Assembly: GCF_026210795.1 (NCBI RefSeq)
Contig: NC_089454.1
Coordinates: 1,612,001 to 1,676,000, forward strand
DNA length: 64,000 nt
Origin: Rhizophagus irregularis
Taxonomy: Eukaryota; Glomeromycota; Glomeromycetes; Glomerales; Glomeraceae
Direction: 5' to 3'
A program made the translations under genes and the position numbers. Below are positions 1 to 64,000 of the stretch, piece after piece (position 1 is the stretch's first letter; each line of letters starts with the position of its first letter). The notes beneath the pieces are model-generated. The model searched no databases and was not told where the DNA came from. It was given only the letters and a program-made list of their open reading frames with translations.

Positions 1-601
1 AAATATTTAGCTTCAGATAAATTTGGTGTTATTACAGCAGAAAGAGAAGCAATTGGTCCTCAAGAAGAATGGACACCTATTATAAAAAGTGATGGAATTG
101 CATTACAAAGTATTTATGAAAAATATTTAAGTGTTGACGAAATTGCTGATGGTGGTTATAATTTAAGAGCTGATGTTGAAACCGTTGGATTCTGTGAAAC
201 TTGGAAAATAAAATGTCAAGCCAGATTACGGAAAAAAGTTAAGAGTACAAAAAAAGAAACAAAACCTATTAGTGAATACGAGATTGAACAAATGTATCGT
301 TTTTTTTATTTGGAAATTTTCTCTAAAAAGTTACTTTGAACTTTAGTTAATACTCACTTGTACTTATATTTATATTATTATAGCAAAAAATATCAAACTT
401 GGGGCGGTGGCAGAGTAAAAACATCTAAGGAAGAGATCTCAGAATTAAAGAAAGCAAAGAAGGAAGGAAACTTTGCTGAAGCGTAAGTCATTTATAAATT
501 ATTTATTTTTCTGTCATATTTTCATGTAACAAAATAATTAATATTTTTACAGTTTACTCGATCGTCGTGAAAAAGTCAAAGCAGATCGTTATTGCAAATA
601 A
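1..601 (+). CDS. FRG1: FRG1 homologue, C-terminal part (cut by window edge)
   Basis: Reads open from base 1 as the C-terminal part of an FRG1 protein, a nuclear/nucleolar fascin-like (beta-trefoil) factor linked to pre-mRNA splicing and actin in animals. Visible exons are 1-293, 384-482 and 553-601, joined by two short introns with GTATCG and GTAAGT donors. The frame gives KYLASDKFGVITAEREAIGP at the start, then KKYQTWGGGRVKTSKEE, and ends LLDRREKVKADRYCK followed by TAA. The last block is nearly identical to the end of animal FRG1 (LLDRR.KLKADRYCK), which fixes the family. The start codon and the first part of the fold lie outside the window. Confidence 0.93.
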
Positions 602-1105
602 AATCTAAAGCTAATTTATACCTATATTACAAAGCTTAAAAATATGTGCGAGACATCAGATTCATTTTTAAACCACTTAACAAGATAATTTGTGACAATA
701 TTTACCCTTTAAATATTATTGATTTTATATTTACAAAAAAAAGTTTGATAAATTCTTTTTCAAAATAAATATAAAAAAAAATGTCTAAATAAAACAGTCT
801 ATAAAATTATTATTATGGATAAAATACATACACCAAAATGAAGAAAAAATAAATAAAAAAAAATCCCGAAAAGAATACCCGATCTAAGATAATTAAAAAT
901 ATACTTAGTATACTTAGAATGGCCCTAACCAGTAGCACCGTGACCTATATTATAAGAAATATTACAACAAATGCAGTTAAATGTTTGGCGTCAATGTCGG
1001 TTTATTATGATTATGATTTTACTTTATACATGCAAATTATGATTATTACTATGATGATTATACTATTAAATATTTTATGCACTAACCTAGTGGATTTACT
1101 AGAAA
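602..1105. other. AT-rich intergenic region between convergent genes
   Basis: About 500 bases between the FRG1 stop and the end of the kinesin gene on the other strand. It should carry both 3' UTRs. A short plus-strand open frame near 919-1140 has no recognisable content and partly overlaps the possible kinesin tail. I see no repeat or RNA gene. Confidence 0.6.
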
Positions 1106-1142
1106 TTAATACAAACTATCCCCGTCAGAGGGAGGCTTAACT

Positions 1143-4100
1143 TCAACCGACTGTGATAAAATTCGAAAATGTAAACAACAAGAATATAAGAATCGCTTCA
1201 TCAGAAATTATTAAACAGTTGTTTTTCAACAGTACATCATTCCTATCATTACCCCTATTATCGTCCGAATTTGTTATTTCATCGATATTGGTTAATTTAA
1301 TCTCATCCGCTCGATATGTGCCATTTTCTATATGATGCCCATTAATCTTATTCGCCGATTTACTTTCAAATTGCGAGAGCCCTACTAGATGCATCATTTC
1401 ATTTTGTTTGGCAATAATTTTTTCTTTTGACTTAATGTCTTCTTGAAGATCTTTAATCATATCCCTTTGTCTCTGTATTGTCTTGCTCAAATCACTATAT
1501 TCTGGACTATTAGAGAAATCACGACCACTTCCACTACGAGAATGTCCTCTACCATCATTTTCAAGTAATTGAATCCTTTCTTGCTGCTGTTCTATAATTA
1601 TTTCTAATTCTTTGGTTCTTTGTAATTCATTTCTTTTTTCGGCAGTTAGTTGCCCAATAATTTTGTTCTTGCTATTGAGCTCTGATCTGAGATCCGCGAT
1701 TTGTTTTTCAAACTGAGCATTTGTTAAGTCATTATTAGTCTTAAGGCCAGAAGACTTATAAACACAACATACAAAAAAAATTAAAATAAAACAAATTGAA
1801 ATTATTATATAAATATAACTAACTTGATCGACTCCACTAGGCTCAACTAAAACTTTACGACCTAAAGCATTTGCTGGACTGCCCGAAAAGGAAGAATTAT
1901 TTAAAATCAACTTGGTAAGATGATCAATCCTTTCCTTCAAGGCCGTACGGACAAGTTGAGCTTCCATCATCTGTTCCTCATGCTAAAAATAGAATAAAAT
2001 AAATAAATAAATTATTTATTTTTTTTCTTTAAATTTAATTTTTTATATTCCGATAGTTTACCTTGGCTTTTTCTTGTGCCAACATTTGCGATAACTCAGC
2101 CTCCTTCTCTTTGTCGTTAGATATATTAGTACTTTCAAGTTTGGTCTTAAGTTCTTCAATTTCCAACCGATATTTTTGTAATAAAGCCTTATCATCCATT
2201 ACCTAAGAATTATGCATAAATTTAAACAATTAATTAATCAACGAAGATAATAAAGAATATAAAAATAATAAATAAATACAAACCGCATTTGTATGTGCTT
2301 TTGTAACAACTTTCTTCACTCGGGCTGCAAATTTAAGAGTGTTCTGTGACTCTTCGATATTTATAACTGATGGTGATATAGTACATATTACAGAAACTCG
2401 AGCATTTCCACTGAGCGAATTCTGTAAAATACGCGTTAATTTGGAGTCACGAAATGGTATGTGTCCACTATTACATAAAAAAAAGTCTCGATTATCATGT
2501 TATTTAAAGTTTCAACCTTTAGTTATCAGATTATCAAGTTACCCGCTACTATTCTCTGTAAGTTTAGAAATAACTGTGCCTAATGTAAGCAAACTGAAAA
2601 ATATATTAAAGTTAATCTATACAAATTACTTCAAATTCTCTAGTGTTAATTGAATATAGGGTTCGTATAATAAACCTTTTGTTAATGTAAGCCCCCTCTT
2701 TTCGGCGATCTATCGATGTTGTGGCTTTTTCAGAACCAGCCAAATCTATTAAATTCTAATTAAAGATATTAACGAATAAAATCGATGCCGATTAATAAAC
2801 TATAATAATAATATAATAATATATTCATAATAGTTACCAACACGGAAAGTGACACTGAAGCGCCAGACATTTTCGGACCAGCTGGATGGTAACGATGAGA
2901 AGTAGATGGCGACGAGTTTTTGGCAGTGCTCTCAATAACCTTAATAAAGGATTCATTATGTTAAATATTTGAATAGAATGGTTCTCAGTAACTCATATAT
3001 TCGCTAATATTACCATTTGAAATATTGTATGTGAACGACTGCTTCGCTCGTTCCAATCAGTCGCACTCATATGCCGATTAGCTAACAAATAGAACATAAT
3101 TTATAAGTAACCGTATTTTTTCGAAATAAATTATAATAATAACTAACATACCTTCTCCTTTCATGATCTCTTTTAACACTTGTCTAGGTGTAGAAACAAC
3201 TACTTCTTTAAGAGGACTAACGTATACGCCTCGCTAATGTTTGTTATGAAAGTAACGATAAATATTTAAATACAATTAAGATATAAAAATATGATAATAA
3301 ATATCAAGATATACTCTTTTATCTTCGTGAATTCTTAAATCTTCAGTCTCTGGTGATAAAAGATCGCGCACAGTTTCATTATAAATTTCCATATATGAAA
3401 CACGGAGAAGAAATTCCTTTTCTTGACACTATATTAATATTCCATATTATTATTTACGTTGATGAAACTGGTCAACGAATTTGAAACTTCAAAATGACTT
3501 AAAATCGCGATTTACTTCTTTAATATAATCAAACACACAATCAACTGCTTGTGGAATAACGCCTGGCTGTGAATTAGTACCTATATAATAAAATGAAGTT
3601 ACTAAATGTTCAGATTAATTAAAATCAAATCATAAAAATATTATTTCTACCTGTCTGCAAATATTATAAAATTAAAATTTTGTAATTAATGACATTTAGA
3701 ATTCATTTTATAATCAAAACATTTATATCAAATGAAAAATAGTTTATACCATCGTCTATAAGATCAAATTACAATTAAGAGATTTAACATATGTATTTAC
3801 GAATAATCGAAATATTACAATATTATGAAAGTTATGACTTACAAAAGTTTTACCCGAAGACGTTTGACCATAAGCAAATACAGTTCCTATTGATAAGAAA
3901 TTCATTAATCAAATCGGGCTCAAATTTAATCAATAAAAAAAAGAAATCACTAACACTAACATACCGTTATAACCTTCCATAGTAGACCTATGAAATTTTA
4001 AATCAATAATTATATTCAGAAATTTAATCGATTCATTTACAATGGACTATTATATTGTTGTTAATCAAATTATTTCAACTCACCTAATTGTATCTCGTAC

Positions 4101-4563
4101 ACCTTTTTCGAACAAAATTTTGTTGTCACTACCTGTGAATGCTTCATCTATAATAAAAAAAACAATGCATTAATTATACTCATATATGAAACTTGAAAAA
4201 ATAAAATAGCTTAAGTTTACCAAAAAAGTATTCTGCCATTTGCTTCCTATGTCGTTCACAATAGTCAGCTTGTAAACCAACTCTTCGTAAATCATTTTTT
4301 ACCTCCCAAACTTCAGTATCACCTCTGGTCATTTCGACTGCATTTGAAGGTCTAACTCTAACGACGACTTTGACATTTTGTCGAGTTGAAGATTGATTTG
4401 TAGCAGGAGAAGGTGAATTGCTATTGCTAACGCTCTGGTTAGGTGTTTCCGAAATTGTAGAAGGAGGAGATGGTGTATTCAGTATAGAGCCAATAGCTGG
4501 AATAGCTTTTGGTGGCTGTGGGCTCTTGGCTCTAGAAAAAGTCCTTTTAATTGCAGAAGCCAT
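1143..4563 (-). CDS. Kinesin motor protein, kinesin-7 (CENP-E/Kip2)-like
   Basis: A microtubule motor with an N-terminal motor domain, split into many exons on the minus strand. Exon 1 (4563-4221) has a Ser/Pro-rich leader and then [11 protein letters not shown]. Later exons give the P-loop [11 protein letters not shown] (about 3885-3845), [15 protein letters not shown], switch I NERSSRSH (about 3060-3030), switch [13 protein letters not shown] (about 2755-2730), and [19 protein letters not shown] in the helix that contacts microtubules. The SSGKT form of the P-loop and the block [12 protein letters not shown] after the neck favour kinesin-7. The tail is coiled-coil with Gln-rich heptads. The last coding exon is unsure: read straight it stops at 1143, but an acceptor (ATCACAG) just upstream would give the ending [13 protein letters not shown] and a stop at 1106. 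An apparent membrane segment near 1760-1825 is best explained as a 69-base intron. Confidence 0.9.
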
Positions 4564-5757
4564 AATTGAAAAAAATAATAGTCAAAGAATTATATAACTA
4601 AAAAGCGGAACACTTAAAAGTTTGATCCGTAAACTCGGTATTTTATAAATAGTATATGCATGGTCCTACTTTTCTAACTTTATATCGTATGTCATTAAAT
4701 ATGACATAAACACATATAAACAAAGTACTTTATATTTATGATACAATGGAAAACAATTGCCTAAGCTAGCATTTTGCAATATGTTTACGTACCGCCTCGT
4801 GCCGCATCTTGCAGATTTAACATTTTTGATTTTTCCTTGGAAAGTATTTTTGCAGTCTTTATATTATATAAAGTTCAGATTCGGCTATTCGGATTTACAA
4901 ATTTATTTTCTTTATACCGAAGGATTTTCATTTGTTTCATTTTCTTACAATTTGAGGAGAAGGACTCCCGATACTAATGGTTACACAATGATAGTCATTT
5001 ATAACTATGTATAAAAATAGTATAATCATAATTACTCACGTGATATCAAATCTCATGACATTATAGTCATTATATTTTTTTTTGATTGGACACAATTTCA
5101 CGCAGTAATAAGCCCAAGGAATCGATAAATAATTTAATGATTATGCAAAATCACCGGTGTACCGCGTGCGAGAATATAAGGACACTCAATTAAGACAAAA
5201 AATGTCTTAAATTACCATTATTATTATTAAGTCGGCGTTTAATCGTTATTATTTTAACCACTCATTATCCTTAATGAATTAAAACTTATTCTAATGTTCT
5301 AGTCGATTAACTTAGAGTTGTTACTTAAGCTACCTCGAGTCCCTGATAACCCTGTTTTAATTGCAATTAACAAATTTTTCTGAATACTTTTCAAAGCAAA
5401 GAAGTTTATATCAGTTTTTTATTATAATTCTTTGAGTATGCTTCTTATTTAAACCGCCAATAAAAGAAAAAATTTTTTATAAAGATATGAAAAATGAAAC
5501 ATACTATAAAAGCTGTACATATATAATCATTTTAATTAGGAATATCCTCATAAAGCATGATTACGAAAAGAAAATAAATGTGAGTGTGAACTTTCTGAGA
5601 AAAATTGAAAAAAGCATAAGAAATAAAATCCTATATTATACCTCAAATTTAAAAAAAAATTGGATATTAAACTCGTTACACAGCTATAAAGAATATATCC
5701 TACTTCTCCTGCAAATTTTCCTTTGTTCCGTGAGTATATGGTTAACTACGATAACTT
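4564..5757. other. Intergenic region upstream of the kinesin gene
   Basis: About 1.2 kb between the kinesin start and the H2B stop, both on the minus strand. It should hold the kinesin promoter and the H2B 3' UTR. Open frames at 4757-5014 and 5487-5765 on the plus strand have AT-driven composition and no recognisable domain. I see no RNA gene, terminal repeats or tandem repeat here. Confidence 0.5.
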
Positions 5758-6428
<671 letters not shown>

Positions 6429-6611
6429 TTTGAGTTAAGTTTCAGTTATTTTTAAAATATTTGTAAGGAATTCTACGAGATTGAGACTAGCGGCTCGTGA
6501 AAAAAAACAAACGTGAAGAAAAGGTTGAGGAAATAAAAATTTGGTAGGTCCCTCAATTTATAATAGTTTATTTTTGGGGTGAAACACACAATTCTGGGGT
6601 GTGTTTACAAT

Positions 6612-6637
6612 ACGCGTTATTGCTGTGCCATACGCGT
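6612..6637 (-). promoter_or_regulatory. Paired MCB-like boxes upstream of H2B
   Basis: Two ACGCGT hexamers at 6612-6617 and 6632-6637, 20 bases apart, upstream of the H2B start at 6428. ACGCGT is the MluI cell-cycle box bound by MBF in yeasts, which drives G1/S transcription. A third copy is at 6095-6100 in the H2B intron. In DNA this AT-rich a pair of such GC-containing palindromes so close together is unlikely to be chance. Function is inferred. Confidence 0.55.
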
Positions 6638-6639
6638 CA

Positions 6640-8480
6640 GGTGTTATTAATGTTATATAATATTCTAAGAGAAATAGGAATTATTTCAAATCGGGGATAT
6701 CAGATATGATTCATTATGCAATATGCAATAATAATATTTAAAGAAAAATTTTGCCCACCTAGTCGATTCCTTATCAGGATGATTGCAATGTTGCATATAC
6801 CAGTACAACAATAACCCAAGTCTTTTTTAGAAAAAAGAAATGTAAGCCATGTGTAACATAATATAACATATAAACTGCTTTCGAACTGAGTTTCTTCTAT
6901 ATTTCAATAGATATTTGACCTTTTTCTCTTTCATGTATTTACTTTAATAAATAATATAATTTTTTTATGTGAATAAACCTATGTTATTATGACCAATTAT
7001 CATGAAAACTTTTTTTTTTTTATAACTTTGTCACATAATATTAATTATAAATAATTATTACATATATAACAATAATTATGACGATTACAACATAAGAAAT
7101 ATATCATATTAATAAAGCGAATAATAGCTAATAACAAAAATTTTCAGTATATTAACAAAAAATAATTCTAAGTATATATGAGTAATATAGACATATTATC
7201 TAATCCAATACTGCAGATTATTATAATATTGTGATTATACCAAATGGTAAATGTGTGGGTTTAACCATGTTATTCATTTATTATAATTTGAACTTTATTA
7301 TATTTTTAGAAAACACTATTAATATTAAATAAAATAAATTTTATTATATAAAATAATACATAAAATAATACAATAGCTGGTTTCAAAAAAAATTTTTATA
7401 TATTATTACTAAAATTTTTTAAAAGTTTCTTATGTTTTTCATAAAATTTTTGTATTTATGTATTTAAAACCAAAAAAATTTTATAATAAGTTAGTAAAAT
7501 TTAAATTTCAAAATTATTATATATAAAATTTATAAAATTAATCTAATTAAATAAATATTTTGTTAATATTAATTTGATTCATTTATTATTTAATTGCTAG
7601 TATTTTGCATATTTTTTCCTTTAATTCCATCTTGAAATGTATATTATTATAAGGTATTCTATTATATAAACGTGTTTTTCCTAAACAGCTTGAAAAATTT
7701 TAAATTTTTTTTACAAAATTAGGAGTATAAATAGTATAAATGGGAACCATCAAAGAAATCGACATTCTTTTTTTAATTCAGCGATATATTCTGCCCAATC
7801 AGATTTTGCGCAACTCTGAGAAGACTACGCCTTGCAGAATCTGCCATCATTAATCGAAAAAACAAAATACTAAGAAATGCTTTTATTTTTTGTGGTATTA
7901 TTGCAATACAAATCCATTCGGCTGTATTTATGCCCGTGATATCAGTGAGACGTGACTATTTATTCCACTTTTTTTTATTTTTTTTTATCACTTTCACTGG
8001 CTCAGCTAAATTTTGTTCCTCTACACGATCTCAACTTCCTCTATGATATATCATATTCTTTCTGGATAGTAGAAATGATTGATAAGGTCTTCCATCAGAT
8101 TTCTCCTCATATATTTCATGCTATCATTGCTATGTTCCACTTCGGCAGACTTCGTTCCATTTGAACATCATGCCACGATCATCCAAAACAACCATCCTGG
8201 AATGCTACAAACACTGGGTGAACACCGATGATAACAAACATTTCACAAAAGTGTTCCTATCTTCTAGATGCAATAAACTCTCGTCCATATTTTCATGGTA
8301 CCCGTCATCATCTGAAGAACTTAATCTGGAAAAAATTAACAAAGAATCTTGTGAAGTTAGACAAAAGGTAATATCATTTGGTCTCTAAAGTCAACAGACT
8401 TTAATTTACTGTCGATGAAGTCAGTGGGACTGCCAACCCTGCGCCTTTTCGGTGATAAATTAAAGATCGCTAAGATGTTG
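6640..8480. other. Gene-poor AT-rich region with coding-like scraps
   Basis: No intact gene is visible. Open frames at 7952-8164 and 8161-8388 (plus strand) look like fragments, and the sequence around 8390-8480 reads briefly as coding (KSVGLPTLRLFGDKLKIAKM) before breaking up. These may be remnants of a dead multi-copy gene. I could not assign a family. Confidence 0.4.
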
Positions 8481-8483
8481 AAG

Positions 8484-8690
8484 GTCTTAGGAGAGGTAAT
8501 AATTCAATAGGTAGAGCATCGCATCTAGAGCTGGGAATTTCGAATATGATGTTGATGACCTTTTGCTGGTTCGATTTCCAAATATATGTTTATCGTCGTC
8601 GGCACCTTTGGGAACTGCGGGTAGGCATTGTAGCTGTACATTTGCGATGAAACGGATTTGCAAACTAAGATATTTCTTCCAAATTAAATA
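8484..8690 (+). repeat. tRNA-derived SINE-like remnant
   Basis: The segment contains AATAGGTAGAGCATC, close to a tRNA D-arm and pol III A box, and about 60 bases on TGGTTCGATTTCCA, close to a T-arm and B box (GGTTCGANTCC). The parts between do not fold into a proper anticodon arm and the T-stem is weak, so this is not a working tRNA. A more GC-rich stretch of about 100 bases follows (GTCGTCGGCACCTTTGGGAA near 8595-8615), as expected of a SINE body. Ends are approximate and no flanking duplication was found. Confidence 0.4.
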
Positions 8691-10898
8691 CTAAAATTTT
8701 CTTTTAGAAAACATATAAACTTTCCTCAAAAACTATCTTTACGAAATGATAAAAGAGCCTAGAAATAATAATTAGTAAATTGATAATTGTACGAAAACTG
8801 TGAAGACTTTAACTAAGAAAATCCCATATAATTTTTTAAATTTCATAGTCCATTTAATTAATCAATTTATTTATAGAAGAAGGTCATGGTCCCTGATGAA
8901 AATGATTAAATGATTGGATAATTTATTGCTATGTGAAAAACATGGTCACACCCTACCCTCCGATCTACAGTCGGATACTGATATATATTGAAACGATAAA
9001 ATTTTACTTTCTCACTATATGGAAAAAATATTGATATTTCAATGATTTCATATGAATCCCAACATATCGGTATATCGGTTTTAATGTATTGTGGGTTGGT
9101 TCAAGTTTAAGGGTCTATTATTTAAACTGGTTATTTACATATGTACGCCTGTTAGATCGATTGAATTTTACACTGGGGAAATGTCATAAGGTTAATTCTT
9201 AGCAATATCTAATATGCAAGGAACGACAAAAGAAAAAAAAAAGATAATTACAGAATGCATATTTACATAGTGTTGCAACTGCATTGAACTAAACTAAACC
9301 TATGATGTACCAAAAATTCAAGAATTGTAATAGCATTTGTCAGATAAAGGTTTAAGAAAAAGCAGATTCTGTAACTGAAAATGCTATTGCTGAAGTTCTA
9401 CTATTATTACAAAGTAAATATGCTGAATCCTTCAGAAAGAATCTATAATATAAATGAAATAGGGTTTTTTTATTGATATATATTTTAAAATATTATTTAA
9501 TATTTTTTATATTAACTAATACTGTATTAATATAATAATTTTGCAGGCTAGAACCAGATTAAACATTGGCAATGAAATGTTTTGCTAGTCATAAAAAAAT
9601 AAAGAGTGTCTTTATATTGTTTTATATATAAATGCTAATAGGTTGTATAAGTTAAATCCTTTAATAATTGGTAAATTTGTCAAATTATAATATTTAAAAT
9701 TGGCAATTTACCAATAACCTAATAGAATAATTTTAAAACCTGGATGTTATCAATTATTTTTCAAGAATGATTTAGAAATTTGATGGTTAAAAATATGGAG
9801 GGCAATATGTCTTATTACTAGTTAATAATTGTTTAGAAAATCTAATTCTTTCTTATATTGATATTTATTTTTTACCTTTTAATATAACATTAAAGTTTTA
9901 GTTATTAGATAATTGGATCATTATGACTTTTAAAAAATGTTATAGACATTATTATATTAGGTGATTACAAATTTAGTTTTATTATTTTTTACTACTTTTA
10001 TAATATTAAATACTTTTATTTTTATTTTAAATAAATACTAGAGCAAGTTAAAGCTGATAAGCTTATTTATAATTTGAAAATAAATATTTTGCAAGTAATC
10101 CAATATATTATTTAAAGTTGGAATAAAATTATAGCTGGTACTATTAAAAACTGTTAAAATCATATTAAAATTCTTTATAATAATATTTTTTTAGATGATA
10201 TTTATGATGATAATTTAAGTGAAGTATTTTAGGGGTTAATATTTATGAATACATATTAGACTAATTATCAAATAAAATATCAATCTTTATAAGAATAAAT
10301 AAAAAAAAAGAATATATATATTTTTAATATAATAAAATATAATAATTTTTAATTAAATAATAATTATTATTGGTATTTAATCTCTGAAAAATTTATAATA
10401 TGCTGATTATATCTTTTTCTAAAATTATATAATCATTAATATTTTAAATTATAAAAAATTCAGATCTATTTTTTTTATTTAAAATAAAAAAATATTAATT
10501 AATTTTTTTTTATTTTATAAAATTTTAAATTAGAAGTTCACTTGCAATTGAAGTTAAAAGTTGAATTGGAATTTTTCAATTTCACTTACTGTATAATCCA
10601 ATTCTTGATAAATAAAGTATTGAATTAATATTTATAAATTATATTTTAATCATTTAGAAGTATTTTATAAATATCAAAATCCACAATATTAAATTAAAAG
10701 CTATTTTAAAAGATCTAGCATATAATAAGCATTAAACTAAGAATTTATAACTGGTGATTAAGAAACCCAGCTTGTATTACTAAAAGTTTATAATTGGTAG
10801 ACTAAGCTTTTGACTTATTTACTAAAAAAAATCTACTTTTATTTTCTATTTAATAGCCAAGAATTTCTTGAACTTCATCTCATTAAATTCAAAAACTA
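8691..10898. other. AT-rich gene-free region with decayed coding scraps
   Basis: About 2.2 kb with no intact gene. A short frame near 9355-9450 (TENAIAEVLLLLQSKYAESF) looks like a decayed exon. A 49-base imperfect hairpin occurs at 9667-9715, with arms ATTGGTAAATTTG and CAATTTACCAAT. The rest, notably 9840-10860, is nearly pure A/T without recognisable structure. Confidence 0.45.
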
Positions 10899-10910
10899 TA
10901 AAATATTATT

Positions 10911-11647
10911 ATTTTTTTTTTTTATGTTTTAGGAGACATCAGCATAGCCGGTTCGCAGAGCTACATGAAGGGAGCATTACAACTAAAGTTGCAGAAATGC
11001 ACTCCTACCGTTAAGCTACAGCTAATCAAGTACCTACTCTAATTATTTAGAAGTAACCGGATGTATATCCCCCTGCCCCTATATACCACACTGGGAAGAC
11101 GACCCAAGTTTATACCCACACAAGGATGGATCGTAGTGTAGCGGGGTTTCTGGACGCAAGTTATACTACCCACTAGCGCCTGTCAGAAGTGAGCGAACCT
11201 TCCACATACGGCAGATATAACGGAGCAGACATCTAGAAGTCCTTCCATGATGGTTAGCTTAGAGGTACTGCAATACTAAGACTACTAATATGGCCTCACT
11301 CAAAGCCCAGCTACAGGCTGCGATTACCATACCAGCCCACTATAGTTGTAAATCCCCCAGTAGTAATAGCAGTGACTACCAGGACAGTAAGCTTGCTAAG
11401 GGTACTGGGATCACCCTTTTATTATAAGTAACCAACCCAGTTACCCAGGGATCACCCACCAGTACGTCAAATTCACTGAGGAATCGAACCTCACCTTAGA
11501 ACCTTATATACCTGTGAGCCTACGAACGTCTCCAATCAGCCTAAACCTATTAGAAGGTAAACTACTGCTAAGACATTGCACTTAAGACTTTACCATCTAT
11601 GAGGACCATCTAGCATAGTAAACCCCCACAGTAAAGTTTACCACACC
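10911..11647 (-). mobile_element. Non-coding retroposon (SINE-like), 737 bp, flanked by target-site duplications
   Basis: A block markedly richer in G and C than its surroundings with no long open frame. It is flanked by identical 12-base duplications TAAAATATTATT at 10899-10910 and 11648-11659. On the minus strand it ends in a poly(A)-like tail (AAAACAT followed by about 13 A; plus-strand T run at 10911-10923). The same strand carries GAGGTTCGATTCCTC around 11480-11495, a perfect pol III B box inside a perfect 5-bp T-stem (TGAGG/CCTCA). A possible A box (AGGCTGATTGG) lies about 41 bases upstream of it, as in a type II tRNA. Duplications, A-tail and internal promoter together indicate LINE-mobilised retroposition. 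At 737 bp it is long for a SINE, and the tRNA-like part starts about 100 bases inside the 5' end. Confidence 0.7.
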
Positions 11648-11659
11648 TAAAATATTATT

Positions 11660-12260
11660 TTTACTTTATTCTCACTATCTTTATTATTACTTTTGGCATC
11701 ATTAATTTTATTATATTTATAAATTTCTTCAATTTGCTATTATATTCTTTTTTGCATATTTAAGTTTTTTTAAAATTAATATTTAAAATAAAGAAAATAA
11801 AGGAAAAAAAGATGTGATGATTTAGATATTTGGTAGATTTTAAAATAATTTATCACTGCTCATTAAAATATTATATCCTAAAATAGTTTTAGGATTGATA
11901 TTCCCTAACCTATCCGGATAATACTGGATAATAGGATTATCTTTGGATAATCATCCGGTTTGGGTAACCATAACCTCTAGCTAGGGAAATTTACTTGTAA
12001 GTGGTTGCCATTCTATAACCGATAATGTAAAGAGTTGTATTAACCTTACCTACTTTACATTCCAAAATTATTTTTTATTTTTCATTATACAAAAAAACAA
12101 CTTCTACGTATACTATTTTATATTTATATTTATATTTTATGCATGTTTATATTAAATCTGTAGATACCATATGCAATTTATAAAATTATTCATGTCTTTT
12201 AAGGTTAATTAAGGTTAATTATAATCCTTGATCTGAAGTAAAAAAACATCAGAAAAAAAA
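11660..12260. other. Intergenic region downstream of SRRM1
   Basis: About 600 bases, mostly A/T. A cluster of GGATAAT-type words with an inverted CCGGATA/ATCCGG pair lies at about 11915-11965 and could be the remains of a small inverted-repeat element. No gene or clear element boundary is visible. Confidence 0.4.
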
Positions 12261-14415
12261 TTACTTGCGATTTTTCATCGATTCAAATGCTTTGATACGA
12301 AGTTGTTCGAGTTGTTCAAGATCGGAAATAGAATTCTAATCAACAATGAAGAAACGACTGGTTTATTGAATTTCTCGTATCTACAGAAATTTTATTTTAC
12401 TAATATACCTTTTTGTTTTCCACGACTTCATCTTCATCCTCTACATCATCATTCCACTTGGATTTAAAAATTGGAACATCAGCCACTTTTTTACGAGGAG
12501 GTGAACTTGGTGCAGAATTATTTTCCTCTACTGATTCAACAGTTCTTTTCTTTAAATCATAATCTGTAACACTATCTTTACGATTATTTTTTTCTGGAGA
12601 TAAATGATTGACTTTATCTATAGATTCTTTTGTATTAATTTCCTCCTTTGAAAAACGCCGTCGTTTAGTCATATCTTCTCTTTCTCTACTTCTACTAGGA
12701 GTTTTCTGGCGTCGTCTGCGTTCTTCTTGCCTTCGCCTTTCTTTACTCCTACTTCTACTATGTCTATGACTCTTATGCCTTCGACGTTCCCTACTACGTT
12801 CCCTACTATGTTCCCTACCACGTTCCCTACTACGATCCCTACTTCTACTTTTACTCCTTTTATGTGAACGTCGTCGTCTGTTTTCTTCACTTTTACTAGG
12901 ACTGTATCTCCGCCGAGAACTTCTACTATCTTTCCTGTCTTCTTCTCTACTTCGGCTACGATTACGGTTTGGTTTATGCTCACGTTCCTATAAAGATTAT
13001 CTTGTAAGACAAATGAACTGGACCTGAACAACAGCAATGCATGTTTATTTCATTTTTCTAATTAATTCCCTGTTCATTAAACTAGCATACCTTTCTTTCG
13101 CGATCTTCTCTTCGCTCCCGTTCTCTAATATCTCGTAATCTTATTCTTTCTTCCTCCTCTTTTTCACGCCTCTTCCGAATTTCTAACAAGATTCGTTCAT
13201 CTTCTTCCTGTTTTTAAAAAAGATTAAAAGTTAAATTATAACATTTTAAAACATTTTGATAAAAATAAAAAATGGTTAACCTTTTTCCTCCGAATTTGTT
13301 CCATTTTTTGTTCAAGAAAAATTGCCGGAATTCCATTTTCACCTTCTTGAGCTGACAAAAGTAATTTCCACAATTCAGTAACAAAAATTGGGGCGTTTTT
13401 TTCCAGGAACCCAGTAAGATTTATCTGCATCATTCTTGGATCCAAGTCCTAATCCGAAAGATTTATTATTTAGTAAGATCAAAGTAACAAAATGCTTGCA
13501 GCAGAATAAAAAAAAACTTAAAATCAACTAACAGGCTCTTCTAATAATCCAAACACGTAATTAACAACCACCTCATCTTCACCGCCCAATAATTCTACAA
13601 TTTTTTGCGCAACCCATGGCCTAATGACAGTCAGGTTCACTTTTTTCAAATCAACCTAATAAATTGAGAATCGAATGTGGAAAAAAATAGTTGAAATAAT
13701 TGTGAAGATAATAATAAGACAAATTTTTGTGCATTTATCCATTACCACTTTCTCTCTATCAAAGAAAGGACGAAAGAAGTACTACCAAATAAAAGCAAAA
13801 ATAACAGAATCCCAATAAAACAAACTAATATTTTTTTCTGGAAAACGAATGACTTAAATTCGCGGGAAGTAAAAAAAAAAAGAAAAATCTATATTGCCTT
13901 CAATGGCGATTGATTTTGAAATACGGCCAGTAACAGATGCTGATACTAATGCTTTCAACAAAGAACTGCCTTCGTCTTACGAGTTTGTACTGGTAGCATT
14001 GAATCAAAAAGTAAACTAAAAATTTTGTTTATTTTGTGTTTGATATGATCATTAGAAAAGTGTCTAGGACCAAACTTAGCCAATTAAGATAACCACAGAT
14101 CATTGAGATTCGGCTTCTCAAAGCGTTGAAGAGCAAATTGCCCAACGACAGGTTAAAAAAGGGTGTAGAATGTAGACAAATTACAAAGAACAAATTAATA
14201 ATTGAAATTACCTTCTGATTAAACTCTGAAGGAAAATTCATACTCTTTAATAATTTTTTTTGTTTATCAGAGAATCGGCTATCTTGTTCTAAGCTCGTAC
14301 CCTATATTAATACGAAAAATAAATGAACCATTTCTCTAACCTTACGAGTAGATCGGATAGGACAAATTTTATTTTTATATCAAAATCTAACCTTAAAGAA
14401 GCCTCCATCACCCAT
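12261..14415 (-). CDS. SRRM1: SRRM1-like splicing coactivator (PWI domain plus RS domain)
   Basis: A nuclear SR-related protein that bridges splicing complexes and binds RNA through its PWI domain. Exon 1 begins at 14415 (MGDGGFFK). Exon 2 gives GTSLEQDSRFSDKQKKLLKS. Exon 3, starting at 13655, gives VDLKKVNLTVIRPWVAQKI, which contains the PWI motif as RPWV. The next exon gives DPRMMQINLTGFLEKNAPIF and ELWKLLLSAQEGENGIPA, matching animal SRRM1 almost word for word. Then come a Glu/Arg-rich coiled region (13200-13090), a long RS/RE-rich exon (from 12987 down to about 12412), and a short last exon ending FESMKNRK. Intron 2 (14211-13656) is unusually long for this locus and contains an antisense open frame. 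Confidence 0.93.
13903..14218 (+). CDS. Possible small gene nested antisense in SRRM1 intron 2
   Basis: On the strand opposite SRRM1 an ATG at 13903 opens a 38-codon frame (MAIDFEIRPVTDADTNAFNK...) that reads more like coding sequence than the nearby DNA. A GTAAAC donor at 14011 and an acceptor AACCACAG ending at 14098 would join it in phase to IIEIRLLKALKSKLPNDR and a stop at 14216-14218, giving 75 residues. I do not recognise the product. It may be a nested gene, an exon remnant of an inserted gene, or chance. The host intron is about 556 bases against roughly 60-120 for most introns here, which suggests inserted material. Confidence 0.3.
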
Positions 14416-14447
14416 ATTGATAAATTAGTTGGTTTATATAAACGATC

Positions 14448-14468
14448 TTTTTTTTTTTAAAAAAAAAA
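14448..14468. promoter_or_regulatory. T11-A10 tract just upstream of SRRM1
   Basis: Eleven T followed by ten A, 33 bases upstream of the SRRM1 start. Such T-then-A tracts recur before several genes of the window and may exclude nucleosomes from the core promoter. That role is inferred. Confidence 0.35.
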
Positions 14469-14701
14469 TATTTTTACCTTTTAAAAACACCGAAAAAATT
14501 GATGCATTATAGAGGCACGTGATTATAATCAAATTACGCCACTGAACCACCATTGCGCAGTTTACTCGAGAAGCAATTAACGATAAATAAATAAAATAAA
14601 TATACATATGTATTTTAATAAACTAATTCTAATCTATCTTAGGAAGAATTACAAAAAAGAATTACAAAAAAAATAAAAAATATTCATAAAAATATATTAA
14701 T

Positions 14702-17700
14702 TTAGAGAATTATTAACACTGAAGCTACCAATAATTTCCCAGCCTGATCCGCAGTCATTTTACACTGGCTCCAAATCTTAACCATCTCTTTACGTGTCAA
14801 ATTTGCCAAGGACATATAATCACAATTATCATCTGAATTAGAATTTACTGGTTTAGTTTCAAACAATGCTTGCCTTAAAAAATATCTGACAGTATGAATT
14901 AAATCTAAATCAACCTCTGAAGGTCGGGAATGAAACAATGGATATTGAGTCAAATTTATTTGTACATGCCATCCACCAATCACGTCATCATTTTCAACTT
15001 TATTCGCGAAAAAAGCGAGAATCGCGTCACCAACATTATTTCTAGCTCGTAAAGGTCCTATTAGGCACGTAATATGTTCTGCAACATGTGAATGACCATA
15101 ATCTACAGCTAATAATTTTCCGGCGCATATTGAATAACGTTTATTATCACTACTATCAATGATCAGTGGGAAAAACAGAGATGTTTTGGACGGATAAACT
15201 CTTGATGACTTTGAACGAAATATCGGAGAAAGCCCAGTAGCAGTTTCTGAACATCCAAAAATTCCTGAAAACCGTAATTTTTTTGCATCTTCCGAATATA
15301 ATGTGTGTCCAGTAGAATTACTTAATCCCTCAGCCCAAATACCATTTTTGACAGTTCTTAATTTTTGTGCCAAAAAAGCGGCATCCGGTAATGTCGGTTT
15401 ATTTCTATCACGAGAATGTGTCCATATAGGTTTTACAGGCTTTACAAATTCAATATAACAAGATTCAGATTCCCCTTGTGTTTCTGATGATTCAGTGCTG
15501 GGATGAACTATTTTATGTACGAAACCAATATCTTTTTGTAATGCTTCTATTATGACTTCTTTTGGCGGAAGAATCTGAGCCGAGAATTCAACTGTATGAT
15601 TTCGGTTAAAATCTTTCGGGCAATCTTTGAAGACACGATTGTCCTGACTTGGAGTAACGCGAAATAAGTTTTGATGAAAAGCTGCCGTCAATAAAATTGT
15701 CAGCAAAGTAACATTTGGTTCTCTATTTAGCTTAACGGGTCTTGAAGATATTTCATATGTTCGATCAAATACGTTTGTCCAAGGATTTAAAAGTGCCCGT
15801 ACATGATCTGGTATTTGATGAATAGGCGTACCTGGCTTTGTTTGATAATGTGACCTAGTTCTGTAGGTATTAATTAGAGGCTGTTCTTGAATCTCACTGA
15901 TTTCGTCAAATTTAATCAAATTGGGGGTTTCATCATACGCTGCAATATCCAAGATTTTAATCGCCTGATCAATATTATCGCTCTCAATTTCTTCATCTAA
16001 TTCAAACTCATTTATTATATTACGATTTCTGCGTATCTTATCTCTTTCTTCCTTAGCTGGCGGAGAACAAACGCCTATATAAGCTAATGACTCTCGGATT
16101 GATATTACCAAATCTTGTATCTCTCTCATCCAATATAAACTAAGAAATTGATTTTGACACCATGATAATTCTTTAGATAAATCGAATTTACTATCGTGTT
16201 GTGTTGTTTCTTCCCAATACAAATAGCCACGTAGATGAGATATTAAATCTGAACCACCCTGTATAGGAAAATCATCCGGTAAGTTACGAGAAAAGCGACT
16301 CATTGCCGCGCTAATCTGTATCTCTTGATTTAGTGGTTGAACTATTGCCCCTCGATTTTGTAATATCGCTAATAATTTCAAATGTTTGCTTTAATAATAA
16401 TATTTTCTTTTATTAACTATAAAATAATACTTACCAGCAATAATCATAGCATCGTATAATGAACCAAAAATAGTACCATATACGACTAATAATCCAGAAT
16501 GAAGATCCAACGGTAATTGTGCAAGGACTGTTCCAAGTCGAGTAACTTCATACTCACATGATAACACGCTTCCTTGAACCCAATCATCTACTTCCTTGGA
16601 TATCTTACTAGATTTAATAACAGCACCGGTTGCTTCCAAATCTTCAATTGCATAGTCCACAGCAGTATCATCCGGAGGATCAAGACAGTGTGATAATAAT
16701 TCACGAGGATCGCCGAGATTTGCATAAATAGATCTCAAAAGCAAAGAATTAAGAGGCGTTCTCTTAATTTCTGGGTTCCTTTCATTACTTAAACTATCAA
16801 AAAATTGTTTCGTTACGAATCGATAAATCTATGATGATAAAAATTTTACATTAATAGACGATATTTAGATCACTTAGAGAAATAAAATAATTAAATACCA
16901 CTCCCGGTCCTACTCTTCCCGCTCTGCCTCTTCGCTGTTCGGCACAATCTTTACTTATCCACTGTTCGTTCAAACTATAAGATCGTGCTGTCTTATCATA
17001 ATGCACGTCTTTACGCAAACAGCTGTCGAATATTATTTTCACATCTGGTACCGTAATCGAACTCTCGGCAACGTTTGTTGCCAAAATAATCTTATTAATG
17101 TAATATTTAAAGTGAATTACTTTTTAAAAAAATTAAGTATGAACAATAGTTTAAACTGAATCGTACTTTTCGGCAACCATTTCGAGGACGTTGCATAATC
17201 AAACATTGTTCATCAATAGTGACGGTTGAATGTAGTTTAATGATCATGAAATCCGGAAAAGAATGAGCCGACATCCTAAAAACGTAAGGTAATGAAAATG
17301 TAATAAGTTATAAATATTATTATTTTCTTTTTATTTTTTAAAAGGATTCTTTATAAAAAAAAGTGTAGAAATCTAATAAATACCGCTGCTGTTCACCAAG
17401 TATCATTAATTGATCCTCCTAATGTTTGACAATATATTTATTCCCTTCATGAGTATTAATTGTATATGAAATGGTATATTGATTATTCTTACCATTTCAG
17501 CGATTAGGGCAATTCCCGGTACAAAAACAAGAAACGCGTCCTCAACCGGTGAATCAATGTGACATCGAAGTATCCAGCTTATAAAAAGATCACGACGTTC
17601 TTGCATCATAGATGGCTTTTTAGGATCATTCAATACAATCTTCTGATATGATTCGTATGTATCCATCCCTTGACAAACATCTTCTAGATAAAAAACATCA

Positions 17701-19197
17701 ACTGGAAAAGTTTTTGCAGGAATATCAATCCAAGGAATTTGCGAAACAAACCCATCATTTTCAGTTTCGAATTCACAAAAATATCTTGTGAACTTTTGTA
17801 CGTTCATGGTAGCCTAGTGAAAAATATTATCAACCCCTGACTAATCACGTCAACATAAATAATCGTCAAATTTATATACTCACTGACATAATAATCAACT
17901 TCAATGATGGATTTTCTCTTAATATAACACAAAGATGCGCCATCATTAAATCATCATCAACATTACGCTCATGAATCTTTTAAAATGAGAAATTATGTTT
18001 AGCTTGCTTTTCTATAGAAGTTTAACTAGTCAATTACTAAGAATTAATATACCTCATCCATAATAACATGAGTATAAGAGTTTAAATATCGATCTGCTTT
18101 CAACATTTCTAATAGAATCCCTGTCGTAACGTAGCGCAATCTGGTAGATGCAGAAAAACCTCCTTTACCTCCAATATGATATCCCACCTGACCATGAAGT
18201 GGAGTTCCCCGTTCGGATGCGACACGATGTGCAAGAGAAGTGGCTGCTATACGACGCTAAAAAAAGTATTTATTAACTTTCATTGCAAAACTAAAGATTG
18301 ATTTGTACGAGATAAAGTACGTTACCGGTTGTGTACAGATTATATTTACTGGAACGCGTCTTTGTAAACAATCATCCAATATGTATTGTGGTACTTGTGT
18401 TGACTTCGCGACATTATAATAGAATTAGAATATAATTCGACACTTTAAATAATTAGATAAATAAATTCAAATACCTTCCCACAACCCGTACTTCCACTTA
18501 ACACGATTACTCTGTTTTCTCGGATAATACTAATAATATCCTCCCTACGTGATTCAATTGGAAGTTTTGTTCGTTTTATTTCAGGGATCCAAGGAGATCC
18601 GTCAACCACAAGAGACACTGGGGGCGAAAATTCCCTAGTTGGAGGTTTATTCTTTTTGACCTTTAACATTTGAACAGCGAGTTTATCAGGAACACCCAAC
18701 GGGCATGGCTGTGAATTTAAATAATAGTATGGTTGTTCTTCATATTCCAAGTGATCCGACATTGACGTGAACATAGATCCATTCGATGTGAACATAGATG
18801 CATTTGATGAGCCATTCGATTTTTTGACTTTCTCAGGCATCTTCCCCTTATTTAATTCAGGCGTGCTATTATCTGATATTTTTTTAAGCAAAGTAAGCCT
18901 GACTTGCTCACGTCTCAACTTTTCAAGATCGATTATTGATTCTTCACTTGAACTATAACTTTCCTCGTCAGAAAACTCGTCAGAATCAGAGGAAGACGAC
19001 GAGCGAGTATAATCTATCTGTGTGAAAGATTTATAAGCAGAATCAGAATCTGAGATATTTTTTAAAAAATTCGTTTCTTCCGTATCTTTTGCATCATGAT
19101 AAACTTCGCTATTTGACTTTTCTGCTATAGTTCTTAAAGAATCTCCATTAGTTGACAAACGTGAACCGAAATACCACTCTGAATCATGCTCTGCCAT
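14702..19197 (-). CDS. DEAH-box RNA helicase, spindle-E/TDRD9-like
   Basis: An ATP-dependent RNA helicase of superfamily 2. Exon 1 (from 19197) has an acidic, Ser-rich leader and then RENRVIVLSGSTGCGK (motif I), which splices to STQVPQYILDD. Further exons give CTQPRRIAATSLAHRVASE (Ia), YVTTGILLEML, MDEVHERNVDDD (motif II, DEVH), MSATMNVQKF (motif III), ATNVAESSITVPDVK (motif V) and EQRRGRAGR (motif VI). All catalytic motifs are intact. DEVH instead of DEAH, the words GYHIG and ATNVAESS, and a long C-terminal region (16381-14702) resemble the spindle-E/TDRD9 branch. In animals that branch is a piRNA-pathway helicase with a Tudor domain; here I can only suspect a divergent Tudor-like fold around KLLAVDYGHSHVAEH. 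It is divergent from RIB1. An ACGCGT box lies at 19237-19242, 40 bases upstream. Confidence 0.85.
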
Positions 19198-19593
19198 TTT
19201 TTGAAAAACGAGGAGAACTTTATATGTTATGTTCGAACGCGTCTGTGACTCTATTAGAATCTGCGTCTGCGGTTACGTAATGCCAATCCAAATGTTCGAT
19301 TTTAGTTGGTCAAATATAAACAATATAGATAATATGGAAACGATGTACACAGTTATTGTTGCTAAAAAACGGAACCAATTTCCCGATAGTATTCCGCGGG
19401 CTATCATAGTAATTTCCATAGACCATAAAGCTTTATTGATTATCATAATAGTAATAATCAACATTACAAATCAAATGAAATACAATGACAAATCTTTTTA
19501 AGCAGTTTCTTTGAAAAATTATCACGTGATTGACCGATATAAAAAATTACTCGAAATTTTTTTTTTTTCATCTAGATTTTTTTATATGAACTA

Positions 19594-20730
19594 ATGGGTT
19601 TTCACAATACTGAAGAGGCGATATTTACTCAGCCGCTTGATGTTTCCACTTATAATACTTCTTTGAAGACAGAAACTTCGACAACAATAACTAAACCATC
19701 AAATGTAACTTCGACAAAATGTTCGACAAGTTCCAAAAAAAATTTTACAAATGGGCTAACAAATAATCATATTCTTAGACATTCATTTCGAACGCCTGAT
19801 GCTATTAAAACACCTTCAAATACACCACCTACTTTTTTTAAAAATAATAACTCTGTTAAAGTAGAATGTCAAGTGCGAGCACGTATTCCGACTTCTACTG
19901 GAGAATTTTTTCTCCACCTTTATAGAAATAATCGAGACAATAAAGAACATTTAGCAGTTGTATATGGTGATAATATTCGAAGCAATAGTTTAGATGCTTC
20001 TCGACCAGAAGAAAATGAAATGGATAGAATTATAAGGGGAGCATATAAGGGTAGGTTAAAACCTGGTCAAATAAAATCAGATATTAGTGATGGTGATGAT
20101 CCCAATATATCATCAATACAGTTACCACCACCTTTAGTCAGAATTCATTCCGAATGCTTTACTGGAGAAACGGTTCATAGCGCAAGATGCGATTGTGGTG
20201 AACAATTAGATGAAGCTATGCGACTAATTCAGTTGGAAGGTCATGGAGTAGTTATATACTTGAGGCAGGAAGGTAGAGGAATCGGTCTCGCAGATAAATT
20301 GAGGTGAATAAAAACTTTTATTAAGTATGAAGGTGTTTATTATCTCAATGAATTAAATAATTGATTTGATATGATTGTTTTTATTAGAGCATATAATTTA
20401 CAGGATTTAGGATATGATACAGTAACGGCTAATCTTTTTTTGAAACATCCTCCTGATCTTCGTAATTATGATGTTGCAACAAAAATTCTAGATGATCTTA
20501 ACTTATCTACCATTCGATTATTAACAAACAATCCTGACAAAATTGAACAAATCGAGGAAGCTGGAATTAAAGTTATTGAACGCGTTCCAATGATTCCTAT
20601 AACATGGCAAAACAATCTTGACTCAAATCGCATTGGAAAAGAGGTAGACCAATATCTAAAGGTAAAGGTAGAAAGGATGGGACATTTATTAAGTATACCG
20701 GAGACATTACTACACATTGACAATATTTGA
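19594..20730 (+). CDS. RIB1: GTP cyclohydrolase II (riboflavin synthesis)
   Basis: Converts GTP to 2,5-diamino-6-ribosylamino-4(3H)-pyrimidinone 5'-phosphate, the first committed step of riboflavin synthesis, in the cytosol. Two exons, 19594-20303 and 20388-20730, join through AG|A in the middle of [12 protein letters not shown]. Visible motifs are [20 protein letters not shown] with the three zinc cysteines, [13 protein letters not shown] around the catalytic Arg, and [11 protein letters not shown]. The first 85 or so residues are Ser/Thr/Asn-rich and low in complexity, as in other fungal RIB1 proteins. The total of about 350 residues is normal. It shares a 396-base divergent promoter with the DEAH helicase. 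Confidence 0.96.
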
Positions 20731-21056
20731 TTTCCTTCCTAATTTATAGACTAGTTTATTTATTATAAATTAGAAAATAACTTTTTTTTTCAGATTAGAT
20801 TTAAATTAATTATTTTTTTTTCCTCTCTTTTACTAAATTTAATATATACAATCGTTGCATAATTCTATTTAATTCCATTTTTTTTAATATATATATATAA
20901 ATAAAAAAAAATATTTATGATCATCTAAGCTCCTCCCTAACTACACAACTACAAAACTTTTTTCTATTATGCATATTAAATTTATTATTTGCTTGTTATA
21001 TACAAATATCAAAAATAAAGAAAATTTCTATTAAATGAAATCTAAAAAAAAATCAT
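20731..21056. other. Intergenic region between convergent RIB1 and LSM8
   Basis: About 325 bases of A/T-rich 3' UTR sequence shared by two convergent genes, with T-rich and A-rich runs and several AATAAA-like words. No gene or repeat is seen. Confidence 0.5.
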
Positions 21057-21576
21057 TCAACGTCTAGAAATATCGGTAATAGGAGCCGCTCTAATCTCAG
21101 TAAGGTCTATAGATGCATCTCGTTCTTGATCCAATTCACCAATCAAGCATCTGTTTTCAAAATTTTAAAATGGTTAAAAAAAATGCATTTAAATACTTAT
21201 TGTATTTTGTTGCAAATAATACGTTACATATTGTCTCCTCGTATTATATATAATCCAAGAGGCACTCTTTCAACTCCCTCAGTTTCTGAAAAAATACGTT
21301 CATGACATCCAGCTAGGATCACATTTGTAGTTTGATCAAACCCTTTTAAAGTTCCCTATATATTAAATGAATATATTTTTTAAATTATTAATTTAAATAA
21401 ATAACAAAATAAATATACATTTGTATACCACTATAACTCGCCCATCGGAAGTAATTACTTCGACTGTTACTGAGAAATATTACATTTGTAAAAAAAAAAA
21501 CCAACAATAAGTGAAAAATCCAAATAAATAAAAATTATTTAAACATACAATCAACATATTTCTGCAAATCAGTCAT
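21057..21576 (-). CDS. LSM8: U6 snRNA-associated Sm-like protein LSm8
   Basis: A subunit of the nuclear LSm2-8 ring that binds the 3' end of U6 snRNA. Four small exons. Exon 1 (21576-21549) reads MTDLQKYVD and joins through a split Leu codon to TVEVITSDGRVIV. The next exon gives GTLKGFDQTTNVILAGCHER and then VPLGLYIIRGDNM, and the last gives CLIGELDQERDASIDLTEIR ending DISRR. The Sm1 motif (VITSDGR..VGTLKGFDQ) and the Sm2 motif (LYIIRGDN) match LSM8 specifically. The total of about 100 residues is as expected. An ACGCGT hexamer lies 41 bases upstream (21617-21622). Confidence 0.95.
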
Positions 21577-22394
21577 CGTACAATTTTTTTCGCGATAAAA
21601 AATTTCAAATATTTCAACGCGTTTAGTCTAATTTTTTTAGAAACTTAAATAATATTTAAATGATTTACTATAAATTTATCAGTTCATCAATCATCACACA
21701 ATTGATCGTCCTTAATTTCTCATTTGCAGATTGATCAAAGAAAAATATTTGCGTTGGATTCCAGGAGTCAAGACATTTTTGACTGGCTGTTTTCCTTGGC
21801 TAGTTAAGGATGACATTACTATTTCTCATACTGTTAATAATTTATAAAGTAAACGGTAGTAAGGGAAGTTCAGCATAGAAAATGACACGAACGAAAAGAT
21901 TCATAATTTCGTTAATTGTCAAAGTTGAGTTCGAGATACAGAGAATTGTAAACAAGCCAACAAAATGGACAGAAAGAAAGATGGAAAGATCGATTAAAAA
22001 AAAATTACAAATATTTATCATGAATATTTTATTAACCATTATTAACCATTAAAAAACAGTATTTCTTAAATTTCGATTTAAGATTATTTTAAATGCAAAT
22101 AAATTCGTACCAAACTTAACTAACCAGGACAAGGAACATGCGAGATTATTGATATTATAAAATAAATTCTCAGGAGATTTCGCTTGGTAATTTATTACAT
22201 TAGCAAAAAAAAAAATAAGTATTTTGTATTTTTCTATGTTTTGTATGGTGATTAGTGTAAATATTTACTCCGGTATTCATTTGACTTGCAAATGGCTGAA
22301 TAATGAATGTATCAAAGATCCTAAGTTTTAAATAGCTTTATTTAGAAAAACCTTAAAAAATTGCAATATGCAAATTTTCTTTTCATATATCAGG
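21577..22394. other. Intergenic region with one exon-like scrap
   Basis: The LSM8 promoter side and beyond. A plus-strand stretch at 21731-21847 reads as coding (KYLRWIPGVKTFLTGCFPWL) after a good acceptor (ATTTGCAG) and stops cleanly, but no partner exon was found, so it is probably a gene fragment of unknown family. The rest is A/T-rich without features. Open frames on the minus strand here have no recognisable content. Confidence 0.4.
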
Positions 22395-24366
22395 TCACAC
22401 AAATCTATTGCTTATCGTAAAAATTTTCTCTGTTATACATTCTTTGAGGTATGAACTTTTATTCTTATTGACTTAATTTTACTTATACTAACACATTTAT
22501 ATAATTTTCAAAAGATTTATTTCTACGCCTCAAGAAAATGACACTGAGTTAAATTTGGAAAGTAGAGATCAAGTTATAAAGAAGTTTCGTGAAATATTAG
22601 GGAAGAGTATGACGACCATGTAAGTTGTAAAATAAATTTGAATCAATTTATATTGCAATTATAAAAATTATTATTATTTAGACCCTGATGAGATTCGCAA
22701 CCGCTAGAAGCTTTCGATTGGTAATATAATTTTACTTGGAAAATTTTGAAATTATAAATTATTTATTTAAAATACATAATACAATTAGGATAAAACAAAG
22801 GAACAACTTATAGAAACTATTACTTGGCGCGATTTAGAAGGTATCGATTCAATTCCTCTTCCTATATTAAATCCTGGCACTCCGATTCTTTATCCTGTAA
22901 GAGGACTTTGACCTTTCGTGCCTGACATCAATGTTGAAGCGGGTAATGGTGTACCAGAAAATATACGGATATTTTGGCGGTAATTCTGTACACAAGACAG
23001 ATAAAGAAGGAAGGGGAATTTACATTGAAAGAGCGGTAAGAAAATTAAATGTTAATTTATTACATAATTAACGTTCAATAATTTCTATTTATAATTTTTA
23101 GGGATATCATGATTCCAAAAGGCTAGCAAAATATGTAAAACAAGAAGAGTTAACAAATTGGCATATTAGATGTCAAGAATTCTCACATCGTGTTATTATG
23201 CCAGAATTGAGTAGAAGAGCGGGTAAAATTATTGATAAGGAAACAGTAATATTTGACTGTGAGGGAATGGGTTTTCATCGTAAGTTCTTGTGTGGCTTCT
23301 TTTTATGTTTTAAATTTTTTTCTAAAAAATTCTTTTTATATATATAGAGCTTCATTTGCCAAGTTTAACTCTTTATCGTGCAATCGCAGAATTAGATCAA
23401 AAATATTATCCAGGAAGATTAGGAAAGTTGTTTGTTGTAAATGCACCTTTTATATTTGTAAAAATTTGGCGTTAGCAAAAAAATGGTTAGATCCTGGAAT
23501 GTTAAAAAAAGTTCATATTTGTGATAAAGATTTTAAGGTATGTGTAAAAAAAGATAAATATTTTTATTTAAATCGTCTTCCTTTTTTTTTAAAAAAAAAA
23601 TTATCTAGAAAGTTTTACTTGAACATATTGACGCTGAAAATATTCCCTCGTTTCTCGGCGGAACGTGCACGTGTTCTCATATGCCAGGTATTAAAATTTC
23701 CATTATAAACTTGTTTAAATATTCATTTGGCGTAAATCGGCATCTGAGGCACAACTGAACAAATTTTTTAATTTGGAAACTGTATACTAGGTGGATGCGT
23801 TCCGTCTGTGATTTTGAATAATATTTCACCCCTTACTTCATCTCTTCCTTTAACCCCTACATCAACTCGACCTTCCACACCTATCCCTCCCGAATCCAAA
23901 AAAAGACGGATTTATTGGGCGTTTGCGTATTCTTAAAGGAGATTTTCGTTCATGCGAAGTCATTGTTGCAAATAGTGGCGAAGATAGTAACATTGGTAAA
24001 AACAATGTGGAAATAAGTTTTTAGAGTTGTGGAAGGAGTTAAATTCGGGGTAAAATTTATCAAAGCTGATTCTAAAACAAGATATGAAGAAAAAATGTAA
24101 GTTAAATCAAAATTATAGTATGGTATGATTAAAAAAAATTTCGTATTCGTATCAATAACGATTCTTTTGTTATATAAAATGTATTAATAATAATGTCTCC
24201 AACACTTATGCTTGATGATGATTCTATTATGACACATAAGCATGCATTTCAAACCGATGATACAGGTGAGTTTATATTTACGTGGTATTTCGATCAATGG
24301 AGCGAATCTGATTCTTGTGTGATTGAAAATTCTATTATGGTTAATGGTGAATTATTTGGAGATTAA
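22395..24366 (+). pseudogene. Decayed Sec14-like (CRAL-TRIO) phosphatidylinositol transfer gene
   Basis: Coding-like exons for a Sec14-family lipid transfer protein. They include STPQENDTELNLESRDQVIK, TKEQLIETITWRDLEGIDSI, NSVHKTDKEGRGIYIERA, a block starting GYHDSKRLAKYVKQEE, ELHLPSLTLYRAIAELDQKY, a block starting GRLGKLFVVNAPFIFVKIW, and IPSFLGGTCTCSHMPG. This is the CRAL-TRIO lipid-binding fold, and FLGGTC is its hallmark. The C-terminal part near 23925-24366 may be a GOLD-like beta domain. Stops interrupt otherwise good exons near 22707 and 22908, and the frame shifts near 22970, so the gene appears dead or badly assembled. Splice sites (GTAAGA, GTAAGT) are still recognisable, which suggests recent loss. 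Confidence 0.7.
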
Positions 24367-24573
24367 TAAATTTTTATTATAATTAAATTTAAAATAATTA
24401 TATAAATTTTTTTATTGATACAGTGCATTATGTATAAAATTGTACAATTGGAATCATTGATCACATGAATATGTTAAAAATGATCTTTCGAGAATATTCC
24501 AGATATAATAGTCTACTATATATAAAGTATTTGAAAAAAAAATCTCGACAGTAATTCTTTCTCGACATTAAAA

Positions 24574-25965
24574 ATGGCGTCTGCGGAACTACTTTACAAA
24601 CAAGCTAATGATGCTTTCTTTGAAGACGATTATGACGAAGCTTTAGAGCTATATAACAAAGCTATTGATTTGGACGCGACTAACCCTGAATATTTTTTGA
24701 AAAGGTTATTTAGTTTATTATAATAGTAATATTATGACATTTTATTGATAAAATGATTTTATCTAATTAGGTCGGCTACATATCAAAAAATGAAAAAGAA
24801 GGGTAAAGAATCCTTAGCTGACGCCGAAAAAGCGCTCAGCTTAATTGAAAGTAATGAACATACCGAACAAGACTCAATTAAAGCAAAAGCCTTATTGAGA
24901 AAAGGGTAACCGGATTATCTAAAATTTGACATATTATGATTGCATATTGTTCGTTTTACCTACAAATAAAATTATATTTATATACTTTTTTCTTTAGTAT
25001 TGCGTTATTTGAACTTAAAAATTATCAAGAAGCAAAGAAATCACTCGAGTCTTCTAAAGAATTAAATCCTAATGAGAAATCATTAGCTACTTGGTTAAAA
25101 AAGACTGAAGCAGAATTGGAAAAAAGTAAGACAAATTATTTTTATTTGCCGATACGGGAATTTTTTTATTTTTAGTAATTATTAAATTATCGACTCAATC
25201 AACGGAATGAAGTTCCCAAACCAACACCAACACCCCCAGATTCAGCTGGTTTCTTATCTCAAAGTCGTGTAAGGCATGAATGGTATCAAAATGATAACTT
25301 TGTTATTGTCAGTATTTTCATCAAGAATGTCAAGAAAGAAACGGTTGATGTTTACATGACGGAGAAATCTTTATCGGTCACGGTAAAACTTCCAACTGGA
25401 TCTGATTATTCATTAGAACTTGAACCACTTGCACATGAAATAGTTCCAAAGGAAAGTAAATATGAGGTATTGTCCACTAAAATTGAGATTAAACTCAAAA
25501 AGGCCAATGCTGGTGCTAAATGGGGAGTCTTGGAAGGAGAAGATGCTGTGGTAGGATCGGTTGCTTATCCATCATCTGCAAAACGTGCAAAAAATTGGGA
25601 TGCGTTAGAAAAAGAAATCAGTAAAGAACAAGAAAAACCAGAAGGAGAGGCAGCTTTGAATTCTTTATTCCAACAATTGTATAAAGATGCTGATGATGAT
25701 ACTAAAAGAGCCATGCTGAAGAGTTATACAGAAAGCAGTGGAACTTGTCTCAGCACAAATTGGGGTGAAGTCAGTAAAGGTAACGTAGAAACAAAACCTC
25801 CTGAAGGAATGATTGCCAAAAAGGTAAAGTCAGCAAATTTGAAATTTTTCTTTCCCTCTCTTTTTTTTTTTTGAAACCTGCTAACCATATGATTTATTTG
25901 ATTTTTTTTTATTGAATTCATCTTATTTGATTGATTTGTTAAAAATATAATAGTGGACATCCTAA
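24574..25965 (+). CDS. SGT1: SGT1/SUGT1 co-chaperone (TPR, CS and SGS domains)
   Basis: An Hsp90 co-chaperone needed for kinetochore assembly and SCF ubiquitin ligases. Exon 1 (from 24574) starts MASAELLYKQANDAFFEDD, and the TPR region runs across three exons to EKSLATWLKKTEAELEK. After an intron comes a linker with VPKPTPTPPDS and the CS domain, RHEWYQNDNFVIVSIFIKNV through TKIEIKLKKANAGAKW. The SGS domain follows (NSLFQQLYKDADDDTKRAM, SSGTCLSTNWGEVSKG) and ends KPPEGMIAKK. A last tiny exon adds WTS and a stop at 25963-25965. Domain order and spacing match SUGT1. Confidence 0.95.
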
Positions 25966-25988
25966 ACTTTGAAAAAGCTTTTTTCTTT

Positions 25989-27641
25989 ATTTAAAATTTA
26001 CAATTTTCAGCGGATCTAGGAAAAGGTATAACATCTTTTATATTTTCTAAACCAGTAATATACAATAAAAATCTTTCAATTCCCATACCAAAACCGCCGT
26101 GAGGGACACTCCCAAATTTTCTTAAATCTAAATACCATTTATAATCCTCCAAAGATAAACCCTTGGTTATAATATTATTTTCTAAAATTGAATAACGCTC
26201 TTCTCTTAAACTACCGCCAACCAATTCACCAATTTTAGGAAATAATAAATCAGTACAAGCAACAGTTTTATTGTCATCATTTAAACGCATATAAAAAGGT
26301 TTTATTTCTTTTGGATAATTAATAACGAATAAAGGAGAATTACAATAAGTAGTAGACAAAAATTTTTCATGATCAGACTGAAGGGGAGAACCAAAAGAAA
26401 TATCAAAAGAATTTTTTTTAAGAATATCTATAGCGTCATTATAAGACATCGTAATAAAAGGATTTTTTAAAGTATTTTCTAACCGATTTAATAAATTATT
26501 ATCAATAAATTGATTGAAATAATCGATATCTTGATAAGAATTATCCAATAAAAATTGGATAATATACTTAATCGAATTTTCAACAAAATTGTATAAATCA
26601 TTCAAAGAAGTGATAAAAGAAATTTCGCTCTCTAACATCCAGAATTCTGATAAATGTTTTGAAGTAAATGAATTTTCGGCCCTGAAAATTGGACCGATTG
26701 AATATACACGAGGGATGTACGATGAAATTGATTCTGCATGTAATTGACCAGACACTGTTAAATAAACTGGTTTACCAAAAAATTCTTGTTTTGATGTAAT
26801 ATTTGATGTTGTAAGCTTGAATACTTCACCACCACCCTCACAATCTGATGTTGTTATAATTGGTGTATGTATTTGTATAAATTCATTTCTCTATTTAATA
26901 AATAATTTATTATAATTAGTTTAAGTAAAAATATAAATTTTATACAGTAAGATGTTCATAGTACCTGAAAAAAACGTTGGAGACCTAGCATAGTAGAATT
27001 TCTTATACGTAACATAGAGCTAAAAATATTTGATCTAAACCGTAAATGAGTTATATCACGAAGAAATTCCATCGAATGATGTTTTTTTTGCAGGGGATAA
27101 GTCTGATAATAAGAAGATATTAACATTTATTTGAATATATATTTAATTCTAAACATCTTACTTACAGGATCACATTCACCTAAAATTTCAACTTTATTAA
27201 CTTGTAATTCTTTAGTTTGTTCTTTTCCAATACTATCAACTAATATACCATGTAATCGAACACAAGTACCAGTTGTCAGTCTAAATAATAAATATAAAAA
27301 TGTTGGAAAAGGATTTTTTTTTTAAAAAAAAATAAAATAAAATTAATTCTATCAAACTTTTTAGCAACTTCATTTGAAAGTATAGCTTGTAAACCTTTCA
27401 CGCTTGTACCATCATTAATAGAAGCGAAAGAAACATTTTTTTGTATTCTTACAGTACGTATCCATCCGTTTACTTGTATTTCCGCACCTACTGGAGACGA
27501 TGTTATTATATTGTTTATTGTTCTTGTTGGTAATAAGTTGGATAATACGTTGGGTAATTTAGAATATGAACGTTTATTTTTATTATATATTATTTTTAAT
27601 TTATTTAAATTACTTCGTTTAATAAAAATCATTTTCAACAA
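25989..27641 (-). CDS. SLM5: Mitochondrial asparaginyl-tRNA synthetase
   Basis: A class II aminoacyl-tRNA synthetase that charges mitochondrial tRNA-Asn. The N-terminus (from 27641) is basic and low in acidic residues (MLKMIFIKRSNLNKLK, NKNKRSYSK), as expected for a targeting peptide. An OB-fold anticodon-binding domain follows, with EIQVNGWIRTVRIQKNVSFA. Catalytic motifs seen are YSIGPIFRAENS (motif 2), HLSEFWMLESEISF, and GGFGMGIERFLLYITG (motif 3) before IKDVIPFPRSAENCKF. The first exon and the large last exon (26755-25991 and upstream) are clear, and two or three short exons lie between. It is divergent from MEMO1, with 141 bases between start codons. Confidence 0.93.
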
Positions 27642-27782
27642 AGATAAAAAGTTTGATTATCAATTTGATAATTCGCTAAAAAATCAGAAAATATGTGATA
27701 ATTGCGAATAATTGTGACAAATAACCATACATGGTAAAAGAAATTCATTAAACACTTTTGCGCGTTTTATTTCAACTAAAAT

Positions 27783-29448
27783 ATGATGAGTAGAAGCGCT
27801 TATCACGCTGGCTCTTGGTACTCTGAACAAGGTAAAAAAAAAATTGATTTATACTGAAGTAATACTGTCAGCTCTCTATAATTACATTCTCCTATGGTAA
27901 TAAACGTAATTTTCACAATAAATACGTATAAAGAAGTGTGCATTTATAATGAGCTAGAATTTATTTTGGAGGGCATATGTAGTGGATGTATTTATTGAAT
28001 ACATTTTTAGAGAGCTGACCGTACCGTGTTAGACAATTTTATGTAAATCGGGCAACTAACATTTATACTAATATTTTTGTTAAAGGACCTCGCTTAAATA
28101 AAGAGCTTACGCAGTGGTTAGATGAAGTTCCACCTACAACAGTAGACGGTGTTCCTATACCTGTTCCCGGTGCTAGAGCTATTATTGCTCCGTAAGAAAA
28201 AAAAAATTTTTTTTCGATAAATGGTAGCTTTTAGTCTGATTAAGAAATAAATTTTATAATTTTTAGACATGCAGGATATTCATATAGTGGACCCGCCGCG
28301 GCATTCGCTTATAAAAGTATCAATCCCGATTTTGTGTATATATTTTGATATTCATTTTACAATACAGTTGTTTATATCATTAAAAAAAATTGAATAAAAA
28401 CATAATATATTATATTTTTTGTTTGTCATGTTTTAGAAAACGCGTATTCATACTTGGACCTTCACATCATGTTCGATTTTCTCAGTGCGCGCTTTCTCAA
28501 TGTCCTCAATACGAAACTCCTTTGGGAAATTTGATTTTAGATACTGAAAGTAAATATATCATTTTCATTGTGTTATATTTATAAACAAATTTATTAAGTT
28601 TTTTTTTTTATATTTATACAGTTATCGAAGAATTGAAACAAACAGGACATTTTGAAATTATGTCTCAAGATATTGATGAGGAAGAACATAGTATTGAAAT
28701 GCACCTACCATATACTTATAAAATTTTAGAAAGGTTTTTTTTTTTATTTAATTTTATTCTTATTAATATTTAGCATTTTTTTAATAATTTTATTCTTTCA
28801 TTCTTTTCATTCTTTATTAGTAAGATTGATTCCATTAAAATTGTTCCTGTATTGGTGGGATCTTTAACTGCGGACAAGGAAATGTTTTATGGAAAATTAT
28901 TTGCTCCATATCTTGCTGATCCATCCAATCTTTTCATCATTTCATCTGATTTTTGTCATTGGTGAATAATTAAGTAATTTTTTTCTTTCTCAAAGATGAT
29001 GATAAATTTTAAATATTTTTTTTTTTTTTTCTGTGCTTAAATTAGGGGACATAGATTTTCATATACGTATTATTCAGCATCACCGGACAGTGATGGCATT
29101 TATCTTTCACGTAGATCTGATACTTCATTGACAACCCCTATATATAAATCCATTGAAAATCTTGATAGGAAAGGAATGGATATCATCGAAAAGATAAACC
29201 ATAAAGAATTTACTTCGTATCTTGCTAAGACAAAAAATACTATATGTGGAAGACATCCTATTGGGGTACTTTTATGCGCAATTAATGCATTACCAAATCA
29301 TAATAATAATAAAAATGATTCAGTTGTTGACGAATCTCAACAACCGAAGATTCGATTTATACATTATGCACAATCTAGCCATGTAAAACACGAAGGAGAT
29401 AGTAGCGTTAGTTATGCCTCAGCTTACGTTTACCTTCCTCAGAAATAA
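27783..29448 (+). CDS. MEMO1: MEMO1 family protein
   Basis: A conserved cytosolic protein structurally related to class III dioxygenases, tied to cell motility and redox or iron control in animals; its reaction is not settled. Exon 1 reads [16 protein letters not shown]. Later exons give [100 protein letters not shown] and [16 protein letters not shown], and the last ends [14 protein letters not shown]. The conserved His in HAGY, HH and FCHWG are all present. Intron 1 (about 27831-28085) contains a 157-bp inverted-repeat element. Confidence 0.95.
27865..28021. mobile_element. 157-bp Tc1/mariner-type MITE in MEMO1 intron 1
   Basis: Terminal inverted repeats C(T/G)GTCAGCTCTCTA at both ends, flanked on each side by TA (27863-27864 and 28022-28023), the target duplication of Tc1/mariner elements. 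There is no coding capacity. It sits wholly inside the intron and leaves both splice sites intact. Confidence 0.65.
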
Positions 29449-29487
29449 ATATATTAGAATCAGTTTTTGACATCAATTTAATAAATA

Positions 29488-30997
29488 TCATAAATTGGGT
29501 AATTTTCTAAATTTTCCTTGTAACCATATTCTGTACATTTGTAATTTACGATGTCTATTTACGATTAACCTACGATCTATAGCATTTTGTTCAATCGAAA
29601 ATTTTGATCCCCAAATTTTTTCGATTTCATCTTATGTTATTAAATAAAAAAAAAGAAAATTGAATATGGCTTGTTAAGAACACGTACAAAATATATCTTT
29701 AAATAATGTACAAACCTGATGTAAAAAAATAAACTCTTGTACCGTCACCACGAACATAAAAATTATCAGACAACATACGGCCTTCTTTAAATCTTAATTG
29801 TACCATATCATACCTACCATAATCTAATTTAGATAGGATAAGTCAGAATTATGAGAAAATAATAATCATATAAAATAACAATACCTCTAAATAATACAAG
29901 ACCGCCGGGTTTAAGCATTTTATAAACATTATCAACAGCTTGATTCCAATCATTTGGACTTAAAGCAGACATTACAAATATTAATACAACAATATCTAAA
30001 CTATTAGGTTCAATATATTCAATTGGAATATGCTTATTTGTTAAATCCCATACAAATGCTTTACAATGATTCGGATTATATTCTTTATTATTCTAAAAAA
30101 GAGAGTGAAAATTTCTTTAGATAAAACAATTCTTTTTTCCCCCAGATTAAAAGTAACTTAACTTTAACTACTTGAACAGCGTTTTCGGCGAAATCACAAG
30201 CATAAATAAATAAATTTGAATTTTTATTAATAGCAAGTAAAGGAAACATCGTATTTCCTGCTCCACATCCTATTTCAAAAATTTTTTTATTTCCACTCTG
30301 TGAAATCCATTTTCATCATATTATTAAAAGAAGTTATTAAAAAAAAAGGGAATAAAATTTAAATTGAACTTACATCAATATTTGTCGTATTATGTAATTC
30401 AGGAAATTCAACTTTTAACCATTGACGATCTTTAAAAAATTTATTTTCATTATGTTTGTAAAATGTATTCCAAAATTCTGATGGATTTTTTAAATATTTT
30501 TCTTTTGAAAATATAATCTTATTTGTTAAAATCGGTTTAATAAAACTATAAAAATAAAAGATTATAATGAAATTTATCTTTACGTTGTTCTTCTAATGCC
30601 ATTGGATTATTTGATTGTAATGATACTTTTTGTTTAGCAGCCTCTTCTTGTTCTTCATCCCAATCAACGTGATCCCTTTTGTTTTTTTTTTAAAAAAAAA
30701 TTTTTTCAACAAATGTATTTATATAATATATAGTTATCCGTTACTTTCTTACCAAGCATTATGACGCCATACATCCTCTTTATTTTCTAATAAACGAGTG
30801 CCAAAAGTTTTTGATTCTTGACGAATATCTTTAACACTAGACCAATCCTTTTTAAGTTTTGTGTCATCAGAAGAGGGAGAAATATCTTCCTTTTCGGTTG
30901 CTTGTAACATATTAGTAGTACTATATTTATTGATAATATAAGCCGAGGAAAGAATATAAAGTGAATTTCGAGAAGGAACTTTGAATATTTTAAACAT
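29488..30997 (-). CDS. tRNA N3-methylcytidine methyltransferase, METTL2/TRM140-like
   Basis: An S-adenosylmethionine-dependent enzyme that makes m3C32 in tRNAs. Exon 1 (30997-about 30749) ends [18 protein letters not shown], typical of the family, followed by [11 protein letters not shown]. The SAM-binding exon gives [20 protein letters not shown], then [12 protein letters not shown], and later [29 protein letters not shown] and [20 protein letters not shown]. The last exon gives [19 protein letters not shown] and [16 protein letters not shown], as in METTL2/8. The first 29 residues ([18 protein letters not shown]...) look like a mitochondrial leader and are followed by an internal Met (MLQATEKED), so two products are possible. 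It is divergent from HOM2, with 156 bases between starts. Confidence 0.9.
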
Positions 30998-31128
30998 TTT
31001 TACAATATAAGTAAAAATGTGACAAATTTTGATTGGGTAGTTATTTAACGAAAATACGAGTGGAAAAATATCTTATTGGAGGGTCAGTTGGATATATCTA
31101 AATCTAATATAAAAAGATAATCTTAAAA

Positions 31129-31154
31129 TTTTTTTTTTTTTTTAAAAAAAAAAA
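31129..31154 (+). promoter_or_regulatory. T15-A11 tract abutting the HOM2 start codon
   Basis: Fifteen T followed by an A run whose last A is the first base of the HOM2 ATG. It is the most extreme of about a dozen T-then-A tracts in the window and lies in the 156-base promoter shared with the tRNA methyltransferase. A nucleosome-excluding or translation-start context role is inferred. Confidence 0.4.
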
Positions 31155-32312
31155 TGACAAAAGTTAAAACTGGTATATTAGGAGCGACAGGAACAGTAGG
31201 ACAGCGGTTCATAGTATTATTATCATCACATCCACAATTTATTATTCATTCTATCGGAGCTTCTTCTCGCTCAGCTGGTAAAAAGTATGTAGAAGCTACA
31301 AAATGGAAGATGACAAGTGACATACCCGAACAAGTTAAAGAAATGGTGATTAAAGAATGTAAAGCTGAATTTTTTAATGATTGTGATGTGGTATTTTCTG
31401 GTTTGGATTCTGATGTCGCTGGTGAAATTGGTAGATAAATTTATAAAAACGAAATTTCGATTTTAAAAAAAACATGTACTAAATTATTTATAAATATTTT
31501 TTTTCTTAGAAATGGAATTTTTAAAAGCGGATTTAGTAATTTTTTCTAATGCAAAAAATTATAGAAGAGATCCGGTTGTTCCTTTAATAGTTCCAACAGT
31601 AAATCCGTCTCATTTTAATATAATTCCACATCAAAGGTCGGTTTATTCGCTTAAAAAAGGAATGTTGGTAACAAATTCAAATTGTTCAACAACAGGACTT
31701 GTTGTAGCATTAAAACCATTACAAGATGCATTTGGACCAATAGAATCTATTATAGTACAAACAATGCAAGCAATATCGGGAGCAGGATATCCGGGGGTAT
31801 CATCATTAGATATATTTGATAATGTGATACCTTTTATCAGTGGAGAAGAAGAAAAAATTGAATATGAAACTTTAAAAATTTTAGGGGAATTAAATTCAAA
31901 TCAAAAAGAATTTAAATTATTATCATCTACGAATGTTTCAGCTATTTGTAATAGAGTACCTGTTATCGATGGCCATACAGAGTGTGTATCAATTAAATTT
32001 AAAAACCAACCTTCACCTAGTCCTCAACAAATTATTGATGTATTAGATTCTTACGCGTGTGAAGCTCAAAAAATCGGATGTTATTCTGCTCCAAAAAAAT
32101 CTATTATTATTCGTTATGATAATGATAGACCACAACCTAGATTAGATAGAGATAATGGCAATGGTTATAGTGTTACAATTGGTAGGGTTAGAAAATGTAA
32201 TGTATTGGATGTTAAATTTACTTTATTGGTACATAACACTGTTTTAGGTGCTGCTGGTAGTAGTATTTTAAACGCAGAAATTGCTTTATCTAAAGGATTA
32301 TTGGAAATTTAA
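31154..32312 (+). CDS. HOM2: Aspartate-semialdehyde dehydrogenase
   Basis: Reduces aspartyl-4-phosphate to aspartate semialdehyde with NADPH, on the way to threonine, methionine and homoserine. Exon 1 (31154-about 31430) starts MTKVKTGILGATGTVGQRF, with the nucleotide-binding GATGTVG. A split Glu codon joins it to EMEFLKADLVIFSNAKNYRR in exon 2. The active-site Cys is in MLVTNSNCSTTGLV, followed by QAISGAGYPGVSSLDI and the catalytic His in VIDGHTECVSI. The protein ends LNAEIALSKGLLEI. Its length, near 360 residues, is normal for fungal HOM2. There is a single intron. Confidence 0.97.
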
Positions 32313-32354
32313 TTAGCAAGAAGGATAGCTTTTAAAAAAAGCATTAATTATATA

Positions 32355-33222
32355 CAGTGTGTTGCAAAAAAAACCAGAATTAAAAAATCGGCTATAACAC
32401 CATGGAAGCCCATAGATTTTATCAATAATAAATTAATATGAAATTTATTTTAGTAATTTTTCTATAATTAAGCTTATAATTATATTTTTTTTATTTAAAA
32501 ATTTTTTATAACTATTTTAGAGCAAATTTATATTTTTTTTGCATAAATACTTAATATTATTAAAAAAAAATTTTCTATTCGCAATTTTCCCATTTATCTT
32601 GATAAAATTTGAGAAATTTCTAGTGAATTTGCATCCATTTTTTAATTTATAAATTTCATATCAAATTTTTCTTTAAAATCAACATTTGTAGTTAATTTTC
32701 TCAAAAAGTAAAAATGTACTGGGGTCCTAAATGATGTCAACATGTAGTCCCAATATTCAAGTTTATTTTACATTTTAATGATAAAAATTGGTTTTGTTTT
32801 AAGTAAACTACACACATTTTTGTAATTTGAACCATTTATTAGCATTTTTTACTATATACCGAAATTGTGACAATTTATAGAATAAAACTCCCATCATTTT
32901 ATCATAAATGCTTCTTTACTGCGAATTTTTTGATATTTATTTTTTGGCATTATTCTTAATAATTTTTGAGTATTTTAAATTAAATCTAATCCACCATTGT
33001 TTTATAAAAATGTAATTTAATTTTCTGTTATATTTTTTAATTTGAAATAAATAATTATTGCTGATTTTTTCAAAAGATAATGAAGTGTTTATAACTTCAA
33101 AAGACATCAAAATGTAGCCTTGGGTCTCAGGTTTATTATACAATGTAAATTGAATTTATTTTGGGCGTATAACATGCATTTTATCACGTGAATAGTTTTC
33201 CGGTTTTTTTTGCAACACACTG
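32355..33222. mobile_element. 868-bp non-autonomous Tc1/mariner-type element with internal tandem duplication
   Basis: Terminal inverted repeats CAGTGTGTTGCAAAAAAAAC at the left and its complement at the right, with a single mismatch just beyond (CCAGAA against CCGGAA). TA duplications flank it at 32353-32354 and 33223-33224. No transposase frame is present. Inside, blocks recur at about 360 bases: CATAAATxCTT at 32542 and 32903, and ATGTAG with its surroundings at 32752 and 33112. It lies 42 bases after the HOM2 stop and may supply HOM2's 3' end. Confidence 0.75.
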
Positions 33223-33309
33223 TATGTAGATTTCTTTAATAAATATGTAAAATAGTAAACGTAGCTATTATTTTTAATAATCTAATCTAAGCGTTAATCG
33301 AAAGTAAAT

Positions 33310-33680
33310 AAATAAATATGCCCTAAAAAAGCTAATTCAGTCGAAGCGAACTTACATTTCGCAGGATTTAGCTTGGATCCGGCGTTCTTAAGTCGGTCGA
33401 ATATTTTCTGTAAGTGCTGTAAATGCTCTTCGAAAGTTCGCGAAGATCCCTCTCACATAAGGTACAATATCACAGTTAAATGACTTTGAGTATCTATTGA
33501 TTACCACATTCTTTTATTCGCTGATTCTTTCTATCATTACATGTTAAGTAACCAGAATAAGTCAATCTGATCTTGCTTATATCTTTATTGATAATTCTAA
33601 TCTCTTCTTGACTACCACTCAGAGATCATTCAAGTAGACTACAACGAATTTCGTTGCATGAACGGCACTCGTAAATCCAA
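33310..33680 (-). mobile_element. Ty3/gypsy-type LTR retrotransposon fossil (reverse transcriptase fragment)
   Basis: On the minus strand this stretch keeps recognisable Ty3/gypsy reverse transcriptase words: the catalytic-strand region FVVVYLNDL, and RTFEEHLQHLQKIFDRL followed by KLNPAKCKF and LAFLGH. Only this part of the polymerase is seen; no LTRs, gag, protease or integrase were found. It is clearly broken in several places and looks old. Confidence 0.65.
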
Positions 33681-34075
33681 TAATGTTATTGCACTATGTG
33701 TACCATTATCAGCAAAAATCTACGGGATCGCATCAAAGACCGAGTTGTGCATACTAAACATAAAAGGGTAACAGTTTGTCTGGCGACGCGTTACTATCTT
33801 CGGATGTCCCCTCGATATGTTTTGCCACCTTTACGCATAAACTTTCTCTGGCAATATTAATCATTAACCAAATTAATATTCAATTCACGCAAGATATAGG
33901 GATTAGAGATTTATTACTTGTGCTAGCGACAAATATACATACCAGTGTACTGTATTAGCTGCCCAGAAAAAATAATCATAAAGATCTAAATCACATGACA
34001 ATAGGATCACGTGCGATCGTTTTATCACTGATCAGGAAAAATTTTTTTTCTAAAAAAAAAAACCTACTCCTCGTT
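33681..34075. other. Region upstream of SDA1
   Basis: About 400 bases between the retroelement fossil and SDA1. The left part may belong to the same fossil but is too diverged to assign. A T-then-A tract (34042-34061) lies about 15 bases before the SDA1 start. No gene is seen. Confidence 0.4.
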
Positions 34076-37000
34076 ATGGGAAAGCGAAATAGAACAGCGT
34101 TATTACCAAATAATTTACCACAATTACAAAATCTTATAAAACGAGATCCTATATCTTATAAACGAGATTTTTTACAACAATATAGACATTATGAATCACA
34201 GTTAGATATATTTAAATTAAAACCCGATGAAGAAGCTGAAGAATTTGGAAGTTTAATAACTTTTATTTCACAGGTTATAAATATACCCTTACTTTTTCTT
34301 TTGTAAAAGAAAAGATTATTTTATTATATTAATACATATATTTTGTTATTATAGGTAGCACAATGTTATGTACAAGAAACTAGCTCATTTCCACAACAAA
34401 TTATAAGCCTACTTTCAGAAAATTATCAAATATTACACCCTAATTTACGTAAAACTATGGTACAGACATTAGTTTTATTACGTAATAAAGATATTATACC
34501 AAGTGTCACGTAATTACCTCTTTCTTTTTATAAGCTGGAAAATTGTCTTTTTCATATTGGGTTGATTGGATAATTCATTCTTTTTTTTCATATACATACA
34601 TATACTAATAAGTTAATCTTTAGTAAATCATAGTAACAAAAGGAATGAATTATCCGATCCTCCATTATTCAAAAAAAAAGAGAACTTATTATTTTTTTTT
34701 TCTTCTTTTCTATTCAATTAATTTAATTACCATATCAAACATTTAATACTTTCTCACTCTAATTATAGTCTATTGTCGCTATTCTTTACATTATTCCGAA
34801 CTAGAGACAAACAATTAAGAGAGTTATTATATTCATATATAGTAACAGATATAAAAAATCAAAATGCTAAACATAAAAATAACAAGCTTAATAAAACTTT
34901 ACAAAGTTTTATGTATACAATTTTACAAGGACAACAACAGCAGCAACAAAACAATGTAAAAATAGGAGGAGGAAGAATAAATTCTGAAATGAGTGAAAAT
35001 TCGATTGCTGCAAAAAAAAGTTTGGATGTTTGCATTGAATTATATAGAAAAGGAATTTGGTGAGTATAAAAATATTTTATTATGATATTAAATTTTTTAA
35101 AAAATATATATATATACTTATATATCATTTTTTAAAAATAAAATAGGAATGATGCCAAAACAACTAATGTAATTGCTGAAGCTTGTTTTCATCAAGTAAC
35201 AAAAATTAGAGTTACTGCTATACAATTTTTTTTGGGATCAAATCAAGATCAGGATGATGATAGTAGTGAAGAAGAGAAACAATTACCAAATGTAAAAAAA
35301 TTACAACATATTAATCAAATTAATAAAACAAAAAAATCTAGAAAAAGAAAATTAGAAAAAGCTTTAGTATCTATTCGTAAAAAAGAATTACAAAAACATA
35401 AGGCTGAAAATTTTAATTTTTCCGCTTTACATTTATTAAATGATCCTCAAGGTAACAATGAAAAAAAAACAAAGTTGTACATTTTTTTTTTCAAAAAAAA
35501 AAAAAAAAAATTTCATATTTCATATTCATTCATTCATTCGTTAATTCATTTTTTTTAGGATTTTCGGAAAAATTATTTTCTACTTTAACTAACTCACAAT
35601 TTAATGATCGTTTTGAAATAAAAATATTATCATTAAATCTAATTTCTCGTATAATTGGTATTCATAAATTAGTTTTATTGAATTTTTATAGTTATTTACA
35701 AAGGTATTTACAACCGCATCAACGTGATGTTACATTAGTATTAGTAATATTGGCTCAAGCTTGTCATGAACTTGTTCCTCCTGATGTATTGGAACCTGTT
35801 ATAAGAGTCGTTGCTAATAATTTTGTTAGCGATCACTGTGCTAGCGAAGTTATGACTGCTGGGTATTATGTCATTTTAATTTTATTTCTTTTTTAATTCA
35901 TTTATTATTTATTTTTATTAAAAAGAAAAATCATCTTATTCCATTATACAGTTTAAATGCTATTAGAGAAATTTGTACGAGACAGCCATTAGCAATGGAT
36001 GCTACTCTTTTACAGGATTTAACAGAATATGGTAAAGATAAAAATAAAGGCGTTATGATGGCTGCTAGGTCGTTAATTGGATTATTCCGTGAAATTAATC
36101 CTGAATTATTGAAACGAAAGGATAGGGTAAAAAACAAAATATTATTCGAGTTTTTGGTTGAAATTTTTTTTTATTCGAACTTTGATTTAAAAAAAATATG
36201 TATGTTTACTAGGGTAAAATAGCAAGTATGAATTTAAAAGATTTTAAACCATTACAATATGGTGAAGTTCGCGCTATGGAGAGAATCGAAGGAATTGAAT
36301 TATTAGAAGAGTATAAAAAACAATCATCACTTGGTGATGATGAACATAAAGATGGTAAGTTAATTTATACAATTAATTGTTATTATCTTGATATTTGGGA
36401 ATTTTTTGTTTAATTTATACATATTATTTAATATGTATATAATATAAATATAGAATGGGCTGAATGGGAAATTGCTTCAGATGATTCTTCAGGAGAAGAA
36501 GGTTGGATTGATGTGCCTTCCGATGATGATCAAGATATTGTTGTTAGTGATAGCAGTGATGAAGAAATTGACAAAAATAATGTCGATGTAAATGAAAAGA
36601 ATGTTAATGAAGAGAAGGTTTCAACTTTAGCAACGACTCAAGTAATGATTACCGATTCTACTTCTACATAGTAACGTATGTGTCTGGAGGATTTTTTAAT
36701 CAAAACTTTTTTTTTTTTTTAGCTTTTGACTCCGGCAGATTTTGCAAAGTTAAATGAGCTTAAATTAGAACATAAGACTGAACAAATAGTAGATGGAGGA
36801 AAACGAAAAAGAAGTTCCACGTATGTTATAAAAAAGTATTATCAACTTTCGCGTCAATATCTAATGGATTGTCTAATGAATGAATTATCATTAAATCAGA
36901 CAACAAAATGAACCATCTGATATTATCGATGTTAATACAATTACTGGTCCACGTAAAAAAGCTAAACAAGATTATGAAGAACGTATAGAATCAATTAAAG

Positions 37001-37292
37001 CTGGACGAGAAGGACGCGAAAAATATGGAAGTTCGAAAGGTAAAAAAGTTGAAGGTGCTAGCACCACTAACAAAGAAAAGGCAAGGAATAAAGCTTTTAT
37101 GATGGTAATACACAAGAAAAATGTATTGCATAAAAAGAAGATGAGCTTAAGAGAAAAACAGGTATGACTTTTATTCATATATATATATGTATAATATTTA
37201 TTTTTAGATACTTGAAATTAAATTTTGTAATTAAATTGTAGATTCAATTAACAAACCGAGTTAATAATAAAAGAAAATCAAGGAAAAAATAA
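34076..37292 (+). CDS. SDA1: SDA1 homologue (60S ribosome biogenesis)
   Basis: A nucleolar protein needed for 60S pre-ribosome assembly and export and for the G1/S transition in yeast. About ten exons. The first starts [20 protein letters not shown] and [20 protein letters not shown]. Later exons give YPQ-type words such as [127 protein letters not shown] and acidic [13 protein letters not shown]. The basic end runs from [20 protein letters not shown] to [13 protein letters not shown]. These are hallmark SDA1 blocks in the right order. Intron 2 carries a foldback element. Confidence 0.96.
34561..34665. repeat. Small foldback element in SDA1 intron 2
   Basis: Inverted arms GATTGGATAATTCATTC (from 34562) and GAATGAATTATCCGATC (to 34663) enclose about 65 bases, with a further near-palindromic middle (ACTAATAAGTTAATCTTTAGT). 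It looks like a short MITE or hairpin. No clear target duplication was found. Confidence 0.5.
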
Positions 37293-37349
37293 ATTATTTA
37301 TTATTATTTTACCCGTAAAAAAAAAAAAATATTTTTTTTTTGGTGTAGT

Positions 37350-37981
37350 TCATTTATCATCATCAACAACGTCGAATATTTTATGTAGAATTAACAAAGC
37401 ATCCTTATACCTAAATAATTTTATATTAATCAAGATTTTGTCAATAAAATTTTTTTTTTTTTAAGATAAAAAAACAAAAAAAGTGATAATTACGTTTTAA
37501 CAGATTCTTGTAATGCTTGATCTTTTGATTTGGAAATATGTTGTAAAGTATATGATTCTTCTTTTTCACGTTCTTTATCCAAAATTTCATTCTCTTTTTC
37601 TCTACATTCACATTCATATTTTAATTTGCTAATTTCTAATTTAGATTCTTGACATTGAGCATTTAATTTTTGTAAATAAAGTGTCTAAAAAAATATTTTT
37701 TTTTATTATTATTAATAATTATCTAGCTTTGATAATCACCTGAGTGGGTGTCAATAAATTTTGATATCACGAATAATAGTTTATAATTAAAAATGAGAAT
37801 CAACTTACACCGATTTCTAAGATATCAGTAGCTTCTTCCATCGTTGCAAATGATTTTCTTTTTGTAAATGTCTTTTTCAAGAAAATAAAAAAAAGTAAAC
37901 AAATGTTGTAACATAAAGATACACATACTTTTTATATAAATTTACCCTTTCAAATGAATTATCTTCGTTTTTATTAGGCAT
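37350..37981 (-). CDS. Small coiled-coil protein of unknown function
   Basis: A spliced gene of four exons with sound GT..AG junctions. It starts MPNKNEDNSFER, joins to TFTKRKSFATMEEATDILEI, then has a charged heptad-rich helix (LYLQKLNAQCQESKLEISKL, then ECECREKENEILDKEREKEE), and ends YKDALLILHKIFDVVDDDK. The total is about 115-120 residues. The middle is a probable coiled coil and the ends are compact. I do not recognise the family. It is convergent with SDA1, with only 57 bases between stop codons, so their 3' UTRs must overlap. A small subunit of a larger complex is possible but unproven. Confidence 0.7.
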
Positions 37982-38325
37982 ATTTGAAATGAGAATCGTA
38001 AAATAACGAGTCGAAATGTGTTTTGGGTGATAGTGATATCTACGAATTTAAATAACGGTATAAAGTTTAAATTTGACGATCTTGTCGATCATAACGCGTA
38101 TGACGTCATACAATTTTAGGTCACATTATACATTTTTTATACATTTTTCAATTGAATTTAAAGTAATAGATCGGTACAATTTTAAACGTGGAAAAGAGGA
38201 AAAATACTGAAAAAACAAAACGAAAAAATCAGAAAGTATTATAAATATCAATGCGCATTGCGCATGTTTGTATATATCATAGTTTATTTAATTATTCCTT
38301 CTCATAGCATGATTATAATACAGTA
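37982..38325. other. Promoter region of the coiled-coil gene and TRM61 3' end
   Basis: About 340 bases. An ACGCGT hexamer lies at 38094-38099. TGACGTCATA at 38100-38109 contains the perfect palindrome TGACGTCA, a CRE/ATF-type bZIP site. No gene is seen. Confidence 0.45.
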
Positions 38326-39812
<1,487 letters not shown>

Positions 39813-39968
39813 GTTGATACGAAATTTACTGGGATGAATTTTGAATTTCCACTATAATAATAGTGTGAATGTATGTTTATTGAAAATTCACATGACCACT
39901 GAACTAACTTATTTTATCATTAAATGTAATTCTAAAAATCAAATTTACACCTCTTTATTTATAAAATT

Positions 39969-42900
39969 TCATTTTATTAGTTCTTTTGTTCTTGATAATC
40001 TTGATAAGTAAAATAATTTACAAATGATTCGGTTTTATTTCTAGTACTTAATAATAATTTAACAATGAAGTTATTTTAGAGATTAAATTTGAAAATGAAA
40101 AAAAAAATGTTCATAGAAATTGCATATATGACTTACCTTGATCTAGTTACACGTATTAATGAAGGTTCTAATTAAAAATAAATCATTAATAAATATTTAT
40201 CTTTAAATTAACAATAAATAGCAAGTTATTACCTTCATGAACGTTTTTTATAAATTCTAAAATTTCTTTTAATTGTTCAAGTTCATTATCATTTAAAGGT
40301 TCAGGTGCATCATTGTAAAAACGAAGTATAGAGTCTTCAAATTTTTTGAGCGCATTTCTAGAAACTGCGTCAATCAATGGTTTTTTCTATAAATGGAAAA
40401 AAAAATTATTAAATAAGAATATAGCAGGATTAGAAATAGTAGATAATTTTATATACCGTTTTTAAGTTGCCAGTAAGCAGAGTTAGTTTCTTAAATCGTA
40501 AAGTACCAGCGGATTCATCTATATTGAGTTTATTAAGAACTAGGCAGTAAATTTTCCTTAATTCCTCTGTAAAAACAAAAGTTGTCAATTTAATCAATTT
40601 AATTAAATAACTAAAAATTACCATATACTTTTTTTTGTCACTTACTGTTCGTTTCTCTGAAAAGCTCTTTAATAATGTCGATGGCAATATCAGCATGTGC
40701 TCCATATTCTATAATCTCTTCATTTTGTTCCGATTTTCTTTAACGCAAAAAAAAAAAATAATTAAAATATTAATATTGAATTTAAATTTAAATTTCACTT
40801 ACACGACTTTAGAAGGATCCGCCCAATCAATTAATTGTTGCGCTATTTGCAAAGGTGGTATCATTTCTTTATTCTTAAGTTGTCTATATTCATCCATTAA
40901 ATTTACTAAAGACGGAACAAATATCTATTTATAATAGATTGTATTAATTGCCTCGCAAAACAAATGTAAAAATAATGTATAGAAAAAAAAGTAATAGTTA
41001 AAGAATACCTGTAACATTAAACGTTGATTCTCGACCGATGAATGACAATAAACAGGAAAGAAGTAACTCAAACATTGTCGTAAACGAGTATTAGTTGCAG
41101 TTTCAACATCAAAATATAAGATTACAAGTTCTTTTAATATCTATAATTTAACGAATTAGGGATGATTAAAAAAATTTGAATCTATGAAAGAAAAAATCAT
41201 GAGAATACTAACATTTTTATCGTATATCATTTGAGAAAGCATAAGTTTGGCTATGCCTTCAACTGTAGTTGCTAGAACTACTGGATTTTCGTTATGAAGA
41301 CACGCACACAATAATTCCAATATTTGATCACCCTACAAATTAATAACTTATTAAACTTCATTCTAGTTATATGAATATTGCAAGTAAATATTTTATCAAA
41401 CCTGACGTATATTTTCAACAACAAAAGGATAACTATACATCATTACAATGTCGAATATCACCTATGAAAGCGTGTAAAAATCAATATTTTGCGAATAGTT
41501 TAATTTATATATTTTAATATACACAATACCATAAGAGCTTTATTTTGTAATTCTGGATTTGTAAGTCCCGCACAATATATGAAAAGACCAAATTTATCAT
41601 CAGTTAATCGCTAAAGAAAGTAACGAATTAATTAATTATTGTTCATATACAAAATATTAATTATTTTTCACTCACCTGGTCAAGTAAACAACTTAATCCA
41701 AGACAATGAATGCTAAGCTCATGTAACATTGGTTCAGGACTTTGCAAGTTGGGTAATATAAATTCGTTCAAAATACCATACATGGAAGGATTATTACGTA
41801 AGGACTTTAAGAAAGTATGAGAATATATTTTAATTTTCTTCACTACATCAATAAATAATGAAATCTGATTTTAACCTACTTCTTCGCTTCTTTCAAGTAT
41901 ATAGCGCACAATGTTCAAACACTTTATATTAGTTATTTTGGTTGTCAATTTCCGATCTTCATCATCAAGTGTGAACTTTGAATCTATTGTCGACATAGAT
42001 CTTTCGGAAGACCCAGATCTTATACTAAGGTTCAATATGCTGGCAGAAAGCTCATCCTCAATCTGAATATAAAATTTTTATTATTATTATTATTAGAAAT
42101 AATTTATTTATCCGAGTTTACAGTATTACATAGTCAAACCTGATATTTATATCCCTGATCATTTTCGGTTTCGATCTTTTCTCGAATATCATTTAAGATT
42201 TCGGCCATGGAACTAAAAATCTCACACAGTTAATATTTACATAACATAATTAAGCGAATTTAATTATATAAATAATGGCACAAAACCGAGCAAAATCCCG
42301 TTCATCAATTGAAAGTTTTTTCATAACTTCCACGATGCTTTCAATATGATCATCTGGGACATGATTAAGCATAAGAACTTCCCCTAAAATATATGATATA
42401 ATCAAATTTTGTACTTTTGATAAATAAAATTATTATTTTTTTTTAAAAAAAAAAAAAAGATAAAATATTTACGAAGAAGATTAAACATTTTTCGCCTTCC
42501 AATTTCATCTCCATAATCCAGGAATTTTGAAATTATGAGCAATTGACCAACAATAAACTCACAACTTACTATATCTTCCTCAAATGCTTCTTGCATTAAA
42601 TTGATGTGTTTTTGGATATATAAGGCAAATTTTGAAACTTCTGGCAAAACTTCATCAAGCTTATTTTCATCCTAATAAAAATAAAATAATCGATACATTA
42701 TAGTCAATTAAACAAAAAAAAAAAAACATTTTTTTTTCTTTCAAATAATGTCGATATACCTCTTTATTGAATTCACAAAACACTTGTACAAGAAAAACGG
42801 ATTCGATAGTTAAACTTTCCCAAAATGACTCTATTAAAAAAAAAAGTCACAAAACGTTAAATTATGATAACTTAAGAAATTTTTTACAAAAAGGCCTAAC

Positions 42901-44335
42901 CATCAAAATTCAACGTTTGCATAAGATCTGGACGTGACTTAAAAATTGTCAAAAGGGCATCTTGTGCAACATTACTTCCTACAACGTCAATTCGTTTAAG
43001 TAACTAAAAGAAGAAAAATAATCATTTTAAATGTTATAATTGAACACGTGTTAATTATCTAATCGAATTAGATAGGTTACCTCTAACAGATTATTATTTG
43101 CATGTTGAACCCAATTATAAGCAAGAAAGTTTGAACAAGCTTTATTAACTTGAGGGTCTCTGTATTGAACAATAGTATTCTTTAATTAATTGCGTATTCT
43201 AAATTGAGATATTTTATATTTACCTATCTGTAAGGCCATTTCTTAACAATTTTTCCCTAGTTTCAATAGATAAAACACGAAAATCGCCTATTTCTTCCGA
43301 AGATCTCACATAGACATCACGACGAATACTTGCATCAGCATCTCTCGTTCGATCAAATATGTGAGGAATAGTATTCTCGTTAAGGTCAATATTTAATAAG
43401 ACAGCACGTCGAACTTCTCTAATAATAAATAGAATAACATAATTATAAAACTAAGTATATATAATATATTAATTCATAAAAATATTATATTACGCGATAG
43501 GATCATTTTGCATTATTCCAAGTAATTTTTCGACGATATCCTTTCCAATTTCCTCGCACTAGCCAAAATTAGGTATGATTATTTAATTCTACTATAGCGT
43601 AAATAATACTTGATGATAATATCTCTTACTTGTAACTTGGAACATGCTTCCACCGCTTTAACACGGATAGAAGATTCCTTGTCTAATAGTCGTTTAGTCA
43701 ACTCATCCTTCAAATGCTCATACAAATCACCGCTACAAATGAAGTTTTTCGTCAAAATTCTTATTCACAATAAATAAAAGAAATATTCAAAAAATTTTGA
43801 CTTACTCAATTACTTCAATTGAATCAATTACAAGACCAATGAGTTGACAGACGCGTAACCTTACATTTTTATCTTTAGCTTCGATACCTTTCAGAAAATG
43901 CCTAAGCAAAAATCCCGTAAATCGGGATAATAACGTGCTGTCATTATCGATAGTATCACTAGAATCACTTCCTCTCTCATTTTCTTTATAAATAAAAACA
44001 AAGTATTAAATATAATTAATTAATAAATTATCTACATCCCTAAAAATACCTTTTTCTTGACAATAATTTACAAATGTAGCTATAAAGGTAATAACACGTT
44101 CTGCGTTCGCTTGTCCTTTTTTCACTGGTAATATTTTATTTACATTTCTGACAAACTCTTTATTAAATTCGTTTTCACCAAAATTATGATTATCATCGTT
44201 AAATTGCGAGCATTGAAACTGGAATTTTCGTAGTACCACAGCGTTTTTCCGGTGGTTTATAACAGTTTTTTGAACGTCTTGAAAAATTTGCGGAACAAAT
44301 AATGATAAAGACGACAAGGGGTTTTCTCGAGGCAT
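39969..44335 (-). CDS. YCG1: Condensin complex subunit 3 (CAP-G)
   Basis: The HEAT-repeat subunit of condensin that binds DNA with the kleisin to compact mitotic chromosomes. A gene of some twenty exons starting MPRENPLSSLSLFVPQIFQD at 44335. Exons show paired helices typical of HEAT repeats: FLLRHFLKGIEAKDKNVRLR, VCQLIGLVIDSIEV, CSKLQCEEIGKDIVEKLLGI, REVRRAVLLNIDLNENTIPH, IFDRTRDADASIRRDVYVRS and FRVLSIETREKLLRNGLTDR. The C-terminal exons (42000-40140) include the conserved Cnd3 region with LLDQVSEKR-type helices. The last exon is unsure: the GTAAGT donor at about 40137 and an acceptor near 39992 give the ending RLSRTKELIK. A possible MCB box and a CGCGAA element lie 35-60 bases upstream. 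Confidence 0.9.
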
Positions 44336-44370
44336 TTTTTTGTAAGTTCAGATTTAATAAAATAAAAAAA

Positions 44371-44394
44371 TTTCGCGAATTAGGAAATACGCGT
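44371..44394 (-). promoter_or_regulatory. MCB and E2F/CGCGAA-like sites before CAP-G
   Basis: ATTTCGCGAAT (about 44370-44380) and ACGCGT (44389-44394) lie 35-60 bases upstream of the condensin start. Both words are G1/S cell-cycle elements in fungi (MBF/SBF) and TTTCGCG resembles E2F sites. This fits a chromosome-condensation gene. Function is inferred from sequence only. Confidence 0.5.
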
Positions 44395-44549
44395 AAAAAA
44401 AAAAATCACGAGTAATTTGGTAATAGGATCGTCTAAAAGCGGCAAATCACGTGATTCCATATAATATGAGCGAACTAATTTTTTATAAATTAAGATTGAA
44501 AATCATAAAATAACATATCTTAGCCTGCTCTGAATACTGTTTTTTACAT

Positions 44550-45094
44550 ATGAGCAAAAGAATTTTTGCCGATCATATCCAAAAATGGATAGACAAAAAT
44601 GAAATGTCAAATAAATTGAAAACGGCATTCAAAACCTCATTTTGTGCTCTAAGTAAACTTGCAGAGTAGGCTAAAATACTTAGCATGTATGTTTAAAAGG
44701 ATGTTTATATATGGCGAAAAGTTTTATTTAGAAAATAAAATTTTCGAAGTCACGTGATTTCCCTCTGCTTTAGACGTCCTCCATATTTGGTAATATTCGA
44801 GTTTAATGACGTTACATACATACATCACTCCTGGGAAAAAATTATAAGACTAGGCTTGAAGAGATTGAGAAGATACTCGGTTTAAAACATAAAATTATCG
44901 AATGGAACTCTAGTTTTGTTACGAGATTTAATGGTTATGAAAATATATGGAGAAGAGAAGGTGAAGAACATACTTCTGGAAATAACATTGAGAATTTAAA
45001 TACAATTGGAATATCAATGGAAGAAGATATTTCCTCATTGATAAGAGAAATTGATCTCCTGAAAAGGAGGGTCACTCAATTAGAGAATCCATGA
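44550..45094 (+). CDS. Possible small gene or gene remnant, unknown function
   Basis: Two coding-like pieces on the plus strand, divergent from CAP-G. The first (44550-44669) reads MSKRIFADHIQKWIDKNEMS... for 39 codons. The second (about 44850-45094) reads TRLEEIEKILGLKHKIIEWN, then FVTRFNGYENIWRREGEE, and ends with a Leu-zipper-like LIREIDLLKRRVTQLENP. Codon use in both looks real. No in-phase splice joins them by eye, so this may be two genes, a gene with an exon I missed, or a damaged gene. I recognise no family. Confidence 0.4.
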
Positions 45095-46691
45095 AATGAA
45101 AAATTTTGAGACCGTATTGTTTGAGCTTTTGGATAAACTCTTATCCATTGGTACAAAAGTCGAAGAAAAATGATTATTATTATTATTATTATTATAGGTT
45201 TATACAATATAGTACATTTACTTTTCGAATGTTGGTTTTTTCTCCTTCATAATAAATAAAAAGGTAAAAATATAGACAATTTTGACCGATGGCATGACAA
45301 ATAAATCCGGTTATCATTTCCTGAGTCAGATAAATTTTATTTGAGTTATATGTCACGGAGATCAACGTCCTTATATCATCCATAAAAATATCGATATTAA
45401 TATAAAGAAATGAATTGTACCTTATAATTAATTAATTAATAAAGCAACCGGTCCTAATTATTAAATATGCAAAATTGTTATTAAATTGTCATTTTTATAA
45501 ATTAATGTGAATATTCATACATATGCTGTGCAAATAATTGATCGTATCATACTGATATCAATTTTACACAGCCTTACAGCTTCGCCCACCTTCGGGAAAA
45601 TGTAGAAAATGTATAAAATACTTACAACAACAATGATTTAAGGAAATATTATCTAAAAAAATCAAAGCATATGATTACTATACTATAGGACATAAAAGTT
45701 TTACCAATATTATCTTGAGACACTCTTGACACAGTACAGTTCCTAATGTATATAAATAAGAATTGTTCTTTAAATAATTAATCGTTCTGCAAATTTAATT
45801 CACGTGCTTTTACTAACAATTTAAAATTTGAAATAATAATCGGAAAATCAGGTTCGGATAATAAAATAAATTAATTATCTCCTTTTACAGTAACTAAATA
45901 AACGTGGCTACTTTATTACGTTTTTAATTGTTATTTTCCTTTTTTGATTATTTAAAAAAAAGTTACAAATTTTTTAAAAGCCCCAAATCGGATGTTTTGG
46001 ATATAGATAAGTACAGCCGATCATTATTTATTTTTATTGGCTTAATTAATAATTTACTTTATTGTTAAAAAAAATCATACCTTTTTTTATTAGTTAAATC
46101 AACACATGATAACTGATTTTGTCTAGATCAAATCCTCACCTTATTTCGCGTCTATAAAATTTTATATCTCATTGTAAGGGGGATATGTTGCCCATATTGC
46201 TAATACGTAAAGTAATAGGAAAGTGTAAAGCAATAGAAAAGCAAAACTTCCAAGTGATACTAGTAGTAAAGAGTGTTTTTGTTTGGAATAAAGGTTTTTG
46301 AAAGGAAAGTAATTCATTTTAAATAAATAACCGCCTATAAGAGAAATTTGATTTTTTTTTTTTATATTATAGAATTGAGTTAGGCAAAAAAGAAATTACT
46401 ATAATTTACGCTATTTACAAATTAGGTAATGACAAGTTTATTATTAACATTTGGTTTTTTTTGATAATTAAACAACTCGTTATTAAAAATATGATAATAA
46501 AAATCTAAAAGTCCAACTGATTTAAAAAAAAAATATCAAGTTTTTTAAAGCTACAACTATTAGTTAATTTTCCTTTTTGTTTTTTTTTACATTGTCTATT
46601 AAAAAAACATAGTCTCTTTTGAAAAATTTAAATGTGCATATTAAAATAGACATCACACATCTTTACAGCACTCCCCACATTCGGTTTATTA
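45095..46691. other. Gene-free intergenic region
   Basis: About 1.6 kb, A/T-rich with simple ATT repeats at 45174-45196. A 63-codon open frame on the minus strand (45192-45383) lacks recognisable content. No terminal repeats, RNA gene or transposon was found. Confidence 0.5.
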
Positions 46692-47914
46692 CTATGATGT
46701 TTCAGGCCTTTTACTTGGCTCACCTTCTTCATCTTGCGGTGGACTAATTACCACAACTTGCGTCATATCTGTTGAATTACTGTCTGAACTGGTATTACAA
46801 TCAAAACGTCGTTGTCTTGCTTGTTCTCTCGTTATATCCTCGCATTCACTACTAAATCGAATGTCTAATCCATCCATCCATCGTACCGCACCAACTAAAC
46901 TTGTATTAAACATATTAGGCATATATGCTATTCTTTGATAAAGTTCTGCATCACCTAATCGCTCTTCCGCCCTTCTTATTTTGAAGAAATGTTTCTCTAT
47001 GCAAAGATCTACTATAAAAAAATAAATTGAATGTACAGAGTATGTAATGAACACGGCTAATATGACATCAACAGTATAGTGAATCCTTGTTGCGATAAGG
47101 AATCCTAATGCTACAAGACCGTGAAGATATGAATAATATATAATAAACTTATATTTACAATATACGCGAAATAGGATAACACTAGCAAAAAAAAAGAAAT
47201 AATTAGTAAATTTATTTATTCTACTTATTTATTAAAAGATCATAACTTTGAAAATCTTATATATTATCACTTTAATTACCTTGTAGTAATGAAGATGCTA
47301 TGACCTGAAAAAATGTTATCCGTACAAGCTTTAACCGATCCTGTTATCAGATTTACTCCGGTTTTAAGCATATCAAGAAAATTTCCTGAAATGATAGGTT
47401 CACATGCTTTTGGACTAGGTAAAGTTGTAACACTAAGTGTTATCAGTCTAAAACACAAAAGAAATGCCAACATCCAGAATATACGCCGAATTATTATTAA
47501 TCTTGCTACATTTGATTCTGCAAGAATAAGATTTAAACCTAAAGAACCAACAAGTAATATAAGCATGAACAAGTCAGCTAGGAAAACATGTGTTGTATTA
47601 GGTATTACTTTAAACCCAAGATCCACCAAAGCCATCATATCATCCCCTGAAGTTTTCCATCGATAATCAGATGATTGTATAGCAAAAGTACATAAAAACC
47701 CTGCTAATATAAAAATCATAAAAGCAATAAGAGTACGAGTTATTTCCGCAATTAAAATTGGTGATATATGAAGATGCTCAGCAACATTATTTCGTAAAGT
47801 GGATGTATTATTTGAAGAACTCTCTTCCCTGCGTTTTGAATTTCGTGGATTTGTTGTTTCTGTTGGATTAGGAGCAGACTCTGTTATTGAAGTTATTGTA
47901 CTATTTTCTGACAT
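46692..47914 (-). CDS. Sphingomyelin-synthase-like membrane phosphotransferase
   Basis: A multi-pass membrane enzyme of the PAP2-C (sphingomyelin synthase / SAMD8) family, which moves a phospho-head group to ceramide. Two exons, 47914-47280 and 47181-46692. After a Ser/Thr/Asn-rich cytosolic leader there are about six membrane helices (for example TRTLIAFMIFILAGFLCTFA and FLADLFMLILLVGSLGLNLI). The catalytic signature is kept: CTDNIFSGHS with the first His (matching CGDxxFSGHT), and ATRIHYTVDVILAVF with the second His and the Asp. The C-terminus is hydrophilic and acidic. Most fungi make inositol-phosphoceramide with the unrelated AUR1, so the head-group donor here is open. Confidence 0.85.
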
Positions 47915-47960
47915 TGTTCTTATTGTTCTTTATTTCTATCTTTTTTTTTAAAAAAAACTA

Positions 47961-48021
47961 CTATAGTCTTATACTCTTCTATAGTCCTATATTTTTCTAC
48001 AGTCTTATTATTCTTCTATAA
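47961..48021. repeat. Three-unit minisatellite upstream of the sphingomyelin-synthase-like gene
   Basis: Three tandem copies of an 18-19-base unit: CTATAGTCTTATACTCTT, CTATAGTCCTATATTTTT and CTACAGTCTTATTATTCTT, then a partial CTATAA. It starts 47 bases upstream of the start codon, just beyond a T9-A8 tract (47941-47957). Confidence 0.75.
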
Positions 48022-48025
48022 TAAA

Positions 48026-49483
48026 TAATAATAATAAAAAAGACCAAGGAATATAAACCAAAAAAAATTTTTCTAACACACCACCGTTCTATCTTGAAGC
48101 GAATAATAGGTAGGAAAAAAAGTTTAAAAGGAAGAGGTACGGGTTGAGGAGCTAAGCGCAACGCGCGAAAGAATGGTGGAAGTGATAGTTATAAAGAAAA
48201 AAGAAAGAACGCGAAGGGTAGGGGGGAGAGGTTCGAGCACTTGCAGTTCAACCAGTGAAACCGATATTAATTAAGTGGATATATATAATCACTTTTTAAC
48301 TCTTTTTTTGATAATATAGTATTTTTATAGTATTAAATTACGATACACAACATAAAAAATTCAATCAAATAAGATATTAAAGATATTAATAGTTTAATAT
48401 AATAATGTATAAAATATGCAAAATGATGATTAGCTTAGAAATCCGGAGTTGATGCACTGAGTATGAAAAGACAACTCCGAAATAAAAAATAATCTCTTTA
48501 AATATCTACTAAATAGAACAAAGCTTTGGTTTGCACGAGATTATTGGGATTATTGGGCAAAAAAATACTGGGTGTAAAAAAAATAGACAAAAAAAAAAAT
48601 TTTTTTTTTTTCTGCCAAGAATAATCACTTTTTATATAATTCTTTCATAGCCGCAGTTATTGCAATGATGCATTTATTTTATAACCTTTTTTTAACAGCA
48701 AAGACTCGGAAAATTTATAAAACCCGAATAAAACCTGAAATTATTTAAACAATGTTTACATCATACATCATTCGATTAATATAATATCGATACTCAAATA
48801 AGGCAAGATTCAAAGGTAAGGTGACATAAGGTGACGAATATTCTTAATATTTCATTGGTCAAACTGGTTAAATAATTCTACCGAATATTCTACCGAAGAA
48901 TTTATATTTATTTTTTCGTAACATTTTGCCTTCATTTCATTAACAAAATAACAATCAATCATGATTTGAAACTTTGTTAAAAAAGGCATTTTCTTTTTAG
49001 AAGAATACCATTTTTATTTCCGAAACTATTATTCTTTGTATATTGTATTTCGCCAAATTGGAAACGCCAGAAATGAACACCTGATCACAAATCACGTGAA
49101 TAATATATTCATTATATGATTTATTTGTAGTAACAATATCGACATGATAATTAGTAATTGCCTGATATCTTTAATTCTCCTAGTTAATTTTTAACCTCAT
49201 CTATTAATAAAACACAAGTCAATTGTGAATTGAATTCAATTTAAAAGTTTTTATTAAGAAATATAAAGACGATTAGTAATTAGAATATGCATTTTAATGA
49301 CTTAATCGAAAAGGATAATCTTAATGACATTTACAACAAATAGATCTTTCGAAATTATGTTCTATAAATAGTGCGTCATACTGTGCAATGTAATATCCAT
49401 TATTTATGTATGCCCTGCGCTAGATTTATAACATGCATTTATTAATTTTACTGCGCCTCTAAAATCTTTTTTTTTTTTTAACA
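48026..49483. other. Intergenic region between divergent genes
   Basis: About 1.4 kb between the sphingomyelin-synthase-like gene and the NUMOD1-repeat gene, so it holds both promoters. A relatively G-rich patch at 48120-48250 contains AACGCGCGAAAG. An 8-bp inverted pair, CGGAGTTG and CAACTCCG, lies at about 48441-48480. An A-then-T tract is at 48589-48611. No gene is seen. Confidence 0.45.
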
Positions 49484-50371
49484 ATGAGAGTAAAAAGTAA
49501 TAAAGTATATTTATACAACAGTTCTTTGGAATATGTTCAAACTGCAAAGTCTTGGTCAGAAGCTGCAAAAATTTCTGGAGCAGTTTCTTATAGGATCGTT
49601 TATAAATATTTAGATTCTGGAGAATTATTTGAAAATAATTGGTATTTTTTTTCTAAGGAATTTTCTGCTGAACGAATAACGGAACTTAAAGCTAATACAG
49701 ACGCAGAAAATATTCCAAGTATATAATCATCTATAAAACTTATCTTACTTATTTATTTATTTAATTTAATTAGTTTATTATAAATTTATTATTAGAATTA
49801 TTGTCAAATGAAAGTTATCAGGGTCAAGATACAACAATTTATATATATTCACGCAACAAAAATCTTTCATATCAATTAATTAAATTTACCGATAATATCC
49901 TTGAAGCAGCAATTTTTTTGAATACTTCATGTAAAATTGTTGAAAGATATTTGGATTCTAACAAGCGTTTTAAGGAGAATAATTATTTAATTCGTTCCAA
50001 ACCAATAAAAGATGGTGATGATTACATATTTTATATCAAAAATTTTACTGAATGAGCATAAATTAATTTATCAAATTACAGCAGAAGCTGAATCCGATCC
50101 CAACCCTGATCCTGAATCTAAATCTACAAGTAATTCGCCATTATCAGAATTGCCAGAAACAGTAAGAAGCAATGCAAACAAATTTAAAAATTCTAGCTAT
50201 TTTAATTTATAATTTTATTTATTATAGGACTTTATGAATTCAATAAGTCGATTTGCTTCAAATCATTACACAAATGTATATCCAATTCCAGAAATATTTG
50301 GTCAAATGGATGAAACTGCTCTGTTGACAATAAGTATTTTATTACAAGAATATATCAATCAACAAACATAA
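49484..50371 (+). CDS. Nuclear gene with two NUMOD1-like repeats, unknown function
   Basis: Four exons join in phase: 49484-49718, 49796-50014, 50082-50161 and 50228-50371, giving 225 residues. Exon 1 has KVYLYNSSLEYVQTAKSWSE then AAKISGAVSYRIVYKYLDSG and NNWYFF. Exon 2 repeats the pattern as TIYIYSRNKNLSYQLIKF, ILEAAIFLNTSCKIVERYLD and ENNYLI. This is the layout of NUMOD1: a short beta hairpin, then a helix-turn-helix that helps homing endonucleases bind DNA. No nuclease domain (GIY-YIG, LAGLIDADG, HNH) is present. Exon 3 is acidic and Pro/Ser-rich, and exon 4 is helical (DETALLTISILLQEYINQQT). Three spliceosomal introns with good GT..AG sites argue for a settled nuclear gene. The domain call is from memory of the family; function is unknown. 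It is convergent with ClpP, 15 bases apart. Confidence 0.65.
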
Positions 50372-50386
50372 TAATTAAGTTAATAT

Positions 50387-51539
50387 TTATTTTTGAATTA
50401 TTTCATCATCTTCTTTAATCTCTCTTCTTTCTAAAATTTTATCAATTAATCCAAATTCTAATGCTTCTTCAGAATTCATGAAGTGATCTCTTTCAACAGC
50501 TTTCTCAATTTCTTCTAAACTATGCTTCTTGGTATGTTTTTTATAAATCATGTTTAATCTCTCCTTAACTCTCAATATTTCTTTTGCTTGAATAGCAATA
50601 TCACTTGCTTGTCCTACTGCTCCTCCTATCGGTTGATGTATCATGATGCTTGAGTTTGGAAGTGCGTATCTTTTACCTGATTCTCCTATTAAATATTTAA
50701 ATAAGAATTAACTTAATTCATTAATAGATTTGTATTAGTTTCAATAATAATAATTAAAAATACCCGCAGCAAGTAATAATGATCCCATTGAGCAAGCTTG
50801 ACCATTACAAAGTGTTGATACTGGCGATTGAATGTACTGATAATACAAAATGTATTAATGATATAATTAATAAAATAATCATTCCATTAAGATCAAAATT
50901 TTTTCATTTAAAGAAAATCACCTGCATCTATAAAAAGAATATATATATATAATCTATATTAATATTATAGATAAAAATTATAAGGAATTTTTTTTTAAAA
51001 AAAAAATAACTTACTGTATCATAAATTGCCAGTCCTGCCGTAACACTTCCGCCAGGACTGTTAATGTATAAACTAATTGATTTTTCCGGATTTTCGGCTT
51101 CAAGAAATAATAATTGTGCTATGATTACTGCTGCTTCACTGTCTTCTATCTTTCAATACAAATTCACACATAAGTTTATATATTTCGTAAAAAGACGAGA
51201 GTTTTTCTTTTAATACATACGTGGCCATTCAAACATATAATTCGTTCTTTTAATAACCGAGAAAATATATCATATGATCGTTCTCCCCTTGACTACATTT
51301 TGTTCAAAAGAAATAAATTAAATAACAAAAACCAGCTTTATATTCTGTGTACATATATATACCGTTTGTTCAACGACAAAAGGAATTAATGATTGTGCCT
51401 TAAAACGTGAAGAACATCGACTAAAGTTATCTTCTTTTGCGTTAAATTTTACAAAAGAATGATAATCATGAAAAGTCCTTTTAGTAACATGTGAATATAA
51501 TTGACGCGTTCTTATTAATGTTCGCGTTAAAACGAACAT
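50387..51539 (-). CDS. CLPP: Mitochondrial ATP-dependent Clp protease, proteolytic subunit
   Basis: The serine protease ring of the mitochondrial ClpXP system. It starts at 51539 with an Arg-rich leader ([20 protein letters not shown]). Mature-domain exons give [47 protein letters not shown] and [20 protein letters not shown] with the catalytic Ser in CSMGS. The last exon has [20 protein letters not shown] with the catalytic His and [20 protein letters not shown] with the catalytic Asp. The triad is complete. GQACSMG replaces the usual GQAASMG. ClpP is absent from baker's yeast but present in many other fungi. It shares a 157-base divergent promoter with the MMSDH gene. Confidence 0.96.
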
Positions 51540-51569
51540 TTTTCAAAGTTCAATATGTTCAATATTTAA

Positions 51570-51590
51570 TTTTTTTTTTTAAAAAAAAAA
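51570..51590. promoter_or_regulatory. T11-A10 tract in the ClpP/MMSDH bidirectional promoter
   Basis: A run of eleven T then ten A, 30 bases upstream of the ClpP start and about 106 upstream of the MMSDH start. It is self-complementary, so it presents the same sequence to both genes. Its role as a nucleosome-free core promoter is inferred. Confidence 0.4.
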
Positions 51591-51696
51591 TATTACAAAA
51601 TATTACCAAATTTGGTTAGAAGCGGATTTATTATCGATCATCAACAGTAGGTGTCGAATTAACAACCACCTTTTTTTTTATTAAAAAATAATTATT

Positions 51697-53983
51697 ATGT
51701 TGTCGTCTCGTTTAAGGTTACAGCCAAAAACCACGTCTTTAGTAAATAATATTTATGAACGTATTTGGAAAATAAATCGATCCTTTTCTACATCACACCC
51801 CTCATTACAACCTGCTTCACCGATTGATCCTCTGAAAAGTTTTCGTACAACTCCTCTTTTCATAAATGGAAAATTTGTTGAATCAATTACTAACAATTGG
51901 ATTCCTGTTCATAATCCTGTAAATGAACTGAATAAATGAAATCATTTATATTATTTTTATGTATTTCTTATTCATGAAAGTTTCATTATATTTTAAGGCA
52001 AACAACGAACTAGTAACTCTTATTCCGGAAACTACGCCGCAAGAATTGAATGACGCGGCAGAAACAGCCGCCGAAGCATTTAAATCTTGGCGAAAGTCTT
52101 CAATTCTCACAAGACAACGCATATTATTAGACTTACAACTCTTAATCCGTGAAAACACTGATAAAATAGCAAAGTCCATCACTGAAGAACAAGGTAAAAC
52201 TCTCGCTGACGCAAAAGGTGACGTGTTGCGTGGTAGACAAGTAGTAGAGCATGCGTGTGGTATTACGAATTTATTGTTGGGTGAACAATTAGCTGTATCT
52301 AATGATATGGATACATATACTATAAGAGAACCATTAGGTGTTACTGCTGGTATTTGTCCATTTAATTTTCCGGCAATGATACCATTATGGATGTTTCCTT
52401 TATCTATTGCTGCCGGAAATACAATGATTATTAAGCCAAGTGAGCGTGACCCTGGTGCTATGATGATACTTGCTCAATTGGCTAAAGAAGCTGGTGTTCC
52501 AGATGGTGTTCTAAATGTTGTTCATGGATCTGTTGAAACCGTGAATTTCTTATGCGATAATGAACATATTAAAGCAATATCTTTTGTTGGAAGTGATAAA
52601 GGTTAGAGATCAAAAGTTGTAGATTTTATTAAATAATATATTCACATATTTACGCGTAATTTATCATCATATAGCTGGAAAGTATATTCACAAACGAGGC
52701 ACTTTAAACGGAAAGAGAGTACAGGCATGTTATTATTATTTATGAAAGAAACAAATTTATATTTATCATCATTTTTTTTAAAAATAATTTTCCTTGTTAC
52801 TTTTTTAAATTGTTTTAGGCAAATTTAGGTGCAAAAAATCACGGTGTCATAATGCCAGATGCCAATAAGGTATTTAATAAAATGAGAAATTATATTCATT
52901 TAAGAAGTTGGAATTAATAGATAATTATATTATTAGAATCATACTTTAAACCAATTGGCTGGTGCTGCTTTTGGTGCCGCGGGGCAGCGTTGTATGGCGT
53001 TATCCACCGTTGTTTTTGTAGGCGAAGCAGAAGAATGGCTTCCCGAACTTGTGGAGCGCGCAAAAAAACTCAAAGTATCTGGAGGATTCGAACCAGATGT
53101 TGATGTTGGACCCTTGATTTCTCGCGAAGCAAAAGGACGTGTCGAACGGTTAATTCAAAGTGGGGTCGAACAGGGAGCTAAATTAGTATTGGATGGTCGT
53201 AATCCAAGTGTTTCTAAAGAATATAAAAATGGAAATTTTGTTGGGCCAACAATCTTGTCCAAGGTAACTACAGAAATGGATTGTTACAAGGTAAATAACA
53301 TTTTAAATTTATAGAGGAACTATTTTTCTTTTTCAAGTTTGTAATTTCGTACTATATTTATAGGAAGAAATATTTGGACCTGTTCTTGTTTGTTTAAATG
53401 TTGATACACTAGATGAAGCCATTGATTTGATCAATAAAAATCCTTATGGAAATGGAACGGCTATTTTTACAAATAGTGGTAGTAACGCTCGTTATTTCAC
53501 AAATAATATTGAAGCCGGACAAATTGGCGGTAAAGCTTTATTTTCTAATTAATGCGTAAAATACCGGAATTATTTTTATTAATTTCAGATACTTTTTATT
53601 TATAGTTAATGTGCCTATTCCTGTCCCTTTACCAATGTTTTCATTTACTGGTAACCGCGCTTCTATCCAGGGTGATATCAATTTTTGTAAGTAACAAAAT
53701 TTTTATATTTTGTATGAAATTATATTATGTATATATCTTTAATTATACCTTTATGTATCTATGACTCAAAGATGGAAAATCCGGGTTGCAATTTTATACA
53801 CAAACTAAAACAGTTACTTCTTTATGGAGACATGAAGATGTAAATCATACTAAGTCTGCCGTCAATATGGTAAGCACGAGATTAAAAATTAATTTTATAA
53901 TTTTTTTCTTTTCTTTTTTTTAATTTAATTAATAATTCAATTCTTAATCAACTCTGTATATATTATAGCCTACAATGCGATAA
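51697..53983 (+). CDS. Methylmalonate-semialdehyde dehydrogenase (ALDH6 family)
   Basis: A mitochondrial enzyme that oxidises methylmalonate or malonate semialdehyde to propionyl- or acetyl-CoA in valine and pyrimidine breakdown. Exon 1 starts [20 protein letters not shown] with an Arg-rich leader and the TSHPS-type cleavage region, then [20 protein letters not shown]. Exon 2 has [60 protein letters not shown] and the NAD-binding ISFVGSDK. Later exons give [36 protein letters not shown] with the catalytic Cys, [36 protein letters not shown] and [16 protein letters not shown], ending SAVNMPTMR. GQRCMA and [12 protein letters not shown] identify MMSDH rather than other aldehyde dehydrogenases. 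Confidence 0.96.
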
Positions 53984-54166
53984 AGATAATAAAAATTATT
54001 TATTTAATTTTTTTTTACACAAAATCACAAAATTGGTAGTTTTAGCGATCAGATCGACAGATCTATCTAATATATCAAATGAATTCTTAATACTTTATCT
54101 TATAAGAAGTAACCCGACTTTTTTAAATAATTGATGCCATATTTGTCAAGCTCAATGTAAATTATT

Positions 54167-54828
54167 TCATGCATTCCATACTCTCTTAACAACTTCAGTC
54201 AAACCTACATCATTTGTATTGAATTCATAACAACCGTAAAGAACAATAATAGTGGCTCCTCTCAAACCCCACGTTGTTATCTTATTCAAAATAGGATTTC
54301 TCCGATGTGGTAAATAATCACTGATAACAGCATCGAAACCAATATGACAATGAATTGGGATAATAACACCAAGGCAAAGGTCGGTAATTGGATGTGCTCC
54401 ATTCACAACTGATGCCACAGTGAGTGGGATCAACGATACCGATAGTAAACGCTCGAAATCCCAATGATAAGATCCCGCAACTTTGTCTCTTGGTGGAAGT
54501 TTCACTGCTTCATTGACACTTCCCTTGATATAAGCTTATTATTATAACATGTCAAATTAATTGTTTAATACGCAAACACACAGTATGTTAATATGAGACG
54601 AGAACTTAATAATTTGACTTACAGGCACCATCACTGTTAGTCTTGGTAGCCTTGAATGCACAAGCACGGCCTAGTCAACATATAAGTTAGTTCAAATGTT
54701 CGAATAGTATATACAAAATAATAGCAAATATTTATCATACTTGTGTGAAAACTTGCTATTCTAATAATGGGTACCCTGCGAATAGGATTATTCAAGCGTG
54801 GAATGACGTTATAAATTCTAAGAGACAT
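54167..54828 (-). CDS. SDH4: Succinate dehydrogenase membrane anchor subunit (CybS/SDHD)
   Basis: The small heme-binding membrane subunit of respiratory complex II. Exon 1 (54828 on) has a basic leader, MSLRIYNVIPRLNNPIRRVP. A short middle exon gives SRLPRLTVMVP and the last exon runs from GSVNEAVKLPPRDKV to VKRVWNA. Three membrane helices are visible. SYHWDFERLLSVSLIPLTVA is the family hallmark (HW..ERLLS). HCHIGFDAVISDYLP holds the presumed heme His and the quinone-site Asp-Tyr. The length, near 160 residues, is normal. Confidence 0.92.
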
Positions 54829-55018
54829 TTTTTATCAAATTCGAGAATAAAAAATGAATTGAAGTTTTAAATCACATGTGACGATTATGACTATCAAAAA
54901 TAATCCAATCACAGGCCCAGATTTTTAGATTGAAAAAAATCCGGCGTAAACGGGTAGTCTAGAGGTAGTGGGCAGTAGAAATAACAATTATACAAACGTA
55001 TTCTAAATTTTCTTTAAA

Positions 55019-57496
55019 ATGGATACAACTAATTCACAAGGAATCGTAACTGTGCCTCCAAGTCTTTCTTACTTCTGCGTTTATAACCCTTCTTTTGGAG
55101 ATACGGACGATTCACAAAGTGATCAATTACTCTATTACACTTCTAAAAAAACAGTGCCAATGGACGTTAAGATACGCCAAGTTGGTCTTGCACAGGGTTT
55201 AGTAAACTTTACAAGGTTCGCGATTTTTTTATAAATCATTTTAGTAGTTATAAAAGGATGTATTTAGAAATTTTAGCTATAAATGAAATGAGAGATTAGG
55301 AATAATGCGACGGAACATAAGTTGTTGACTGAATGCCATTTTTGAACATTATTAAATATAGTATGAATTATTCTCTATTGCTGCGCCATATTGCAGAGTA
55401 TTCTCGCCCTCAAAACCTTGCGAAAACGTTCATACACAAAAAAATCGCCTTGCGTTTTACGAACCTGAACCTGATTATTGGATACATATTGTAAGTATAA
55501 ATTTATAAAATTTTTAATCTTTCAATTGATAGAAGACTGACTTTTTCATTTAAAGTCTATCGAATTAGGTCATGTAAAAAAAGTAATTAAAGATAAAGAA
55601 GGAAAGCCAAAAACTACTATTGACTATCTTGATTCAAATTTGCATGATTCAGGAGTAAAGAGAATGCTTGAATTAGGATATGAAATGTATAGAGTAAGCA
55701 CATGATTTACTTTTAGTAATTTAAAAGAATCATCTTTTTTTTTTAAAAACTAATTTTATTTTTAAATTCATACTCTAGATTTTTAATGGACCATTCGAAT
55801 ATACAGTGAGAACTGATGGAATCAAAGCTTTGAAAAATAAATTAGAAGAATTTTTTGCAAATTGGGTTTTTGAATGGGATTTTGAAAAGACGGAATTAAC
55901 TAAAACGGTTGATGGTATCTATAATAATATATATTTTTATTTTTATTAGAAAAAATATTTTATAAACTTGTATGATTAATTTTATCTATTCTAGGTATTC
56001 TATATATGCCATTATCTGACTCTGCTGAGTCACAAATTACGTCATTTGTTAATCAAATTCAATCGGATTATGAATTTATTTCAGACATGTTTGTAATTTG
56101 GCAGAATAAGTTAGTTTATCGTGGAAATGGAGCAATCCCAGTAAATAATGTTAGAGGAATATGGCGACATTTAGTTAGTTACATAGCAGAAAGAGATGAA
56201 CATGACCGAGAAATTGAAAATAAGAGAAAGAACAAAGAAGCTGAAAAAGTTAGTAATTTGGTTTTATATTGATATCTTTACAGAAGGAGATTTAAAATAA
56301 TGAATACTTTTCCATAGGTATCAACATTTATGGGTTTCACAAGAAATATCTCTGGAAGTAATCTTTTATCATATTTTTCAACTACGCCGAAAGTTTCACC
56401 TAGCACATCCCCTACAAACTCAACTTCTCACAACCCCTCTACTGCACCTCTTGAAACAAATGGTCTTCTATCTCCTTCGACACAAGTATTCATCCCGGGA
56501 CCTTCAAATTTTTTGTTGGGGCCAACCAATTTGCACGGCCCTGACGGAGACATACATCCCGTAAAGGTATATTTGTCGAAAAATTCAAATAGTAGTAATA
56601 TTAGGACAGTTGATCATCGACATGATGTGGATGAAAGTGATATTGAAGAATATTATCTTGTTGCTTATAAGGTTCGAGTGAGATATGTGTTTGTAATAAT
56701 TAAATTTTTAGTATTTATTAATTCTTAAATTTCCTGTTTTAAATAAATTTTCTGAACAGCAAAATGCTCTTACGCTAGTTTTCTTTATACCGCTCAACTC
56801 ATTAGAAGGTTCTGCAAAAGTACAAGAAATGGTTTTTTATAGATCTTTTCATAATTATTTGACTTCACAGTCGGAAGAAATTATAAAGATTCTGAATGAA
56901 AATCATGAAAAGTCAAAAAAACTTGGGTAATTATTTAATTATATAAATATTATATAAATATATTGCTTTATGATCATTAAATTACATCTTCTAATTATAT
57001 AATAGGAGGACAGATATAGATAAGGAATATCGATATTTATTTTTCAATAAGATGACATTAGCTGTTAAATCATCTCTATATCCTTTCTCTTCCAATGGAT
57101 CTCTAACCTCTTCATCAAGGGGTCTAACAATTACAAGCGAAATGGCTCATGCATTATGTGAATTGCATGAGGACCTCGAAAAGTATATTTTTTATTTTTT
57201 TCTTTCATTATAAAGAATGAATTACGTTTAACTTTTTCTCTGTATTATTTAGGTACCCACAGCTGACGGAAATATATACTCGTTCTTCAACTAATTTTTG
57301 GATAGTTGGGAAAAGGTCAGAAGGACGAGTATTATATATTGTTGTTCCTAAAAAAGAAGCATCATTGGCGGAGGTTGAAGGTATATAAATTTGTTAAATA
57401 AAATTTTTCTTCATTATTTGTAATAATTGTTTCCAATTATTAGATGACGTAAGAAGAATAACAGCAATATATTTTTCTGGAGATAATATCTATTAA
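55019..57496 (+). CDS. CCZ1: CCZ1 homologue (vacuolar fusion / Rab7 GEF subunit)
   Basis: With MON1 forms the exchange factor that activates Rab7/Ypt7 on late endosomes and vacuoles. About nine exons. The first starts at 55019 and contains PSLSYFCVYNPSFGDTDDSQ and DQLLYYTSKKTVPMDVKIRQ, then VGLAQGLVNFTR, the longin-domain signature of CCZ1. Later exons have LAFYEPEPDYWIHI, SIELGHVKKVI, FEYTVRTDGIKALKNKLEEF, GILYMPLSDSAESQI, VIWQNKLVYRGNGAI, a Ser/Pro/Thr-rich linker, KQNALTLVFFIPLN and RSSTNFWIVGKRSEGRVLYI. The last exon reads DDVRRITAIYFSGDNIY with the stop at 57494-57496. The order matches CCZ1 throughout. Confidence 0.94.
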
Positions 57497-57699
57497 AGAA
57501 TTTATTACACATTATTCTGTAAATTATGATTAATAATTATTATCTTTTATTATTTATATTTATTTTTAATTATATTAGCCAAATTATTTCCTGTAATAAT
57601 AATAACACCACTATATTATGTCAAATTAATAGCAGCTTATGGGATCATGTTAATACCAATATTTATAAGTTGGTGGTTGGTTTAGCATATATGAAGCAA

Positions 57700-60600
57700 A
57701 TATCTCATCGCTTTAGCACTTAAGTTGAAAATCAAATTGAATGTTAAATCTAAAGACGAACTTTCAACTTTAGTGGTGAATCCTAGACATTAACTTCATT
57801 TAAATAATAATTGGCTGCTTTCTTTAGTAATGCTTGATATTTTTTATTTAGATTTAGAATAAATGACTATAAAGAATAAAGATCAATGGTAAGCAGAGTA
57901 CACTAATATTTAACAGATATAATAGGAAAATAATTACTCACAATGATAACATCTTTGCCACTACATTCGTAAGTTTGGCAGTGCTGTTACTTCTTCCGGT
58001 ATATCAGATTTCATGATTGAAAAAACTATTGGCCATATATTTGTTGGCCAATTAGCCAGATATATCTCAGTACTTGCTCTTATAATATGACAATCAAAAC
58101 TTTAGCAAAATAGTTGCAATTAACAAATAAAAATTTTAACTCACCATTAGATTGAACACAGAGAACAGGCATTGATAATATCTCTTCAAAAAGTTTTTCT
58201 GGTAGAGTGGACACCATTAGTTTAAACATGAGAATTATGGCCTGATGTAGTAGTTTTGACAAATCACCCTCTGTTTTTTAGAGTATGGACGTAGTGGCTG
58301 TTTCTATGTAGATGAATTCAAATTGTCGACTGAAAGAAAGAATTCCATCATATTTTTTCTTTTTTGTATTCTTCAATCAAGACATTTCTGGATGCAACTT
58401 TCCACTTCACCTCTTATACTAATGAAGAAAATAATCAGTTAATTGCCGATCCGTTTAAAAACAGCACTATCGTATATATAAAATACATATAGCTTTTAAA
58501 TCTGACGCGCGTACAATGTAAAGTCATTCTTTTCCATAGTAAAGTTATAATTTTTTTAACATATTATTTTTCCTTGGGTTTTTTTTACATATATTATATG
58601 ATTTTTATTAAAAAATATTGAGTTATCGCAGTTTTAGTATTTGTGAATTTATTGCCAACTATGCAATTTTCGTTAAATTTCACCCCGCACATATAATGCT
58701 AAAAAAGTAAAAATTGTGCCAATATTAAACAAATTGACAATTAAATAATTAATAAATGGTTTTTTTTAGTAATTTAAAGTTGGTTGATTGTTACTATAAG
58801 CCATTTGTTGATATTTAAATATAATAATATAATAAAAAGTTATCAATGCAAAATTCACATATAAAAGTTAAATCTGACGCACATGAAATGTAAAGTTGTT
58901 TTTTTCAATAATAAAGGTACAAATATTTTAGCATATTATTTTTCCTTGGGTTTTTTTACATATATTATATAATTTTTATTATATATAATAATAAATTATT
59001 CCCTTATCTAGTATTATATAGTTTTCTTACAATTGTGCAATTTTTGCTTAAATTTAACCATTAATTAACCCCAAAAAAAGTGCCGATTTTAAACGGATCA
59101 GCAATTAAGAACATAAAACATCAGTATAAATTGCATTTCTCATACTATCAGAAAATCCATTCATCAAATAATTCAAAATAATCATCAAAAAGTGCCACAA
59201 TGTGACTATTATACCACCCTTTCTGTAGTTTAAAGCTATTAAGATTCAACAAGCCATTATCTTAAAATAGTAGAAAACTGTGCACAAAATCAATATTAGA
59301 AAAGAAAATATTATGATAGAATATGCTCTAAATACTTACAATTTTTAAAAGAAATGATGCATATAAACAATATTACAATCCAAATTATTATAGTTGATTT
59401 TGACTTTTTGACAAGAGGATTTCAACAAGTTATTAATTGTCTTTTTATAATTACTGAATCTCATCACTTTAGCACTTAAAATGAAAATCAAATTGAATGT
59501 TAAATCTAAAGATGAACTTTCAACTTTAGTAGTGAATCCTAAATATTAACTTCATTTAAATAATAATTAGCTGCTTTCTTTAGTAATGCTTGATATTTTT
59601 TATTTAGATTTAGAATAAATGACTATAAAGAATAAAGATCAATAGTTAGCAGAATACACTAATATTTAACAGATATAATAGGAAAATAATTATCCCAATA
59701 ATAACATCTTTACCATTACATTTATAAGTTTGGCAGTACTGTTACTTCTTCTGATATATCAGATTCCATGATTGAAAAAACTATTAGCCACATATTTGTT
59801 GACCAATTAGCCAGATATATCTCAGTACTTGCTCTTATAATATAACAATCAAAGCTTTAGTAAAACAGTTGCAATTAACAAATAAAAATTTTAACTTACC
59901 ATTAAATTAAATACAAAGAACAGGCATTACTAATATCTCTTCAAAAAGTTTTTCTAGTAGAGTGGACACTATTAGTTTAAATATAAGAATTATAGCCTGA
60001 TGTAGTTTTGACAAATCACTCTCTGTTTTTGAGAGTATAGACGTAGTGGCTATTTCTATGTAAATGAATTCAAATTGTCAACTGAAAGAAAGAATTCCAT
60101 TATATTTTTTCTTTTTTGTGTTCTTCAATCAAGACATTTCTGAATGCAACTTTCCACTTCACCTCTTATGCTAATGAAGAAAATAATCAGTTAAGAACAT
60201 AAAACATCAGTATAAATTGCATTAGAGAATCCATCCATTAACTGATTCAAGATAATCATCAAAAAATACCACAATATGACTATTATACCACCTTTCCTAT
60301 AGTTTAAAGTAACAAACTATTATTTTAAAATAGTAGAAAATTGTGCATAAAATCAATATTAGGAAAGAAAATATCATGATAAAATATGCTTCAAATACTT
60401 ACAATTTTTAAAAGAAATGATGCATATAAACAATATTACAATCCAAATTATTATAGTTGATTTTGACTTTTTGACAAGAGAATTTCAACAAGCTATTAAT
60501 TGTCTTTTTATAATTACTGAATCTCATCACTTTAGCACTTAAAATGAAAATCAAATTGAATGTTAAATCTAAAGATGAACTTTCAACTTTAGTAGTGAAT

Positions 60601-61550
60601 CCTAAATATTAACTTTATTTAAATAATAATCAGCTGCTTTCTTTAGTAATGCTTGATATTTTTTATTTAAATTTAGAATAAATGACTATAAAAAATAAAG
60701 ATCAATAGTTAGCAGAGTACACTAATATTTAACAAATATAATAAAAAAAATAATTATCCCAATAATAACATCTTTACCATTACATTTATAAGTTTGACAG
60801 TACTGTTACTTCTTCTGATATATCAGATTCCATGATTGAAAAAACAGTACTTGCTCTTATAATATGACAATCAAAGCTTTAGTAAAACAGTTGCAATTAA
60901 CAAATAAAAATTTTAACTTACTATTAAATTGAATACAAAGAACAGGCATTAATAATATCTCTTCAAAAAGTTTTTCTGGTAGAGTGGATACCATTAGTTT
61001 AAACATAAGAATTATAGCCTGGTGTAGTTTTGACAAATCACTCTCTGTTTTTGAGAGTATGGATGTAATGGCTGTTTCTATGTAAATGAATTCAAATTGT
61101 CAACTAAAAGAAAGAATTCCATTATATTTTTTCTTTTTTGTGTTCTTCAATCAAGACATTTCTGAATGCAACTTTCCACTTCACCTCTTATGCTAATGAA
61201 GAAAATAATCAGTTAAGAACATAAAACATCAGTATAAATTGCATTAGAAAATCCATCCATTAACTGATTCAAGATAATCATCAAAAAATACCACAATATG
61301 ACTATTATACCACCTTTCCTATAGTTTAAAGCAACAAACTATTATCTTAAAATAGTAGAAAATTGTGCATAAAATCAATATTAGGAAAGAAAATATCATG
61401 ATAGAATATGCTTCAAATACTTACAAATTTTGAAAGAGATAATGCATATAAATAATATTACAATCCAAATTATTATAGTTGATTTTGACTTTTTGACAAA
61501 AGGATTTCAACAAGCTATTAATTGTCTTTTTATAATTACTAGATAGCAAG
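57700..61550 (-). pseudogene. Tandem array of three decayed copies of a multi-copy gene
   Basis: One unit of about 1.06 kb is repeated three times, with equivalent points CTTTAGCACTTAA at about 57712, 59468 and 60531. The first copy is longer because it holds a 662-bp transposon. Minus-strand reading shows coding-like pieces: WKVASRNVLIEEYKKEK, DGILSFSRQFEFIYIETATT, DLSKLLHQAIILMFKLMVST and LPEKLFEEILSMPVLCVQSN before a GTGAGT donor. The word DGIL....EF..IE resembles a PD-(D/E)XK nuclease core, and large families of this look are, from memory, common in Rhizophagus. All copies carry stops and frame breaks. Copies 2 and 3 are nearly identical to each other and copy 1 is more diverged, so duplication came in two rounds. 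Confidence 0.6.
58443..59104. mobile_element. 662-bp piggyBac-type MITE inserted in the tandem array
   Basis: Terminal inverted repeats TTGC(C/T)GATCCGTTTAAAA followed by a variable base and C.GCAC, flanked by TTAA on both sides (58439-58442 and 59105-59108). The neighbouring copies of the host repeat carry the uninterrupted site CAGTTAAGAAC (about 60191 and 61212), which proves the boundaries and the 4-base TTAA duplication typical of piggyBac. There is no coding capacity. Internally, TCTGACGC (58501 and 58873) and TTTTCCTTGGG (near 58570 and 58942) recur at 372 bases, and a worn copy of the right terminus lies near 58725-58745, so the element is an internal tandem dimer. Confidence 0.85.
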
Positions 61551-62186
61551 TTATTGCACAAAATGAATTCTAATCAATCAGAAAAAAACTAAAAAAATAG
61601 AACTGAATTGAACTATTTAGAACTTTATAATTAATATATAGAATTTAATAAAGTTTAATAAACAATATATAGTTTTAATTGATTGTTATAAAAAGATAAT
61701 AATAATAATTTTATTAATATTATTCCAATTGCTATGAAATTATTACTATTAAATTCCTCTTAATAAAATAATTCTAATTAGTGATATCTGTCTATTAAAC
61801 TCTTTTTGCCAAAAATTATTATTAATTAAAGTATATAATAATAATTTAATTGTAATTTTAATTATATAAATTATAATTTATTATAAAAATATATAAAATT
61901 ATATATAGTTTTATAAATTTTTTTTACAATTTAGTTTTTCAGTTTACTTTAAATCACTAAAGTGAATAATTTCTATTAGCTAGAATTATCAATTTTTACT
62001 GGCACTATGTTTTTTTAATGCTGGTTAATTATCATAATTTTAGTTACTGGTAATCATCAACTCTGGTGATAATTACAGTGCATACAACCTAGTCCCAACA
62101 AAAAAAATTTTAAATGGCCAAATTTTTTACATTATGTAATACATAATCCTATAATTTTATTGGTCAGATTTATTTAATTTAAGTTA
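61551..62186. other. Gene-free A/T-rich region
   Basis: About 640 bases between the array and the next inverted-repeat element. It contains runs of TA and TAA and no recognisable gene, terminal repeat or RNA. Confidence 0.5.
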
Positions 62187-62943
62187 TCCCTTAAACTGTT
62201 TTGCGGGCAAATTTGCCTGCAATTTCTAAATTAGAATAAATGACGCTATAAAAAATTCTTTAATTTTGGCCAGATCGTCACATAATTTTGCAGCCAAATT
62301 GATCTACATTCTGGCCATAAATTGTATGAGTTAGATATACAGTTGATCATTAAAATTGGATTAGAAATTAACCCGCAAAAATAGTATCAGAATTTTTATA
62401 TAATAAAATTTAAACTTTTCTTACCATATTTTTTCTCTATTTGAATATTTATTATAACTTTTTATTTTTATTATAAAAATTTTGCATTATAATAAACAAA
62501 ATAGAGATAAAAAAAAATCAATTATTATGAATATATAATTAAAATGCATAATAAAATTTTCATTAAGGTTCTATATAAAGTCAAAATCCTACTTTTAAAT
62601 ATCAAACATCATATTAACAAAAGTCGTTTCTCATATCAAATTCTACATATTCTATTAAGCTTTTATATAGCTACAATTAATTATCAATGAAATCGTCAAA
62701 GTTAAGTGCAAAGTTTTTTAAAATTTTGTGATTATCTTAAAATACAACTTTTAACCAATGGGTAATTTTTGATTTTCTAATATATAATTAATAAATGATA
62801 ATAATTGCTGCACAATATATAATTTAAACTATCTTAGAAAAAAATTTTATTAAAATTGCTTTATTTTTCATAAAATTAGATGAGAGCTGAAATTTGGTAA
62901 AATTGCGGGCAAATTTGCCCGCAATTGCTTACAGTTTAAGGGA
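62187..62943. mobile_element. 757-bp inverted-repeat element with palindromic subtermini
   Basis: Ends TCCCTTAAACTGT and its complement ACAGTTTAAGGGA, flanked by TA on each side (62185-62186, 62944-62945). Each end is followed by the palindrome GCGGGCAAATTTGCCCGC (one base changed on the left). A further inverted pair, CTCTATTT..TATTTATTATAA and TTATAATAAA..AAATAGAG, lies near the middle (about 62433-62513). No open frame is present. It is best read as a TA-inserting MITE. Confidence 0.6.
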
Positions 62944-63040
62944 TAATTCTTAATTCTAGCCAAATTTACATAGTTAATTCGTGATCTGCTAATTACGTGC
63001 AGAATTTTACTATGCAATTTCTGGATTAATTTTTATAATA

Positions 63041-63340
63041 AAATAAGATCCCAGATATCTTCAAAACAGGTCATAAGTCACACTTTCGGATTGACCCATT
63101 TTTCAGGGTTTAAAAAATTGTTTTTTGTAAATATCTCGGCATCCAGTAGGCCAATTTTGATGAACTGTTTTTTAAATTGTAGAGCTACATAAGGGCTACA
63201 AAATAAAAAATATTTCATTAAAATTGAATCACTGGATGCTGAGATATTTACAAAAAACGATTTTTTGAGTTTTAGCAAAAAGGGGTATTTTTGGCCAAAA
63301 GTCCATTATGACCTTTATATTAGATATCCGGGGTCCTAAT
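63041..63340. repeat. 300-bp foldback (near-perfect hairpin) element
   Basis: Two arms of about 150 bases are inverted copies of one another around a centre at about 63190 (GTAGAGCTACATAAGGGCTAC). Matching words include GATATC, AGGTCATAA, TTTTTTGTAAATATCTC, GGCATCCAGT (against AGCATCCAGT) and GTAGAGCTACAT (against GTAGCCCTTATGTAG). A transcript across it would fold into a long hairpin. No target duplication was fixed. Confidence 0.7.
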
Positions 63341-63705
63341 AAAATGCATTTATGGACAGTTGGACACAAATCGCCTAAATAAGTATAGAGTGGTTTAAAT
63401 CAGCTAAAATTTTTTTATACAAATAAATAATACTTGCGATTTATAAATAAATAAAAAAAAATTTACTTTAACATGTTTATTTAGTTGTTTACCTTGAAGG
63501 ACCTTCAGATTCCAGAAAGTTTCTTATATATAACTAAATTCAATTTCATAAAACAGCTTATGTATGACTTTTTTTTATACAGCTATTATTCTTTATATAC
63601 AATTTGTTTATTTTTTCAGTTTTTTTTACATATTTACTATAAAATTATTTATTTATTACAAATTATTTATTACTAAAATATTATATCATCATATAGATGA
63701 AAATT
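63341..63705. other. A/T-rich spacer
   Basis: About 365 bases downstream of the last gene of the window, with T-rich stretches. Overlapping open frames here are composition artefacts. Nothing else is seen. Confidence 0.45.
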
Positions 63706-64000
63706 CTAATGCCTTTGTTCTTCACGTTGTAAAACAATATCAGCCATTTCACATTTACAAGTAGATGAATACCTACTAGCAATCCAATTCTGAATAGTTT
63801 CAAGTCTCAGTATTATTTTAAATTCCAATTCACCCTTGTTTGCCATGTCATTTAGCTTTTTTAGCATATCATGAGCAGAATAACAGTTACTTTTATTAGT
63901 GTTACCTACATGAAAAAAAGCTTGTAATAAACTAATTATTTTTTTCGCCATTCGTACTTCCCTTTTTTTTTCAAATTTCTGGTTTTCCTTTAGTGTCCAT
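63706..64000 (-). CDS. C-terminal part of a multi-copy family gene (cut by window edge)
   Basis: The minus-strand frame is open from the window edge: WTLKENQKFEKKREVRMAKK, then IISLLQAFFHVGNTNKSNCY, SAHDMLKKLNDMANKGELEF, and LETIQNWIASRYSS before a Gln/Glu-rich end. The block FFHVGNT.KSN.Y.A..ML..L followed by TIQNWI is, from memory, characteristic of a large family of unknown function in Rhizophagus. It suggests a helical DNA- or protein-binding tail. The start lies outside the window, and the internal Met at 63951 is probably not the true start. Confidence 0.6.
   Translation of the reverse strand, partial: WTLKENQKFEKKREVRMAKKIISLLQAFFHVGNTNKSNCYSAHDMLKKLNDMANKGELEFKIILRLETIQNWIASRYSSTCKCEMADIVLQREEQRH

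Follow-up and report, generated by a model that had tools for sequence, protein, structure and literature searches.

NUMOD1-type units bind DNA within homing endonucleases, where they serve as an accessory DNA grip of these selfish nucleases. A unit follows a pattern of a beta strand, an EAA helix, a second helix and a closing strand. NUMODs are described as DNA-binding domains fused C-terminally to a nuclease, and as being present in large DNA viruses too (PMC1564403). A quite different system is the upstream activating factor (UAF) of RNA polymerase I (Pol I) in yeast. In its cryo-EM structure, as reported, Rrn10 adopts an H2A-like histone fold from which helix 3 is missing, and TBP is contacted by both Rrn9 and Rrn10 (PMC9020658). 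At the locus presented here, elements resembling both systems were found side by side. Judging from the DNA, we lean towards a single-copy nuclear DNA-binding protein in which two modules of the homing-endonuclease type and an Rrn10-like half histone fold would be encoded by one gene; the protein might belong to a promoter factor of Pol I.

The window, the whole stretch of 64,000 nucleotides analysed here (G000:C26:1612001-1676000), belongs to a genome of 146.7 Mb in 32 contigs. The G+C content of the window was 22–34% (2-kb blocks) and the neighbouring genes were ordinary nuclear ones. The following features were predicted:

49484..49718, plus strand: exon 1 with NUMOD1-like repeat 1 (residues ~6-58); open frame with ATG, match to repeat 2
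49719..49795, plus strand: intron 1, GTATAT...TTAG, 77 bp, 10% G+C; its donor hexamer also occurs in ClpP intron 1
49796..50014, plus strand: exon 2 with NUMOD1-like repeat 2 (residues ~92-148); matched by home-made NUMOD1 profiles and a fungal mitochondrial unit
50015..50081, plus strand: intron 2, GTGATG...ACAG, 67 bp, 19% G+C; the least certain junction (neighbouring ClpP has GTGATT)
50082..50161, plus strand: exon 3, acidic Ser/Pro-rich linker, 41% G+C; from translation
50162..50227, plus strand: intron 3, GTAAGA...ATAG, 66 bp, 17% G+C; from splice enumeration
50228..50371, plus strand: exon 4, Rrn10-like tail with the stop codon at 50369-50371; matches to PF05234 and PDB 7z0o_F
50387..51539, minus strand: ClpP gene, convergent, six exons in the model; spliced product compared with PF00574

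Joined, the four exons comprise 678 nt and translate into 225 residues plus the stop, with no internal stop codon and with all three GT-AG introns joined in phase. The spliced structure given in the first-pass annotation, four exons with three in-phase introns, was thus upheld, although its junctions are predictions from the DNA. Splice models were enumerated with GT-AG introns of 45–110 bp, at most three per model, starting from the ATG at 49484. The 225-codon model was the longest of the 118 obtained and the sole one with at least 225 residues. Two slightly shorter ones (224 and 223 codons) differed from it in the intron 2 acceptor alone, and a further 223-codon model used an alternative intron 2 that removes part of repeat 2. 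The exons (25–41% G+C) were richer in G+C than the introns (10–19%). The two repeats aligned with each other at 38% identity over 56 residues (E 4e-5). A single nuclear gene of four exons, carrying NUMOD1-type DNA-binding repeats, is quite likely.

For the local splicing style, 12 introns were placed by eye, five in ClpP and seven in the adjacent aldehyde dehydrogenase gene, which we take to be of the MMSDH kind, guided by known family sequences and the reading frame. They measured 67–94 bp, so that the introns of the repeat gene lie at or slightly below the local range. Their donors were GTAAAT, GTATTT and GTAAGT (two each) and GTATAT, GTATGT, GTAAAG, GTTAGA, GTGATT and GCATGT (one each); the last belongs to a 94-bp MMSDH intron (window positions 52725-52818) that by eye fitted the protein best as GC-AG (GCATGT...TTAG). 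The intron 2 donor of the repeat gene is weak-looking and of an uncommon type; the stretch from 49985 to 50081 contains just two GTs, of which it is one. GTGATG is acceptable here since the local introns include GTGATT, one base away. The spliced ClpP product covered positions 2-181 of the 182 of PF00574 (272 bits), and 15 bp separate the stop codons of the two convergent genes. Upstream, on the minus strand, lies a PAP2_C-like gene (E 0.0015, below the family cut-off).

The first-pass annotation had recognised two NUMOD1-like units by eye. Judged by Pfam alone, that assignment failed: the NUMOD1 model PF07453 (37 positions) matched repeat 2 within the 225-residue product at 8 bits (E 4.9), against a curated cut-off of 22.8 bits, and the Pfam scan of the separate repeats 1 and 2 returned no PF07453 match. 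Because the Pfam match was not significant, we built our own profiles from NUMOD-type endonuclease ORFs. The first was derived from IMG/VR virus contigs; 17 domains were aligned in the final search round and the HMM was taken from the preceding one. A second, extended by members from phages and plasmids, comprised 25 domains, and a third variant also included fungal mitochondrial units. Among the 529 window ORFs of at least 40 residues, the ORF containing repeat 2 ranked first with the first two profiles (best-domain scores 20.3 and 17.7 bits), and the runner-up reached about 5 bits in either list (5.0 with the virus-contig profile). Repeat 2 alone scored 21.6 and 19.1 bits, compared with at most 10.1 and 9.1 bits for 2000 residue shuffles of it. 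With the variant that includes fungal mitochondrial units it scored 18.2 bits and its shuffles at most 9.8 bits. Repeat 1 alone scored 0.3–1.4 bits with the home-made profiles, inside its own shuffle range (maximum 11.4 bits with the virus-contig profile).

When the two repeats, aligned with each other, were compared by hhalign with the alignments of 25 and of 17 domains, the probabilities were 94.4–94.8%, whereas 200 column shuffles of the pair reached at most 18.6% against the 25-domain alignment. Taken singly, repeat 2 gave 86–92% and repeat 1 32–36%. Of the two NUMOD1-like units, then, repeat 2 was supported by profiles and the pair by hhalign, while the PF07453 cut-off and repeat 1 by itself were not on the side of the claim. 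Repeat 2 is related to NUMOD1 by profile; repeat 1 alone is not, and its assignment to NUMOD1 would run through its likeness to repeat 2.

Searches of other collections gave a best match of E 0.16 in PHROGs, no relative of the 225-residue product in viral_contigs, and, with exons 1-2 as query, three phage matches at E 7. In the genome, further PF07453 matches were short frames with no recognisable context by eye (L004-L007, L009), and one was a helix-turn-helix of a different kind (L008, by eye). BLAST of repeat 1 against its own genome returned the self-match alone at E ≤ 0.001, and exon 4 likewise matched itself alone at E ≤ 10. Repeat 2 matched itself and, weakly, four other places (E 0.09–5.4); read in frame, these were unrelated-looking proteins by eye (L011-L014) and were attributed to chance. 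The gene thus appears to be single-copy, as far as BLAST searches show.

The tail of the product pointed in another direction. Exon 4 alone matched a single Pfam family at E ≤ 10, PF05234 UAF_Rrn10 (E 0.0024, 18.5 bits, positions 70-110 of 122). This family was the top one in all four Pfam scans that contained exon 4, at 16–18.9 bits (E 0.015 for the whole protein, 0.0022 and 0.0018 for two longer exon 4 versions); the best score stayed below the curated cut-off of 20.8 bits. When exon 4 was compared with 177,635 distinct PDB sequences, one match was obtained at E ≤ 10, residues 79-107 of yeast RRN10 (7z0o chain F, E 0.75). The full-length product retrieved two antibody chains alone and not RRN10. 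The Pfam and PDB matches are two non-independent lines, but both put the same rare family first and cover the same stretch of exon 4. The product ends three residues past the stretch aligned to RRN10 79-107, which fits a truncated histone fold without helix 3. The N-terminal half of Rrn10 (profile 1-64) had no match in the product. The matches suggest a likeness of exon 4 to the part of Rrn10, a Pol I factor subunit, that forms the histone fold; the tail would be helical.

Some other candidates were set aside. UQCC2_CBP6 matched the linker and the start of exon 4 in two of the longer versions (E 0.058 and 0.0096; 14.4 and 16.9 of the 27.9 bits required), and was discounted because it ranked under Rrn10 and fell far below its own cut-off. 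Eight plasmid matches to exon 4 at E 3 were ascribed to chance. A PF05234 search of the genome was uninformative, since even exon 4 itself was missed. A six-frame Rrn9 search of the genome, with exons unjoined, gave two sub-threshold matches, neither convincing: lysine-rich low-complexity sequence and a 287-residue Ser/Asn-rich frame (L016, L017).

The uncommon intron 2 donor leaves room for two adjacent transcripts, one encoding a protein of two NUMOD1 units (exon 1 and exon 2 read on to a TGA at 50053), the other a short Rrn10-like gene. The exon 3 frame is open back to an ATG at 50012, and reading exons 3-4 from there without removal of intron 2 yields a 97-residue product that retains the Rrn10 match at E 0.0018. 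Such an arrangement would, however, require two reading frames overlapping by 44 bp on one strand. The 67-bp stretch is intron-like in size and G+C (19%), and GTGATT serves as a donor next door in the introns placed by eye. We consider two transcripts unlikely. Equally unlikely, in our estimate, is that the C-terminal helices are unrelated to Rrn10 and the product is a stand-alone nuclear NUMOD1-type DNA-binding protein, close to what the first-pass annotation had proposed. This would account for Rrn10 matches that stay below the cut-off, for a PDB match that is weak with exon 4 and absent with the full-length query, and for the lack of a convincing Rrn9 in the six-frame search; it sits poorly with Rrn10 ranking first in each of the four Pfam scans and being the sole PDB match of exon 4, on the same stretch. 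Of the earlier description, the non-nuclease tail stood, but exon 4 would be more than a helical C-terminal exon, given its suggested likeness to the histone-fold stretch of Rrn10. To call the product a stand-alone DNA-binding protein therefore probably leaves something out, and a protein fused to a histone-fold tail is the likelier case. That the Rrn10-like tail is part of the NUMOD1-repeat protein is the reading we hold, with slight preference.

No nuclease domain was recognised in the 225-residue product, as the first-pass annotation had stated: hmmscan at E ≤ 10, which covered HNH, reported UAF_Rrn10 and NUMOD1 alone. Among the best candidates scored in the genome at E ≤ 0.01, none of six GIY-YIG matches and not the one LAGLIDADG match lay on the contig of the window. 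The repeats were further compared with two mitochondrial NUMOD1 units picked by eye; the E-values are those of single comparisons. The unit of a GIY-YIG ORF (L061:36553-37218), which itself scored 36 bits with PF07453, shared 18 of 33 residues with repeat 2 (55%, E 5e-7); its alignment with repeat 1 spanned 20 residues (E 0.001). With the second unit, repeat 2 gave E 3e-5 and repeat 1 no alignment. A link to fungal mitochondrial NUMOD1 units was thus supported for repeat 2. Its homology to NUMOD1 is well supported because the profile, hhalign and pairwise results agree, and the closest type found was the fungal mitochondrial one. A homing endonuclease of organellar or phage type that lost its nuclease is the probable source of the repeats.

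The record that carries the GIY-YIG ORF, NZ_CP110133.1 (L061, 1-39093), is labelled as Peribacillus frigoritolerans Q2H1 plasmid unnamed1 and looks like a mislabelled mitochondrial genome, which we presume to be fungal from its gene style. It contains nad1 (PF00146, 306 bits), a nad4-like ORF (PF00361, 27 bits), pieces of SSU and LSU rRNA, three group I introns, pieces of group II introns and a tRNA with anticodon TCA. In addition to the gene with GIY-YIG and NUMOD1, LAGLIDADG-like frames were seen by eye.

Other genes of the homing-endonuclease type were noted in the nuclear genome. One frame of 391 codons, open under the standard genetic code (L060; G000:C12:3071489-3071788, minus strand), matched LAGLIDADG_1 at 54.6 bits (60 bits when a part of it was scanned). 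Its motifs, LAGLIEANG and LAGFCDLAG, presumably lack the usual acidic residues of LAGLIDADG, and it is possibly a second domesticated homing-endonuclease gene. An I-HmuI-type NUMOD unit (L002; G000:C8:2215414-2215488; PF22083, 34–35 bits) had HNH-like frames nearby, whose interruptions looked like introns by eye, and resembled phage HNH homing endonucleases; another place (L003; G000:C24:1330487-1330561) was similar by eye. Both had come up among the PF07453 matches in the genome. As relatives of the repeats in the window these were rejected, the unit of L002 being a NUMOD-type unit of another family and L003 similar to it by eye. Behind each of five GIY-YIG frames (L019-L023; three on G000:C10 and two on C17), CCHC repeats resembling zinc knuckles were seen by eye.

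A mitochondrial relationship could also mean that the product is a nuclear-encoded factor, derived from a mitochondrial homing endonuclease, that acts inside mitochondria, with group I introns or mtDNA as its targets. This would agree with the fungal mitochondrial origin of the most similar unit, and with the presence elsewhere in the genome of a LAGLIDADG gene that uses the standard code. The N-terminus, however, enters repeat 1 directly with no evident presequence (by eye), and the tail suggests a transcription factor of the nucleus; we regard a mitochondrial role as improbable. A recent insertion of mitochondrial DNA or a decaying pseudogene would agree with the single copy found by BLAST, but is highly improbable in view of three in-phase introns, the absence of stops, repeats diverged to 38% identity and no GIY-YIG or LAGLIDADG match reported on the contig.

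Under the favoured reading, a nuclear protein with NUMOD1-type repeats and an Rrn10-like tail, the two NUMOD1 units, as beta-hairpin/helix-turn-helix modules, would bind DNA side by side, and the flexible acidic linker would let this pair and the tail act at once. The two-helix tail might pair with a histone-fold partner, much as yeast Rrn10 is an H2A-like subunit beside Rrn9, and through this pairing the protein could join a UAF-like complex at a promoter; the simplest candidate is the promoter of the rRNA genes. Actual membership of the product in UAF is only a tentative proposal. Rather speculatively, we hypothesize that in this line of fungi the Pol I upstream activating factor gained sequence-specific DNA-reading arms that came from a homing endonuclease, an Rrn10 subunit with two NUMOD1 repeats helping to choose the rRNA promoter. 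What had first been observed at this locus was confirmed overall, and its interpretation was partly supported. A nuclease-free nuclear tandem of NUMOD1 units with such a tail would add to the ways in which host transcription factors can arise from mobile elements. It would also offer a concrete candidate for rRNA promoter recognition in a fungus of the arbuscular-mycorrhiza type. In the titles and abstracts searched, in which few subscription papers were covered, no published account of a nuclear fusion of NUMOD1 and an Rrn10-like part was found.

Compared with known systems, the repeats have the unit length and pattern of the NUMOD1 units of GIY-YIG and HNH homing endonucleases, such as the mitochondrial ORF used above and T4 MobB (L056). 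In contrast to those, the gene is nuclear, spliced and free of a nuclease, scores below the Pfam cut-off, and has an acidic linker and an Rrn10-like tail. The NUMOD gene of I-HmuI type noted above as L002 (and, by eye, the place similar to it) likewise lies on a chromosomal contig of this genome and has a NUMOD-type unit, but has HNH-like pieces adjacent, belongs to PF22083 and was not among the reported matches of the repeats. The alignment of the product with Rrn10 spans 41–46 profile positions near the C-terminus. The yeast fold is itself partial, without helix 3; where Rrn10 has its N-terminal half, the product has two NUMOD1-like units, and RRN10 (145 residues) continues beyond the aligned helix whereas the product stops soon after. 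Plant AP2 is a domesticated homing-endonuclease DNA-binding domain. There, likewise, the DNA-reading part of a selfish nuclease was reused by the host, as it may have been here with another domain, in another host lineage and with another fusion partner.
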